Assembly: GCA_002435145.1 (NCBI GenBank)
Contig: DJLT01000041.1
Location: 1-60,644 of the forward strand
DNA length: 60,644 bases
Origin: Neptuniibacter sp. UBA6509
GTDB taxonomy: Bacteria; Pseudomonadota; Gammaproteobacteria; Pseudomonadales; Balneatricaceae
Direction: 5' to 3'
Shown here: positions 1 through 60,644 of the stretch, piece by piece
How positions within the stretch are numbered: the stretch's first letter is position 1
Layout: every line of letters begins with the position of its first letter
The notes under the pieces: generated by a model
The model's database searches: none
What the model was told of the DNA's origin: nothing
What the model saw: only the letters and a program-made list of their open reading frames with translations
Program-made: the position numbers and the translations under genes

Positions 1-1
1 C

Positions 2-91
2 CCAGTTGCAATGGAAGAAGGCCTACGTTTTGCGATCCGTGAAGGCGGTCGTACAGTAGGTGCTGGCGTTGTATCTAAAATTGTTGAGTAA
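2..91 (+). CDS. tufA: Elongation factor Tu, C-terminal end only
   Basis: The last 29 codons of EF-Tu, the GTPase that delivers aminoacyl-tRNA to the ribosome; the rest lies before the window. The visible residues end in GGRTVGAGVVSKIVE, the conserved end of domain 3. Its place just before the S10 operon matches the str operon order rpsL-rpsG-fusA-tuf of gammaproteobacteria, so this is most likely the tufA copy. It is followed by a terminator, so it is not co-transcribed with rpsJ by default. Confidence 0.95.
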   Translation, partial: PVAMEEGLRFAIREGGRTVGAGVVSKIVE

Positions 92-105
92 TACTCAGCA
101 ATAAT

Positions 106-133
106 AAAAAGCCCTCCTGTGTGAGGGCTTTTT
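106..133 (+). terminator. Rho-independent terminator after tufA
   Basis: A perfect 6-bp stem GCCCTC/GAGGGC with a 6-nt loop, preceded by five A and followed by five T. It closes the str operon about 15 bp after the tuf stop codon and separates it from the S10 promoter. Confidence 0.9.
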
Positions 134-195
134 AGTTTTTAGAGTTTGGTTGGCAGGGTGTTGACTGATAATTGAGCAAAATTGTCAATCTGGTG

Positions 196-224
196 TTGAC
201 CTGAGGGTTGTGTGCCAGTAGAAT
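196..224 (+). promoter_or_regulatory. Candidate S10 operon promoter
   Basis: TTGACC at 196-201 and TAGAAT at 219-224 with exactly 17 bp between them, a good sigma-70 match. Transcription would start near 231, giving a leader of about 67 nt before rpsJ, shorter than the leader of about 170 nt known from Escherichia coli. A second TTGACT at 161-166 has no good -10 partner. Confidence 0.65.
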
Positions 225-230
225 TTGCGT

Positions 231-265
231 CCCCCTTAATGTAGGGGGAGGTCGGCATTGTGCCG
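231..265 (+). promoter_or_regulatory. S10 leader hairpins
   Basis: Two stem-loops lie between the predicted start site and rpsJ: CCCCCT/AGGGGG (231-236 with 243-248) and CGGCA/TGCCG around a TTG loop (253-265). In enteric bacteria the S10 leader binds L4 for autoregulation; whether these shorter hairpins do so is inference. Confidence 0.4.
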
Positions 266-297
266 TTAATAAAATTTTTTGGAAATGTGTGATCGAA

Positions 298-609
298 ATG
301 CAGAATCAGAAAATTCGTATTCGTCTGAAAGCCTTTGATCATCGCTTGATCGACTCTTCTGCGCAGGAAATCGTAGATACTGCAAAGAGAACTGGCGCTC
401 AAGTACGTGGTCCGATCCCACTTCCTACTCGCAAAGAACGTTTTACAGTTCTGGTTTCTCCTCACGTGAATAAAGATGCACGTGATCAGTATGAAATCCG
501 TACTCATAAGCGTGTTCTAGACATCGTTGAGCCAACTGAAAAAACAGTTGATGCTCTAATGAAACTAGATCTAGCTGCGGGTGTTGAAGTGCAGATCAGC
601 CTTGGCTAA
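298..609 (+). CDS. rpsJ: 30S ribosomal protein S10
   Basis: S10 of the 30S head, also the NusE partner of NusB in antitermination. The frame is open upstream to 208, but ATG at 298 ([15 protein letters not shown]) gives 103 residues, exactly the usual length, and matches the family N-terminus. The ribosome binding site is weak (GGA about 14 nt upstream). First gene of the S10 operon; the following 118 bp to rplC (610-727) hold an AT-rich stretch and no recognisable gene. Confidence 0.97.
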
Positions 610-727
610 AGGCAACTGCGCAGAATTAATATTAATTAATGAAGCGCTTATTTAGTGTGGAATGCTCTGGGAAGGGCAGCCGTAGTGGGTAACAGCCCCG
701 TACACAACTGGCAAGAGGTTTTAAAAA

Positions 728-1366
728 ATGTCTGTAGGTTTAATCGGACGTAAAGCGGGTATGACTCGCGTCTTCACTGAAGACGGCGTATCCGTGCCAG
801 TCACCGTCATCGAAGTGGAACCGAACCGCGTTACTTCTGTTAAAACAGAAGAAACTGACGGCTATGCAGCAGTGCAGGTTACTACTGGTTCTAAAAAGGC
901 TAATACCCTTTCTAAGCCAGAAGCTGGTAACTTCGCAAAAGCTGGTGTAGAAGCTGGTCGCGGTTTATGGGAGTTCCGCCTGTCGGGTGGCGACGAAGTC
1001 AACGTTGGTGATGAGCTGACTGTTGCGCGCTTCGAAGCTGGTCAGAAAGTAGATGTAACTGGTCAATCTAAAGGTAAAGGCTTTCAGGGCGGTGTTAAGC
1101 GCTGGAACTTTGCTATGCAAGATGCGACTCATGGTAACTCTCTTTCTCATCGTGCTCCGGGTTCAATCGGTCAATGTCAAACTCCTGGTCGTGTTTGGAA
1201 AGGCAAAAAGATGGCAGGGCAGATGGGTAATGTTCAGGTAACTGTTCAAACTCTTGAAGTCGTGCGTGTTGATGCTGAACGTAACCTGTTATTGATCAAG
1301 GGTGCTGTTCCAGGCGCAACTGGCGGTGACGTAATCGTTAAACTAGCTGTTAAAGCTGGCGCCTAG
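728..1366 (+). CDS. rplC: 50S ribosomal protein L3
   Basis: L3, an early assembly protein that reaches towards the peptidyl transferase centre. At 212 residues it has family length. The central extension carries [20 protein letters not shown]; the Gln at about residue 151 corresponds to the residue methylated by PrmB in E. coli. A clear AGAGG site lies upstream of the ATG. The gap to rplD is only 10 bp, as expected in the S10 operon. Confidence 0.98.
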
Positions 1367-1376
1367 GGGGTTTGAA

Positions 1377-1982
1377 ATGAATCTGAATTTAGCTGGAGCT
1401 AAAGGTTCGGTGGAAGTTTCCGAACTTGCTTTTGGTAAAGAATTCAACGAAACGCTAGTCCATCAAGTAGTTACTGCTTATATGGCTGGCGGTCGTCAAG
1501 GTACTAAAGCACAGAAAAACCGTTCTGCGGTTTCTGGTGGAGGTGCTAAACCATGGCGTCAGAAAGGTACTGGCCGTGCGCGTGCGGGAACAAGTCGTTC
1601 TCCAATATGGCGTGCCGGTGGTGTTACTTTTGCTGCACAGCCTCGCGACCATTCTCAGAAAGTTAACAAGAAAATGTACCGCGCAGCTTTGCGTTGCATC
1701 TTCTCTGAGTTGGTTCGTCAGGATCGCCTGGTTGTAGTTGAAGATTTCGCTATGGAATCTCCAAAAACAAAACAGTTTGTAGCTAAGCTGAATGAGCTTG
1801 AGCTGACTAACGCGCTGCTGGTTACTGAAGAAGTAGAGCAGAACTTGTTCCTTGCTGCACGCAACGTTCCACATGTGGACGTACGTGATGCTGCAGGAGT
1901 TGATCCAGTTTCACTGGTTGGCTTCGATAAGGTTCTAGTTACTGTTGCTGCTCTGAAGAAAATCGAGGAGAAGTTGGCATGA
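1377..1982 (+). CDS. rplD: 50S ribosomal protein L4
   Basis: L4 (201 residues), which lines the peptide exit tunnel. The conserved loop with [19 protein letters not shown] is present near residues 62-80. In E. coli L4 also represses its own operon by acting on the S10 leader; that leader is short here. The stop codon overlaps the rplW start by 4 bp (ATGA), implying translational coupling. Confidence 0.98.
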
Positions 1983-2275
1983 AACAGGAACGCATTTATC
2001 AAGTGCTGCTGGGTCCGCACATCTCCGAGAAAGCTACTATCGTAGCTGATGGTTCTCAGCAGGTTGTTTTTCGTGTAGCAAAAGACGCTACTAAACCGGA
2101 AATCAAGACAGCAGTTGAAGAATTGTTTAACGTCAAAGTTAAAGGCGTGAACGTTCTTAATGCTAAGGGCAAGACCAAGCGTACACAGCGTGGTCTAGGC
2201 AAGCGTAGCGATGTGCGTAAAGCATATGTTGCACTGGCTGATGGCTCTGAGATTGATTTCTTGGGTGGCGAGTAA
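1979..2275 (+). CDS. rplW: 50S ribosomal protein L23
   Basis: L23 (98 residues), at the tunnel exit where trigger factor and SRP dock. The family N-terminus ([18 protein letters not shown]) is followed by the basic loop [18 protein letters not shown]. It starts inside the last codons of rplD and is followed 15 bp later by rplB. Confidence 0.98.
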
Positions 2276-2290
2276 TAGAGGGTTTATACA

Positions 2291-3118
2291 ATGGCAGTGA
2301 CTAAAACTAAGCCGACCTCTGCTGGACGCCGTCATGTAGTGACAGTGACTAACTCTGAGCTACACAAGGGCAAGCCTTACGCGCCTCTTGTTGAGAAGAA
2401 GAGCAAAAGTGGTGGTCGTAACCATCATGGTCGCATCACTACTCGTCATGTTGGCGGTGGGCACAAGCAGCAGTACCGTGTAATAGATTTCCGTCGTAAC
2501 AAAGACGGTATTCCAGCGACAGTTGAACGCTTGGAATATGATCCTAACCGTTCCGCGCATATCGCACTTGTTGTATATGCAGACGGTGAGCGTCGTTACA
2601 TCATCGCACCTAAAGGCGTTTCTGCGGGCACACAGATTATTTCTGGTGACTCAGTAGAAATTAAGCCTGGTAATACTATGCCGATTCGCAACGTACCAGT
2701 GGGTTCTGTAATCCATTGCGTTGAGTTGAAGCCTGGTAAAGGTGCTCAGATTGCTCGTTCTGCGGGTACATCTGCACAGTTGGTAGCACGTGAAGGTGCT
2801 TACGCAACTCTACGTCTGCGTTCAGGCGAGATGCGTAAAGTTCTTGTTGAATGTCGCGCTACTCTGGGTGAAGTGAGCAACAGTGAACACTCCTTGCGTC
2901 AGCTGGGTAAAGCTGGTGCTACGCGCTGGCGTGGTGTTCGACCTACTGTACGTGGTGTTGCGATGAACCCAGTTGATCACCCACATGGTGGTGGTGAAGG
3001 TCGTACTTCTGGTGGCCGTCATCCGGTTTCTCCATGGGGTCTTCCGACTAAGGGTTATAAAACTCGTAAGAACAAGCGTACTGATAAGTTAATTGTACGC
3101 CGTCGTAACGCTAAGTAA
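2291..3118 (+). CDS. rplB: 50S ribosomal protein L2
   Basis: L2 (275 residues), needed for subunit joining and peptidyl transfer. The C-terminal signature [20 protein letters not shown] contains the conserved His near the active centre. Length is family-typical (E. coli 273). Part of the S10 operon between rplW and rpsS. Confidence 0.98.
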
Positions 3119-3130
3119 GAGGATACAGCT

Positions 3131-3406
3131 GTGCCACGTTCACTTAAGAAAGGTCCATTTATCGACCTTCACTTGTTGAAAAAGGTAGAAGCTGCGATTG
3201 ACAGCAACGAGCGTCGTCCGATTAAAACTTGGTCACGTCGTTCTACGATTTTTCCGAATTTCGTAGGTCTTACAATTGCAGTACACAACGGCCGTCAGCA
3301 TGTTCCGGTATTTGTTACCGAAGACATGGTTGGTCATAAATTGGGCGAGTTTGCCGTGACACGTACATACCGTGGACACGTAGTAGACAAAAAAGCCAAG
3401 CGATAA
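3131..3406 (+). CDS. rpsS: 30S ribosomal protein S19
   Basis: S19 (91 residues) of the 30S head, which contacts S13. It begins [19 protein letters not shown] after the initiator Met. The start codon is GTG at 3131, with GAGGA about 8 nt upstream; no ATG fits the family N-terminus. Confidence 0.97.
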
Positions 3407-3414
3407 GGAGTTAG

Positions 3415-3747
3415 ATGATGGAAGTTGCCGCTAAGCACATGGGCGCCCGCATCTCTGCACAGAAAGCGAGACTGGTTTGTGACCAGATCCGTGGTAAATC
3501 TGTCGGTGAAGCTCTGAACATCCTGGCGTTTAGTCCAAAAAAAGGTGCGGATCTTGTCAAGAAAGTATTAGAGTCAGCTATTGCTAACGCAGAGCATAAC
3601 GATGGTGCAGATATTGATGAGCTACACGTTTCTACGGTTTTTGTTGATGAAGCAATGACGATGAAGCGTATTAAGCCGCGTGCGAAAGGTCGTGCTGATA
3701 GAATTTTGAAGCGCTCCTGCCACATCACTGTAAAAGTGGCCGACTAA
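3415..3747 (+). CDS. rplV: 50S ribosomal protein L22
   Basis: L22 (110 residues from the first ATG, 109 from the second at 3418), which reaches into the exit tunnel by its beta hairpin; the hairpin sequence [18 protein letters not shown] is seen. The AAGGAG site at 3405-3410 fits either adjacent ATG. It follows rpsS by 8 bp. Confidence 0.97.
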
Positions 3748-3770
3748 GCTGACAGCTAGGAGAGTTCGTT

Positions 3771-4451
3771 ATGGGTCAGAAAGTACATCCGACCGGTATT
3801 CGTCTCGGTATTGTTAAAGATCACACTTCTGTGTGGTATGCAGACAAGTCCGAGTACGCAAGCAAGTTGCTAAATGATCTAGAAGTACGTGAGTACCTAG
3901 ACAAGCAGCTTGTAAAAGCATCTGTTAGCCGCATCGAGATCGAGCGTCCTGCACAGAATGCTAAAATTACCATCCACACTGCCCGTCCAGGCATCGTGAT
4001 TGGTAAAAAAGGCGAAGATGTTGAGAAACTACGTAACACTGTATCAGAGATGATGGGTGTTCCAGTTCACATCAACATTGAAGAAATTCGTAAGCCAGAG
4101 CTAGACGCACGCTTGGTAGCCCAAGGTGTTGCTAGTCAGCTAGAGCGTCGTGTTATGTTCCGTCGTGCTATGAAGCGCGCAGTACAAAACGCAATGCGTC
4201 TTGGTGCCAAGGGTATCAAGATTCAGCTGGGTGGTCGTCTAGGTGGTGCCGAGATTGCTCGTAGTGAGTGGTATCGTGAAGGCCGTGTGCCATTGCACAC
4301 ATTACGTGCTGATATCGATTACGCAACTTACGAAGCGCACACTACATACGGTGTGATCGGCGTTAAAGTCTGGATCTTCAAGGGTGAAGTTCTTGGTGGC
4401 ATCGAACAGGTGCGTGCTGAGAAAAATGCGCCTAAGAAGAAAGGTAAGTGA
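3771..4451 (+). CDS. rpsC: 30S ribosomal protein S3
   Basis: S3 (226 residues), part of the mRNA entry site. The KH domain core [16 protein letters not shown] is visible near residues 64-80, and the C-terminal domain carries [20 protein letters not shown]. The end is basic (NAPKKKGK). Preceded by an AGGAGAG binding site. Confidence 0.98.
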
Positions 4452-4462
4452 GGTAGACGCCG

Positions 4463-4876
4463 ATGCTACAACCTAAACGTCTTAAGTTCCGCAAAATGAT
4501 GAAAGGTCGCAACCGCGGCCTAGCACAACGCGGTAGCACTGTAAGTTTTGGTGAATTTGCACTGAAAGCGACCGGTCGTGGTCGTATCACTGCACGTCAG
4601 ATCGAAGCAGCGCGTCGTACCATGACACGTCACGTTAAGCGTGGTGGTAAAATCTGGATTCGTGTTTTCCCAGATAAGCCAATCTCTAAGAAACCGCTTG
4701 AAGTACGTATGGGTAAAGGTAAGGGTGCAGTTGAGTATTGGGTTGCTCAGATTAAGCCTGGTAAGGTTCTGTTCGAAATGAGCGGTGTACCTGAAGAGCT
4801 AGCTTCTGAAGCATTCACGCTTGCTGCTGCTAAATTGCCTGTTGCTACAACCATTGTTAAGCGGACGGTGATGTAA
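4463..4876 (+). CDS. rplP: 50S ribosomal protein L16
   Basis: L16 (137 residues), near the A site and needed for late 50S assembly. It starts [19 protein letters not shown]; the conserved Arg in the VAxRTM-type segment ([21 protein letters not shown]) is present. Its stop overlaps the start of rpmC by one base (TAATG). Confidence 0.98.
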
Positions 4877-5067
4877 TGAAAGCAATTGAACTACGTGAAA
4901 AGTCCGTTGATGAGCTTCAGCAGGAGCTATTGGGTCTTCTAAAAGAGCAGTTTAATCTGCGCATGCAGAAGACTACTGGTCAGCTAGCACAGAACCACCT
5001 GTTAGGTCAGGTTCGTCGTGACATTGCTCGTGTGAAGACAATACTCAACGAAAAGGCAGGTAACTAA
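4876..5067 (+). CDS. rpmC: 50S ribosomal protein L29
   Basis: L29 (63 residues), a small helical hairpin at the tunnel exit beside L23. Typical pattern: [14 protein letters not shown] at the start and [17 protein letters not shown] in the second helix. It shares one base with rplP and is followed by rpsQ after 2 bp. Confidence 0.97.
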
Positions 5068-5069
5068 GT

Positions 5070-5333
5070 ATGAGCGCCGAAAAACGTACTCGAACTGTTA
5101 CTGGTCGCGTTGTAAGCGACAAGATGGATAAAACCATCACAGTTCTAGTTGAGCGTAAAGAGAAGCATCCGATCTACGGAAAATTCATGAAGCGCTCTTC
5201 TAAACTGCATGCTCACGATGAGAAAAATGAGTGCCAGCAAGGTGACCTAGTTACCATCGCTGAAACTCGTCCTCTGTCCAAGAATAAATCTTGGGCGCTT
5301 GTTCGTATTGAAGAGCGTGCAGCAAAGGTGTAA
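5070..5333 (+). CDS. rpsQ: 30S ribosomal protein S17
   Basis: S17 (87 residues), an OB-fold protein that organises 16S helices in the body. The motif [18 protein letters not shown] is followed by the [20 protein letters not shown] loop. Last gene of the S10 operon by E. coli convention; a hairpin and a 74-bp gap separate it from rplN. Confidence 0.98.
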
Positions 5334-5362
5334 ACTATTGCGCCTTTGCTCCATTAGCCGGT

Positions 5363-5381
5363 CCGTCCGATTATCGGGCGG
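5363..5381 (+). promoter_or_regulatory. Stem-loop between the S10 and spc operons
   Basis: CCGTCCGA and TCGGGCGG form an 8-bp stem (one G-U pair) around a 3-nt loop. There is no T run after it, so it is not a standard terminator. It lies at the S10/spc junction, where it could serve in RNA processing or regulation. Confidence 0.45.
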
Positions 5382-5407
5382 CCCTCTAAATGTTTATGGA
5401 GTAGACC

Positions 5408-5776
5408 ATGATTCAAACTGAATCTATGCTTGATGTCGCTGATAACAGCGGTGCTAAGCGAGTACAGTGTATTAAGGTCCTTGGTGGTTCACACCGCCGC
5501 TACGCTTCTGTAGGTGACATTATTAAAGTCACTGTTAAAGAAGCGATTCCTCGCGGTAAGGTGAAGAAAGGCCAAGTACTTAACGCCGTAGTGGTACGTA
5601 CCCGTAAAGGTGTTCGTCGTTCTGATGGCTCAGTAATCCGCTTTGACACAAACTCAGCGGTTTTATTGAACGCAAGCGACGCGCCTATCGGTACTCGTAT
5701 CTTTGGCCCAGTGACGCGTGAACTTCGCAGTGAGAAGTTCATGAAAATCATTTCCCTGGCGCCTGAAGTGCTATAA
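5408..5776 (+). CDS. rplN: 50S ribosomal protein L14
   Basis: L14 (122 residues), at the 30S-50S interface. The family sequence [17 protein letters not shown] at the start and [13 protein letters not shown] near the end are both present. First gene of the spc operon by E. coli convention. It has a TATGGAG binding site, and is followed by a strong hairpin before rplX. Confidence 0.98.
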
Positions 5777-5780
5777 AGAT

Positions 5781-5796
5781 CGAACATTTATGTTCG
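5781..5796 (+). other. Small perfect hairpin after rplN
   Basis: CGAACA-TTTA-TGTTCG forms a perfect 6-bp stem 4 bp after the rplN stop codon, just before the larger hairpin at 5805-5838. Its role is unknown. Confidence 0.4.
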
Positions 5797-5804
5797 GTTT
5801 ATGT

Positions 5805-5838
5805 AAAAACGCTAACACTGTAAAGTGTTGGCGTTTTT
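5805..5838 (+). terminator. Terminator-like hairpin inside the spc operon
   Basis: A 15-bp stem with one G-T pair (AAAAACGCTAACACT with AGTGTTGGCGTTTTT) around a 4-nt loop, ending in five T. It has the form of a bidirectional intrinsic terminator but lies between rplN and rplX, with rplX starting 38 bp later in the same direction. It may attenuate or process the spc transcript. Confidence 0.7.
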
Positions 5839-5876
5839 GAGCATGAGAGGGTAGCAGGAAGCGATATAGGTAAATT

Positions 5877-6191
5877 ATGCGCAAAATTAAACGTGACGAT
5901 GAAGTAATTGTCATCGCAGGAAAAGATAAGGGCAAGCGTGGCAGTGTCATGCGTGTTCTGGACGATCGTTTGATCGTTTCTGGTATCAACATGGTGAAGA
6001 AGCACACTAAGCCAAACCCAATGTTGGGCAAGGCCGGTGGCATCGTTGAAAAAGAAGCGGCTATTGCTGTTTCTAATGTAGCTATCTTCAACCCGCAGAC
6101 TGGTAAGGGCGATCGTGTAGGCTTCAAAATTCTTGAAGACGGCACTAAATCTCGCATCTTCAAGTCTACCGGCGAAATCATTGGCGGATAA
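5877..6191 (+). CDS. rplX: 50S ribosomal protein L24
   Basis: L24 (104 residues), an assembly initiator with a KOW domain: the sequence [19 protein letters not shown] lies at residues 6-24. ATG at 5877 gives family length. The upstream gap of 100 bp from rplN is longer than others in this operon and holds a terminator-like hairpin. Confidence 0.98.
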
Positions 6192-6205
6192 GGGGAGCTG
6201 ATATC

Positions 6206-6745
6206 ATGTCTAGATTAAAAGCGCTTTATAACGATTCCGTTAAGCAGCAGCTTAAAGATGAGCTGAACTGCCCTAACGTTATGGCTGTTCCACGTTTGAC
6301 TAAAATCACTCTTAATATGGGTGTTGGTGAAGCTCTTGGCGACAAGAAACAGCTAGAAAATGCTGTTGCAGATATGACTGCAATTGCAGGTCAGAAACCT
6401 GTTGTTTGTCTGGCACGTAAATCTATCGCGGGCTTCAAAGTTCGTGAAGGTTGGCCGATTGGCTGTAAGGTTACTCTACGCGGTGAGCGTATGTGGGAAT
6501 TCCTTGATCGTTTGGTAGATATTTCTATCCCACGTGTTCGTGACTTCCGTGGCCTGAACCCAAAATCATTTGATGGTCGTGGCAACTACAGCATGGGTGT
6601 TAAAGAGCAGATTATCTTCCCTGAAATCGAATTCGATAAGGTAGATAAAATGCGTGGTATGGATATTACTATCACGACGACTGCTCAGAATAATGATGAG
6701 GGTCGCGCTCTGTTGACTGCCCTTAACTTCCCATTCCGTAAGTGA
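6206..6745 (+). CDS. rplE: 50S ribosomal protein L5
   Basis: L5 (179 residues), which binds 5S rRNA and contacts the P-site tRNA. Conserved segments: [36 protein letters not shown] and [18 protein letters not shown]. In E. coli the S8 repressor site is at the rplE start; I could not verify such a fold here. Confidence 0.98.
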
Positions 6746-6757
6746 TAGGCAAACATC

Positions 6758-7063
6758 ATGGCTAAAGAATCTATGAAGGCACGCGAAGATAAACGTGCAA
6801 AGTTAGTTGCTAAGTTCGCTGTAAAGCGTGCTGAACTAAAAGCAATTATTAGTAGCCCTAACTCATCTGAAGATGAGATCTGGGATGCGGCGATGGCTCT
6901 TCAGAAGCTACCACGCGATTCCAGCAAGTCTCGTCAGCGTAATCGTTGTCAGGTTACAGGTCGTCCACACGGTGTTTACCGTAAGTTCGGTCTTAGCCGT
7001 AACAAGTTACGTGAAGCAGCAATGCGCGGTGATGTTCCGGGTCTGAAAAAGGCTAGCTGGTAA
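6758..7063 (+). CDS. rpsN: 30S ribosomal protein S14 (zinc-independent form)
   Basis: S14 (101 residues) of the 30S head. It is the long form without the paired CxxC zinc ligands; only one Cys is seen, in [19 protein letters not shown]. The protein ends GLKKASW as usual. An 82-bp gap with a perfect stem-loop follows, before rpsH. Confidence 0.97.
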
Positions 7064-7115
7064 TATCCAGTTAGTAAAATGGTAAGCACGATGGTCTGGC
7101 CCTTTTGGGGTACCG

Positions 7116-7132
7116 CATTGTGCTGCACAATG
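7116..7132 (+). promoter_or_regulatory. Perfect stem-loop before rpsH
   Basis: CATTGTG-CTG-CACAATG is a perfect 7-bp stem ending at the edge of the rpsH ribosome binding site (AGGAAG). It could affect rpsH translation. There is no T run, so it is not a terminator. Confidence 0.45.
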
Positions 7133-7145
7133 AGGAAGTAAATGC

Positions 7146-7538
7146 ATGAGCATGCAAGATACTCTAGCGGATATGTTTACTCGTATTCGTAATGGTCATA
7201 TGGCTGAAAAGCAGGCCGTATCCATGCCGTCTTCCAAAGTAAAAGTATCAATTGCTGAAGTTCTTAAGGACGAAGGTTACATCACTGAATACTCAGTTGA
7301 AGGCGATGTAAAACCAGTTCTGAACATCGAGCTAAAATACTTTGAAGGAAAGCCGGTTATTGAAGAGATAAAACGCGTTAGTCGTCCAGGTTTGCGTATC
7401 TACAAGAACGCAAACGAGTTGCCACAAGTATCAAATGGCCTTGGCGTAGCGATTATCTCTACAAGCAAAGGTGTAATGGCTGACCGCGCAGCACGTAGTG
7501 CTGGTGTTGGTGGCGAAGTAATCTGCACGGTATTCTAA
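7146..7538 (+). CDS. rpsH: 30S ribosomal protein S8
   Basis: S8 (130 residues), a primary 16S binder and, in E. coli, the spc operon repressor. It starts [17 protein letters not shown], matching the family; the C-terminal signature includes [20 protein letters not shown] and the end EVICTVF. ATG at 7146 lies 13 bp after the stem-loop at 7116-7132. Confidence 0.98.
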
Positions 7539-7549
7539 GAGGTATTTCA

Positions 7550-8083
7550 ATGTCACGTATTGCGAAAAGCCCCGTAGTTGTACCTGCAGGTGTTGAAGTT
7601 AAGATTGACGGTCAGTCCGTTAATGTTAAAGGTAAGAATGGCCAGCTTTCTATGGACGCACATTCTTCAGTATCCGTTGTTCTTGAAGAAGACGGTGTGA
7701 AGTTTGCTCCCCTAGAAAACTCTAAGCTGTCTCTTGCTCTGTCTGGTACTACTCGCTCACTTGTTAATAACATGGTTATTGGCGTGTCCGAAGGCTTCAA
7801 GAAAACTCTTGAGCTACAAGGTGTTGGTTATCGTGCTGCTGCTAAAGGCAAAGTGCTTAACCTAAGTCTTGGTTTCTCACACCCAATCGATTACGAACTA
7901 CCAGAAGGTATTTCTGCTGAGACTCCTAACGTAACTACAGTTATCTTGTCAGGTGCTGACAAGCAAACTCTAGGACAGGTAGCAGCTGAAATTCGCGCGT
8001 TCCGTCCACCAGAGCCTTATAAAGGTAAGGGTGTTCGTTATGCTGATGAGTATGTTCGCCGTAAAGAAGCGAAGAAAAAGTAA
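7550..8083 (+). CDS. rplF: 50S ribosomal protein L6
   Basis: L6 (177 residues), near the factor-binding region. The two repeated domains of the family can be seen; the second contains [21 protein letters not shown] and ends [20 protein letters not shown], the usual C-terminal signature. Confidence 0.98.
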
Positions 8084-8096
8084 ATAGGGCAGGGTT

Positions 8097-8447
8097 ATGA
8101 ACACTAAGAAACAATCTCGTATTCGTCGTGCTCGCCGCTCCCGTTGCAAAATGCGTGAGTTAGGTGCAACACGTCTGTGCGTTACACGCACACCGCGTCA
8201 TATCTACGCTCAGGTTATCTCTGCAGATGGTGGACAGGTCCTAGCGGCTGCATCAACTGTAGAAAAAGATCTACGCGAGTCAACAGGCGGTAACGTATCT
8301 GCTGCTGAAAAGGTTGGTACTTTGATTGCACAGCGTGCTAAAGAAGCTGGTGTATCTGAAGTAGCATTCGACCGTTCTGGTTACCAGTATCACGGTCGTG
8401 TTAAAGCTTTGGCTGATGCAGCCCGCGAAGGCGGCCTGGAATTCTAA
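8097..8447 (+). CDS. rplR: 50S ribosomal protein L18
   Basis: L18 (116 residues), which with L5 and L25 binds 5S rRNA. The basic N-terminus ([20 protein letters not shown]) and the C-terminal [20 protein letters not shown] motif are typical. It lies 13 bp after rplF and 11 bp before rpsE. Confidence 0.98.
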
Positions 8448-8458
8448 AGGGATCGAAT

Positions 8459-8959
8459 ATGTCAAATCATGATCAGAAAGACGGCGATCTGCAGGAAAAG
8501 CTGGTTCAGGTTAACCGCGTCGCTAAAGTAGTTAAAGGTGGTCGTATCTTCGGCTTTACCGCTCTTACAGTAGTTGGAGATGGTAAAGGTCGTGTAGGAT
8601 TCGGTCGTGGTAAAGCTCGTGAAGTTCCTGCTGCTATTCAAAAAGCAATGGAACAAGCTCGTCGTAACATGGTTTCAGTTGAACTGAACGGCGATACGTT
8701 GCAGTACCCAATCAAAGCACGTCACGGTGCTTCTAAAGTTTACATGCAGCCTGCTTCACAGGGTACTGGTGTAATCGCCGGTGGTGCGATGCGTGCAGTT
8801 CTTGAATTGGCAGGTGTCCATAACGTACTAGCTAAGTGCTATGGCTCTACTAATCCAGTGAACGTTGTTCGTGCGACTGTTAAAGGTCTATCTGCAATGA
8901 AATCTCCGGATGATGTTGCAGCTAAGCGTGGCAAGTCCGTAGAAGACATTCTGGGGTAA
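8459..8959 (+). CDS. rpsE: 30S ribosomal protein S5
   Basis: S5 (166 residues), at the mRNA entry and decoding region. It shows the double-stranded RNA binding-like segment [20 protein letters not shown] and the glycine-rich [18 protein letters not shown], then [18 protein letters not shown]. Length matches E. coli S5. Confidence 0.98.
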
Positions 8960-8965
8960 TCGAAA

Positions 8966-9145
8966 ATGGCTAACACTGTAAAAGTAACATTGGTACGTAG
9001 CCCTATCGGTACTCTTCCTAACCACAAATTGTGCGTTAAGGGTCTTGGTCTACGCCGTATTGGACACACAGTTGAAGTAGAAGATACTCCATCTGTCCGT
9101 GGCATGATAAACAAAGTTAACTACATGGTTCGTGTAGAAGACTAA
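8966..9145 (+). CDS. rpmD: 50S ribosomal protein L30
   Basis: A short gene of 59 codons between rpsE and rplO, read as [20 protein letters not shown] at the start and ending NYMVRVED. This matches L30 in length and sequence ([30 protein letters not shown]). It starts 6 bp after the rpsE stop, the usual spc operon place. Confidence 0.97.
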
Positions 9146-9161
9146 TAAGGGAGTTCACAAC

Positions 9162-9596
9162 ATGCGTCTGAACACTCTAAGCCCAGCAGACGGTTCACGT
9201 AAAGCACCTAAGCGTGTTGGTCGTGGTATCGGTTCTGGCCTGGGTAAGACTTGTGGCCGCGGTCACAAAGGTCAGAAATCCCGCTCTGGCGGATCAGTAA
9301 AACCAGGTTTTGAAGGCGGTCAGATGCCTTTGCAGCGTCGTCTGCCTAAGTTTGGTTTTACTTCTCGTATTGCTCGTTATGTTACTGAGATTCGTCTTGG
9401 TGAACTTGCGAAAATCGAGTCAGAAGTAATTGATCTTGAAGCTTTGAAAGCTGCAGATATCATCAAGCAGGAAATTAAAACTGCCAAAGTGATTCTGTCT
9501 GGTGAGATCACTAAGGCTGTCACCGTTAAAGGTCTTAAAGTGACTAAAGGTGCACAGGCTGCTATCGAAGCTGCTGGCGGTAAAGTCGAGGCGTAA
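9162..9596 (+). CDS. rplO: 50S ribosomal protein L15
   Basis: L15 (144 residues), a late assembly protein with a long glycine-rich N-terminal tail ([20 protein letters not shown]) and a globular C-terminal part. It has a GGGAG binding site. The secY start codon follows its stop codon directly (TAAATG), suggesting coupling. Confidence 0.98.
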
Positions 9597-10916
9597 ATGG
9601 CTAAAAAAGGACCAATACCGGCTGGAGCACAAAATGGACTAGGTGAGCTTAAGTCTCGTCTACTATTCGTTTTGATTGCGATCATTGTATACCGTATCGG
9701 AGCTCATATTCCGGTACCTGGTATCAACCCTGATCGTCTAGCCGCATTATTTGATCAGAATCAGGGCACTATCCTGAGTCTCTTTAACATGTTCTCCGGT
9801 GGTGCATTGGAGAGAATGAGTATCTTGGCGTTAGGTATTATGCCGTATATCTCTGCATCTATTATTATGCAGTTGATGACGGTGGTAAGCCCAACTCTTG
9901 CTCAGTTGAAGAAAGACGGAGAGGCTGGGCGTCGTAAGATTAACCAGTATACCCGCTACGGAACTGTGATACTTGCAACCGTTCAAGCATTCGGTATGGC
10001 CGTAGGGCTTGCCAATCAGGGAATCTCCTTCACGGCAGATATTAGCTTCTATTTTGTTGCTGTTGTTACGCTTGTGGCAGGTGCTGTCTTCTTGATGTGG
10101 CTAGGTGAGCAGGTAACAGAGCGCGGTATCGGTAACGGTATCTCTATTCTGATCTTTGCTGGTATTGTGGCTGGTTTGCCTAGTGCAATCGGTCAGGCCT
10201 TTGAAGCAGCGCGTCAAGGTGATTTAAACATCCTTGCGCTGCTTGCTATCGCTTTTATGGCGGTTGCTACGGTCGGTTTCGTTGTGTTTATGGAGCGCGG
10301 TCAACGCCGTATTACCATTAACTATGCGAAACGACAGCAAGGTAACCGTGTATTTGCGGCTCAGTCTAGTCATTTGCCTCTTAAGGTTAATATGGCTGGT
10401 GTGATTCCGCCGATTTTTGCCTCGAGCATATTGCTTTTCCCTGCGTCTATGGGCCAATGGTTTGGTCAAACAGAAGGCATGGATTGGCTGCAAAATGTTG
10501 CTTTAGCGCTTGGCCCAGGTCAGCCGCTTTATATTTTGCTGTTCTCGGTTGCAATTATATTTTTCTGCTATTTCTATACAGCGATTGTATTCAATCCTAA
10601 GGACGTAGCAGATAACCTGAAGAAATCAGGTGCTTTTATTCCGGGAATTCGTCCAGGTGACCAGTCAGCGCGGTATATAGATACTGTGCTGGGAAGATTG
10701 ACATTGTTTGGCGCTCTATACATTACTGCTGTATCTCTGATGCCTCAGTTCCTTGTAGTAGCTGCTAATGTGCCGTTTTATTTCGGTGGTACCTCGCTCT
10801 TGATCGTCGTAGTTGTCGTGATGGATTTTATGGCGCAGGTTCAATCTCATCTGATGTCTCATCAGTACGAATCCCTGATGAAGAAATCTAATCTCAAAGG
10901 TGGCAGCGCACGTTAA
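9597..10916 (+). CDS. secY: Preprotein translocase subunit SecY
   Basis: The channel subunit of the SecYEG translocon in the inner membrane. 439 residues with about ten hydrophobic segments. Conserved marks: the plug/TM2 region [38 protein letters not shown] after TM5, and the cytosolic loop with [12 protein letters not shown]. It begins at the base after the rplO stop, as in the E. coli spc operon, and is followed by rpmJ after 30 bp. Confidence 0.98.
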
Positions 10917-10946
10917 TTGCGCTAAGTGCCACAACTGGAGTAGATC

Positions 10947-11063
10947 ATGAAAGTACGTGCATCTGTTAAGAAGATCTGTCGTAACTGCAAAATCGTTCGT
11001 CGTAACGGTTCAGTTCGCGTGATCTGTAAAGTAGAGCCGCGTCACAAACAGCGTCAGGGTTAA
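10947..11063 (+). CDS. rpmJ: 50S ribosomal protein L36 (zinc form)
   Basis: A 38-codon gene starting [15 protein letters not shown] and ending RHKQRQG. Cys11, Cys14, Cys27 and His33 form the zinc ribbon of the C+ type L36. GGAG lies upstream of the ATG. Last gene of the spc operon, followed by a 150-bp gap with a promoter and a terminator-like hairpin. Confidence 0.97.
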
Positions 11064-11102
11064 TTTTTAACCGCTGATTTAGGCGTAGAAGGCGTTTTAT
11101 AC

Positions 11103-11131
11103 TTGATTTATTATTAATCAGTGTGTAATAT
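11103..11131 (+). promoter_or_regulatory. Candidate alpha operon promoter
   Basis: TTGATT at 11103-11108 and TAATAT at 11126-11131 with a 17-bp spacer. It lies between rpmJ and rpsM, where a separate alpha operon promoter is known in E. coli. The region is also flanked by GCGTAGAAGGCG and CGCCTTCTGCG-type arms that could pair around it. Confidence 0.6.
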
Positions 11132-11166
11132 TGCGCGCCTTCTGCGTACAGAACATATATTTTACT

Positions 11167-11199
11167 GGTGTATGTAAATAAATACATACGCCTTTTTTT
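11167..11199 (+). terminator. Intrinsic terminator or attenuator before rpsM
   Basis: GGTGTATGTA pairs with TACATACGCC (10 bp, one G-T) around a 6-nt loop, followed directly by seven T. It ends 14 bp before the rpsM ATG and lies downstream of the candidate alpha promoter. It would therefore interrupt both read-through from spc and transcripts from that promoter unless it is regulated. Confidence 0.65.
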
Positions 11200-11213
11200 A
11201 ACGGAGTAATAGA

Positions 11214-11570
11214 ATGGCCCGTATAGCTGGCGTCAACATTCCTGACAATAAGCATGCGGTAATTTCTCTGACTTACATTTACGGTATTGGCCGCACGACT
11301 GCCACCAGTATTTTAGAAGCTTCCGGTGTTACACCGACTTCTAAGATTTCTGATTTGTCCGATGAACAATTGGACGTCATTCGTGGAGAAGTTGCTAAGT
11401 TGACTGTTGAAGGCGATCTTCGTCGTGAAGTATCCATGAGCATCAAGCGATTGATGGATCTTGGTTGTTTCCGTGGGATTCGCCACCGTCGTAACCTTCC
11501 GGTTCGCGGTCAGCGTAGTAAGACTAACGCGCGTACTCGAAAAGGCCCGCGTAAGCCGATCCGTAAATAA
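11214..11570 (+). CDS. rpsM: 30S ribosomal protein S13
   Basis: S13 (118 residues), which bridges to the 50S and contacts the P-site tRNA. It starts [20 protein letters not shown]; the C-terminal basic tail [20 protein letters not shown] is complete. First gene of the alpha operon, with an ACGGAG site. Confidence 0.98.
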
Positions 11571-11595
11571 GTGGTAAGCGATAGGAATTCCCAAT

Positions 11596-11985
11596 ATGGC
11601 AAAGCCAGGTAATCGCACACGCAAAAAAGTGAAGAAGCAGATTGCGGATGGGTTCGCCCATATTCATGCTTCTTTTAACAACACGATCATTACTATTACT
11701 GATCGCCAGGGTAATGCTCTTTCTTGGGCAACTGCAGGTGGCTCCGGCTTCCGCGGTTCTCGTAAGAGTACCCCATTCGCTGCTCAGGTTGCTGCTGAGC
11801 GCGCTGGACAGGCTGCACTTGAGTATGGCCTGAAAAACCTCGACGTATTTGTGAAGGGTCCTGGACCTGGACGTGAATCTGCAGTGCGTGCACTGAATTC
11901 ATGCGGTTATAAAATCGCAAATATTACGGATGTGACGCCAATTCCACACAATGGTTGTCGTCCTCCGAAGAAACGTCGCGTTTAA
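11596..11985 (+). CDS. rpsK: 30S ribosomal protein S11
   Basis: S11 (129 residues) of the 30S platform. Signature segments: [39 protein letters not shown] and the end [13 protein letters not shown]. Family length. Alpha operon, 25 bp after rpsM. Confidence 0.98.
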
Positions 11986-12000
11986 CCTGGAGACGGTATT

Positions 12001-12621
12001 ATGGCTCGTTATCTTGGACCTAAGTGCAAACTGTCTCGTAGAGAAGGCACAGACCTTTTCTTAAAGAGCGGTGTTCGTGCACTGGACAGCAAGTGTAAAG
12101 CTGAGACTGTCCCTGGTGTTCACGGCGCTCGTCGTGGTCGTTTATCCGACTACGGCCTGCAGTTACGTGAAAAACAGAAAGTTCGTCGTATGTACGGCGT
12201 ACTGGAACGACAGTTCCGTAGTTATTATAAAGAAGCGGCTCGTCGCAACGGTGCTACAGGTGAAAACTTGTTGCAGCTGTTGGAAGGCCGTTTGGACAAC
12301 GTTGTATATCGTATGGGTTTTGGTGCTACTCGCGCTGAATCTCGTCAGATCGTTTCTCACCGCTCGATCACTGTTAACGGCCAGGTTGTGAACATTGCTT
12401 CATACCAGGTTAAAGCAGGCGATGTAGTAGCCGTTCGTGAAAAGGCAAAGGCTCAGTTGCGTATTAAAAATGCACTAGAGATTGCTGGACAGCGTACAGC
12501 TATTGAGTGGGTAGAAGTTGACGCTGCTAAACTGGAAGGGACTTACAAGTCTACTCCGGAGCGTTCTGATCTATCTGCTGATATCAACGAGCAGCTGATT
12601 GTTGAGCTGTACTCGAAGTAA
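12001..12621 (+). CDS. rpsD: 30S ribosomal protein S4
   Basis: S4 (206 residues), a primary assembly protein and, in E. coli, the translational repressor of the alpha operon. It has the N-terminal segment [20 protein letters not shown] and the S4 domain ([20 protein letters not shown], then [12 protein letters not shown]). Confidence 0.98.
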
Positions 12622-12645
12622 TTTTAACTTTAATTTGGTGGAAAT

Positions 12646-13650
12646 ATGCAGCGTTCGGTAAATGAGTTTCTAAGTCCACGTCATATTGACGTACAAGAAA
12701 TCAGCAAAACGCGTGCTAAGGTGACTCTTGAGCCACTTGAGCGTGGATTTGGCCATACGCTGGGCAGTGCATTACGTCGAATTCTTTTATCTTCTATGCC
12801 GGGTTGTGCCGTAACAGAAGTTGAGATTGATGGCGTTTTGCATGAGTACAGCACAATTGAAGGTGTTCAGGAAGATGTGATTGAAATCCTCCTGAACCTT
12901 AAAGGGGTCTCTGTGTTGTTGCATAACAACGACGAAGTGACCTTGACTCTGAGCAAATCTGAAGCGGGTCCTGTGACTGCTGGTGATATTCAACTGAATC
13001 AGGATGTTGAAATTGCTAATCCGGACCACGTGATTGCTCACCTAAATGAAGGTGCGAGTCTTAACATGCAACTGACAATTGGTCGTGGCCGTGGCTACGT
13101 TCCAGCTGACTTGCGTGTTTCTGATGAAGAAGAGACTCGTGCAATCGGTCGTCTACAGTTAGACGCTACATTCAGCCCAGTGCGCCGTGTTTCCTACGTT
13201 GTAGAAAGCGCGCGTGTTGAGCAACGTACGGACTTAGATAAACTGGTTATCGATATCGAATCTAACGGTACGATCGATCCAGAAGAAGCTATCCGTCGTG
13301 CAGCGACTATCTTACAGCAACAACTCATTGTATTTGTTGACCTGGAAGACGGTGCTGATCAAGCTAAAGACGTTCCAGAAGAGCCGGAAATTGATCCGAT
13401 TCTTCTTCGTCCAGTAGATGATCTGGAGTTGACTGTACGTTCCGCCAACTGTCTGAAAGCAGAACAGATCTACTATATTGGTGATCTGATTCAGCGTACA
13501 GAAGTTGAGCTGTTGAAGACTCCGAATTTAGGTAAGAAGTCGCTGACAGAAATTAAAGACGTTTTAGCATCGAAGGGCTTGTCTCTGGGTATGCGTCTTG
13601 AGAACTGGCCACCGGCTAGCCTTAAGAATGACGATAAAGTCGCTTCCTGA
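12646..13650 (+). CDS. rpoA: RNA polymerase alpha subunit
   Basis: Alpha subunit (334 residues; E. coli 329). The N-terminal dimerisation domain has [20 protein letters not shown]; the C-terminal domain, which binds UP elements and activators, has [20 protein letters not shown] and [14 protein letters not shown]. The Arg of the RSANCLK motif corresponds to E. coli Arg265. It sits between rpsD and rplQ as usual. Confidence 0.98.
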
Positions 13651-13688
13651 TTCAGCGATTAAACTGACTAGTTTGGTAGGTATTTATC

Positions 13689-14072
13689 ATGCGTCATCGT
13701 AAATCTGGTCGTAAATTAAGCCGTACCAGTGCGCACCGCAAAGCCATGTTTAAAAACATGTCAGTTTCTTTGTTTGAGCATGAGTTGATTCGTACAACTC
13801 TGCCTAAAGCAAAAGAACTGCGCGGCTATGCTGAGCCACTGATTACTTTGGCTAAAAACGACACTGTAGCGAACCGCCGTTTGGCATTCGCACGCACTGG
13901 CAGCAAAGTAGCTGTTGGTAAACTGTTCAACGAACTAGGTCCGCGTTATAACGCTCGTCCTGGTGGTTATGTTCGCATTCTAAAGTGCGGTTTCCGCCCT
14001 GGTGATAATGCGCCTATGGCTTATGTTGAGCTAGTTGATCGTCCAGCTGCTGAAGCTGCTGACGAAGCATAA
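13689..14072 (+). CDS. rplQ: 50S ribosomal protein L17
   Basis: L17 (127 residues), at the tunnel exit. It starts [20 protein letters not shown]. The core sequences [20 protein letters not shown] and [20 protein letters not shown] are typical. Last gene of the alpha operon, closed by a strong terminator 20 bp later. Confidence 0.98.
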
Positions 14073-14092
14073 GATTAAGGTTTCTTGATCTT

Positions 14093-14121
14093 AAAAAACC
14101 CGGCCTAGTGCCGGGTTTTTT
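14093..14121 (+). terminator. Alpha operon terminator
   Basis: CCCGGC-CTAGT-GCCGGG stem preceded by six A and followed by six T; a textbook intrinsic terminator 20 bp after rplQ. Confidence 0.95.
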
Positions 14122-14206
14122 ATTGCCTAAATTTCACTGTTCACAATTATAAGAATTACTGCAATGGCTGATCTTCTTACCTATTCATTGCTCAATTTTA
14201 CAGATT

Positions 14207-14226
14207 GTGTAATAAATGCATTACAC
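14207..14226. promoter_or_regulatory. Inverted repeat upstream of the acyltransferase
   Basis: GTGTAAT and ATTACAC arms separated by 6 bp, 34 bp before the acyltransferase ATG. It could be an operator for that gene. No matching regulator is seen nearby. Confidence 0.35.
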
Positions 14227-14259
14227 GCTCCTACCCGTAAATAACATTACTGATGATCT

Positions 14260-14928
14260 ATGAATACTGACAAAATTGTTAAATTGCTTCGATATGTTCT
14301 TGCGCTACCTAAAAGCATTTATGTAAATCTACGTCTGTTGCCTTTAGGTCAAGCAGTTAAGCTTCCTATCATTGTTTCTAATAAAACCAAGCTTGTCTCT
14401 CTGCGGGGTAAAGTTAATCTCAGCAAGGTTAAGACTGGAATCGTACGAATAGGTTTTACGGGAGCAGATATGATCGATTATCGATATCATCGTTCTATCT
14501 TGCACATTGATGGTGAGGTAAACATAGAGGGAAAGGTTAAAATCGGTAAAGGCTCTCGGTTAATTGTTACGGGTAAACTTTCACTTGGGGAGAATTTGAT
14601 TACTACGGGTGATAATACAATTATCTGTGAAAAGGAGATGATAATCGGGGACAACTGTATGTTCGCATGGGAGTCTATTGTCATGGATACAGATCAGCAT
14701 CAAATTTTTGATGCTGACGATAATCAGATTAATAAGGATATTAAGGTAATGATTGGGAGTAATGTTTGGCTTGGCGCAAGGTGCTTTGTGCTTAAAAATT
14801 CAACCATAGCAGATGGTTGTATTATTGCTGCAAATACTACGCTTACGCGCTCGTTTGGTCAGCGATCCACTATTATTGCAGGAACTCCACCGAAAGTTGT
14901 TAAAACTGGCATTAAGTGGAGTCATTAA
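14260..14928 (+). CDS. Left-handed beta-helix (hexapeptide) acyltransferase
   Basis: 222 residues. From about residue 85 the protein shows isoleucine-rich hexapeptide repeats (VKIGKGSRLIV, MIIGDNCMF, VMIGSNVWLGARC, STIADGCIIAANT), ending IIAGTPPKVVKTG, as in WbbJ/maltose-type O-acetyltransferases. The DTDQH segment near residue 146 supplies the usual catalytic His. It probably acetylates a sugar of a surface polysaccharide, but the substrate cannot be read from sequence. It stands alone between the alpha operon and uvrA, with no sugar-pathway neighbours, which suggests an insertion relative to the conserved gene order. Confidence 0.8.
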   Translation: MNTDKIVKLLRYVLALPKSIYVNLRLLPLGQAVKLPIIVSNKTKLVSLRGKVNLSKVKTGIVRIGFTGADMIDYRYHRSILHIDGEVNIEGKVKIGKGSRLIVTGKLSLGENLITTGDNTIICEKEMIIGDNCMFAWESIVMDTDQHQIFDADDNQINKDIKVMIGSNVWLGARCFVLKNSTIADGCIIAANTTLTRSFGQRSTIIAGTPPKVVKTGIKWSH

Positions 14929-14947
14929 ACTTAAAGCTTTAGTTCTT

Positions 14948-14973
14948 CTGCTTTTAGTTTACCTGCTTTTAGT
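14948..14973. repeat. Short 15-bp tandem repeat after uvrA
   Basis: CTGCTTTTAGT occurs at 14948-14958 and again at 14963-14973 (period 15 bp), with a partial third copy at 14936-14944. Read on the minus strand just past the uvrA stop, the repeat gives an open frame containing LKAGKLKAEELKL followed by a stop. Confidence 0.5.
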
Positions 14974-14986
14974 CCCTGATAATCCG

Positions 14987-17815
14987 CTATCGCGGGTCTA
15001 ACATAGGTTTCAAAAATCTTCCTGTATGAGATGCTGGGTTTAATGCGATTTCTTCTGGGGTCCCTTCTGCGATTATCATTCCGCCTTTAACGCCGCCTTC
15101 AGGCCCAAGGTCGACTATCCAGTCTGCAGTCTTGATAACATCCAGATTATGCTCAATCACTACAATGGTATTTCCATGGTCTCGTAGACGGTATAGGACA
15201 TTGAGTAATTGCTGAATATCATAGAAATGCAGGCCGGTGGTTGGCTCATCTAAGATGTATAGGGTTTTACCTGTATCGCGCTTGGATAGTTCTTTGGCTA
15301 ACTTCACTCGCTGGGCTTCACCGCCGGATAAGGTTGTTGCCGCTTGTCCGAGACGTATATAGGATAAGCCTACATCCATCAGTGTTTGTAATCTTCTTGC
15401 TAGCGCAGGGATTGCATCAAAGAAAACGCGGGCATCCTCTACTGTTTGATCCAGTACTTCATGGATGTTCTTGCCCTTATACTTTATCTCCAGAGTTTCA
15501 CGGTTATAACGCTTCCCTTTACAGACATCACAAGGCACATATATATCAGGCAGGAAGTGCATCTCCACTTTGATCACGCCATCCCCTTGGCACGCCTCAC
15601 AGCGACCGCCTTTGACGTTAAAGCTGAACCTTCCGGGCTTGTATCCGCGAGAACGGGCTTCTTGTGTTCCTGCAAACAGTTCACGTACCGGTGTGAAAAT
15701 GCCTGTGTAAGTAGCGGGATTAGATCTAGGTGTGCGTCCGATAGGGCTTTGGTCAATATCGATTACTTTATCGAAATGCTTAATACCTTCTACCGATTTG
15801 TGTGGTGCTGCATCTAGCGTCGTGGCGTTGTTTAACTCTGTTGCTGCAATAGGGTAAAGAGTACCGTTAATTAGTGTGGATTTCCCCGAGCCTGAGACCC
15901 CTGTCACGCAGGTTAGCAGACCAACAGGTATTTTAAGGTCGACGTCATTGAGGTTGTTTCCGCTCGCTCCATTAAGGCACAGCTGTTTACTTGAATCAGC
16001 TTGATGCCTTTTTGTCGGAATAGCGATCTCTTTCACGCCCGTAAGGTACTGGCCTGTAATCGAGGCCGGGTTGTTCATCACTTCGTCCGGAGTGCCCTGA
16101 GCAATCACTTCGCCACCGTGTACACCCGCTCCAGGACCGATGTCGATAACATAGTCAGCTAACCTAATTGCGTCTTCATCATGTTCTACCACAATCACTG
16201 TATTGCCCAGATCTCGAAGATGAACCAGAGTTTTTAAAAGGCGCTCATTATCCCGTTGATGTAGACCTATTGAGGGTTCGTCAAGAATGTACATAACGCC
16301 AACAAGACCGGCGCCAATTTGACTTGCAAGGCGAATACGTTGCGCTTCACCCCCAGACAACGTATCTGCATTTCGGTCTAATGAAAGGTATTCGAGTCCT
16401 ACATTAACTAAAAAGCTGAGACGCTCTCGGATCTCCTTAAGAATTTTGTCTGCAATTTCGCCTTGCTTACCTGTTAATTCAAGTTGATTAAAATAATCTA
16501 GGCTATCTCCAATAGGGCGAGTCACGATCTGAGGAAGGGTATGCTCGTCTATAAATACATGGCGTGCATCTCTACGAAGTCGGCTACCACCACAAGATGA
16601 GCAAGGCTGCATATTGAGGTACTTAGCTAAATCCTCTCGAACGGTATCTGATTCAGTCTCTTTGTAGCGTCTTTGTAGGTTGTTAAGAACACCTTCAAAG
16701 GGGTGTGCTTTGTTAATAATATCGCCGCGATCATTAAGATACCTAAACGTGACCGTTTCACTTCCGGTACCTTCTAAAATCAGCCCCTGTTGCTCAGGGC
16801 TTAAGTCCCTAAAAGGGGTCTCCATATCAAAACCATATTGTTCTGCTACGGCTTTAAGCTGTTGAAAGTAGTATAAGCTTCTACGGTCCCAGCCTCTGAT
16901 CGCACCTTCTGATAGGGTCAAACTGTTGTCGTGTACGACTTTGCTCTTATCAAAATATTGTTTAACGCCTAAACCATCACAGCTTGGACAAGCACCGTGT
17001 GGATTGTTAAAAGAGAACAGTCTTGGTTCGAGCTCTTGAATGCTATGACCACAGGTTGGGCAGGCGAAACGCGCAGAGAATATTAACTCTGGGCTATCGC
17101 TGTCCATATAGGCCACTTTAGCTATTCCATCGGTTAAGTTCAGAGCCGTTTCAAATGATTCTGATAACCGGGTTTGTAGATCTGGACGGACTTTAAAGCG
17201 GTCAATGACCACTTCAATATCATGCTTTTTGTTTTTGTCGAGTTCAGGTGCTGAATCTAAGTCAACCACTATGCCGTCTATGCGTGCGCGGATAAAGCCT
17301 TCAGCTCTTAGGTTGCTCAGTGTATGTAAGTGCTCACCTTTTTTGCCTTGTGCCACAGGAGCAAGCAACATCAGCTTACTGCCTTCTCCCAACTCCAGTA
17401 CCTGGTCAACCATCTGGCTAATGGTTTGGGCTGCAAGAGGAAGATCATGATCCGGGCATCGCGGTTCCCCTGCACGGGCAAACAGAAGTCGTAGGTAATC
17501 GTATATCTCTGTAATGGTGCCGACAGTCGACCGAGGGTTGTGTGAGGTTGATTTCTGTTCAATAGAGATGGCTGGCGAGAGCCCTTCTATATGATCGACA
17601 TCAGGTTTTTCCATCATGGATAAAAATTGGCGAGCATAGGTAGACAGCGACTCTACGTACCGCCTTTGCCCTTCTGCATAAAGGGTATCGAATGCGAGCG
17701 ATGACTTTCCGGAACCTGACAATCCTGTGATAACAATAAGTTTGTCGCGAGGAATCTCTAGATCAACATCTTTCAGGTTGTGGGTGCGAGCACCCCGGAC
17801 CAGTATCTTATCCAT
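14987..17815 (-). CDS. uvrA: Excinuclease ABC subunit A
   Basis: The damage-recognition ATPase of nucleotide excision repair (942 residues). Two ABC modules: Walker [13 protein letters not shown] near residue 30 and [10 protein letters not shown] in the second half, with [12 protein letters not shown] and [12 protein letters not shown] signatures. Zinc-finger pairs CPTC/CPSC and CEAC/CDVC are complete. I chose ATG at 17815 ([14 protein letters not shown]), which matches E. coli UvrA and has an AGG site, rather than the in-frame ATG 6 codons upstream. No clear terminator follows. Divergent from ssb, as in E. coli. Confidence 0.97.
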
Positions 17816-18121
17816 GTATATGCCTGTTTGCATTCAGTGAAAGGATAGCATTGATATAAACGGCTATCGTTGAGCCATTAGGGCTCGGTATCATCTCTTC
17901 TAGTGGGCCAATGTTCATATGTTGTATGTAAGTGTAATAAACGACCCAACCGATCATTATAAAGACTTTTTGCTTACTCTGAAGTGCTATCTTTCACTTA
18001 GTCGTGTTGATCAAATTATGAATGCGTTAAGCTATGGGAGTCTGAGTGATCGCATGGTAAGCTTTACAGCTATAAGCGTGGATTTTAGCATCTAACGCGA
18101 ACAAAGATTTTGGAGAGAAAA
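17816..18121. other. uvrA-ssb divergent intergenic region
   Basis: 306 bp between two repair genes read in opposite directions. It must hold both promoters, but I see no convincing -35/-10 pair. In E. coli this region carries LexA sites; here no CTGT-N8-ACAG box was found (the nearest, CTGT at 17824, has AGTG on the other side). A small GAGCC/GGCTC hairpin lies at 17872-17886. Confidence 0.5.
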
Positions 18122-18691
18122 ATGGCACGTGGTGTTAACAAAGTAATTCTGGTTGGTAATCTGGGTGGAGATCCAGAAGTACGTTATATGCCAAATGGCA
18201 ATGCTGTGACTAACGTAACAATCGCGACATCTGAGTCGTGGAAAGATAAGCAAACAGGTCAGCAGCAGGAGCGCACAGAGTGGCACCGTGTTGTATTTTT
18301 TAATCGCCTAGCAGAGATTGCGGGTGAGTATATGCGTAAGGGCGGCAAAGTCTATGTCGAAGGCGCATTACGTACACGCAAATGGCAGGATCAAAGTGGT
18401 GCCGATCGCTACACGACTGAAATTGTAGCGAGTGAGATGCAGTTGCTTGATAGCCGTGGTGGAAATGAAGGTGGTTACCAGCAGCCTCAACAAGGCGGTT
18501 ATGCACCACAGCAGCAAGCCGCGCCGGCACAGCAAGCGGCTCCTAAACAGCAATATGCCGCAGCGCCACAGCAGGCTGCGCCAGCGCCTCAAGCGCAGCA
18601 GCGTCCTGCAGCACCTGCACCGCAGCAGCAAGCTCCAGCACCGCAGGCGGCTCCGGGTTTTGATGATTTTGATGACGATATTCCGTTCTAA
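18122..18691 (+). CDS. ssb: Single-stranded DNA-binding protein
   Basis: SSB (189 residues). The N-terminal OB fold covers about residues 1-110 ([20 protein letters not shown], then [19 protein letters not shown]). A long linker rich in Gln, Pro and Ala follows, then the acidic tip [10 protein letters not shown], which docks partner proteins. ATG at 18122 has GGAGAG 7 nt upstream; the frame opens 4 codons earlier but without family support. A terminator follows. Confidence 0.98.
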
Positions 18692-18719
18692 CTTATATCT
18701 CTAAGTTAGAATAATAGAA

Positions 18720-18742
18720 CCCGCCGAAAAGCGGGTTTTTTT
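18720..18742 (+). terminator. ssb terminator
   Basis: CCCGC-CGAAAA-GCGGG stem followed by seven T, 28 bp after ssb. A separate AT-rich inverted repeat CTAACTTA/TAAGTTAG (18688-18709) spans the ssb stop codon. Confidence 0.9.
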
Positions 18743-18972
18743 ATTTTTGTGGATAACTCTTTTAGACCTTGTTGAATGTAAAGCGTGAACCAAGTTGGCT
18801 TTAGCGCGATCTATATCGGTAATAGCCGAAAATTTCACTGGTCTAATGTGTAGATTAGGGTATATTTTTTTAATTGGTACCTTATGTTTTTATCGGAATA
18901 ATTTTATGCGGTGTACAGATTTGTTCTTCAGATTATTGTGTGTGACCCGTACGAATAGAAGATGTATTGCTG

Positions 18973-19887
18973 ATGGATCTTGAATTATTGCTCAAACCAA
19001 TGAAATTGCTAGTGACAGGTGCTCAGGGACAGGTGGGTACGGCTCTTACACGTTTAGCTGAGACTGAGCCTTTTTTTGAAATCTGTGCATTGGATAAATC
19101 CCAACTTGATATTACTGATGAGCAGCAGATTAAAGAGCAGCTAGCACTGCATCTTCCTGATTATGTTGTTAACTGTGCTGCTTTTGATCATATAGATGAG
19201 GCTGAGCATAAAGCTGAACTCTGTTATGACGTTAATGCTCTGGGCGTCGAAAAGCTTGCTTTAGCTTGCGGTGATCTTTCAATTCCTATGTTTCATCTTT
19301 CAACTGACTATGTGTTCGATGGTCATTATGCGAGTGGTTACACTGAAGATGATGACGTTGCGCCATTAGGTATCTACGGCGATAGTAAGTGGCAGGGCGA
19401 AGAGGTGCTTCGTAGGGTATTGCCTAAGCATCTTATTTTAAGGGTTAGTTGGCTTTTTAGTGAACAGGGAAATAACTTTGTATTAAGAACCTTAGAATCG
19501 GCAAGACACAAGAATGCGCTTGAGGCGGTTAGTGATAGACGAGGGTGCCCTACATCGGCTTCAGATGTTGCTAGGGTTGTTTTAGCGATGCTCAAGCAGG
19601 TGCATAATGGTGCTGAAGTCTGGGGTACGTATCACTACTGCGGAGCAGAAATAACTAATCGATATGATTTCTGTAAAGAGATACTCATTGCTGCGGGGAG
19701 CTATGAAAGCTTCAAGGTAGAAAAGTTAGTACCTATATCGAGCAAAGATTATGTAACAGAAGCGCAGCGCCCCAATACATCTATTCTTACTTGTAAAAAG
19801 CTATTAAGTGTTTTTGGTATTCGCCAAAGGCCATGGCGGCAGGAGCTGCAGTGGTTGATGCGTGTTATCTACGATTCACCACGATAA
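18973..19887 (+). CDS. RmlD-like NAD(P)-dependent sugar nucleotide reductase
   Basis: A short-chain dehydrogenase of the RmlD (dTDP-4-dehydrorhamnose reductase) family, 304 residues. It has the Rossmann motif VTGAQGQVG, the DITD segment, STDYVFDG and the catalytic YGDSK (YxxxK). rmlA, rmlB and rmlC are not in the window, so it may act on another nucleotide sugar or have its partners elsewhere. Start uncertain: ATG 18973 has GAAG about 10 nt upstream; ATG 19000 (MKLLVTGAQ) fits the family better but has no binding site. Alone between ssb and a bidirectional terminator. Confidence 0.8.
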   Translation: MDLELLLKPMKLLVTGAQGQVGTALTRLAETEPFFEICALDKSQLDITDEQQIKEQLALHLPDYVVNCAAFDHIDEAEHKAELCYDVNALGVEKLALACGDLSIPMFHLSTDYVFDGHYASGYTEDDDVAPLGIYGDSKWQGEEVLRRVLPKHLILRVSWLFSEQGNNFVLRTLESARHKNALEAVSDRRGCPTSASDVARVVLAMLKQVHNGAEVWGTYHYCGAEITNRYDFCKEILIAAGSYESFKVEKLVPISSKDYVTEAQRPNTSILTCKKLLSVFGIRQRPWRQELQWLMRVIYDSPR

Positions 19888-19908
19888 TTTTTTTATTCTA
19901 AAAACTAT

Positions 19909-19947
19909 AATAAAGCCGCTAATTATGAATAATTAAGCGGCTTTATT
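19909..19947. terminator. Bidirectional terminator
   Basis: AATAAAGCCGCT and AGCGGCTTTATT arms, with AATTA/TAATT also able to pair inside, give a long stem with T runs on both strands. It lies between the convergent RmlD-like and SirB2-like genes. Confidence 0.9.
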
Positions 19948-19981
19948 TTGTCTAGTACCTACTGTTCTTAGTCGTTATTGT

Positions 19982-20359
19982 CTAGGTCCAAGGGGTAGGT
20001 GAGTGGGTAATTGCTACGGCTGCAATATAGGCAAACGTCAACAGTGAGCCCGCGAATGCGCCGCCTTTTATAAGACAGGTTTTTCCACGTTTCAGTGCGA
20101 TGGTGCCTAAAACTATATATACACATAAAGCCAGTAGTTTAGCTGTAAGCCAATGATCGACAAATGGGTATTGCTGTATAAGAACGGCTAAGCTGATCGC
20201 GCTGATTAAAAGCGTTGTATCGATGATATGCGGGATTATTTTAACCCAGCGTTTTTCCATCATTTGAGGTTTAAAGAAGACCCATAGGGCTCTGAGTAAA
20301 AAGAAAGAAATACTGAGCGCAACAGTCGTTAAGTGGATGTGTTTTATGGCTAAATACAT
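19982..20359 (-). CDS. SirB2-family integral membrane protein
   Basis: 125 residues with four hydrophobic segments (for example TVALSISFFLLRALWVF and LLALCVYIVLGTIAL) and an N-terminal IKHIHL that fits the SirB2 family of unknown biochemical role. ATG at 20359 chosen; a longer GTG start at 20401 lacks a binding site. It is divergent from moaA with 114 bp between them. Confidence 0.75.
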   Translation of the reverse strand: MYLAIKHIHLTTVALSISFFLLRALWVFFKPQMMEKRWVKIIPHIIDTTLLISAISLAVLIQQYPFVDHWLTAKLLALCVYIVLGTIALKRGKTCLIKGGAFAGSLLTFAYIAAVAITHSPTPWT

Positions 20360-20473
20360 GGTCTTTTGTTCATCTCTTTTTAGTTCAAGACAGCAAAGCA
20401 CTGCTGTTGATTGAATTCTATGCTATTTTAGAGGCCTAAAAATAAAGCTTTATACTGTATATGCAAGATATTC

Positions 20474-21478
20474 ATGCTTAATAATAAAAATGAAACACCC
20501 GCCCTGGTCGATCGTTTTGGCCGTACTGTTGATTATATTCGGCTCTCCGTAACGGATCGTTGTGATTTTCGCTGTGTGTATTGCATGGCTGAAGATATGA
20601 CTTTCCTACCACATAAACAGGTATTGTCACTTGAAGAACTTGAGCAGGTTGCTGCTGCTTTTGTTGGTTTAGGCGTTAAAAAGATACGTTTGACCGGTGG
20701 TGAGCCTTTGGTGCGCCGTGATGCTATTAAGCTGATCAGAGCTGTTGGTGCTCTAGATGCTGAGCTTGCAATTACGACCAATGGTTCTCAATTGGTTCAA
20801 ATGGCTGCCGATCTAAAAGAAGCGGGAGTTGATCGTTTAAATATCAGCATTGATAGCCTTAAAGAAGATAAGTTTAAGGAGATGACTCGCACAGGAAAGC
20901 TTCCTCAGGTTATGGCAGGCATCAAAGCGGCGGTTGATGCAGGTTTTCAACGGATAAAGTTGAATGCTGTCGTCATGAAGGGGCGTAATGATGATGAGGT
21001 TTTAGATCTCGTTGAGTATGCGCGCTCCTCAGGTGTCGATGTCTGTTTTATTGAAGAGATGCCTTTAGGTCATATTTCAGAGCATGATCGTGCTGAAGCC
21101 TACTGTTCCAGTGATGAGGTTCGCAGCATTATTGAAGAACGATATGCATTGCAGCCAACAACTGAGCGTACCGCGGGTCCTTCACGTTATTACCGTATGG
21201 CAGGGACTGATAGTCGTGTCGGTTTTATCTCTCCTCATAGCCATAATTTTTGTTCAGAATGTAATCGTGTGCGCGTGACGGTCGAAGGGCGTTTATTACT
21301 TTGTTTAGGAAATGAGCATTCTGTCGATCTACGTGAAACGCTACGTCAATATCCTGATGATATAGAGCGATTACAACAAGTAATTATTGATGCAATGGAC
21401 TTGAAGCCAGAGAAGCATGAATTTGATCTGGATGACGAGCCACAAATTGTCCGATTTATGAATATGACCGGGGGGTAA
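20474..21478 (+). CDS. moaA: GTP 3',8-cyclase MoaA
   Basis: Radical SAM enzyme for the first step of molybdenum cofactor synthesis (334 residues). Cys30, Cys34 and Cys37 (CDFRCVYC) bind the SAM cluster; a second set in [20 protein letters not shown] binds the substrate cluster. The double Gly C-terminus (NMTGG), needed for activity, is present. First gene of a moa/moe operon; no Moco riboswitch fold is evident in the short upstream region. Confidence 0.97.
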
Positions 21479-21514
21479 TCTTCCCTCCGTCTTTGTTTGC
21501 AAGGATTTTCCTTT

Positions 21515-22051
21515 ATGTCCCACAATCCTAATCATGTTGAATTTACACCTCTAAATATAGCGGTGTTGACTGTTTCTGATACCCGAACTTTAGAAAACGA
21601 TACTTCCGGCCAAACGTTAGTCGATCGCTTGGAAGCCGCTGGCCATAAGCTAGGTGCGCGTGAAATAGTGATCGATGATATTTATCAGATGAGGGCTGTA
21701 ACGTCCAAATGGATTGCTGACCCAGAGATTCATATTATTATCTCTACTGGGGGAACGGGTTTTGCGGGTAGAGACTCTACTCCTGAAGCGATGGCTCCAT
21801 TATTTGATAAAACGATTGAAGGTTTTGGTGAGTTTTTCCGTCAAGTATCAGCCGGCCAAATAGGTACTTCTACTATACAATCGCGTGCTTTAGGTGGTTT
21901 AGCCAATGGTACAGTGATCTTTTGCCTACCGGGTTCTACAGGCGCTTGTCGTACAGGCTGGGATGATGTGATTGTTGAGCAGCTAGATAGTCGTCACCGT
22001 CCGTGTAATTTTGTTTCTTTAATCATGAAGCATAGAGCAGATAACGCTTAA
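21515..22051 (+). CDS. moaB: Molybdopterin adenylyltransferase-type protein MoaB
   Basis: 178 residues, MoaB/Mog family, acting on molybdopterin before metal insertion. The motif STGGTGFAGRDSTPEA and the LPGSTGAC segment are present. ATG at 21515 has AAGGA upstream; an earlier in-frame start at 21497 is less likely. It lies 36 bp after moaA and 8 bp before moeA. Confidence 0.93.
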   Translation: MSHNPNHVEFTPLNIAVLTVSDTRTLENDTSGQTLVDRLEAAGHKLGAREIVIDDIYQMRAVTSKWIADPEIHIIISTGGTGFAGRDSTPEAMAPLFDKTIEGFGEFFRQVSAGQIGTSTIQSRALGGLANGTVIFCLPGSTGACRTGWDDVIVEQLDSRHRPCNFVSLIMKHRADNA

Positions 22052-22059
22052 GGAAGATT

Positions 22060-23280
22060 ATGCACAGTTGTGATTCGCAGAAGGGGCTGATTGATATTAA
22101 GGATGCTTTAGAGCGCCTTGTAAGTGATGCTAAACCTGTTGTTGATGTAGAGACAATTCCTTTGTTTGAGGCCGCGGGGCGAGTGCTTGCTGAATCACCA
22201 GTGGCATCAGTTTCTGTCCCGCCTGCGGATAATAGCAGTATGGATGGCTACGCAGTTAATACCTCTGAGCTAAGTGAGACGGGTGAAACTCGTTTATTTG
22301 TCAGTCAGCGTATACCCGCAGGTACCCCTCCTAATGCATTGCAAAAGAATAGCTGTGCACGGATCTTTACCGGTGCTGAAATCCCGCAAGGTTCTGATGC
22401 GGTTATCATGCAAGAAAATGTGACCGCTGACGGTGATTATGCAGTTTTCACGCCGGGTATTTCAGTGGGTGAGAACATTCGATGTAAAGGTCAGGATATA
22501 AAAGAAGGGGAAAGCGTTCTTGCTAAAGGGGTGCGCCTTCAGCCTTCTGATCTTGGAATGTTAGCCTCTGTCGGGCTAGCGGAAGTTAAAGTTTATAGCC
22601 GGTTAAAGGTTGCTATCTTATCCACAGGTGATGAGCTGGTGGAGCCTGGTAATTCACTGGCTTCTGGTCAAATCTTTAATTCTAATCGTTATATTTTGAC
22701 TGGATTACTTCATGGCTTAGGCATGGAGGTTGTTGACCTCGGTTGTGTTGCTGATACTGAAGAAGCGACGCTGGCCGCGCTTTCTGATGCGGCTATACGT
22801 GCGGATGCTATTTTGAGCACGGGAGGGGTCTCTGTAGGTGAAGAGGATCATGTCAAAGGCTGTGTTGAACAGTTAGGCCAACTTAATATGTGGAAGATGC
22901 GTATTAAGCCCGGTAAGCCCGTTGCTTATGGACATGTAAAAGGAACGCCTTTCCTTGGTTTGCCTGGTAACCCGACCTCTACGTTAATAACTTTTTGTTT
23001 ATTGGCTCGGCCTTGTTTGCTTGGCTTGCAGGGTGCTATCTACCAAGCTCCATTGGAGCTACCTGTTGCCGCTGGGTTTGAGAGAACAAGGGAAATTCAG
23101 CGTCAGGAATATTTACGGGTACGCTTTGAAGAGGGGCGCGTTGTTCCCTTTAAAAACCAAAGCTCCGGAGTCTTAGCTTCAGCGAGTTGGGCCAATGGCA
23201 TCGCAATCGTGCCGCCTCATACAAAAGTAAACAAGGGGGATGCTATTGGATTCATCCCCTTTTCTGAATTGTTGGCTTAG
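22060..23280 (+). CDS. moeA: Molybdopterin molybdenumtransferase MoeA
   Basis: Inserts molybdenum into the adenylated pterin (406 residues). Typical segments: PPADNSSMDGYAV near residue 60, RIFTGAEIPQGSDAVIMQE, LSTGDEL and STGGVSVGEEDHV, and LPGNPTST. GGAAG site upstream. The next gene starts 76 bp later. Confidence 0.96.
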   Translation: MHSCDSQKGLIDIKDALERLVSDAKPVVDVETIPLFEAAGRVLAESPVASVSVPPADNSSMDGYAVNTSELSETGETRLFVSQRIPAGTPPNALQKNSCARIFTGAEIPQGSDAVIMQENVTADGDYAVFTPGISVGENIRCKGQDIKEGESVLAKGVRLQPSDLGMLASVGLAEVKVYSRLKVAILSTGDELVEPGNSLASGQIFNSNRYILTGLLHGLGMEVVDLGCVADTEEATLAALSDAAIRADAILSTGGVSVGEEDHVKGCVEQLGQLNMWKMRIKPGKPVAYGHVKGTPFLGLPGNPTSTLITFCLLARPCLLGLQGAIYQAPLELPVAAGFERTREIQRQEYLRVRFEEGRVVPFKNQSSGVLASASWANGIAIVPPHTKVNKGDAIGFIPFSELLA

Positions 23281-23356
23281 TGCATTTATTTTCCCTGCAC
23301 AATGTTGGGGAAAGCGCTAAAATACGCCCTTTATTATATGCAGTGCTGAGGAACGC

Positions 23357-24472
23357 ATGACAGAACAGCAGGATCCGTATCAAGAGATTAGACCGTTTAA
23401 TGATAGTGAGGTGGGGGATGCGCTTAACCATATCCTTCAGAACGATGAGTTTGTCTCTGCTGTAACCCGTTATCAGTTCCCTAAAATGGCGACGAATTTT
23501 GGGTGGCTATTAAAACCATTCGTACGCATAGCACTTGCTGCTAAAGTGGGTGATGTTGAAAGTATCTCTGACTTTCAGGCACTTGTTGCTGGCTATATGA
23601 AGAAGATGATCGCGCGTAGCACCACTAAGCTGACCTGTAGCGGGATTGATCAGCTAGATCCTGATGAAGCGTATCTGTTCATTTCAAATCACCGTGATAT
23701 AGCAATGGATCCAGCATTCGTGAACTGGGTTCGTTATCAGTATGGTATGAGTACGGTACGTATCGCTATTGGTGATAATTTACTCCGTAAGCCATATGTT
23801 TCCGACATCATGCGCTTAAATAAAAGCTTTATTGTGAATCGCTCAGCTGCAGGGCGTGAAATGATGAAGGCGTTGACTCAGTTATCGTCATATATTGATC
23901 ACAGTGTGCAAGGCGGGCATTCGATCTGGTTGGCTCAGCGTGAAGGTCGTGCAAAAGATGGTAATGATGCGACTGATCCTGCAATTCTAAAGATGCTGTA
24001 TATGGCACACCGTAAAAACCGTAGCTTTGCTGAGCATGCTAAGCGGCTGAATATTGTGCCGGTCTCTATCTCTTATGAGTACGACCCTTGTGATTCACTT
24101 AAGGCAAACGAGCTGTATGCTAAGGCAACAGAGGGTGGGTATGAGAAGTCAGAATTTGAAGATATCTCGAGTATTGTAAAAGGGATTACAGGGGATAAAG
24201 GTCATGTTCATGTGGCTTTTGGTGATCCTATAGAAGATGATTTTGACAGCCCTGAGGCTTTGGCTGAAGAGATTGATAGACAAATTATTTCCAATTACTA
24301 CTTACATTCATCTAACTTGCTTGCGGCAGGACAAGGTGATGATGCAAGTGATTTAGATAAGCAGGGGCTGCAGGCACGTATCGACAGTACAGTGAATGGC
24401 GCCGAAGATATATTACGTCAGATGTATGCTAACCCGGTTATTAATCAGCAAAAGATGCAGGAGCCGTCATGA
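23357..24472 (+). CDS. Glycerol acyltransferase-like protein (PlsC superfamily)
   Basis: 371 residues with an acyltransferase core: [15 protein letters not shown] near residue 115 is the HxxxxD-type motif, but the Asp is one residue further than usual (H-x5-D). Further on are NKSFIVNRS and [14 protein letters not shown], matching blocks II and III. It probably transfers an acyl chain to a glycerolipid or related alcohol. Inside the Moco operon between moeA and moaC; its last codons overlap moaC (ATGA), so it is co-translated with that gene. A functional link to Moco is not evident. GAGGA site. Confidence 0.8.
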
Positions 24473-24948
24473 GTCAATTGACCCACTTGGATGAGCAAGG
24501 AAATGCCAATATGGTGGATGTCTCTGAGAAGAAAGTGACGTTCCGGGAAGCGGTTGCTTATTCTGAAGTTGAAATGCGACCAGATACAATTAAATTAATT
24601 ACCGAAGGCGGGCATAAAAAAGGTGATGTTCTTGCTGTTGCCCGAATCGCTGGCATTCAGGCGGCTAAGCGTACCAGTGATCTGATACCGCTATGCCACC
24701 CTTTGATGTTGAGTAAGGTTGGGGTTGAGCTTATCCCTAATCTTGAGCGTAATGTTGTTGAGATTACGGCTACTTGTAAATTAGCTGGGCAAACGGGTGT
24801 AGAGATGGAAGCTTTGACTGCTGCATCGGTTGCGGGCCTAACGATCTATGACATGTGTAAAGCTGTGGATAAGGAGATGGTGATTAGCTCGGTTAAAGTG
24901 CTTGCTAAAAAAGGCGGGAAAAGTGGTGATTGGACGGTGGAGAAGTAG
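24469..24948 (+). CDS. moaC: Cyclic pyranopterin monophosphate synthase MoaC
   Basis: Converts the MoaA product to cyclic pyranopterin monophosphate (159 residues). Typical MoaC sequence: [18 protein letters not shown] at the start, [12 protein letters not shown] in the middle, and [20 protein letters not shown] and [10 protein letters not shown] near the end. Overlaps the acyltransferase stop by 4 bp. Confidence 0.97.
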
Positions 24949-24950
24949 AG

Positions 24951-25202
24951 ATGTTAAAGATCGTTTACTTTGCAAGTCTGCGTGAGCGCTTAGGTAAAAG
25001 TCAGGATGAGATTGTATCGCCGGAAGTTAATACAGTGGCAGGTGTTATTGATGCATTGGTTGCCTTGAATGGCGACCTTTGGCAGCAGGTACTTTTGGAA
25101 AGCCAGGTATTAACCGCGGTCAATCAAGAGATGTGTGATCAAGATCAGCAGGTTGTTGATGGTGATGAAGTTGCTTTTTTTCCACCGGTAACAGGGGGAT
25201 AG
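24951..25202 (+). CDS. moaD: Molybdopterin synthase sulfur carrier subunit MoaD
   Basis: 83-residue ubiquitin-like protein ending PPVTGG; the terminal Gly-Gly is the site that carries sulfur as thiocarboxylate. ATG at 24951 (MLKIVYFASLRERLG) lies 2 bp after the moaC stop. Its partner subunit MoaE, normally next to it, is absent here. Confidence 0.95.
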   Translation: MLKIVYFASLRERLGKSQDEIVSPEVNTVAGVIDALVALNGDLWQQVLLESQVLTAVNQEMCDQDQQVVDGDEVAFFPPVTGG

Positions 25203-25205
25203 ACA

Positions 25206-25946
25206 ATGTCACAACCTAAGGTCGGTGTGCTCCATTATATAAGGGCTTTTATTTATTACCTTGGCTTTTACCCTGTAACGATTATTCACTCAACTTTAAG
25301 TTTGATTGTTTCGCCGGTGCTGAATTTTCGCCAGCGTTTTAAGTTTGTTACGTTGATCAACTATTTCTATATTTTCTGGCTACGTATTTGCTGCGGTGTA
25401 GGGGTGAAAATCACAGGGCGTGAAAATTTACCTGCTGATGGCGCTTACGTTGCAATCGCTAACCATTCAAGTGAATGGGAAACGCTATTTTTACAAACCT
25501 TTGTGCGCCCTCAGTGTGCTGTATTAAAGAAAGAGCTGTTAAAGATTCCTTTTTTTGGCTGGGCGTTAGGTTTACTCGATCCGATTGCTATTGACCGAAG
25601 CCAAAGGCGGGGGGCGTTGAAGCAGCTTCTGACAGAGGGTAAATCGCGTCTAGAAGATGATATTCCTGTCGTTATTTTTCCTCAGGGCACGCGTGTTCCT
25701 GTAGGTAAAATGGGTAAGTTTAATAAAGGTGGTGCTATGTTGGCTTTAAGTGCTGGGGTGCCGGTTGTTCCGATTATTCATGATGCAGGCATTTACTGGC
25801 CAGGTAAGAGTTTTGCTAAGCTCCCGGGAACTGTTCAGGTACATGTGGGCGAGCCTATCCCCGTAGAGGGGCGGAGTGTTGATGAAATTCATGCAGATAT
25901 GGTGGCTTGGCTTGAGCAGCATATGGATGAGTTAAATCTATTGTGA
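25206..25946 (+). CDS. 1-acyl-sn-glycerol-3-phosphate acyltransferase (PlsC-like)
   Basis: 246 residues with an N-terminal hydrophobic region (AFIYYLGFYPVTIIHSTL) and the PlsC core: NHSSEWET, an HxxxxE form also seen in other proteobacterial PlsC proteins, and FPQGTR, where Glu of the usual FPEGTR is Gln. It likely makes phosphatidic acid at the inner membrane. It follows moaD by 3 bp and ends the Moco operon. The gene name plsC is possible, but other copies may exist elsewhere. Confidence 0.85.
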   Translation: MSQPKVGVLHYIRAFIYYLGFYPVTIIHSTLSLIVSPVLNFRQRFKFVTLINYFYIFWLRICCGVGVKITGRENLPADGAYVAIANHSSEWETLFLQTFVRPQCAVLKKELLKIPFFGWALGLLDPIAIDRSQRRGALKQLLTEGKSRLEDDIPVVIFPQGTRVPVGKMGKFNKGGAMLALSAGVPVVPIIHDAGIYWPGKSFAKLPGTVQVHVGEPIPVEGRSVDEIHADMVAWLEQHMDELNLL

Positions 25947-25966
25947 TCTATCAGCGTAAATTTAAA

Positions 25967-26002
25967 GCATAAAAAAACCGCCATTAGGCGGTTTTTTTAT
26001 GC
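25967..26002. terminator. Bidirectional terminator between the Moco operon and fabB
   Basis: GCATAAAAAAACCGCC pairs with GGCGGTTTTTTTATGC around ATTA, giving a T run on each strand. It serves the PlsC-like gene and fabB, which converge here. Confidence 0.93.
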
Positions 26003-26013
26003 TGGGTATTTGC

Positions 26014-27231
26014 TTAGCTGTCTAGCTTTTCAAATACCAGTGTCGCATTTGTTCCACCGAAGCCGAAGCTGTTAGACATAACGCGCTTCAGGTCAACGTT
26101 ATCTTGCTTCTCGATAGCGATAGGCAGGCCTTTTGCTTCTTCATCTAGCTCGTCAATATTTGCTGATGCAGCAATAAAGTTGTTCTCTTGCATTAGCAGT
26201 GAGTAGATAGCTTCTTGAACGCCAGCAGCACCTAGTGAGTGACCAGAAAGAGATTTAGTAGAAGTAACGGTTGGCATGTTATTACCGAACGCTTCTTTCA
26301 TCGCTTTCAATTCCTGCATGTCGCCAGCAGGTGTCGATGTGCCGTGGGCATTGATGTAATCGATGTCGCCATCAACAGTCGCCATTGCCTGCTTCATGCA
26401 GCGAGCAGCGCCTTCACCAGAAGGTGCAACCATATCATAGCCATCAGATGTCGCGCCGTAGCCTACGATCTCAGCATAGATTTTTGCGCCACGTGCTTTT
26501 GCGTGTTCAAGTTCTTCGACAACAAGAACGCCAGCACCACCAGAAATAACAAATCCATCGCGGTTTGCATCATAAGCGCGTGATGCTTTATCGGGTGTTT
26601 CGTTGTATTTGCTAGAAAGTGCGCCCATTGCGTCAAACATTGCTGTCTGTACCCAATGTAGTTCTTCACCGCCGCCCGCAAAAACCATATCTTGTTTACC
26701 AAGTTGGATCTGCTCTACTGCATTACCGATACAGTGTGCGCTAGTTGCGCAAGCTGAAGTGATTGAGTAGTTAACGCCTTTGATTTTAAAAGGTGTTGCA
26801 AGGCAGGCTGATACAGTCGAGCCCATTGTGCGAGTAACGCGGTAAGGGCCAACACGCTTTACGCCTTTGTTGCGCGTAATGTCAGCACTTTCAACAATGT
26901 TATCCGCTGAAGCGCCGCCAGAACCTACAACTAGGCCTGTGCGTTCATTAGATACTTGCTCTTCAGTAAGGTTGGCATCGGCGATCGCTTCTTTCATAGC
27001 GATATAAGTATATGCAGCGGCATCGCCCATGAAGCGTAGCAGTTTGCGGTCGATTTGCTCGGAGAAATCGATATCAATGCTGCCGGCTACCTGGCTACGG
27101 AAACCGCGCTCTTTATAATCTTCCTGGAACTTGATACCAGAACGACCTAGCTGCAGTGATTCCAGAACAGTCTCTTTATCTGTACCCAGACAAGAAACGA
27201 TCCCCATGCCAGTAACAACAACGCGACGCAT
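26014..27231 (-). CDS. fabB: 3-oxoacyl-ACP synthase I FabB
   Basis: Elongating condensing enzyme of unsaturated fatty acid synthesis (405 residues). The catalytic Cys lies in [18 protein letters not shown], and the two His in [11 protein letters not shown] and SGHSLGAAG. The start [16 protein letters not shown] matches FabB. It lies downstream of fabA on the same strand, 125 bp away, as in the fabAB pair of Pseudomonas. Confidence 0.96.
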
Positions 27232-27327
27232 ATGCTTCTCTCTCTATTCTAAATTGAGGTGCTTATTTTCCGTGAATCATAAGCGTTTGGCTAGCCGATT
27301 CGTAAAAAACTAGACGGAAAACAGGAG

Positions 27328-27349
27328 AAGGCCCTAAAAAAAGGGCCTT
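27328..27349 (-). other. Stem-loop between fabA and fabB
   Basis: AAGGCCCT and AGGGCCTT form an 8-bp perfect stem 8 bp after the fabA stop. The T run is inside the loop and not after the stem (minus strand), so it is not a standard terminator. It may stabilise or process the fabA message or reduce read-through into fabB. Confidence 0.55.
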
Positions 27350-27356
27350 AATTTGA

Positions 27357-27872
27357 TCAGAAACTATCAGTGGAAGTGAACAGTCCTACACGTAGATCTT
27401 TAGCTGTGTAGATTTCACGTCCATCAACAGACATGCTTGCATCTGCAATGCCCATAACCAGTTTGCGCTCGATTACGCGCTTAAGCTGGACACGATAGGT
27501 GACTTTCTTCGCAGTTGGTAGCACTTGTCCGAAGAATTTTACTTCTCCTGAACCTAGAGCGCGTCCGCGTCCTGGGTTGCCTTTCCAGCCAAGGAAAAAG
27601 CCAACTATTTGCCACATTGCGTCAAGGCCTAAGCAGCCCGGCATGACAGGATCTTCTTCGAAATGACAACCGAAGAACCATAAGTCAGGGTTTATATCCA
27701 GTTCAGCGACAATTTCGCCTTTACCGAATTCTCCACCATCTTCGGTGATTTCCAGGATGCGATCCATCATTAGCATATTGCCAATTGGTAGGCGCGCATT
27801 GCCTGGTCCAAACATCTCGCCGTGGCCACAAGATAGCAGCTCATCGCGATTAAAAGAGGAAGGTCTTGTCAT
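27357..27872 (-). CDS. fabA: 3-hydroxydecanoyl-ACP dehydratase/isomerase FabA
   Basis: Introduces the cis double bond in anaerobic unsaturated fatty acid synthesis (171 residues). The active-site segment [20 protein letters not shown] contains the catalytic His; GNMLMMDRI is also typical. The frame extends 15 codons upstream, but ATG at 27872 ([13 protein letters not shown]) gives family length and has an AGAAG site. Confidence 0.96.
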
Positions 27873-27916
27873 TAGCTTCTGTTTACCTAGATTTTTATAA
27901 GTAAAAATATCGCGCA

Positions 27917-27941
27917 ATTATACAGACTTGAGCCGCTTGAG
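27917..27941 (-). promoter_or_regulatory. Candidate fabA promoter with a direct repeat
   Basis: On the minus strand TATAAT lies at 27922-27917, about 45 bp before fabA. The -35 region is poor. Immediately upstream is a direct repeat CTCAAG-CGG-CTCAAG (27941-27927), which overlaps the spacer and could bind a regulator. It does not look like a FabR or FadR site to me. Confidence 0.5.
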
Positions 27942-28209
27942 GCACGATCTGTGTCATATTTATTCATCGAAAAGCTTAAGACTTAAGGTGTATTTGGTCT
28001 TGTGTAGTGTGTTTTGTGCCGTGAATACTGGGCTAGAGAGGATTGTTACTTGGTCAGTCTGCAGCGAAAAGTTTTAAAAAAAGTGCTTTTTTGAACAGGA
28101 ATTGGCTGGTCGATGCTCTTTTTGAGGTAGGTTTTTAGGGTTTTGATGAGGATGGGGGAGGTGTGAACCCTCAATTTCCATTTAAGGGCTCTCTGTAATA
28201 GAGGGGGGG
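27942..28209. other. Intergenic region between ispB and fabA
   Basis: The whole gap is 337 bp (27873-28209). Besides the fabA promoter it holds a 10-bp imperfect stem at 28165-28191 (two G-T pairs), 19 bp after the ispB stop on the minus strand and without a T run. No open frame with a binding site and no RNA gene was recognised. Confidence 0.4.
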
Positions 28210-29178
28210 TTAGCTCTTACGTTTAACGGCAATGTTCGCTAGATGAATTAGGGTTTCTTTAAATGAAGTCTCAGGTAAAGATGCAAGCGCTTCGATGGCA
28301 AGATCAGCTTCTTGCTGTGCCTTTTGCTGAGTATATTCTATAGCCCCAGTCTCTTTAACTATATCCATAATAGGCTGTAAGTCGTCTAAACCGCCTTTGC
28401 GGATGGCTTGACGAATGAGCAAGCGCTGCTCGTCGTTACCTTCGCGCATAGCGTGAATTAAAGGTAAGGTTGCTTTACCTTCTGCAAGGTCGTCGCCTAC
28501 ATTTTTACCCATCTCTTCGGCTGTGGATAAGTAATCCATGACGTCGTCGATTAATTGGAATGCGGTGCCTAGGTGACGTCCGTAGAGACGAAGCCCTTCT
28601 CTTTCTTCGCTGCTACTACTAGCGAGGATTGCGCCCGCTTCAGTAGCTGCTTCAAAAAGCATGGCTGTTTTTCCTAAGATAACTTGCATGTAAGCATCTT
28701 CGGTTGTGTCAGGGTTTTTCGTGTTTAATAGCTGTAAAACTTCACCTTCGGCAATCACGTTTGTAGCATTGGATATCACAGACATAATATCCATAGAGCC
28801 AATCTCTACCATGATTTGAAAAGCGCGAGAGTATAAAAAGTCGCCGACTAATACGCTTGGAGCGTTACCCCATTTCGCATTTGCGGTGTCTTTGCCACGA
28901 CGTAGATCAGAATTATCGACAACATCATCGTGTAGCAGTGTTGCTGTGTGAATAAACTCGATGATTGCGGCGAGAGGGATATGGTCTTTGCCTTGGTAGT
29001 CAGCGGCGTTGGCTGCCAGCAGTACTAATAATGGACGAATTCTTTTTCCGCCGCTCTCCACGATGTAATGGCCTATTTTCTCGACTAAAGGAACGTTGGA
29101 GCCCAGATGATTGATAATATAATCATTAACGGCTTCGAATTGAGGTTCAATAGCGGAGTTAAGCTGGTGTGGCTGCAT
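28210..29178 (-). CDS. ispB: Octaprenyl (long-chain polyprenyl) diphosphate synthase
   Basis: Makes the ubiquinone side chain (322 residues). Both Asp-rich motifs are present: LLHDDVVDNSDLRRG and QLIDDVMDY. GGKRIRPLL precedes the first. ATG at 29178 chosen (MQPHQLNSAIEPQFEAV); the open frame goes 25 codons further but lacks family similarity there. Divergent from rplU, the same arrangement as in E. coli. Confidence 0.93.
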   Translation of the reverse strand: MQPHQLNSAIEPQFEAVNDYIINHLGSNVPLVEKIGHYIVESGGKRIRPLLVLLAANAADYQGKDHIPLAAIIEFIHTATLLHDDVVDNSDLRRGKDTANAKWGNAPSVLVGDFLYSRAFQIMVEIGSMDIMSVISNATNVIAEGEVLQLLNTKNPDTTEDAYMQVILGKTAMLFEAATEAGAILASSSSEEREGLRLYGRHLGTAFQLIDDVMDYLSTAEEMGKNVGDDLAEGKATLPLIHAMREGNDEQRLLIRQAIRKGGLDDLQPIMDIVKETGAIEYTQQKAQQEADLAIEALASLPETSFKETLIHLANIAVKRKS

Positions 29179-29315
29179 AGTTGATGGCTGCTTATTGGCA
29201 AATGTATGTTTAGTTGTAACGCGAATGCTATGGGGCTGGCATGAAGCTGTCAAGAATCGAGCGTGCTTATCGTGCGATAGTTTGATCTGTACTTGTGTGT
29301 GTGTGGTGTTTGCTT

Positions 29316-29321
29316 TATAAT
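29316..29321 (+). promoter_or_regulatory. Candidate rplU -10 element
   Basis: A perfect TATAAT 105 bp before rplU. The -35 region is a GT-rich stretch with only weak matches (CTTGTG at 16 bp). The leader between it and rplU contains a short palindrome ACCATATGGT. Confidence 0.45.
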
Positions 29322-29426
29322 CGCGCGCCCTGACCCATCCAATAATGGCTCCCTACCATATGGTGTATCCATTAGAAGTAGGCCTTCTTTTTTTAGTAGC
29401 TGGGTGGGCATTAAACGGAGATAGAC

Positions 29427-29738
29427 ATGTACGCAGTAATCGTAAGCGGTGGTAAACAGTACCGCGTCCAGGAAGGTGAAACCCTTAAGCTGGAAAAACT
29501 ACCTGTAGAAGCCGGTTCAAATGTAGATTTTGATCGTGTTCTATTAGTAGGCAACGGCGACGATCTAAAAATCGGCGCGCCTGTTGTAGAAGGTGCTAAA
29601 GTGACTGCTGAAGTTGTTCAGCACGGCCGCGCGAAGAAAGTTGAGATCATCAAATTCAAGCGTCGTAAGCACCACATGAAACGTCAGGGCCACCGTCAGT
29701 GGTTTACTGAAGTTAAAATTACTGGCATCTCTGCCTAA
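29427..29738 (+). CDS. rplU: 50S ribosomal protein L21
   Basis: L21 (103 residues). It starts [20 protein letters not shown], and has the basic segment [20 protein letters not shown]. Followed by rpmA 25 bp later, the usual pair. Confidence 0.97.
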
Positions 29739-29763
29739 ATTAACCGATCTGGGAGACAGATAG

Positions 29764-30021
29764 ATGGCTCATAAGAAAGCTGGTGGTTCTACTAAGAACG
29801 GTCGCGACTCGGAGTCGAAACGACTTGGTGTCAAACGTTTCGGCGGTCAGGCAGTTATTGCTGGAAACATCCTTATTCGTCAGCGCGGAACTAAATTCCA
29901 CGCAGGTGAAAACGTAGGTTGTGGTAAAGACCACACTTTGTTTGCGAAAGCAGACGGCGTTGTGAAATTTGAAGTTAAAGGCCCGCTAAAGCGTAAATAC
30001 ATCTCTGTTGTAGATGCGTAA
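29764..30021 (+). CDS. rpmA: 50S ribosomal protein L27
   Basis: L27 (85 residues), whose N-terminus reaches the peptidyl transferase centre. It begins directly with [20 protein letters not shown], without the cleavable extension found in Firmicutes. [19 protein letters not shown] is the core. A terminator follows. Confidence 0.97.
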
Positions 30022-30045
30022 GTAACGGTTTCTTGCTTTATTAAA

Positions 30046-30070
30046 AGCTCCGCTATGGCGGAGCTTTTTT
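30046..30070 (+). terminator. rpmA terminator
   Basis: AGCTCCGC-TATG-GCGGAGCT stem followed by a run of T. It separates rplU-rpmA from obgE. Confidence 0.93.
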
Positions 30071-30082
30071 GTTTATAATTGT

Positions 30083-30130
30083 TTCAAATGGTTATTTGAA
30101 GTGGTTATTTAAAAGAGTTATTTAAATTAG
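30083..30130. repeat. Inverted and tandem repeats upstream of obgE
   Basis: TTCAAAT-GGTT-ATTTGAA is a perfect 7-bp inverted repeat (30083-30100). Three imperfect tandem units of 13-15 bp follow from 30089: TGGTTATTTGAAG, TGGTTATTTAAAAG and AGTTATTTAAATTAG. They lie between the rpmA terminator and obgE, with a TATAAT at 30074-30079, so they may be part of the obgE control region. Confidence 0.5.
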
Positions 30131-30183
30131 AAAATAGGGTATCTACCGCTGAGTCTTGATGTTGAAGCAGGACTTAATAGTAG

Positions 30184-31413
<1,230 letters not shown>

Positions 31414-31454
31414 ATAAAGTAGTTAGTCTTCTTTGCGATTTTAGAGGTATTGGA

Positions 31455-32579
31455 GTGGCTGTGGGTAGGGATAAGCTTAAACGTGCTAAGCGTTGGGTGG
31501 TTAAGATTGGTAGTGCGCTTCTGACGAATGACGGTCAGGGGTTAGATCAGCAGGCGATCTCCCGTTGGGTTGATCAAATCGCAGCTCTCCAGTCGTCAGG
31601 TCTTGAAGTGGTTCTGGTATCCTCTGGTTCAGTGGCTGAGGGGATGACGCGCTTAGGTTGGTCTGAGCGCCCTAGTGAAATTTATAATCTTCAAGCGGCT
31701 GCGGCTGTGGGTCAGATGGGTTTAGTGCAGGCGTATGAGACAAATTTTCAACGCCATTCTATGCATACTGCTCAAATTTTATTGACTCATGAAGATCATT
31801 CAAACCGTAAACGCTATTTAAACGCTCAAGCAACGCTTCGGTCTCTTCTAGGGATGGGGGTGGTGCCAGTAGTTAATGAGAATGATACAGTTGTTACGAA
31901 AGAGATTCGTTTTGGTGATAACGATACTCTAGGTGCGTTGGTTGCTAATTTAGTGGAAGCGGATGCGTTGATTCTTCTAACTGATCAGGACGGTCTTTTC
32001 ACGGCGGATCCGCGTCATGACAATACAGCGACGCTTATCTCTGAAGCACGCTCTGAAGATGAATCGTTGTCTGCTATGGCGGGTGATGGTGGTAAGTTGG
32101 GTCGTGGCGGTATGGCGACTAAAGTACGTGCTGCTCAGTTAGCTGCGCGTTCGGGTGCGGTGACGGTTATTGCAAGTGGGCGCGAAGATGATGTCTTGCT
32201 TCGTTTGAGGGATGCAGAGGCTTTAGGTACTTTGCTGGTGCCGGAAAAAAGTCCTGTGGTTGCGCGTAAACAGTGGATCGCCGGTCATTTGCAAGCTAGA
32301 GGTAATCTTGTCTTGGATGAAGGTGCCGTTCGGGCGTTGCGTGAGCGAGGTAAGAGTCTTCTACCTGCGGGTGTTCGTAGCGTTAGTGGTGATTTCTCGC
32401 GCGGAGAAATGGTTATCATTAGTGATGAGTTTGGTCGTATCGTTGCGCGTGGTTTGGTTAACTATGGTGTTGATGCGGCAGGTAAAATCATTGGTAAATC
32501 CAGTCATGAAATAGAATCGATATTAGGATTTATGGGTGAAGAAGAGTTGGTTCATCGGGATAATTTGGTGCTGGCTTAA
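31455..32579 (+). CDS. proB: Glutamate 5-kinase
   Basis: First enzyme of proline synthesis (374 residues). The N-terminal amino acid kinase domain has [22 protein letters not shown] and [13 protein letters not shown]; the C-terminal PUA domain is at about 280-365 ([20 protein letters not shown]). The start is GTG at 31455, with AGAGG 7 nt upstream. Terminator follows. Confidence 0.94.
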
Positions 32580-32621
32580 GCGATAGTTAAAATGTATGCC
32601 GTCTAGGTATAAGTTAGACAT

Positions 32622-32649
32622 AAAAAAACCGGCTATTGCCGGTTTTTTT
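32622..32649. terminator. Bidirectional terminator between proB and rpsT
   Basis: CCGGC-TATT-GCCGG with seven A before and seven T after; acts for both converging genes. Confidence 0.93.
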
Positions 32650-32668
32650 AGTATTGCTCTAGCTTAAA

Positions 32669-32932
32669 TTAAGCTAGACCAACAATCTGCTTAACCATGC
32701 GGCTCTTAGTGCGGGCAACTGTGTTCTTATGGAAGATGCCCTTATTTACAGAACCGTCCAAGATAGGCTGTGCAACTTTGAATGCTTCTTGAGCTGCTGC
32801 CTGGTCACCAGCTTCGATAGCTGCTTGAACTTTCTTAATATAGGTACGTACCATGGAACGCAGGCTAGCGTTATGCTGGCGACGCTTCTCTGCCTGGCGA
32901 GCGCGTTTACGAGATCCTGCGGAATTTGCCAC
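32669..32932 (-). CDS. rpsT: 30S ribosomal protein S20
   Basis: S20 (87 residues), a helical 16S binder. It starts [20 protein letters not shown]. The start codon is GTG, with a strong AAGGAG 7 nt upstream; E. coli rpsT also uses a non-ATG start (TTG), which is tied to its autoregulation. Divergent from murJ. Confidence 0.96.
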
Positions 32933-33110
32933 AGTTCGGCTCCTTATAAATGAGTTAAATAATTATTATCGGCATAAAAGCCGAAAAATCAGAGGCGAGA
33001 TTATTCATATTTGTTGGCCCGCTGTCAATAAAACTACAGAAATTTTCTTGTTGAAGCAGTAATATGCGCATTCTCTTGAGTGTTATTCATGAAAATAATG
33101 GTATTTATCG

Positions 33111-34676
33111 GTGTCACAGCAAACTTCAGAACCTAAAAAATCAGTCGGATTACTACGCTCCAGTGCCATTGTGGGCATTATGACGATGCTTTCGCGTGTT
33201 TTAGGGTTGGCGCGTGACGTTGTGGTGGCTAACTATTTTGGCGCCAGCGGAAGTGCAGATGCTTTTTTTGTGGCGTTTAAAATCCCAAATTTTTTGCGAC
33301 GTTTGTTTGCTGAGGGGGCCTTTGCTCAAGCGTTTGTGCCAGTCCTATCTGAATACCGCACCCAGAAAGACCTTAAAGCTGTGCAGATGCTCGTTAACTA
33401 CGTTGCGGGTACGTTGGGCAGTGTATTGATTGCGATCACTGTACTGGCTGTTGTAGGCGCGCCCATGTTAACCGCGGTATTTGCACCCGGTTTTTATATG
33501 GGCGACGAGGGTAAGTTTGAACTGGCTGCGGAAATGTTGCGAATAACCTTCCCTTATCTGCTACTTATCTCGTTAACGGCGTTTGCGGGGGCGGTGCTCA
33601 ATAGTTATGAGCGGTTTGCCATTCCGGCATTTACACCGGTGTTGCTGAACATTTCACTCATCTGCTCAGCCATCTTTCTAAGTCCGTTATTCGACCCGCC
33701 GGTATTAGCGTTGGCGTGGGGGGTGATGATCGCAGGTGTTGTTCAGCTTGTGTTTCAGTTGCCGTTTATGGCGCAGATTCATCTTTTGCCTAGGCCTAAG
33801 TGGGGTTGGAACGATCCGGGTGTCCGTCGCATTATGACGTTGATGTTGCCCGCGCTCTTTGGTGTTTCCGTAACGCAGATAAACCTTCTTTTGGATACAG
33901 TGCTGGCCTCCTTTTTACAAACGGGCAGTGTGTCGTGGCTCTACTATTCGGATCGTTTGGCTGAGCTCCCTTTAGGGGTTTTTGGTATTGCGATCGCGAC
34001 GGTAATTTTGCCCAGTCTTTCGCGTAAACATGCAGAGCAATCGAGCGAACACTTTTCCTCAACGCTAAATTGGGCGATGCAGATGGTGATGTTAATCGGT
34101 ATACCTGCTGCAGTGGCGTTGTTTATTTTGGCAGAACCTATGCTCGTGACTCTGTTTCACTACGGGGCTTTAGGTGATCGAGATGTCATGATGGCTGCTA
34201 TGAGCTTAAGAGCTTATGCCTGTGGCTTATTGGCATTTATGCTGATCAAAGTTTTGGCGACGGGTTACTTCTCTCGACAGGATACGAAAACGCCTGTGAA
34301 AATTGGTATTCAAGCTGCCGCGCTCAATATGGTGTTTAACTTGTTACTGATTGGACCTTTTGCGCATGTAGGTTTAGCGGCCGCGACAGCAATGTCGGCA
34401 TTTTTAAATGCCGGGTTGTTGTTACATGGATTGATTAAAACCGGGCTTTTTTCTTGGAGTGCTGGTTGGCTGAGCAGTCTACTGCGTATGTTGGCTGCGA
34501 ACGTGGCAATGGGTGTGTCGCTTTATTTTATGATGGATGCGCCTGAAAATTGGTTGCTCATGGATCTGTGGCAGCGGGTGATGAATATGGCTATTTTAGT
34601 TACGGTAGGTGGCGGTGTTTATGTTTTGGTTTTATTGATCTGTGGTTTAAGACCGAATCACCTGAAACATGGATAG
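33111..34676 (+). CDS. murJ: Lipid II flippase MurJ
   Basis: Flips lipid II across the inner membrane for peptidoglycan synthesis (521 residues, about 14 hydrophobic segments, MOP superfamily). Marks: MLSRVLGLARDVVVANYFG, ADAFFVAFKIPNFLRRLFAEG and TLNWAMQMVMLIGIPAAVAL. GTG start at 33111 with a weak binding site. Divergent from rpsT, an arrangement conserved in related bacteria. Confidence 0.95.
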   Translation: MSQQTSEPKKSVGLLRSSAIVGIMTMLSRVLGLARDVVVANYFGASGSADAFFVAFKIPNFLRRLFAEGAFAQAFVPVLSEYRTQKDLKAVQMLVNYVAGTLGSVLIAITVLAVVGAPMLTAVFAPGFYMGDEGKFELAAEMLRITFPYLLLISLTAFAGAVLNSYERFAIPAFTPVLLNISLICSAIFLSPLFDPPVLALAWGVMIAGVVQLVFQLPFMAQIHLLPRPKWGWNDPGVRRIMTLMLPALFGVSVTQINLLLDTVLASFLQTGSVSWLYYSDRLAELPLGVFGIAIATVILPSLSRKHAEQSSEHFSSTLNWAMQMVMLIGIPAAVALFILAEPMLVTLFHYGALGDRDVMMAAMSLRAYACGLLAFMLIKVLATGYFSRQDTKTPVKIGIQAAALNMVFNLLLIGPFAHVGLAAATAMSAFLNAGLLLHGLIKTGLFSWSAGWLSSLLRMLAANVAMGVSLYFMMDAPENWLLMDLWQRVMNMAILVTVGGGVYVLVLLICGLRPNHLKHG

Positions 34677-34777
34677 TCGGTTGCTAGTTGCACCTTGTAC
34701 ATAAGCTGATTAGTGCCGGGTTTATGGGGCAGCTTAAACATCTGCCTTCAAAGGTACTCGTTGGCCATTATCTGAGC

Positions 34778-34783
34778 TATAAT
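34778..34783 (+). promoter_or_regulatory. Candidate -10 of the ribF operon
   Basis: TATAAT 92 bp before ribF in the 198-bp gap after murJ. The -35 region at 17 bp (TACTCG) is poor, so it is only a candidate. Confidence 0.35.
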
Positions 34784-34874
34784 GCCGCGTTTGTTTTGGG
34801 TGGAAGTTTTCTAGGGCGTTTGTTTCTGTTCTGGAGGATGAGTTTTCACATATCGTTAGTCACAAGAGTTCTTG

Positions 34875-35807
34875 ATGGAATTAATCCGCGGATTACATAA
34901 CCTACGTGAAAAACACCGAGGTTGCGTTGCGACAATTGGTAATTTTGACGGTGTTCATTTAGGTCACCGTAAAGTTTTGGCGCAGGTTAAAGCAAAAGCA
35001 GATGAGCTAAACCTTCCATCTATCGTTATAACTTTTGAACCTCAGCCTAGAGAGTTTTTTGCGGGTAACAACGCACCACCTAGGCTGACGCGTTTTAGTG
35101 AAAAGCACAGGCTACTGGCAGCAGAAGGAATCGACAGGCATCTATGCTTAACCTTCAATGAGCGTTTAAGAGCGATGACAGCTGAAGGTTTTGTGGAAGA
35201 GTTGCTGTTACGAGGTTTGGCCGTAGAGCATTTTGTTGTGGGTGATGATTTTCGCTTTGGCTGCGATCGTTCAGGTGATTACACCATGCTATGTAGAGCA
35301 GGCGAGAAACATGGTTTCTCTGTTGTGAATACCGAAACATTTATCAGTGCTGATGAGCGGGTGAGTAGTTCCCGAATACGTGAAGCGTTGGAAGAAAACG
35401 AATTAGAAAAAGCAAACAGTTTACTTGGACGCCCTTATACGGTTTCAGGTCGGGTGATGCATGGGCAGAAATTAGGGCGTCAGTTGGGTGTACCCACTGC
35501 TAATGTGCGTATGCATCGATTTCCCTGTCCGCTAAAAGGTGTTTATGCGGTTGAGGTCACCGGTGGTGGTCTTAAACAGCAAGGTGTATGTAATGTGGGA
35601 TTGCGCCCAACAGTGTGCGGTCAACAGCCTGTGTTAGAGGCACACCTATTTGATTTTGATAAAGATATTTATGGCCAGCTGTTAACGGTCGAATTTAAGA
35701 AGTTTATTCGTGCTGAAAAGAAATTCGACGGATTAGAACAGCTGAAACAACAGATTTTTGCAGATATTGATGACGTGCGGGCGTTTTTTGCCTGTACCCG
35801 TAGTTAA
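34875..35807 (+). CDS. ribF: Bifunctional riboflavin kinase/FMN adenylyltransferase
   Basis: Makes FMN and FAD (310 residues). The N-terminal adenylyltransferase has [15 protein letters not shown] and [11 protein letters not shown]; the C-terminal kinase domain has [13 protein letters not shown] and [14 protein letters not shown] at 34875 ([13 protein letters not shown]) has AAGAG upstream. ileS starts 17 bp later. Confidence 0.95.
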
Positions 35808-35824
35808 TTCGGAACTTAATAACC

Positions 35825-38644
35825 ATGACCGATTATAAAGTAACATTGAACCTTCCTGAAACCTCTTTCCCTATGCGCGGCAATTTGGCTCAGCGCGAGC
35901 CGAAAATGCTAAAGGGTTGGCAGAAGATGGATCTTTACCAAAAAATTCGTGACGTGAGTGCTGGGCGAGATAAGTTTATCTTGCATGATGGCCCTCCTTA
36001 CGCAAATGGTGATATCCATATTGGTCATTCGGTTAATAAGATTCTGAAAGATATTATCATCAAATCTAAAACCATGAGTGGTTTTGATGCGCCATATGTT
36101 CCTGGTTGGGATTGTCATGGTTTGCCGATTGAACACAAGGTTGAGACCAAAATCGGTAAGGCTGGCGTTAAAGTTTCGCATAAAGTATTTCGTCAGAAAT
36201 GCCGAGATTATGCTCATCGACAAGTTGAAGGTCAGAAGAAGGACTTTATTCGCCTAGGTGTTCAAGGTGATTGGGAAAATCCTTATCTGACAATGAATTT
36301 TGATACTGAGGCCAATATCATTCGCGCCTTAGGAAAAATTGTTGAAAATGGACATTTAGTTAAAGGCTTTAAACCCGTTTATTGGAGTGTTGTAGGTGGT
36401 TCTGCTCTAGCTGAAGCGGAAGTGGAATACCAAGATAAAACATCGACTGCTATTGATGTGCGTTTTGCGCCGGTAGATCAGGCGGACTTTTTAGCTCGTT
36501 TTGATGGTGCTGAAGAGGGCGAAGGAAATACTTCTGTCGTTATCTGGACTACCACGCCTTGGACGTTGCCTTCAAACCAAGCGGTTTCAATCAATGCAGA
36601 GTTAGATTATGTGTTGGTTCAGCTAGATCTAGGAGCTGGAACAGAGCGAATCCTGTTAGCTGAAGGTTTAGTTGACGATGTGATGACACGCTACGGTGCT
36701 GAAGGGCATAAAATTGTAGGTCGTTGTCAGGGCGCCGCGCTAGAAAAAGTTCAGCTACAGCATCCTTTTGCCGATCGTAAAGTGCCTGTGATTCTAGGCG
36801 ACCATGTAACCTTAGATGCAGGTACGGGTGCGGTACATACAGCACCCGACCACGGTGTAGAAGATTTCGAGGTAGGTCGCAAATACGGTATAGGCACGCT
36901 TAATCTTGTTAATGCATCGGGTGTCCTTGGTGAAGGTGCAGGCGTATTTGCCGGCCAGCACGTTTATAAAGTAGATGACAACGTTGTCACTTTACTTAAA
37001 GAAAATAATGCACTCGTGCTTGAACATAAGTTCCAGCACAGTTACCCACATTGCTGGCGTACAAAAACACCGCTTATCTACCGTGCTACGCCTCAGTGGT
37101 TTATCAGCATGGAAGAGAAAGGCCTAAAAGCTGATGCGCTTTCTGCTATTAAGGGTGTTGAGTGGTTCCCTGGTTGGGGTCAAAACCGCATTGAATCTAT
37201 GGTTGAGCAAAGCCCTGATTGGTGTGTTTCTAGACAGCGTACTTGGGGCGTACCTATCACGTTGTTTATCCATAAAGAAACTCAACAGCTACACCCTAAA
37301 ACGGCTGAACTGATCGAACAAGTTGCGCTTCGTGTTGAGCAAGAAGGCATTGATGCTTGGTTTGATCTTGATCCGGCTGATCTATTGGGTGTAGATGCGG
37401 ATCAATATGAGAAAGTAACCGATACGCTAGATGTTTGGTTTGATTCCGGTGTTACTCACTACTCTGTTGTTGATCAGCGTGAAGGGCTAAATTTCCCGGC
37501 TGACCTGTATCTTGAAGGTTCAGATCAGCACCGTGGTTGGTTCCAGTCTTCGCTTAAAACCGGCATAGCGATTAAAGGGTGCGCACCTTATAAACAAGTG
37601 CTTACTCACGGTTTTACAGTGGATGGCCAAGGCCGCAAGATGTCCAAGTCTGTTGGTAACGTTGTTTCTCCTCAGGAAGTGATGAACAAATATGGCGCGG
37701 ATATCTTACGTTTATGGGTAGCGTCTACCGATTATAGCGGTGAGATGACCTGCTCTGACGATATCTTAAAGCGTGCTGCAGATGCTTATCGACGTATTCG
37801 TAACACTGCACGTTTCTTCTTGGCTAACTTGAACGGTTTTGATCCTAAAACGGATATGGTGCAATCGGAAGAGATGGTTGCATTAGATGCTTGGGCGGTT
37901 GATCGTGCTGCACGCCTACAAGAGGAATTGCTAGGTCATTACGAACAGTATGAGCTACTTCAAGTATTCCAGAAAATCTCTCATTTCTGCTCGCAGGATA
38001 TGGGTGGTTTCTATCTAGATATCATTAAAGACCGTCAATACACTGCGGCAACGGATTCACCTGCACGTAAATCAGCTCAGACGGCTCTGCACCACATCGT
38101 TGAAGCATTGGCTCGTTGGATCGCTCCAATCTGCAGCTTCACTGCGGATGAAATTTGGGCTGAGTTATCAGGTGAAAGAGCTGAATCTGTTCATTTGGAT
38201 GCTTGGTATCAAGGGCTGACTAAACTTCCAGAAGGTACTGCGTTAGGTGGTGCATACTGGGAGCAGGTTATGGCGGTTAAAACTGCCGTTAACAAACAGC
38301 TAGAAGAGCAGCGTAATGCGGGTAATGTCGGCGGTAGTTTGGAAGCGGAAGTGACCTTGTACTGCGATGATAACTTGTTACAAGTGCTGTCTAAACTGGA
38401 AGATGAATTGCGTTTTGTCTTAATTACATCTCAAGCCGCTGTGGCGCCTCTATCAGATGCTGCTAATGCTGAAGATACCGAGCTGGAAGGCTTAAAGTTG
38501 AGTGTTGTTAAGAGTGAAGAGCAGAAATGCCCACGTTGCTGGCATTATCGTGCTGACATTGGCCAAAATGCAGATGAGCCAGAACTTTGTGGCCGCTGTG
38601 TTGAAAATGTTACCGGCGAAGGCGAAAGCCGTAGCTTTGCATAA
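35825..38644 (+). CDS. ileS: Isoleucyl-tRNA synthetase
   Basis: Class I aminoacyl-tRNA synthetase (939 residues). The HIGH motif is in [15 protein letters not shown], and KMSKS in [14 protein letters not shown]. The editing domain has [17 protein letters not shown]. The C-terminal zinc site CPRCWHY/CGRC is present. This is the bacterial type 1 enzyme. Same operon as ribF and lspA. Confidence 0.97.
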
Positions 38645-38669
38645 TGGCTTTGTGTGATGGCATTGTATA

Positions 38670-39236
38670 ATGACAACGACAAGTGAAAATGTTGATGCTG
38701 GGCAGAATGCTGTGAGCCATCAAGCCGATAGCGTAAAACGGAGCTGCCTCGTTTGGGGGTGGCTTTCGTTATTAGTCATTGTTCTTGATCTAGGCAGTAA
38801 ACAGTTAGCTGTTGCTAATATCAGTTACGCCGAAACTATACCTTTGCTCCCGTTTTTTGATCTTACCTTGCTACATAATACAGGTGCTGCATTTAGCTTT
38901 TTAGCGAATGCGGGGGGCTGGCAACGTTGGGCTTTTGCTCTGATTGCTATGGTTGTCAGTGTGGTGTTAGTTATTTGGATGCAACGTACGGAGCGTCGTT
39001 ATTGGTGGTTAGGTCTAGCGTTATCAATGGTTCTAGGCGGCGCTTTAGGTAATCTTTATGATCGTGTTGTTCTTGGCTACGTGATTGATTTTATCTCTCT
39101 GCATTATAATGGCTATTACTTCCCTGCCTTTAATCTAGCAGATTCAGCAATTACGCTGGGCGCGATAATATTGATTTTTGATATGCTTTTTCTGGAAGCT
39201 AAACGTAAAACCTCTGAAGAGATGAGTAATGAGTAA
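38670..39236 (+). CDS. lspA: Lipoprotein signal peptidase
   Basis: Membrane Asp protease that cleaves prolipoprotein signal peptides (188 residues). Catalytic Asp residues lie in NLYDRVVLGYVIDFI and FNLADSAI; LHNTGAAFSFL is also typical. Four membrane segments. It is longer than E. coli LspA (164) because of a polar N-terminal extension of about 25 residues. Overlaps fkpB by 8 bp. Confidence 0.95.
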   Translation: MTTTSENVDAGQNAVSHQADSVKRSCLVWGWLSLLVIVLDLGSKQLAVANISYAETIPLLPFFDLTLLHNTGAAFSFLANAGGWQRWAFALIAMVVSVVLVIWMQRTERRYWWLGLALSMVLGGALGNLYDRVVLGYVIDFISLHYNGYYFPAFNLADSAITLGAIILIFDMLFLEAKRKTSEEMSNE

Positions 39237-39657
39237 ATTAATAGGCCCTGGAAAAACTGTCACTCTACATTTTGCTATTAAATTAGAAGATGGGCAGATC
39301 ATCGACACTAACTTTGATAAAGAGCCGGCTACGTTTACGGTAGGTGATGGTAATCTTACAGAAGGTTTTGAAAAAGCACTGTTTGGTCTTGAAGAAGGGA
39401 TGAAACAGACCTTAAGAATACTGCCAGAAAACGGCTTTGGTATGCCAAACCCAAGCAATATACAGAAGGTACCCCGTTCACAGTTTGAGGGAATGGAGTT
39501 AGAGCAAGGGTTAGTGATCTCATTTGCGGATGCTGGTAACGGAGAGCTTCCTGGAGTAATATCGGAATTTGACGACAAAATGGTGTCGGTGGATTTTAAC
39601 CATCCATTAGCAGGGAAACAGCTAGACTTTGAAGTAGATATACTTAAAGTCAGCTAA
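39229..39657 (+). CDS. fkpB: FKBP-type peptidyl-prolyl isomerase
   Basis: SlpA/FkpB-type isomerase (142 residues) with an FKBP core (GKTVTLHFAIKLEDGQIIDT, GDGNLTEGFEKAL) and the inserted IF domain (MVSVDFNHPLAGKQLDFEV). It starts within lspA. In E. coli and Pseudomonas ispH normally lies beside it; here a terminator and pilin genes follow. Confidence 0.94.
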   Translation: MSKLIGPGKTVTLHFAIKLEDGQIIDTNFDKEPATFTVGDGNLTEGFEKALFGLEEGMKQTLRILPENGFGMPNPSNIQKVPRSQFEGMELEQGLVISFADAGNGELPGVISEFDDKMVSVDFNHPLAGKQLDFEVDILKVS

Positions 39658-39673
39658 GCAACAAACACCCAAG

Positions 39674-39699
39674 CCCGAATAAAATTATTCGGGTTTTTT
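39674..39699 (+). terminator. Terminator of the ribF-fkpB operon
   Basis: CCCGAATAA-AA-TTATTCGGG hairpin followed by six T, 16 bp after fkpB. Confidence 0.92.
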
Positions 39700-39821
39700 G
39701 TATTATGACGATCTTAGGTCTACGCTTTCCTAAGACCCCCCTTAATGTTTGTATGGCGTATGTTTCCTTAAACGACTAATCTTAAGTATATAAAGTATTT
39801 TTTATTTACTGGAAGTAGGTA

Positions 39822-40328
39822 ATGTCTGTAAAGGAAAAAGGCTTCACGTTATTAGAATTAATGATCGCAGTCATCATACTGGGGTTCGTTCTCGGCCTTG
39901 GAGTTCCTAGCTTCAATTCCTTCATTGAGTCGTCTCGACTTCGGGCTGCAACCCATAGTTTAAATACCGCGGTTCAACTTGCTCGCTCTGAGGCTTTAAG
40001 TCGCAGGGAAAATGCGGCTGTTTGTCGTTCAAATTCAGCTCAAGACGCTTGTGATTTTGATGTGGATTGGAGTAGTGGTTGGATGGTTGTTGCGCAGCAG
40101 GGTTCTGATTTAGAGGACGCAGCGGATGTTACCGTAATAAAAATCTGGGAATCTGTTGATTTGGTTGCGTCAGGAGCAGCGAATGGTTTTGCGTTTGATC
40201 GCTTAGGACGAGGTATTACCATTGGAGGGGTGAGAATTCAGAATGATACAGATCATCGGTGTATATCTGTGAATATAACTGGACGAACTGCTGTGCAGGA
40301 AATTAGCGCAGGAGATAGTTGCCCATGA
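39822..40328 (+). CDS. fimU: Minor pseudopilin FimU/GspH-like
   Basis: 168 residues. Prepilin leader MSVKEKG cleaved before FTLLELMIAVIILGFVLGLG, with Glu at position +5. A GspH domain follows (SLNTAVQLARSEALSRRENA) and paired Cys. It primes assembly of the type IV pilus with PilV, PilW, PilX and PilE. First gene of the operon after a 164-bp gap; its stop overlaps pilV. Confidence 0.82.
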   Translation: MSVKEKGFTLLELMIAVIILGFVLGLGVPSFNSFIESSRLRAATHSLNTAVQLARSEALSRRENAAVCRSNSAQDACDFDVDWSSGWMVVAQQGSDLEDAADVTVIKIWESVDLVASGAANGFAFDRLGRGITIGGVRIQNDTDHRCISVNITGRTAVQEISAGDSCP

Positions 40329-40771
40329 TTGATTCAAAAGCTTGCCAATCAAAAAAACAAAAGGGCACAACGTTGATTGAAGTGCTGATTGCTATAGTGA
40401 TTATTTCTATAGGGTTGTTATCTGTTGCCGCTTTACAAACAGTTGCCCTGAAAAGTAATAATGGATCTTATTTAAGATCACAGGCTACTTTTTTAGCCTA
40501 CGATCTTGCGGATAGGATTCGAGCTGCTCCCGATTCTGCAGAAAATGGCGATTATAATGATGGTCAAGGTGGTGATCGAGCAGAATGGGATGCGCGAGTT
40601 GTAAATCAGTTGGGTTCTGGTGCTTCTGGGCAGGTAGTGATGGTTATAGGTTCTACTGCGAATGCGGCATCAATAACGATTCAGTGGAATGATAATAGGG
40701 CTAGAATTCGTGCTGCAAGTGATGCTGATGAGTCAGTATTAACTAGTTTTAATTACCAGATGGAGTTTTAG
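40325..40771 (+). CDS. pilV: Minor pilin PilV
   Basis: 148 residues. Leader ending KQKG before TTLIEVLIAIVIISIGLLS, where Thr replaces the usual Phe at +1, as is common in PilV. ATG at 40325 overlaps the fimU stop (ATGA). It then shows LADRIRAAPDSAENGDY, typical of PilV/GspI. Part of the pilus tip priming complex. Confidence 0.85.
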   Translation: MIDSKACQSKKQKGTTLIEVLIAIVIISIGLLSVAALQTVALKSNNGSYLRSQATFLAYDLADRIRAAPDSAENGDYNDGQGGDRAEWDARVVNQLGSGASGQVVMVIGSTANAASITIQWNDNRARIRAASDADESVLTSFNYQMEF

Positions 40772-40774
40772 TGA

Positions 40775-41737
40775 ATGAGGGCTAGGGGGCTGAGCGCGAA
40801 GGAAAAGGGTTTTAGTTTAGTAGAGTTGATGATCGCTTTAGTCCTTGGCTTGTTTGTAATTGGTGGTGTTATCTCGGTCTTTATTGGTAGCTCTCAAAGC
40901 TTTAGATCCAATGAAGCATTGTCCAGAGTCCAGGAAAACGGACGCTTTGCCTTGGAACTCATCGCTCAAGATATTCGAAATACAGGCTATAAAGGTAGCT
41001 GTTTTGTGGATGCGGTAGATGTTATTAATACAGCAGATTCAGATTATGAGTCGGATGCCTATGATCTCAATGATCCAATTAAAGGTTGGGCCAATTCTAC
41101 AGGTGAATTCTTTGCAGGTGATTTAACGGGCTATCAGGCAGGCACGGATTTGATAATAGTGAAGCATGCTGCCGAGGCTGCTGGAGCTATTTTATCGGCA
41201 AATGTAGATTCGACTGATACTACGTTTTCTACGATTGGTGGTGAAACGCCGGGAGCTATTTTAGTCCTCTCGGATGCAATAGGTTGCGATATTTTTCAGA
41301 ACACGGCCGCGAGTGATACTGCTGACTTAGAGCGAGGGACCGCTGGGGAAACGATGAATAATAAAACTGTGGCAACGCAAGCATTAAGTCACTCATATCT
41401 TTCCGGGGGGAGTACAGATATTTCGTTATTGTCTAGTACTCTATTTTATGTAGGTTCGGGCTTAACTACCTCAAGTGCGCTTCGGAGCGTTAGCTATGAT
41501 AATGGTGCTCCTGATGATCAAGAGTTGGTTGAAGGTGTAACGGATCTCACGTTTAACTACGCTGTTGTATCGGGTGCAGGGCCTGCGCTCAACTACTCGA
41601 ATACTGCTGTTCAGATAACGGCAGCTAATGAGTGGGATGATGTTGTAGCAGTCAGGGTGACGGTGGATGTTGTAGGAGACCAAAATATATCGCACCAGTT
41701 TTCTACCACTATAGCGATAAGGAATCGTTTGCAATGA
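40775..41737 (+). CDS. pilW: Minor pilin PilW
   Basis: 320 residues. Leader ending KEKG before FSLVELMIALVLGLFVIGGV, followed by a long globular part (VQENGRFALELIAQDIRNTG, the usual PilW helix). Ends with VVAVRVTVDVVGDQ. 3 bp after pilV and overlapping pilX by 4 bp. Confidence 0.87.
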   Translation: MRARGLSAKEKGFSLVELMIALVLGLFVIGGVISVFIGSSQSFRSNEALSRVQENGRFALELIAQDIRNTGYKGSCFVDAVDVINTADSDYESDAYDLNDPIKGWANSTGEFFAGDLTGYQAGTDLIIVKHAAEAAGAILSANVDSTDTTFSTIGGETPGAILVLSDAIGCDIFQNTAASDTADLERGTAGETMNNKTVATQALSHSYLSGGSTDISLLSSTLFYVGSGLTTSSALRSVSYDNGAPDDQELVEGVTDLTFNYAVVSGAGPALNYSNTAVQITAANEWDDVVAVRVTVDVVGDQNISHQFSTTIAIRNRLQ

Positions 41738-42177
41738 TTACTCAGCGTCAGATTAAATCAGATCAGAAGGGCGCTGTGTTGATTGTTGCGCTTATCTTTT
41801 TGGTAGTTTTATCATTGATTGGCGTTAGCTCCATGCAGGGAACGACGATGCAGGAGACAATGTCAGGTAACTTGCGAGACCAATATTCTGCTTTTAATGC
41901 AGCAGAGGCTGGATTACGAGAAGGGGAACGGCAGGCAAGAACTGATTATTTCGATGACGCTCTAGATCAAGATACATCGATTAGTGGAAGTTATGCAGCC
42001 TCTTTCTCCTCGGCAGCAGTTCCTTCTTGGAATGCTGAATTGTTGGCGGAGATTTACGTAAGTACAGGTATTGATGCTGATTCTTCTGGAGCTGTGATTA
42101 GAGTGACAGCCTCATCAGCGGGCTTTACCGGACAATCGGATGTTCGGCTTGAATCAATTTATGTAGTGGAAGAATAA
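41734..42177 (+). CDS. pilX: Minor pilin PilX
   Basis: 147 residues. The N-terminal segment QKGAVLIVALIFLVVLSLIG is the PilX type, with Ala at +1 and no Glu at +5, as in GspK-like tip pilins. Then MQETMSGNLRDQYSAFNAAEAG, a hallmark of PilX. Overlaps pilW; pilY1 follows. Confidence 0.88.
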   Translation: MITQRQIKSDQKGAVLIVALIFLVVLSLIGVSSMQGTTMQETMSGNLRDQYSAFNAAEAGLREGERQARTDYFDDALDQDTSISGSYAASFSSAAVPSWNAELLAEIYVSTGIDADSSGAVIRVTASSAGFTGQSDVRLESIYVVEE

Positions 42178-42208
42178 GATTACTTTCACGGTTATGGGAG
42201 ACTGTTCA

Positions 42209-45200
42209 ATGAAGTATTCAAAATCTACAAGCCTCTGTTGGTTAGTCTCTGCGCTTGTTTCTGTTAGCTTATGGACGCCTTTAAGTATGGCTTCTACTGT
42301 AGCTCAAACCCCCTTGTTTTTAGGTGAAGGTAATGTGCCAGGAAATTTAGCATTAGTCCCATCTGTTGAATGGCCGACGGTGTTAAGTGCTGCGAATATA
42401 GGTAGTTATGATGAGGATGTGGAAAGCATCGGGTATTTTGATTCAGGAAAATGTTATCGCTACCAGTATGAAACAACAGAAGCCGATCGTCACTTTTATC
42501 CGGTCAGTCTCACAAGTGATTTTAAATGTTCCGGAGATGTATGGAGCGGAAATTATTTAAATTGGGCTACGACCCAGACAATTGATCCATTTCGTTGGGC
42601 ATTGACAGGCGGTTATAGAGTTAAAGACACAACCACTGAAACTTGGTTAGAGAAAGCTCGTCATAGCGGTCAAAATAATTATTTTGATGAAAGGACGATC
42701 TCGGGAGCGACTGTTGTAAATAATGCGACACCGTTTTCTACAGCTACCTTTAAGTCAGAGGTAGGTGGGCTGGCTAACCAGATGCATTTTACGTTGCCAT
42801 CAGGTCATGGGTTTACAAACCTGACAGGTGCCGCATCTGTTATAGCTTTTCATGATACTGATTTTAGTTCGGGATGGAGTACGTATTCTAGTGGATCGGT
42901 TTCACGAAGCTCAACTCAAGCGCAGGATGATAGTTTTTCTCTAAAAAAGACTAACAATGACGACCCTAATGGGGGGTATAAAAATCTTGGCACCACAGTG
43001 GATTATGATGACTTCATTTTTGATGGCTGGATTTATCGGCCTACAGTCGGTACTCAAAATGGGCAATCCGATCGCTTAGCTTTATCTAATAGCAGCGCGA
43101 ATGGTTATGGTTTTAATATTTCTTCCGGAAACATTCGAATTGAGCGTCGTAACGGGGGATCTGGAACAACAATAAGCAGTAGCGTCTCGATTTCTCGCCC
43201 CTCTGATCAGTGGTATCGTTTTGTTTTTCAGTCTGTATCTGGTAATAAATTCAAGTTAACTGTTTTTAACAGTTCTGGTACACAGTTAGGCACAGTTACT
43301 AGCAATGCAGATACTAACTATAATAATTTCAGTCGGTTATATGTACATGGAGGTCATGAGTATTATGTAGATAATCTTACTATTCATGAAATTACAAGTG
43401 CTGGATCGGTTGCCTACGATAATGTTTCTAGTGATAAATATGGGACAACAGTAAGGGTTAAGGTCTGTGATTCTAATATTGGAGTAGAGGATAACTGTAA
43501 ACAGTATGGCTCTAACTGGAAACCTGAAGGTCTTATTCAACGATATTCAGATGAAATCCGATACAGTATTTTTGGCTACCTTAATGATTCTAATTACAAT
43601 AGAGATGGTGGCGTTTTAAGGGCTAGCAAGAAATATGTTGGTCCTACGCAGTTGGATCCTACCTTGGGGGTTATTACCAATCCAAATACCGAATGGGATG
43701 CTAGTACAGGGGTGCTGATTCAAAATCCTGACGCTGCCGATGCATCTGATACCGCAACATATTATGGGGCAAGTGTATCAAATAGTGGTGTTCTTAATTA
43801 CCTTAATAAGTTTGGGCAGCTTAATAGCAATAACTTTAAAAGTTATGATCCTGTAAGTGAACTATATTATACGGCGCTTAGGTATTACAAAAACCAAAGC
43901 AGCATAGAAGAATATTATACGAAAACGCCTAATCATAACTCTTCTCCTGGTAGCACTGAAATAGCGAAATGGGTTGATGGATTTCCTGTTGTTCGGACGT
44001 GGAGTGATCCTATTCAATACGCTTGCCAGAAAAACGTAGTTTTAGGGATTGGTGATGTAAATACTCACCGAGATAAGAATTTGCCTGGTAATACATCTGG
44101 AACTGATGAGCCTTCAAAACCTTCAGGAGTTACGAATGACATCACTGTTGATGTTCGAACGGCAACAGATAAAATCGCAGCCCTTGAAGGTATAAGTATT
44201 GATACCAGCGCTGCTAGCTATTCTGGACGAAATAATTCTGCATTTATGGCAGGTCTTGCTTATGATGCAAATACAACCGATATTCGGTCTGATAGTGGTG
44301 ATTATGCGGGCACTCAGACAGTTCAAACCTATTGGGTCGATGTATTAGAGAATGAAGTTTTACGCGACAAGAGAAACAATCAATTCTGGCTCACGGCAAA
44401 GTATGGTGGGTTTGTTGTCCGTAAGCACCCTAGTTGTTCTTTGCCTAGTTATACTCCAACAGGAACAGAGTGCGATGATCAAAGTTTAGGTGATCCTTAC
44501 CTTCGTACAGATGCTCTGCCAGAATGGTGGTGGTATACCAATACAGATATATTGGACCCAAATTCAGGCAGTGATTATAAGAGAGCGGATAATTTCTATA
44601 CCGCGGGAGATGCGCGGAAAATGGTTGATGGCCTGACGGATGCATTTGCTTCCATCGCGGCATCGGTTCGTGGTGCAGCATCAGCCTTAACTGCCAATAC
44701 TTCCCGTCTAGGTACGGGATCTGCGTTATTTAATGCTTTGATGGATACTACCTTATGGTCAGGTGATCTTGTTGCTCGCGGGATTAGTTCTACAGGGGTG
44801 TTGGCTACTTCAGATACTTGGAGTGCGGCCACCGTTATGGATGCGTTGGCTGAGTCCTCCCTTACGAATCGGAAAATATTTACAAGTACTTATGCTTCGA
44901 AAGACTCGATTACAGGTATTACGTTAAATACTAGTGGAGTGGAATTTAAGTGGGCGAGTCTATCCGCAGAGCAAAAAGAGATGCTACGAACAACCCCTTC
45001 AAGTGGTCCTTTGACCACTGAAGCAATAGCCCAGCAGAGATTAGATTTTTTACGTGGTAGTCGCTTGCTTGAACAGACGGTCACAAATAACTCGAATCCA
45101 TTCCGTCAACGTGGGAGCCGGTTAGGCGATATCGTAAACTCTTCGCCTCAGTATGTTAATAAAAATAACTTTGGCTATAGTGCTTTAGGTACTCCTGTTT

Positions 45201-46741
45201 TTACGAGTTCGATAGGAAGTGATTATCTGACTTACAGAGCATCCTCGGTTTATGTTAATAAACCACCCATTTTGTTGGTGGGAGCCAATGATGGCATGCT
45301 GCATGCCTTTGATGCGACATTGGGTAGTGACGGAGGTAAGGAGTTATTTGCCTATGTCCCTTCAGGCGTGTTTAGTAATTTGTATGAGTTAGTGTATCCA
45401 GATTATAGCCATCGTTACTATGTTGATGGCGTTCCAAGAGCGTTTGATGCTTGGTTTGATCCAGCGGATGTACCTACCGGAGTATCCGGTGGCTGGAAAA
45501 GCGTTGTTGCTATTACCCCCGGAGCAGGAGGTGCTGGGGTGTCATTATTGGATATTAGTGACCCTGAAAATATGACTGAAGATGAAGTCTTATGGGAGTT
45601 TTCTCATGAGGATATGGGGGTATTAATTCAGCAGCCATTTATCACTCCTTTACATAACGGTAAATTCGGCGTGATAGTCACAAGCGGTTTTTCACATGGG
45701 GCTACAGAGGGGCATATTTGGGTTTTAAATATAGCAGATGGGTCAATTATTAGGGATATTGTCATCCCTACAACGGGGGGGGTAGGCCAGCCGGCAGTAG
45801 TTGATTTGAATCGAGACAAAATTGCAGATCGTATTATTGTTGGGGATACTTTAGGTAACGTCTGGCGCTTTGATATTACCAGTACCCTACCTGCAAACTG
45901 GGCTCCGCCTGCAGCGCTAGTGAGCGGTACGACCCCCGTTCCTTTTTTTGTTGCAAAAGATGCTTCAGGAACAAGGCAGCCTATTACGGGACCTGTGAAT
46001 ACTGCCTTTGATAGTAAGGGGCGCCATATGGTGCTGTTTGGCACAGGTAGCTATTACCTGAGTGGTGATAACCAAGTCGGTTCAACCCCTCAAGTGCAAT
46101 CTCTGTATGGCGTTTTAGATACAGGGATAATTATTAGTGATCGCACGCAATTATTACAACAGGATATTATCTATGAAGGGGTAATAGGTAATCATGGAGC
46201 GCGTGTTACTTCAGATAATAGTTTACAGCTATCGGATAAAGGTTGGTTTTTAGATTTAGCGTGGTCTACTACCTACAGTGGCCCAGGAGGTATTGGTGAG
46301 TTAATTGATACGCGCCCAGTGCTAAGAATTGGACAAGTATTGGTTGCTACTAAAATTCCTTCCTCTGATCCTTGCGCAGCGGGGGGGAGCAGTTGGATTA
46401 TGGCTCTTGACTATGAATCGGGTTCTGCTTTGAGTAATTCAACATTTGACTATGACGAAGATGGTGATTTTGGGGCCTCAGATTTAGTGGCTACGCCGGG
46501 GACTGATGCGGATGGTAACCCTGTTGTGGAGAATAAGGTTGGCTCTGGTGTTATGATGAACCAAGGTGGGGGCTTTGCAAATTTAGGTGATGGGTCATTT
46601 GTAAGGGAGATTCCCGCAGATGGTGAAACATCAACTACTGTTCGTGCTTGTTTGAGTAATAGTAGTAGTACTGGGATTAGTTGCCCTGAATTTAATGGAA
46701 CGTTCAGCCAAGGCCGTAAAGGATGGAGAGAGGTAAGGTAA
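42209..46741 (+). CDS. pilY1: PilY1-type pilus tip adhesin with a LamG-like insertion
   Basis: 1510 residues. ATG at 42209 with GGGAG upstream starts a signal peptide (cleavage after about SMA). The C-terminal beta-propeller carries the calcium loop DLNRDKIAD (residues 1199-1207) followed by GDTLGNVWRFD, the site that controls pilus extension and retraction in Pseudomonas PilY1. Residues about 216-395 are unusual: FDGWIYRP, SDRLALSNS, GYGFNISSGNIRIERR and YYVDNLTIHE look like a LamG/concanavalin-type domain. I see no DxSxS MIDAS motif. The start of pilE overlaps its stop by one base. Confidence 0.88.
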   Translation: MKYSKSTSLCWLVSALVSVSLWTPLSMASTVAQTPLFLGEGNVPGNLALVPSVEWPTVLSAANIGSYDEDVESIGYFDSGKCYRYQYETTEADRHFYPVSLTSDFKCSGDVWSGNYLNWATTQTIDPFRWALTGGYRVKDTTTETWLEKARHSGQNNYFDERTISGATVVNNATPFSTATFKSEVGGLANQMHFTLPSGHGFTNLTGAASVIAFHDTDFSSGWSTYSSGSVSRSSTQAQDDSFSLKKTNNDDPNGGYKNLGTTVDYDDFIFDGWIYRPTVGTQNGQSDRLALSNSSANGYGFNISSGNIRIERRNGGSGTTISSSVSISRPSDQWYRFVFQSVSGNKFKLTVFNSSGTQLGTVTSNADTNYNNFSRLYVHGGHEYYVDNLTIHEITSAGSVAYDNVSSDKYGTTVRVKVCDSNIGVEDNCKQYGSNWKPEGLIQRYSDEIRYSIFGYLNDSNYNRDGGVLRASKKYVGPTQLDPTLGVITNPNTEWDASTGVLIQNPDAADASDTATYYGASVSNSGVLNYLNKFGQLNSNNFKSYDPVSELYYTALRYYKNQSSIEEYYTKTPNHNSSPGSTEIAKWVDGFPVVRTWSDPIQYACQKNVVLGIGDVNTHRDKNLPGNTSGTDEPSKPSGVTNDITVDVRTATDKIAALEGISIDTSAASYSGRNNSAFMAGLAYDANTTDIRSDSGDYAGTQTVQTYWVDVLENEVLRDKRNNQFWLTAKYGGFVVRKHPSCSLPSYTPTGTECDDQSLGDPYLRTDALPEWWWYTNTDILDPNSGSDYKRADNFYTAGDARKMVDGLTDAFASIAASVRGAASALTANTSRLGTGSALFNALMDTTLWSGDLVARGISSTGVLATSDTWSAATVMDALAESSLTNRKIFTSTYASKDSITGITLNTSGVEFKWASLSAEQKEMLRTTPSSGPLTTEAIAQQRLDFLRGSRLLEQTVTNNSNPFRQRGSRLGDIVNSSPQYVNKNNFGYSALGTPVFTSSIGSDYLTYRASSVYVNKPPILLVGANDGMLHAFDATLGSDGGKELFAYVPSGVFSNLYELVYPDYSHRYYVDGVPRAFDAWFDPADVPTGVSGGWKSVVAITPGAGGAGVSLLDISDPENMTEDEVLWEFSHEDMGVLIQQPFITPLHNGKFGVIVTSGFSHGATEGHIWVLNIADGSIIRDIVIPTTGGVGQPAVVDLNRDKIADRIIVGDTLGNVWRFDITSTLPANWAPPAALVSGTTPVPFFVAKDASGTRQPITGPVNTAFDSKGRHMVLFGTGSYYLSGDNQVGSTPQVQSLYGVLDTGIIISDRTQLLQQDIIYEGVIGNHGARVTSDNSLQLSDKGWFLDLAWSTTYSGPGGIGELIDTRPVLRIGQVLVATKIPSSDPCAAGGSSWIMALDYESGSALSNSTFDYDEDGDFGASDLVATPGTDADGNPVVENKVGSGVMMNQGGGFANLGDGSFVREIPADGETSTTVRACLSNSSSTGISCPEFNGTFSQGRKGWREVR

Positions 46742-47133
46742 TGCAGGGTAAATATGAATTAGGCTTTTCTCTATTAGAGTTAATGATTGTTGTGGCTATT
46801 GTAGGCATTTTGGCATCTATTGCTTACCCTAGCTACCAAGAGCAGGTTGCAGATGGGCGCCGTGTTGATGCCCAAGCCAATATTTTATCTTTAGCTCAAC
46901 ATATGGAGCGAGAATATACAGAAAATGGAACTTATGTAGGGGCTGCATTGCCTTATAACGAAGCTCCAAAGGATGGTGCGGATAAGTTCTATGATTTGGC
47001 CTTGCCAGTACAAACGGCAACTACTTATATCTTACGTGCAAGGCCCAAAAATGGGATGGCAGGTGATCGTTGTGGCGATATGACGGTCAATCATTTAGGG
47101 CAGAAGTCTGCTTCGGAGAATGATTGTTGGTAG
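46741..47133 (+). CDS. pilE: Minor pilin PilE
   Basis: 130 residues. Short leader MQGKYELG before FSLLELMIVVAIVGILASIAY. The globular part has the Cys pair in DRCGDMTVNH and NDCW. ATG at 46741 shares a base with the pilY1 stop (TAATG) and has GAGG upstream. It is the connector to the major pilin in the minor pilin complex. Confidence 0.87.
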   Translation: MQGKYELGFSLLELMIVVAIVGILASIAYPSYQEQVADGRRVDAQANILSLAQHMEREYTENGTYVGAALPYNEAPKDGADKFYDLALPVQTATTYILRARPKNGMAGDRCGDMTVNHLGQKSASENDCW

Positions 47134-47185
47134 TACTGCTTTAATAAAATAGCTTTCTAACCTGCAAAGGATTGCGGGGAGACAT

Positions 47186-47743
47186 ATGAAAAAGGAATTT
47201 TACGCCAGAGTTCGCTGGACGTTATCTGTTGGCTTTTTAAAAGGCTTCTCATTAATCGAATTGCTGATGTCGTTGGCGTTGCTGTCTGTGGTGTTGGCAG
47301 TTGCATTTCCTAGCTTTTCTTCTTTACTTACCCGTCTGCAGTTAGATTCCGACGTTTCGGCTATCCGTGCAGGGCTTTCCTTTTCTCGGATGGCTGCCCT
47401 CTCTAAAAATAAACAGGTTATCGCTTGCCGTTGGGACGGAATTAATAATTGTACTGGCGATGCAGGCTTAGGGACATTAGTGTGGCAGATGGGTTTGCTT
47501 GTTTATATCGATATTGATGAAAATAAGATATGGACCCCTTTGGTTGATCAACAGCTTAAAATTATTCCTTTTACGTTAAGTAATAACATTATATGGAACA
47601 ATGGGGAAAAGGTGATCTTTCAACCCAATGGGAGTTCTCCGGGGTATAATGGTACTTTTACATTAACGGATGGTAACGGGGTAACCGCAGCGCTGCTTGT
47701 TTTATCGAGAACAGGTCGTTTACGGTATCAATCTCCAAATTAA
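47186..47743 (+). CDS. fimT: FimT/GspH-like pseudopilin
   Basis: 185 residues. A long leader of 19 residues ends KG before FSLIELLMSLALLSVVLAVA; the GspH region RAGLSFSRMAALSKNKQVIA follows, and Cys pair CRWDG and NNC. In Acinetobacter and other species FimT is a DNA-binding minor pilin of competence; here the function is inferred. It is at the far end of the pilin operon from fimU, 52 bp after pilE. Confidence 0.78.
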   Translation: MKKEFYARVRWTLSVGFLKGFSLIELLMSLALLSVVLAVAFPSFSSLLTRLQLDSDVSAIRAGLSFSRMAALSKNKQVIACRWDGINNCTGDAGLGTLVWQMGLLVYIDIDENKIWTPLVDQQLKIIPFTLSNNIIWNNGEKVIFQPNGSSPGYNGTFTLTDGNGVTAALLVLSRTGRLRYQSPN

Positions 47744-47818
47744 GCACCTCGTATTATATGCTCTATTTCCGTTTATCTTCACAATGGAACCCGTTTAGTC
47801 GGTATCTAGGATATTACA

Positions 47819-48904
47819 ATGTCTGATTTTCTAATTGTTGGCGGTGGTGTGATCGGTTTGATGTTGGCGCGAGAGTTAGCGCAAACAGGGGCTGAAATTA
47901 CATTAGTGGATCGTAAACTGTGTGCTCAGGAGTCTTCGTGGGCGGGTGGCGGGATTGTTTCCCCATTGTACCCCTGGCGTTATCCTGAGGCGGTCACGCA
48001 GTTAGCTACTTGGTCGCAAAGTAGTTATATCCACCTTGCTGATGAGCTGCTAGATGAAACTGGCTATGACCCTGAGCTTCGTCAGAAGGGTATGTTTATG
48101 GTTGATGTGGAAGATCAGGAAGATGCTTTGGCTTGGGCGCAAAAATACCATCGCCCGTTACGTAAAGTTGACGCTGATTTTCTTTATCAAAAAGAGCCTA
48201 ATCTAGTAAAAGGGTTGGAAGAGGCGTTATGGATGCCAGAGGTTTGCAGCATTCGTAACCCGCGTTTAGGACGTTCGCTGCGTGAGAGCTTAGTTAGAAA
48301 GCCTAATGTAAGGTTGTTGGAGCAGCAGGAAGTAGAAAGTTTTGCTCAAGATGCTAATCGGATTGTGGGTGTTAATACAAAACAAGGGTTGGTTACTGGG
48401 GATAAAGTAGTTATCGCTGCAGGGGCATGGAGTGCTGATCTGTTGAAACTGTTAGGTCAAGAGATCCCTGTTAAGCCTGTACATGGGCAGATGATGCTGT
48501 TCAAAGCAAAACCTGGGTTAGTCGATCGGGTGGTGCTTAAGGGTGGTCGCTATGTGATACCACGTAATGACGGGCGCGTACTTGTTGGAAGTACCTTGGA
48601 GCACTTCGGTTTCGAAAAACGTACCACGCAAGAGGCAGCGGCTTCTTTGCATGCAACGGCACTCGATATTATCCCTGAGCTAGATAATTATTCAGTGGAG
48701 CATCACTGGTCTGGTTTGCGCCCAGGTTCACCTGAAGGAATTCCTTATATTGGCGCTGTGCCCGGTTACGACAATTTGTTTGTAAATGCTGGGCAGTATC
48801 GAAACGGCTTAGTGCTTGCGCCTGCGTCTACCCGTTTGTTGGTAGATCTTATGTTGCAGCGAGAAACGATTATTCCAGCTGAACCCTATCGGTTTGATAG
48901 ATAG
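47819..48904 (+). CDS. thiO: Glycine oxidase ThiO (FAD-dependent)
   Basis: 361 residues of the DAO family. N-terminal dinucleotide-binding motif DFLIVGGGVIGLMLARELA, then ESSWAGGGIVSPLYPWRYP, and near the C-terminus HHWSGLRPGSPEGIPYIG and NAGQYRNGLVLAPAS. It supplies iminoglycine for the thiamine thiazole ring. No other thi genes are near; in Pseudomonas thiO also adjoins the fim/pil cluster. A 7-bp stem without T run lies at 48925-48955. Confidence 0.88.
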   Translation: MSDFLIVGGGVIGLMLARELAQTGAEITLVDRKLCAQESSWAGGGIVSPLYPWRYPEAVTQLATWSQSSYIHLADELLDETGYDPELRQKGMFMVDVEDQEDALAWAQKYHRPLRKVDADFLYQKEPNLVKGLEEALWMPEVCSIRNPRLGRSLRESLVRKPNVRLLEQQEVESFAQDANRIVGVNTKQGLVTGDKVVIAAGAWSADLLKLLGQEIPVKPVHGQMMLFKAKPGLVDRVVLKGGRYVIPRNDGRVLVGSTLEHFGFEKRTTQEAAASLHATALDIIPELDNYSVEHHWSGLRPGSPEGIPYIGAVPGYDNLFVNAGQYRNGLVLAPASTRLLVDLMLQRETIIPAEPYRFDR

Positions 48905-48992
48905 CAGGGGATAGATAGCTTTAACTTGTAGAATAAAGGGCTGAGCTCCTACAAGGTAGATGAGCGATGCCCTTAGTCATACACCGCTGATC

Positions 48993-49826
48993 TTAGTCGT
49001 AAATGGTAGGAATCGGCGCGCGCTTGTGCTGAGTTTTTGTATAGATATCGATGAGGCGTTTCTCTACTTCAGCCGTTACCGGTTTCCCTTCAAGAAAATC
49101 ATCTATTTCATCGTAGCTAAGCCCTAATGCGTGTTCATCTGCTTTCTGCGGAGCCAAGCACTCTAAGTCTGCTGTGGGCGTTTTCTCAACTAAGAGAGCG
49201 GGTGCACCAAGAGTTTTGGCTACTGCTCTTACTTGGCGTTTACTTAACCCAAAAAGAGGGGCTAAATCACAGGCGCCATCGCCCCATTTTGTATAAAAAC
49301 CGGTTATATTCTCTGCGGAATGATCTGTTCCAATAACAAGAGCGCCAACAATGCCTGCGACCTCATATTGAGCCATCATACGTGCCCGCGCTTTTACATT
49401 GCCTTTAGCAAAATCAACGGCTGATTCTGTCGCTTGATTAAGATTGTTCGAGGCTAAAGATTGGCAGACCTCAGCATGTAATCCTTCAACCGAGGGCTTA
49501 ACATTAACCGTTAATCGCTGGCTGGGCTGGATAAAGTTCAATGCAGTTTGCGCATCTTCTTCATCGTGCTGAGTACCATAAGGAAGGCGGACGGCAATAA
49601 AGTTATAATCGCTACTGTTATGCTCTTTGTTTAGTTGATCAACAGCTAATTGAGCTAGACGACCACAGGTGGAAGAGTCCACGCCGCCGCTAATGCCTAA
49701 AACTAAATTTTTTAAGCCAGACTTATGAAGTGTGTCTTTGATAAAGGCTGTTCTGAGTAAGATCTCTTCGTTTGGATTAATCTCAGCTAAAACTTTCATC
49801 TCTTCTATTATGGCTTTGGCTTGCAT
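48993..49826 (-). CDS. nadE: NH3-dependent NAD synthetase
   Basis: 277 residues, homologous to the ammonia-dependent enzyme of E. coli. The PP-loop [20 protein letters not shown], the [20 protein letters not shown] segment and the KTPTADLE segment are present. No glutaminase domain. ATG at 49826 with GAGAG 7 nt upstream. Confidence 0.95.
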
Positions 49827-49879
49827 GTTTATTCTCTCAGCTGGTTGACGCGTTGTCGTAGTCTATGTGATTTTTACCA

Positions 49880-49905
49880 TTAAAAAAGGCACCCGAGGGT
49901 GCCTT
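49880..49905 (-). terminator. bamD terminator
   Basis: AAGGCACC-CTCG-GGTGCCTT on the minus strand followed by TTTT, just after the bamD stop and before nadE. Confidence 0.9.
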
Positions 49906-49913
49906 AAAATTAA

Positions 49914-50846
49914 TTATTCAGCGTTTTGCTTTTCATCGTCATCAAAAACACCAAAGGTTACTGTACTGAAAATGCTTCTTTCAGGTTTTGGTGCCTCTTG
50001 ACTCATTCGAACTGGGCTAGCAATTGGCGCTTCTTTTGTGTCACTAAATAGGTCAAAAGTGGCAGCATCCAGTAGTGTTTTCTCACCTTTGAAAATAGGT
50101 GAGTACTGATAGCTCGGGAAGTTTTTTGCTAAAACTGACTGCGTGTCTGCGGCTAAATCTTGTTGCCCTAAATGAGTATAGGCTTCAATCATTACGGCAA
50201 GTGCGTCAGGTACAGCAGGTGTTTCCTGCATGTTCTCTATAACGTAACGGCCACGGTTAGCTGCTGCGACAAAGGCTTCACGTTGGATATAGTAACGGGC
50301 AACATGGACTTCATAAGCGGCTAGGCGGTTTTTCAGGTAGACCATACGTTTTTGTGAGTCCGGCGCATATTGGCTCTCAGGGTAGCGGCTTACCAGTGTT
50401 GCAAAGCTCTCAAATGAATCGAGAGCGGCGCCTGGGTCACGTTGTGTTTCATCAATAGGCAAGTATTGAGTGATCCATGAGATATCCTGCTCAAATGCTG
50501 TTAGGCCTTTGAGGTAATACGCATAATCAATATTGTCGTGATTCGGGTGTAAGCGGATGAAGCGGTCAGCTGCTGCGCGTGCGGCTTCCGGCTCATAACT
50601 ACTAAAATAAGCGTAAATGAGTTCCAGCTGAGCTTGTTCTGAAAAACGACCGAACGGGTAACGGGCTTCTAGCAGCTGTAGTTTTTCGATGGCAATGTCG
50701 AAGTTTTCATTGTCCATTGCGCTCATAGCTTCTTGGTAAAGGTCTTGCTCAGGAATGTCCGGTGCGGTTTGGATATCCTCAAACCATGAGCAAGCCGCTG
50801 TCATAAAGCAGAACAGTGCAATAATAAGTATTTTGGTAGTACGCAT
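49914..50846 (-). CDS. bamD: Outer membrane assembly lipoprotein BamD
   Basis: 310 residues. Lipoprotein signal peptide [19 protein letters not shown] with the lipidated Cys at 19. TPR-like repeats follow ([40 protein letters not shown]). It is part of the Bam complex that inserts beta-barrel proteins. The C-terminal 55 residues after [13 protein letters not shown] are a polar extension. Divergent from rluD, the same arrangement as in E. coli. Confidence 0.95.
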
Positions 50847-50994
50847 CTTTAATTAATCCCAGTGTAGTCTCCGGCCCGAACGGTTATACTGGGCAGAAAG
50901 AGGCTATAAGCAATTCAACGGCCTATTTAAACATAACTGGTTGGACCTGTTAACACACATAGGCCCAACAAATAGAAAGTTCTGACAGGTTCTA

Positions 50995-51963
50995 ATGTCT
51001 GACCAAATACAACTCGAAGCACAAGTAAGTAATGATCTGATTGGTAAACGCCTTGATCAAGCGGTAGCGAAGCTCTTTCCTGATTATTCTCGTTCCCGAT
51101 TACAGGGCTGGATCAAAGATGGGTCTCTTACCGTAGATGGAGCTATTAAGCGCCCAAGAGATAAGCTGTTTGGCGGGGAACTTGTCAAAGTTGACGCTGA
51201 ATTAGAGGTTATTGAGGACCATAAGGCTGAAGATATTCCTTTAGATATCGTCTATGAAGATGACCACATCTTAGTGGTTAATAAACCGGCGGGTTTGGTT
51301 GTGCATCCAGCCGTGGGTCATCGTGATGGCACCTTACTTAATGCTTTGCTTCATCATCATCCTGATATTGCCCAAGTGCCACGTGCAGGGATTGTACATC
51401 GCTTAGATATGGATACGACGGGTTTAATGGTTGTAGCTAAAACGATTATTGCTCAAACGGAGCTGGTGGATCAGTTACAAGATCGCTCTATGGGACGTGA
51501 ATATGAGGCGATCGTTAACGGAGTAATGACCGGAGGTGGTTTGGTTGATGAACCGATGGGGCGTCATTCCAAGCATCGACAGAAAATGGCGGTTGTAGGT
51601 GTAGGTAAAGAGGCGGTGACACATTACCGTTTGTTGAAAAAGCTACGTGCGCATACGCATATTCGATTGAAGCTAGAAACCGGGCGTACCCACCAGATCC
51701 GTGTGCATATGGCGCATATTAACTATCCTTTAGTGGGCGATCAGCTTTACGGCGGTCGCTTCCGTTTACCTAAAGGCTGTAGTGATGAAATGATTGATAC
51801 GCTGCGTAATTTTAAGCGCCAAGCATTACATGCGAAAAAATTAGAGTTATGGCACCCACATACGGGTGAACTGGTTTCCTGGGAGGTTGATCTACCTGAT
51901 GACTTCCAAAAATTACTCGATGTTCTAGTTGAGGATGTTGATGCGGCTGATGAAGAGATCTAG
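50995..51963 (+). CDS. rluD: 23S rRNA pseudouridine(1911/1915/1917) synthase RluD
   Basis: 322 residues. The N-terminal S4 domain (GKRLDQAVAKLFPDYSRSRL) is followed by the catalytic domain with HRLDMDTTGLMVVAKT (catalytic Asp) and KLETGRTHQIRVHMAHINYP. The next gene follows after 6 bp, as in E. coli rluD-yfiH. Confidence 0.95.
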   Translation: MSDQIQLEAQVSNDLIGKRLDQAVAKLFPDYSRSRLQGWIKDGSLTVDGAIKRPRDKLFGGELVKVDAELEVIEDHKAEDIPLDIVYEDDHILVVNKPAGLVVHPAVGHRDGTLLNALLHHHPDIAQVPRAGIVHRLDMDTTGLMVVAKTIIAQTELVDQLQDRSMGREYEAIVNGVMTGGGLVDEPMGRHSKHRQKMAVVGVGKEAVTHYRLLKKLRAHTHIRLKLETGRTHQIRVHMAHINYPLVGDQLYGGRFRLPKGCSDEMIDTLRNFKRQALHAKKLELWHPHTGELVSWEVDLPDDFQKLLDVLVEDVDAADEEI

Positions 51964-51969
51964 TCAATA

Positions 51970-52701
51970 ATGGATTTTGTGACGGCTAACTGGAAAGCCC
52001 CGAAACATGTGCATGCCCTAACTACTACACGGCTCGGCGGGGTCAGCCAAGGCGTTTTTGCGGCGCTAAATGTAGGAGATCATGTTTCTGATCTTGAGCT
52101 TGATGTTCGCAAAAATCGTGAATTGTTGTCATCCAGTTTAAAACTGTCACGTGAACCTCAATGGTTGTCTCAAGTCCACGGAATCGAGCTGGTTCAAGCT
52201 CAGGATGATGCTGTTCGTCGTGAAGCGGATGCTTGCTGGACTGATGAGAAGGGACTCGCATGTGTTGTTATGACCGCGGATTGTCTTCCTGTTTTTTTTA
52301 GTGACAGTGCCGGGAGTAAAGTAGCTGTTGCGCACGCAGGCTGGCGAGGTTTGTTAAATGGCGTACTTGAAAATACTTTAAGCCTCTATCCTGATCCAAG
52401 TGATGTACATGTGTGGTTTGGGCCTGCGATTGGACCTGATGCATTTGAAGTCGGTGCTGAAGTACGCGAGCAGTTTTGCGATAACAGCCGAGAGGCTTCC
52501 GTAGCGTTTAAACCTGTTGATTCAAAACATACTAAGTACTTGGCCAATATTTATGAGTTAGCCGCAATGCGCCTACGCAGTCAGGGCGTGGTTAATGTTT
52601 CTAGTTCAGATCTGTGCACCTATAGTGACAGTGAACGTTTTTACTCCTATCGTCGAGATGGTCAAACAGGGCGTTTAGCGAGTTTGATCTGGCTCGAATG
52701 A
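51970..52701 (+). CDS. pgeF: Purine nucleoside phosphorylase/laccase-domain protein
   Basis: 243 residues of the YfiH/LACC1 family. Zinc ligands: His in SQVHGIELVQA, Cys in VMTADCLPVFF and His in VAVAHAGWRGLLNGVLENTL. Role in peptidoglycan precursor editing and purine nucleoside turnover reported for the family. Shares the rluD operon. Confidence 0.92.
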   Translation: MDFVTANWKAPKHVHALTTTRLGGVSQGVFAALNVGDHVSDLELDVRKNRELLSSSLKLSREPQWLSQVHGIELVQAQDDAVRREADACWTDEKGLACVVMTADCLPVFFSDSAGSKVAVAHAGWRGLLNGVLENTLSLYPDPSDVHVWFGPAIGPDAFEVGAEVREQFCDNSREASVAFKPVDSKHTKYLANIYELAAMRLRSQGVVNVSSSDLCTYSDSERFYSYRRDGQTGRLASLIWLE

Positions 52702-52735
52702 TTGAAGAAGTTGTTTATGGCTGTTGGAGATAGAT

Positions 52736-53362
52736 TTGTCTGATAAAACGGTGCGCCCTGAACTGTTTGTTGATCTGCTGAGTATTGTTCCCTCTGCGGT
52801 TTTAGACCTTAAGTATTTTAGCGGGGATAACTTTGTTGGCTTAAGGGTCAAAGGTTATCAGCGTGAAACATGCCTCATTACGTCCCCAGCTGCTCAAGCG
52901 CTTCTACGTGTACAGCATGCGTTAGCTGAATTTGGCCTAGGTATTAAAGTGTTTGATGCTTATCGTCCGCAGCAAGCGGTTGATCATTTTATAGATTGGT
53001 GTGAACAGTCTGAGCCTAGTGCGTCAAAAGCGCGTTTTTTTCCTAGCCTTCAGCGAGGGGAGTTGTTTAAACGGGGTTATTTGGTTCGTCATTCAAGCCA
53101 TAGCCGAGGGAGTACGGTTGATCTAACGCTCATTGATTTGCAGACGGGTGAAGAGCTTGAAATGGGGACAGAGTTTGACTTTTTTGGTCCTGAATCTTGG
53201 ATCGATAGCCAAGATATTTCTGCGCAGGCAAGAGCGAATAGAATGCTGTTGCAGACGCTTATGGTTCAATATGGTTTTATACCGTTTCAGCAGGAGTGGT
53301 GGCATTTCACCCTGCAAGATGAGCCGTATACGGATACCTATTTTGACTTTTTGGTGGATTGA
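52736..53362 (+). CDS. D-alanyl-D-alanine dipeptidase (VanX/DdpX family)
   Basis: 208 residues from a TTG at 52736, which has GGAG 6 nt upstream; another TTG at 52724 is also in frame, and no ATG fits. Metal ligands: His in SSHSRGSTVDLTL (HxxxxxxD form) and the EWWHF motif near the end. It has no signal peptide, so it would act in the cytosol, cleaving D-Ala-D-Ala for peptidoglycan recycling. It overlaps the GGDEF-EAL gene tail to tail by 25 bp. Confidence 0.8.
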   Translation: MSDKTVRPELFVDLLSIVPSAVLDLKYFSGDNFVGLRVKGYQRETCLITSPAAQALLRVQHALAEFGLGIKVFDAYRPQQAVDHFIDWCEQSEPSASKARFFPSLQRGELFKRGYLVRHSSHSRGSTVDLTLIDLQTGEELEMGTEFDFFGPESWIDSQDISAQARANRMLLQTLMVQYGFIPFQQEWWHFTLQDEPYTDTYFDFLVD

Positions 53363-56028
53363 TCTTGCCAATGTTTTTGTAGATTAAATGCAGATACCCA
53401 ATCTGGAATATGGTCAGCGGGCATAGGTTTTGCGATACCAAAGCCTTGGGCAAGGTTACATCCCATCTCTGATAAACAGTGGCCATGATCAGCACTTTCT
53501 ACTCCTTCAGCAATCACCTCTTTATTAAATGCATGTCCTAAATCGATAATGCTACCGACAATCGCTTTATCCTCTTCGTCCTCTAAAATATCCATTATAA
53601 AACTACGATCAATTTTAACGGTATCTGCAGGGAATTTTCGTAGATAGGTTAGTGATGAGTATCCGGTTCCGAAGTCGTCTAAAGCAAAGCGAACGCCTAA
53701 AAGACGACATTTCTTAATGATATCCGATGCAGCGCTTAGATCATCAAATGCGGTGGTTTCTAGTACTTCTAGCTCAATGGCTGCGGGTGGGACTTCAGGG
53801 TACTTTTCTAAAAGTGTTGAGAGGTGATTCGGGAATGATGAATCTTGTAAGTGTTGCGCAGAAATATTGATGCTGGTTGAAAGATCAAGACCGGCTAAAC
53901 GCCATATTCTCAAATGGGAAATCGCTTTTTCCATTACCCAGTTCCCTAGTGCAGTTGCAAGCTTAAGGTCGGTTATAAATGGCAGGAAGCTATTTGGTGG
54001 TAGCAAATTTAGTGTAGGGTGTTGCCAACGAATCAAGGCTTCAACACCATATACCTTGCCACTATGCATATTAATTTTGGGCTGGTAGTAAAGCACAAAC
54101 TCTTTTTTGCTTAGAGCGGCTGAAATCTCATCTTGAGTCCTATGTTGGTCTTGGGTTTGTTTATCAAAAGCAGGATCAAAGAAATGATACCGGTTTCGGC
54201 CTGTTTGTTTTGCAGTGTACATCGCTTGGTCAGCATGTCTTATCAGTGTGTCTGGATCTGCATTGTATTCAGGGTATACGGTGACACCGATACTGGCTGA
54301 AATAGTAAGTGTCTGTTGCCTAATAATAAATGGGTGAGAAAGCGTATCCAGAAGCTCTTCTAAAATCTTTCTGCATTGGGATGCGGAGGTTAGATTATTA
54401 AGTATGACAATAAACTCATCACCTCCTAACCTTGCAAGTTCGTTGTGCTTATCAAGTCGATTACGCATGCGCTTTGAGGCCTCTATAAGTAATAGATCAC
54501 CTGTATCATGTCCGTAGGTATCGTTAATCGGTTTGAACTCATCAAGATCAATATAGGCGATCGCCATCATTTCAGAGGGCTGGCAGTGACTGATAGCTGT
54601 TTTCAAACGATCAGATAAGAGCACTCTGTTAGGCAACTGAGTGAGTGCATCGAAGTGTGCCATTTTCTCTAGCTCATGCTGATGCTCTTTCAATTGGGTA
54701 ATGTCTGAAAAGATACTCACATAGTGAGTTGTTACACCATGTCTGTTTTGCACGGCCGCTATATTTAGTAACTCTGCATAGATCTCACCGGATTTATTAC
54801 GGTTCCAGACCTCTCCTCTCCAATGTTTGTCTTGGCGAAGGCTGTGCCACATAGAAGCAAAGAACTCTTCACTGTGGTGTCCTGACTTAAGCATGCTGGG
54901 CGTTTTACCAATCACTTCTTTTAATTTGTACCCAGTCAGGCTTTCAAAGGCTTGGTTTACATTAATAATCAGACCTTGATCATTAGTGATCATGATGCCT
55001 TCGCTTGCATGTTCGAAAACACTTGCAGCTAGGCTTAGCTGTTGCTCAGCTTGCTTACGTTCCGTAATGTCTGAAATTAGAGTGATGTATTGAAGCCCCC
55101 TATCTTCTGTCTGTAGGGTGCTCATGGCAATTTCAGAATGGATAAGTAAGCCTTGGTGATGCAAAAAACGGATCTCTACGCGTCTGTTCTTGCGTAGCGG
55201 TAGCTCTTGTTCTGTAAGCATATCGGCGAAGATGGATTGATCATCAGGGTGGATATATTTTGTGAGTGGTTCACTCTTTAATTCTGTTTCCAAGTAGCCC
55301 AGCATTTCGCATAAATACTGGTTTACTTGAATCCATTTCCCCTCAGAAGATATGAGAGCCATTCCAATTAAACCTAATTCAAAATAGCTTCTAAACAGTG
55401 ATTCGCTAGCTTTAACGGCTTGTTGAGCGTGATGTAGAGGGGTGATGTCTCTGCTAACGCCCAGCACACCGAATGTTTCATTGGTTGGGGAGCCCATCGG
55501 TGTTTTGATGGTTTCAAGCAGAACCCGTTGTCCATTACTAGCAAAGGTCACCCACTCCTGATTAACCAGAGGGGCGTTTGCATCTGTAACATCTTGGTCC
55601 TTTTCTCTAAAATGGTCGGCGAGCTCTTTGTCTACAAAATCGTAATCCGTTTTCCCTATGATCTGATGCTCTAGGGCACCAAAAAACTCTTCAAAACGGG
55701 AGTTGCAAGATACATAGACCCCCTCCATATCTTTAAGCCAGACAAGATCAGGAATATTGTTGATTAAAGAGGTTAAGAAAATCCGTTCGGTATTAAGACG
55801 TTCGTAAGCTAAGGCCCCCTTTAATGCGATGTAAAATTTATCGATAAGGGTTCTTAATTGACGTAATTCTCGTAGATTGAACGTTTCTTTGTCCCTTAGA
55901 AGGCGTATATAGCCTAATGAGCCTAAGCGAAACAGGGCGCAAAAACTGTTTGATGTATTTTCTTCTGCGGGATCTATTTGCCAATAGAGAGTCGGCACAG
56001 CTATAGAAGATAAAGCTCTCTTCATCAT
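53338..56028 (-). CDS. PAS-PAS-PAS-GGDEF-EAL protein (3' part of a frameshifted gene)
   Basis: 896 residues from the first in-frame ATG. After a partial sensor segment come three PAS domains (about 95-210, 215-335, 338-455), a GGDEF domain (LARLGGDEFIVIL; intact) and an EAL domain (EALIRW, DDFGTGYSSL, KIDRSFIMDI, AEGVES; catalytic residues present). No RxxD inhibitory site was found before GGDEF. Both synthesis and breakdown of c-di-GMP are possible. The real start is in another frame at 56296: from there to the stop is 2959 nt, one base more than a multiple of three. No membrane segment was seen. Confidence 0.85.
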   Translation of the reverse strand: MMKRALSSIAVPTLYWQIDPAEENTSNSFCALFRLGSLGYIRLLRDKETFNLRELRQLRTLIDKFYIALKGALAYERLNTERIFLTSLINNIPDLVWLKDMEGVYVSCNSRFEEFFGALEHQIIGKTDYDFVDKELADHFREKDQDVTDANAPLVNQEWVTFASNGQRVLLETIKTPMGSPTNETFGVLGVSRDITPLHHAQQAVKASESLFRSYFELGLIGMALISSEGKWIQVNQYLCEMLGYLETELKSEPLTKYIHPDDQSIFADMLTEQELPLRKNRRVEIRFLHHQGLLIHSEIAMSTLQTEDRGLQYITLISDITERKQAEQQLSLAASVFEHASEGIMITNDQGLIINVNQAFESLTGYKLKEVIGKTPSMLKSGHHSEEFFASMWHSLRQDKHWRGEVWNRNKSGEIYAELLNIAAVQNRHGVTTHYVSIFSDITQLKEHQHELEKMAHFDALTQLPNRVLLSDRLKTAISHCQPSEMMAIAYIDLDEFKPINDTYGHDTGDLLLIEASKRMRNRLDKHNELARLGGDEFIVILNNLTSASQCRKILEELLDTLSHPFIIRQQTLTISASIGVTVYPEYNADPDTLIRHADQAMYTAKQTGRNRYHFFDPAFDKQTQDQHRTQDEISAALSKKEFVLYYQPKINMHSGKVYGVEALIRWQHPTLNLLPPNSFLPFITDLKLATALGNWVMEKAISHLRIWRLAGLDLSTSINISAQHLQDSSFPNHLSTLLEKYPEVPPAAIELEVLETTAFDDLSAASDIIKKCRLLGVRFALDDFGTGYSSLTYLRKFPADTVKIDRSFIMDILEDEEDKAIVGSIIDLGHAFNKEVIAEGVESADHGHCLSEMGCNLAQGFGIAKPMPADHIPDWVSAFNLQKHWQDQSTKKSK

Positions 56029-56296
56029 CTATTTGCAGAGCCGGATGCTCAGGAGTTAGTTGTGAGTGTATCGCTCGACTGAAAGGGAAAGCGTACTGCA
56101 AATGGTATATAGGAAGCTCAGCTTCATGTTTCTCTGGTAGCGTCCAAATTCCAACATAATTGAGTTCGCTCTGGCGCATGAGCTCATTACCAAATTGGCG
56201 GCAAACTTCATTAGGATCAAGGCTATTTCCAACAGCAAGTGAAAGTTCATACATTCGCTGGAGGTCAGACCAAATATCAGCTGGATGATCAGTCAT
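55838..56296 (-). pseudogene. N-terminal sensor segment (GAF-like) of the GGDEF-EAL gene, other frame
   Basis: 152 codons from ATG at 56296 (MTDHPADIWSDLQRMYELSL). The start overlaps the FIST gene stop by 8 bp, the usual sign of an operon. Residues up to about IDDEESFIFYS look like the start of a GAF-like sensor domain. After that the frame gives Arg- and Ser-rich sequence unlike a domain, whereas the frame of the 896-residue ORF continues well (AVPTLYWQIDP). A single extra base near 55990-56030 would explain it; a sequencing error is also possible. Confidence 0.75.
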
Positions 56297-57398
56297 GAAA
56301 ACTACAGATGCCAAATGTTTTGTTATAAAAGTTGGTTGCTTTCTCGCCGTTGCTAGCAATTTCCCCGAGTGCTATGACGCCTTCTACCGTGACATCATCT
56401 TGTGCAGCCGACACTTTTTCGGAAACCTCTCTCAATTCGGTTGGGAATTGATGCCCTAGTGCTGCGGTTCTAGATAAACAGTCACAGACTAATATATGGC
56501 TGGATTTTTTTTCCATGGCTTCAGTTACGGCTTTGCTGGCGGCACTAATGAGCTGTTCCGGGGAACCTTTCACCATATAAAGTAGCGCGCCTTGAGGTAT
56601 ATCTGATAGGAACATAACATCGCCGTTGCCGCAGAGTGAAATAGGGTCTCTGACGACATCCTCTGATCCAGGGTGCTCTACCGCAAAGGGGTATCTTGGT
56701 GTGACATCTTTGTAGAAACGGTCGGGCGGGGTCGCTCTCAGTTTTTCGGGCAGGGCATCTCGGTAGGCTGTCTCTGCATCTTCCCAATCGAGTTCATGTA
56801 CTACATTCCCTGTGGTTCTACTCGCAACAAACGGGCCTCTGTGTCTCTCCCATCCATGTTGAGCAATGCAGCTGCTTGTCTGATCAATAATTGCGATGAC
56901 GGCACTATGGCTTTCACAGCCCCAATTGCCAAATACCGCATGTCCTAGTGTTACATCGTTATTCCCCGCGCCCGCGCCAAAGTAACTACAGCGCTGATTG
57001 TAACGGTTATAAACATGATGGAGAAAATCATCGATGCCTGTTGATAGGCAATCAATAAAAGTTAAGCAGGTTGATCCTGTTTCAGGAATGTCTTTATAAG
57101 CAGGTAAGTTTTTTTTGATATCACTTTGATTCGTTGGAAGAGATATGAGGGTTGGAGGCGACAGACAGCGTACTTTCCTAATGATGGCGCCACTGTTTAG
57201 CATTCTCTTTCCATGAATGAGTCCTGGGAATATAGCGCCAAAAAAACGAATGCCGAGATTGTCTAGATGAGTGATGATCTCTTCTAGCTGAGGTTGGTGT
57301 TTGTCAGAGAGTAGTATTAGCCAGTACTCATTAGTAGAGAGTGGCTCTTTTTGAATCGCGCTTGTTAACTCGTTGTAGTGATCAAATGAGATATACAT
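56289..57398 (-). CDS. FIST-domain signal protein
   Basis: 369 residues. FIST_N (about 20-200; GIRFFGAIFPGLIHGKRMLN, YFGAGAGNNDVTLGHAVFGN) and FIST_C (about 205-350; DVMFLSDIPQGALLYMVKG, SHILVCDCLSRTAALG). FIST proteins are thought to sense small molecules, perhaps amino acids, and often pair with GGDEF/EAL or histidine kinase partners. First gene of the two-gene operon with the GGDEF-EAL gene; no signal peptide. Confidence 0.85.
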   Translation of the reverse strand: MYISFDHYNELTSAIQKEPLSTNEYWLILLSDKHQPQLEEIITHLDNLGIRFFGAIFPGLIHGKRMLNSGAIIRKVRCLSPPTLISLPTNQSDIKKNLPAYKDIPETGSTCLTFIDCLSTGIDDFLHHVYNRYNQRCSYFGAGAGNNDVTLGHAVFGNWGCESHSAVIAIIDQTSSCIAQHGWERHRGPFVASRTTGNVVHELDWEDAETAYRDALPEKLRATPPDRFYKDVTPRYPFAVEHPGSEDVVRDPISLCGNGDVMFLSDIPQGALLYMVKGSPEQLISAASKAVTEAMEKKSSHILVCDCLSRTAALGHQFPTELREVSEKVSAAQDDVTVEGVIALGEIASNGEKATNFYNKTFGICSFHD

Positions 57399-57731
57399 TT
57401 CACACCTTTTTTCTTTTTATTTTTGATTTGTGTGTCGATAGATAACAGTTTGCCGCTTGGTATCATGAAATTCCACTGTTTTTATAGGTCTTTTGTTTAG
57501 TAGTGGGTAGTCTTAAAGCGGTTAGTAGCGATTCAATCTAAATTTAGAATTTGAATAGGGTTGCAACTTTTTCGATTTCGGCTAAAAATGAACTTACCCC
57601 AAAAAACGTATGTCCCACCTAAATTGCCGTAGTGTGGTTAACGCTGTTATGGCTAAGGTATAGTTCTCTGCAATTTGAGGCGGTCTGCTATTGCTTCAAT
57701 CGTCCCATCTTGAAGTTATAAGGGATTTAAT
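57399..57731. other. Divergent intergenic region between FIST and GTPase genes
   Basis: 333 bp, AT-rich. It holds a 26-bp palindrome-like element at 57531-57556 and the AAGGGA binding site of the GTPase gene. No clear -10/-35 pair and no small gene were identified. Confidence 0.5.
57531..57556. promoter_or_regulatory. Palindromic element between FIST and GTPase genes
   Basis: A perfect 12-bp palindrome TCTAAATTTAGA (57537-57548) flanked by ATTCAA and TTGAAT arms (outer arms offset by 2 bp). It lies midway between two divergent operons, the usual place of a shared operator. No regulator of the two operons is encoded in the window. Confidence 0.45.
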
Positions 57732-58688
57732 ATGACTGATTATAAAGTTCTGTTCACTGGTTCTGTTTGTTCCGGAAAAACCACTGCAATTCGTTCATTA
57801 AGTGATATAGAAACAGTGGATACGGATGCAAGTGTTAGCGATTCAGCTATTCGCCGTAAGAAAAAAACCACCATCGCAATGGATTATGGTGTTTTAGATC
57901 TGTCAGATAGCGCTAGACTTCATCTGTATGGCACGCCCGGTCAGGAACGTTTTAAGTTCATGTGGGAACTTATGATGAGCGATCTAGTGCATGATGCCGA
58001 AGCATTGGTTTTGTTAGTGGACAACACGCGAACTGATCCTTTCAAAGATATTCGTTTTTATGTCGAAGAGTTTAGGGATTTTATTGTTCGTCGCCGCCTG
58101 ATTATTGCTGTGACCCATGCTGATGAGCAAGCTGAGCCTGACCATGATTATTATATGGAAGAGCTCAAATCTATGGGCTTATTTACCACGGTTCTTTTTA
58201 TTGATGCTAGGGATCCGGCCTCAGTGTTAACCATCGTGAGCGAGCTGGTAGGTCATCGTGAAAAGAATATTGACTGGGATGGATTGGGAAAGCGTTTAGA
58301 GGTCAATAGTACGATGCCTGAAGAGGGAGGCGAGGTTGAAGCGTTAACCTCTGATATCAATAACGTTTCATTGCTTGATGCAGCTATGAATACCCGCGGT
58401 ATTACCGGGGCTATACATCTTGGAGCTGAACGTGATGTGCTGAGCTCTAATATCAGTAATAAGCAGAATAAAGAGCTATTACGTTCTATGATTAATCTAG
58501 TGACGGCTTTGGAAAAGAAAGCGGCTTTTATGGGGAGTATCGATGATCTGGTTTTATGTGGTCCGCAGCAGGAAACACTCTCTGTCTTTGTAGAGGAAAA
58601 GCAAGCGCTTGGTTTGTGTTCTGAAAAGGAGTTAAGTATTAATGTTGTTAAGCAGCAAGCGGCAGATCTTTTGCAGTGGAGCCAGTAA
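57732..58688 (+). CDS. MglA/CvnD-like small GTPase with a C-terminal LC7-like domain, copy 1
   Basis: 318 residues. G1 GSVCSGKTT (10-18), switch Thr in KKKTTIAMDYG (43-53), G3 as GTPGQERF (67-74) with Gly in place of Asp of DxxG, as in COG2229-type GTPases, G4 THAD (128-131), and DARDP for G5. After about residue 210 comes an added domain (LLDAAMNTRGITGAIHLG, DDLVLCGPQQETLSVFV, VKQQAADLLQWS) with the strand-helix pattern of Roadblock/LC7. AAGGGA site upstream. Its stop overlaps the next gene (TAATG). Similar to a bacterial conservon but without kinase. Confidence 0.82.
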   Translation: MTDYKVLFTGSVCSGKTTAIRSLSDIETVDTDASVSDSAIRRKKKTTIAMDYGVLDLSDSARLHLYGTPGQERFKFMWELMMSDLVHDAEALVLLVDNTRTDPFKDIRFYVEEFRDFIVRRRLIIAVTHADEQAEPDHDYYMEELKSMGLFTTVLFIDARDPASVLTIVSELVGHREKNIDWDGLGKRLEVNSTMPEEGGEVEALTSDINNVSLLDAAMNTRGITGAIHLGAERDVLSSNISNKQNKELLRSMINLVTALEKKAAFMGSIDDLVLCGPQQETLSVFVEEKQALGLCSEKELSINVVKQQAADLLQWSQ

Positions 58689-59038
58689 TGAGTGATTTGC
58701 TAGGATCGGTAGATAAAGAAGGGCTTGTTCTCTGTAGCTGTGTGCTCAAAGGAAAGCAGGTTGTGACGTCCTCCTTTGGCAAAAAAGTGCGCAACCATGA
58801 AACTATAGCTAAGCAAACTTTTAGCTATATATTTTTGAATGTCTCGAAGCATAAAAGTAAACATAATGAAGCTCACCTTGAGATCGGCGATAAAAGGCTA
58901 AGTGGCTTTTTATTAAAAGCAGATACTGTTTTAGTTTGTTTATCGGATAAAGAAACAAGTGTTACTCAAGTAAGGGCGCATATTAAACAGATACAAAGTA
59001 AAGTATTACAGGCTGAAGTTGAACGGATGTTAGCCTAA
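58688..59038 (+). CDS. Small Roadblock/LC7-like partner protein, copy 1
   Basis: 116 residues from ATG 58688 (MSDLLGSVDKEGLVLCSCVL). Predicted pattern strand-strand-helix (EGLVLCSCVLKG, KQVVTSSFG, HETIAKQTFSYIFLNV), then two strands (EAHLEIGDKRLSGFLL, DTVLVCLSD) and a C-terminal helix, which suits a Roadblock/longin-like fold. I do not recognise a named family. It overlaps the GTPase gene by one base and probably works with it, as MglB does with MglA. Confidence 0.6.
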   Translation: MSDLLGSVDKEGLVLCSCVLKGKQVVTSSFGKKVRNHETIAKQTFSYIFLNVSKHKSKHNEAHLEIGDKRLSGFLLKADTVLVCLSDKETSVTQVRAHIKQIQSKVLQAEVERMLA

Positions 59039-59272
59039 AGCTATACCCTAATCTTTCCTTATTGAATTTCTATACTCAATATATTCAGCCTTTATTCGAC
59101 TTATTCTGCATATCATTCCCACTGCTCGCATGCGATAAACCTTGTTAACTAAAGGGCTAATAGGGTTTCTTGGTATTTTCTCTATGATTTTCTATAAGTT
59201 TTTTTATTTTGTTTAGTGGTAGCCGTCTACACTGAATAGATATGATTTTCTTGTAGATTAAGGAATGTATGA
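59039..59272 (+). other. Spacer between module copies
   Basis: 234 bp, AT-rich (long T runs near 59190-59210). A TAAGGA binding site for the second GTPase lies near 59260. No terminator hairpin or gene is evident, so copy 2 may be read through from copy 1 or have its own promoter. The palindrome upstream of copy 1 is not repeated here. Confidence 0.4.
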
Positions 59273-60229
59273 ATGAAGGATTATAAGATCCTGTTTACAG
59301 GATCAGTTTGTTCAGGGAAAACAACAGCAATACGCTCGTTAAGTGATATTGAAACACTTGATACCGATGCGCAAGCGAGTGACGTGACTGTTAGACGAAA
59401 AAAAAATACCACAATCGCAATGGATTATGGTGTTTTAGATCTCACTAAAGAAGCTCGTGTGCATCTTTATGGAACGCCCGGTCAGGAACGCTTTCGCTTT
59501 ATGTGGGAGATGCTGGCTTGTGAGTTTGCTCATGATGCTATCGGCATGGTGTTGATGGTTGATAATACCCGTAAAGACCCTTTTAGGGATATTCGTTTTT
59601 ATGCAAAAGAGTTTAGTGATTATTTGCAGAAACGAAGGTTAATTATTGCGGTTACACATGCGGATGTTGAAGCTAACCCCGATTACCAGAGCTATTTAAA
59701 AGCGATTAAAAATTTAGGCATCATGACAACCGTCATGTTTATTGATGCGCGAGATCCTCGTGCTGTTTTAGGTATTGTTGAGGAGTTAATATCTGCCGTA
59801 GAGCGAGATATCAATTGGGATCAAGTTTGTGAACGCTTGCTTGATAATAATGGTTTTTCACTCGATTTTTACAAACCACTTTATGAAGAAACTTTGTTGG
59901 ATGCCGCAATGAATAAACGAGGTGTTCTAGGTGCTATTCATCTGGGCGATCAACAAGAGGTGCTGTGCTCAAATATAGATGATAAATCGACGAAGTCTCT
60001 TATGTGTAATCTTGATCGTCTTTCGAGTGCTATTTCAGACAAAGCGAGCTTTTTGGGCGCGGTTAACAATATTGTCATTGCAGGGGCGAATGTAGATACC
60101 TTGTCGGTTTTTAATGATCAAAATCAGTCACTGTGTTTACGTTCTGATAAAGATATTTCGTTACCGGTACTGAAACAGCAGGCCAGTGATTTACTGCAGT
60201 GGAGTATAGAAAATGACTATCTGGCATGA
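59273..60229 (+). CDS. MglA/CvnD-like small GTPase with a C-terminal LC7-like domain, copy 2
   Basis: 318 residues, the same length as copy 1. Residues 9-28 (TGSVCSGKTTAIRSLSDIET) are identical, yet 11 of those 20 codons use a different synonymous codon. G1, switch Thr, GTPGQERF, THAD and DARDP are all kept. The linker at about 195-212 and the start of the LC7-like domain are the most divergent parts. It ends SIENDYLA and overlaps the next gene by 17 bp. Confidence 0.82.
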   Translation: MKDYKILFTGSVCSGKTTAIRSLSDIETLDTDAQASDVTVRRKKNTTIAMDYGVLDLTKEARVHLYGTPGQERFRFMWEMLACEFAHDAIGMVLMVDNTRKDPFRDIRFYAKEFSDYLQKRRLIIAVTHADVEANPDYQSYLKAIKNLGIMTTVMFIDARDPRAVLGIVEELISAVERDINWDQVCERLLDNNGFSLDFYKPLYEETLLDAAMNKRGVLGAIHLGDQQEVLCSNIDDKSTKSLMCNLDRLSSAISDKASFLGAVNNIVIAGANVDTLSVFNDQNQSLCLRSDKDISLPVLKQQASDLLQWSIENDYLA

Positions 60230-60542
60230 GATGCAAGAAGAGGGATTAATCTTGTATGGATGTTTTTTACAAGGAGGAGAGATTAAAGAATCCACTTTCC
60301 CTTCTGAATATAGAAAACATTTGGCGGTTGCTAAGCAGTCATTGGTATATATCTTTAAAAGTGCAGCCAAGAGTGCACAAGGTTATGATGAGACGCATAT
60401 GGAAATTGGAGATAATTTATTTAGTGGTTTCCAGTTAGATAATAATACCATTCTTGTTTTTTTAAGTGAGCATGATGCGAATACGTTACATATTCGTCAA
60501 TTTATTGAAGATAATAAAAAGCGTTTTATGGATCTGCTATAA
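60213..60542 (+). CDS. Small Roadblock/LC7-like partner protein, copy 2
   Basis: 109 residues, homologous to copy 1: shared pattern EEGLILYGCFLQGGEI, HLAVAKQSLVYIF, ETHMEIGDNLFSGFQL and NTILVFLSE. ATG at 60213 lies inside the end of GTPase copy 2. The last 102 bp of the window hold no terminator or gene that I can recognise, so it is unclear whether further copies follow. Confidence 0.6.
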   Translation: MTIWHEMQEEGLILYGCFLQGGEIKESTFPSEYRKHLAVAKQSLVYIFKSAAKSAQGYDETHMEIGDNLFSGFQLDNNTILVFLSEHDANTLHIRQFIEDNKKRFMDLL

Positions 60543-60644
60543 ATGATTTTTTTACTCAATAAAAAGTGGGGAAGCCTACGCCCCTGCTGAATTTACGGTG
60601 TCGTTTCAAGTCAGTTTTATACTGCTTATATTTCTTTTCTGTTT

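Follow-up and report, generated by a model that had tools for sequence, protein, structure and literature searches.

A tandem pair of MglA-lineage GTPases with a putative fused Roadblock-like domain in Neptuniibacter, and an operon with an empty GTPase slot

Described systems and the Neptuniibacter locus

In the Rag/Gtr GTPases of eukaryotes, a Roadblock domain lies C-terminal to the G domain, and these GTPases work with separate Roadblock proteins (Ragulator). The actinobacterial conservons (CvnA-D) and MglA/MglB of M. xanthus also combine a Ras-like GTPase with a Roadblock (RB) protein, and their GTPases are single-domain. In the account of Asgard archaea in PMC10933270, GTPase-RB fusions occur with many paralogs per genome, and RB/longin fusions are close to Rag or Arf. 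Group 3 MglA proteins of beta- and gammaproteobacteria, as characterised in the survey's account of that group (Wuichet and Sogaard-Andersen 2014, PMC4316618), have a GTPGQ G3 motif, a threonine in G2, a G4 motif without lysine and a DAR G5 motif. The gene order given there is a conserved (receiver-like and winged-helix) protein, MglA and one or two MglB (RB-type) proteins; sequences longer than 240 aa were left out of that survey. In Snodgrassella, a Group 3 mglA coupled to two mglB genes is reported, together with an additional, orphan mglB far from the locus; a mutation in this orphan was associated with colonisation of the gut, and type IV pili were proposed as the target (PMC11112851). 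By analogy, Snodgrassella would be the nearest experimental lead on the function of a Group 3-type system.

The window analysed here, a 60,644-nt stretch of contig DJLT01000041.1 from Neptuniibacter sp. UBA6509, ends with two adjacent GTPase-partner units, which we compared with these systems. Set beside Group 3 as the survey outlines it, the window GTPases have the same G motifs and RB partners, and the gene order of a related operon outside the host family (the family of this genome) fits the description. However, the window GTPases are 318 aa long, RB-fused, away from the operon and duplicated, and although an RB partner adjoins each of them, the operon gene for RR459 lies on another contig. 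The Rag/Gtr layout of G domain, C-terminal Roadblock-like domain and separate Roadblock partner recurs here, a likeness of moderate strength for the C-terminal domain. In contrast, the window G domain is of the MglA type (GTPGQ) and the Gtr1_RagA Pfam family was not reached; therefore, the proteins are Rag-like in layout, and are not Rags. The Asgard proteins are likewise GTPases fused to an RB domain, as far as their published account goes, but they are archaeal and near Rag/Arf, whereas the window fusion groups with GTPases of the MglA lineage and is probably of independent origin. Unlike the single-domain GTPases of the conservons and of MglA/MglB, the GTPase here is RB-fused, and inspection of ORF maps of the window and relatives revealed no CvnA-type histidine kinase or CvnC around the modules. 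Roadblock-fused Ras-like GTPases are known from eukaryotic Rags and Asgard archaea, and the window adds a bacterial GTPase of the MglA lineage with this layout. A search of the open-licence literature found no paper on the fused GTPase/RB module.

Architecture of the two units

A sequence-only reading of the window had proposed two adjacent units, each with a 318-residue GTPase and a small partner (116 and 109 residues), which the ORFs confirm; it had mentioned neither a Roadblock fusion, nor a Roadblock partner, nor an operon lacking its GTPase. All four genes are on the plus strand. GTPase A (57732-58688, 318 aa) comprises a G domain (residues 1-180, 57732..58271; G1 GSVCSGKTT, G2 KTT, G3 GTPGQ, G4 THAD, G5 DAR), a variable linker (residues 181-213, 58272..58370; pLDDT <50 at 194-211) and a C-terminal Roadblock-like domain (residues 214-318 plus stop, 58371..58688), assigned from AlphaFold2 topology and profile matches. 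Its stop is overlapped by the start of partner A (58688..59038), a predicted stand-alone Roadblock-fold protein of 116 aa counted from ATG, or 120 aa if translation begins at a GTG 12 nt upstream. A spacer follows (59039..59272), containing short blocks common to three close relatives. GTPase B (59273-60229, 318 aa) comprises a G domain that keeps every G motif (residues 1-180, 59273..59812; Pfam ATP_bind_1 5e-11), a conserved linker containing NGFSLDFYKPLYEE (residues 181-207, 59813..59893) and a C-terminal Roadblock-like domain with a longer tail, placed by alignment with A (residues 208-318 plus stop, 59894..60229). Partner B (60213..60542, 109 aa) shares 17 nt with GTPase B and is assigned the Roadblock fold by homology to partner A. 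Past 60644, the contig continues with a run of N and then a gene that, from its sequence, we take to be clpB. No third copy of the module was found in this downstream sequence or in a search of the window's own genome with GTPase B.

Both GTPases have YGTPGQE at G3, KTT at G2 (threonine, no arginine), THAD without lysine at G4 and DAR at G5. In an alignment of 37 rows, G67, P69, G70, Q71, T46 and T47 were invariant and T68 nearly so, while G5 varied: two B orthologs have DVR, and one clade of g8 has DGR. At 318 aa with a second folded domain, the window GTPases exceed the single-domain size of Group 3 (150-240 aa). Gtr1_RagA (PF04670) was not among the matches of the window proteins at E 0.1, and its best score among the homologs scanned (L060, 18.2 bits) was under the cut-off of 22.

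The Roadblock fold has the topology a-bb-a-bbb-a, which is also that of the C-terminal domain in the AlphaFold2 model of GTPase A. When a profile of the C-terminal family was compared with the PDB, Roadblock/LC7 proteins made up 14 of the 24 sequences listed up to E 1 (best E 0.0023). Robl_LC7 matched 9 of 37 fused-GTPase family members (best E 0.00085), the window copy itself having no match. By hhalign, the fused C-terminal domain aligned with RB122, a Roadblock protein of the related operon (P 0.0004, probability 36%), and weakly with the partner (P 0.034, probability 1.5%). All 50 structural rows listed for the GTPase A model (VIA-align) cover the G domain; therefore, the list speaks neither for nor against a Roadblock domain. 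Together, profiles and model moderately support a C-terminal Roadblock-like domain. For the partners, sequence comparison alone (Pfam, NCBIfam, PADLOC and a PDB profile) gave no accepted family: partners A and B and the homologs scanned had no Pfam Robl_LC7 match, and the partner profile found no PDB chain. Their predicted identity as Roadblock proteins is instead settled by structure, as the partner A model has a Roadblock fold, and its alignments (VIA-align) include the C-terminal regions of Rag proteins as well as subunits of Ragulator. Judging from sequences and models, each unit very probably pairs a stand-alone RB protein with a Group 3-like GTPase of the MglA lineage that carries an RB-like domain at its C-terminus.

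Divergence, distribution and selection of the copies

GTPases A and B are identical at 179 of 312 aligned residues (57%, full length) and their partners at 37 of 109 (34%). In the window's own genome, GTPase A was the only other strong match to GTPase B (E 2e-117; the third, at E 0.275, is noise), so their likeness is not due to chance. Residues 9-28 had been read as identical with 11 of 20 codons differing, all at third positions, and our recount agreed exactly. Across the full GTPases, different codons are used at 93 of 172 identical residues other than M or W. By NG86 over the full genes, the GTPases gave dN 0.367 and a saturated dS of 3.37; for the partners, dS was not computable. The alignment has 12 gap positions, with a shorter linker and a longer tail in B, and given these the equal length of 318 residues is partly coincidence. 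Fixed differences separate the A from the B copies of the eight two-copy genomes at 24 alignment columns, two of which include a gap, and the mean ortholog identity of the linker is 76% among B and 47% among A. Five single-copy A-type orthologs (G001, G005 and three of g5; G007 was left out of this count) share 67-81% identity with A and 53-56% with B. Five named records were matched by GTPase B, all from Neptuniibacter, the best being AP025763 at 89% identity.

A search with GTPase B gave matches in 26 of 96 genomes; the genomes compared here and below are drafts that vary in completeness. In the genus, taken as ten Neptuniibacter genomes (G001-G010) plus the window's own, copy A is present in 11/11 and copy B in 8/11, each time together with A. 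N. caesariensis MED92 carries both copies. The module lies upstream of clpB in all 11. The three single-copy genomes (G001, G005 and G007) have about 140-175 nt between partner A and clpB, so no remnant of B is left there. In two trees, GTPase B forms one clade of eight genomes apart from A (support 100/99 and 100/100), whose stem is long (0.57 and 0.93 changes per site, respectively); partner B also forms one clade (100/100, stem 2.04). That the copies are old, as had been suggested, is upheld by this single B clade and by an AU test that disfavoured a duplication confined to a nine-genome subgroup (p 0.028). With p 0.20 for a single clade of all genus copies and p 0.12 for a single A clade, the same test places the A/B split only loosely relative to the origin of Neptuniibacter; long branches weaken deep placements. 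Copies in genus g5 are of the A type, lie at a different site and fall among the Neptuniibacter A copies in the tree. A tree with g5 outside Neptuniibacter A was not rejected (AU p 0.32); therefore, transfer of A to g5 is only suggested. In a ClpB tree, G005 and G001 branch first and G007 groups with G008 (81/88), a B carrier with which G007 is again grouped in the GTPase A trees, and B was therefore probably lost at least once. Overall, there is good support for the A and B units being inherited together and diverging asymmetrically.

Purifying selection on both copies, also proposed earlier, is borne out by codon-model omega values over the eight two-copy genomes of 0.031 (A), 0.022 (B), 0.023 (partner A) and 0.069 (partner B), with dS saturated across most of that tree. 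An unsaturated close pair (G002/G004) gave 0.052, 0.034, 0 and 0.110, respectively. The further statement that neither copy is decaying holds for A, which all 11 genomes keep, but fits B less well, as it is gone without remnant in three. In G055, of genus g8, a separate tandem pair has one member reduced to 122 aa of its C-terminal part.

A related operon and the proposed working of the module

The only Roadblock gene over the cut-off in the window's own genome lies on another contig, in the run RR459 - X210 - RB122 - PAS154, with no GTPase beside RR459. RR459 has no Pfam match, and X210 has a Roadblock-like C-terminal half resembling CvnB5 (3leq, E 0.0002). Outside the host family, the closest single-domain GTPases found belong to a conserved gammaproteobacterial operon of RR459, GTPase, X210, RB122 and a PAS protein. 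At 30/30 host-family loci examined, from 33 family genomes with X210 in one search, RR459 directly precedes X210 with 13-98 nt between them and no GTPase; RB122 is present at 30 and PAS154 at 27. The slot is likewise empty in G014, which has no GTPase. All four loci in the order outside the host family with RR459, X210 and RB122 have a GTPase in the slot. In the class, the GTPase adjoins X210 at 18/18 loci and is in the slot at all 17 that reach RR459 (the other starts near a contig end); these loci are the best-scoring of 67 matching genomes and are therefore a biased sample. G797, from another family, has the operon with its own GTPase in the slot as well as a fused module; no PAS gene was seen on its 5.7-kb contig. 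In two g108 genomes, a GTPase gene adjoins X210 and the remaining operon genes are missing; nine g72 genomes and G105 have X210 alone. Five matches in the class sample (G495, G725, G550, G663 and G603) extend into the C domain only across stop codons and may represent neighbouring genes that are not fused.

In a G-domain tree with 18 fused rows (from ten selected genomes or the window, without L064, L066, L070, L073 and L094), the fused GTPases shared a clade of 48 rows (99/95) with every one of the 25 operon GTPases and two others. Trees with all 37 fused rows, or with 35, agree on this grouping. The operon GTPases in question fit the Group 3 gene order, in a tree that has none of the published Group 3 sequences. 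Both the grouping of the fused G domain with operon GTPases and the empty slot of the host-family operon are well supported.

We then related the fused GTPase to the operon across 116 host-family genomes, with X210 as a proxy for the whole operon (neighbours were read in 31 family loci). X210 is present in 39/39 genomes with a fused GTPase vs 23/77 without (p 5e-15, relatedness ignored); these 39 remain of 42 matched after G030 and G043 (single-domain) and G050 (a match to the C domain only, with a stop) were dropped. Counted by genus, co-occurrence is modest (5/5 vs 4/11 genera, p 0.034), and within g16 X210 is found in 10/10 genomes with and 3/7 without a fused GTPase (p 0.015). Of the 62 genomes with X210, 23 have no fused GTPase and 21 of these lack any GTPase-profile match; therefore, the operon need not have such a GTPase. 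Module and operon are on different contigs or more than 800 kb apart in the genomes examined.

On balance, we lean towards an account in which the module is a displaced and rewired GTPase of the operon system that was fused to an RB domain, later duplicated, and serves the operon in trans. Descent and displacement from the operon GTPase lineage are highly likely; action in trans, to which the co-occurrence points, is plausible and put forward tentatively. A copy of the operon-lineage GTPase would have been fused to an RB domain and moved, with G797 still holding both states. The operon's own GTPase would have been lost afterwards in the host family, where the fused module multiplied, in Neptuniibacter into a tandem pair beside clpB. 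The fused RB domain and the RB partner may pair into an integral dimer, which would hold the G domain in position and regulate it in a GAP or GEF-like manner, by analogy with MglB acting on MglA. PAS and RB proteins would set GTP loading and so alter binding to RR459, which we equate, from its operon position, with the receiver-like, winged-helix protein described for Group 3 systems. Copy A would retain the older role; B, having diverged faster, would be a paralog that either responds to an input of its own or modifies A.

Alternatively, the fused module could be a self-contained switch that is functionally unrelated to the empty-slot operon, their ancestry being historical and the operon working without a GTPase. 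This is a possibility that we take seriously without expecting it to hold, since the module has its own RB pair, lies far from the operon and is missing from 23/62 genomes with X210, but X210 accompanies the fused GTPase without exception in the host family (39/39) and the two go together within g16. In a bolder version of action in trans, the two diverged GTPases A and B would be the counterpart of a Rag-type heterodimer: joined via their C-terminal Roadblock domains and bringing one Roadblock partner each, they would act on a two-component-like operon that has lost its GTPase, as an independent bacterial Rag/Ragulator design; we consider this doubtful.

Other alternatives concern the pair itself. 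Copies A and B might be redundant, kept for dosage with no distinct roles, and B might be dispensable, as its loss without remnant in 3/11 genomes (including G007, grouped with the B carrier G008) and the retention of every G motif in both would allow. However, dosage copies are expected to remain alike, and divergence of A and B therefore counts against redundancy: B has a long stem, 24 fixed column differences and a conserved linker of its own, single-copy orthologs resemble A more than B, and the omega of B is as low as that of A. Redundancy is thus unlikely, and the earlier suggestion of separate jobs, for which the stem, the fixed columns and the linker are indirect support, is probably correct. 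It is also conceivable that B did not arise by duplication in place but came in by transfer, as an already diverged module that inserted next to A. Fused-GTPase modules do occupy different sites in different genera, and the g5 copies may nest in the Neptuniibacter A clade (g5 outside being unrejected). In contrast, no sampled genome has B without A or B at another site, and in the tree B joins the A copies of Neptuniibacter and g5 before any other fused GTPase, which makes such a transfer very improbable.

The preferred account, a displaced operon GTPase, can be followed through living genomes: as the fused GTPase groups with single-domain operon GTPases, the origin of the fusion is traceable by comparing an operon with its GTPase, one with a fused module in addition (G797), and a GTPase-less operon alongside a fused module. 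The tandem pair and its single-copy relatives make asymmetric-pair working of such GTPases directly testable, and the empty-slot operon is a natural test of Group 3 systems with and without their switch.

Around the module, upstream genes for FIST and PAS-GGDEF-EAL proteins were considered as part of it and rejected: of ten genomes whose sequence covers the upstream side, three have them at the site (the window's own, G006 and G008), while the G007 contig stops short of it. For unit B, a preceding sigma-28 promoter is not supported: the block GCATGCGATAAA is present in 4/7 aligned spacers but does not match the full GCCGATAA upstream of the genome's own flagellin gene. A scan of 57390-60644 found 6 promoter-like sites vs 9.6 in shuffles, and no promoter- or terminator-like site between units A and B. 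Terminator-like sites numbered 6 vs 2.4 in shuffles, five of them inside genes and one, at 60571-60584 on the minus strand, after partner B.

Spacer between the units, and genes upstream of the Neptuniibacter module

The spacers 5′ of unit B, the second GTPase–partner pair, contain short blocks (TTCGACTTATTC and GCATGCGATAAA; window 59095-59139) that are common to four genomes, namely the window genome and G006, G002 and G003 of the same genus. Divergent from the module on the minus strand (53338-57398) lie a FIST-domain gene and a PAS-GGDEF-EAL gene; apart from the window genome, just G006 and G008 have them at the module site. The GGDEF-EAL product is 896 aa in the window versus 998 aa in G006, and the gene is overlapped in another frame by a 173-aa ORF (55838-56359) that may hold its start. 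Based on this length difference and the overlapping ORF, the window gene may be frameshifted or missequenced.

Modules in other genera

In genus g5, the modules (L050-L052) are A-type and occupy a different site from those of Neptuniibacter. Their copies were placed among the Neptuniibacter A copies, whereas ClpB places g5 elsewhere; this disagreement makes transfer between genera possible, though not statistically firm.

A second, different tandem pair outside Neptuniibacter was observed in G055 of genus g8 (L059 6684-9654). One of its GTPases is a 122-aa C-terminal fragment adjoining an intact GTPase, and therefore relatives do contain degraded copies (or assembly errors). Single-domain GTPases of g8 (L065 7768-8367; L067 7829-8437) were placed among the fused proteins in the tree, a position that would fit loss of their Roadblock domain. 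Partners in g8 and g13 (L057-L063, L066) are 208-254 aa with an additional C-terminal region, and the three of these long partners that were scanned gave no accepted Pfam match.

Empty-slot operon and solitary X210

In the own genome, the neighbours of the operon with the empty GTPase slot (L119 361-7010, contig C2) encode NiFe hydrogenase subunits, a protein of the phosphonate-binding type and one with Rieske-PAS-GGDEF-EAL architecture. In genus g72 and genome G105 (L186-L195), X210 is solitary, without RR459, GTPase, RB122 or PAS154; at 9 of these 10 loci, the gene just before it weakly resembles the upstream gene of the operon.
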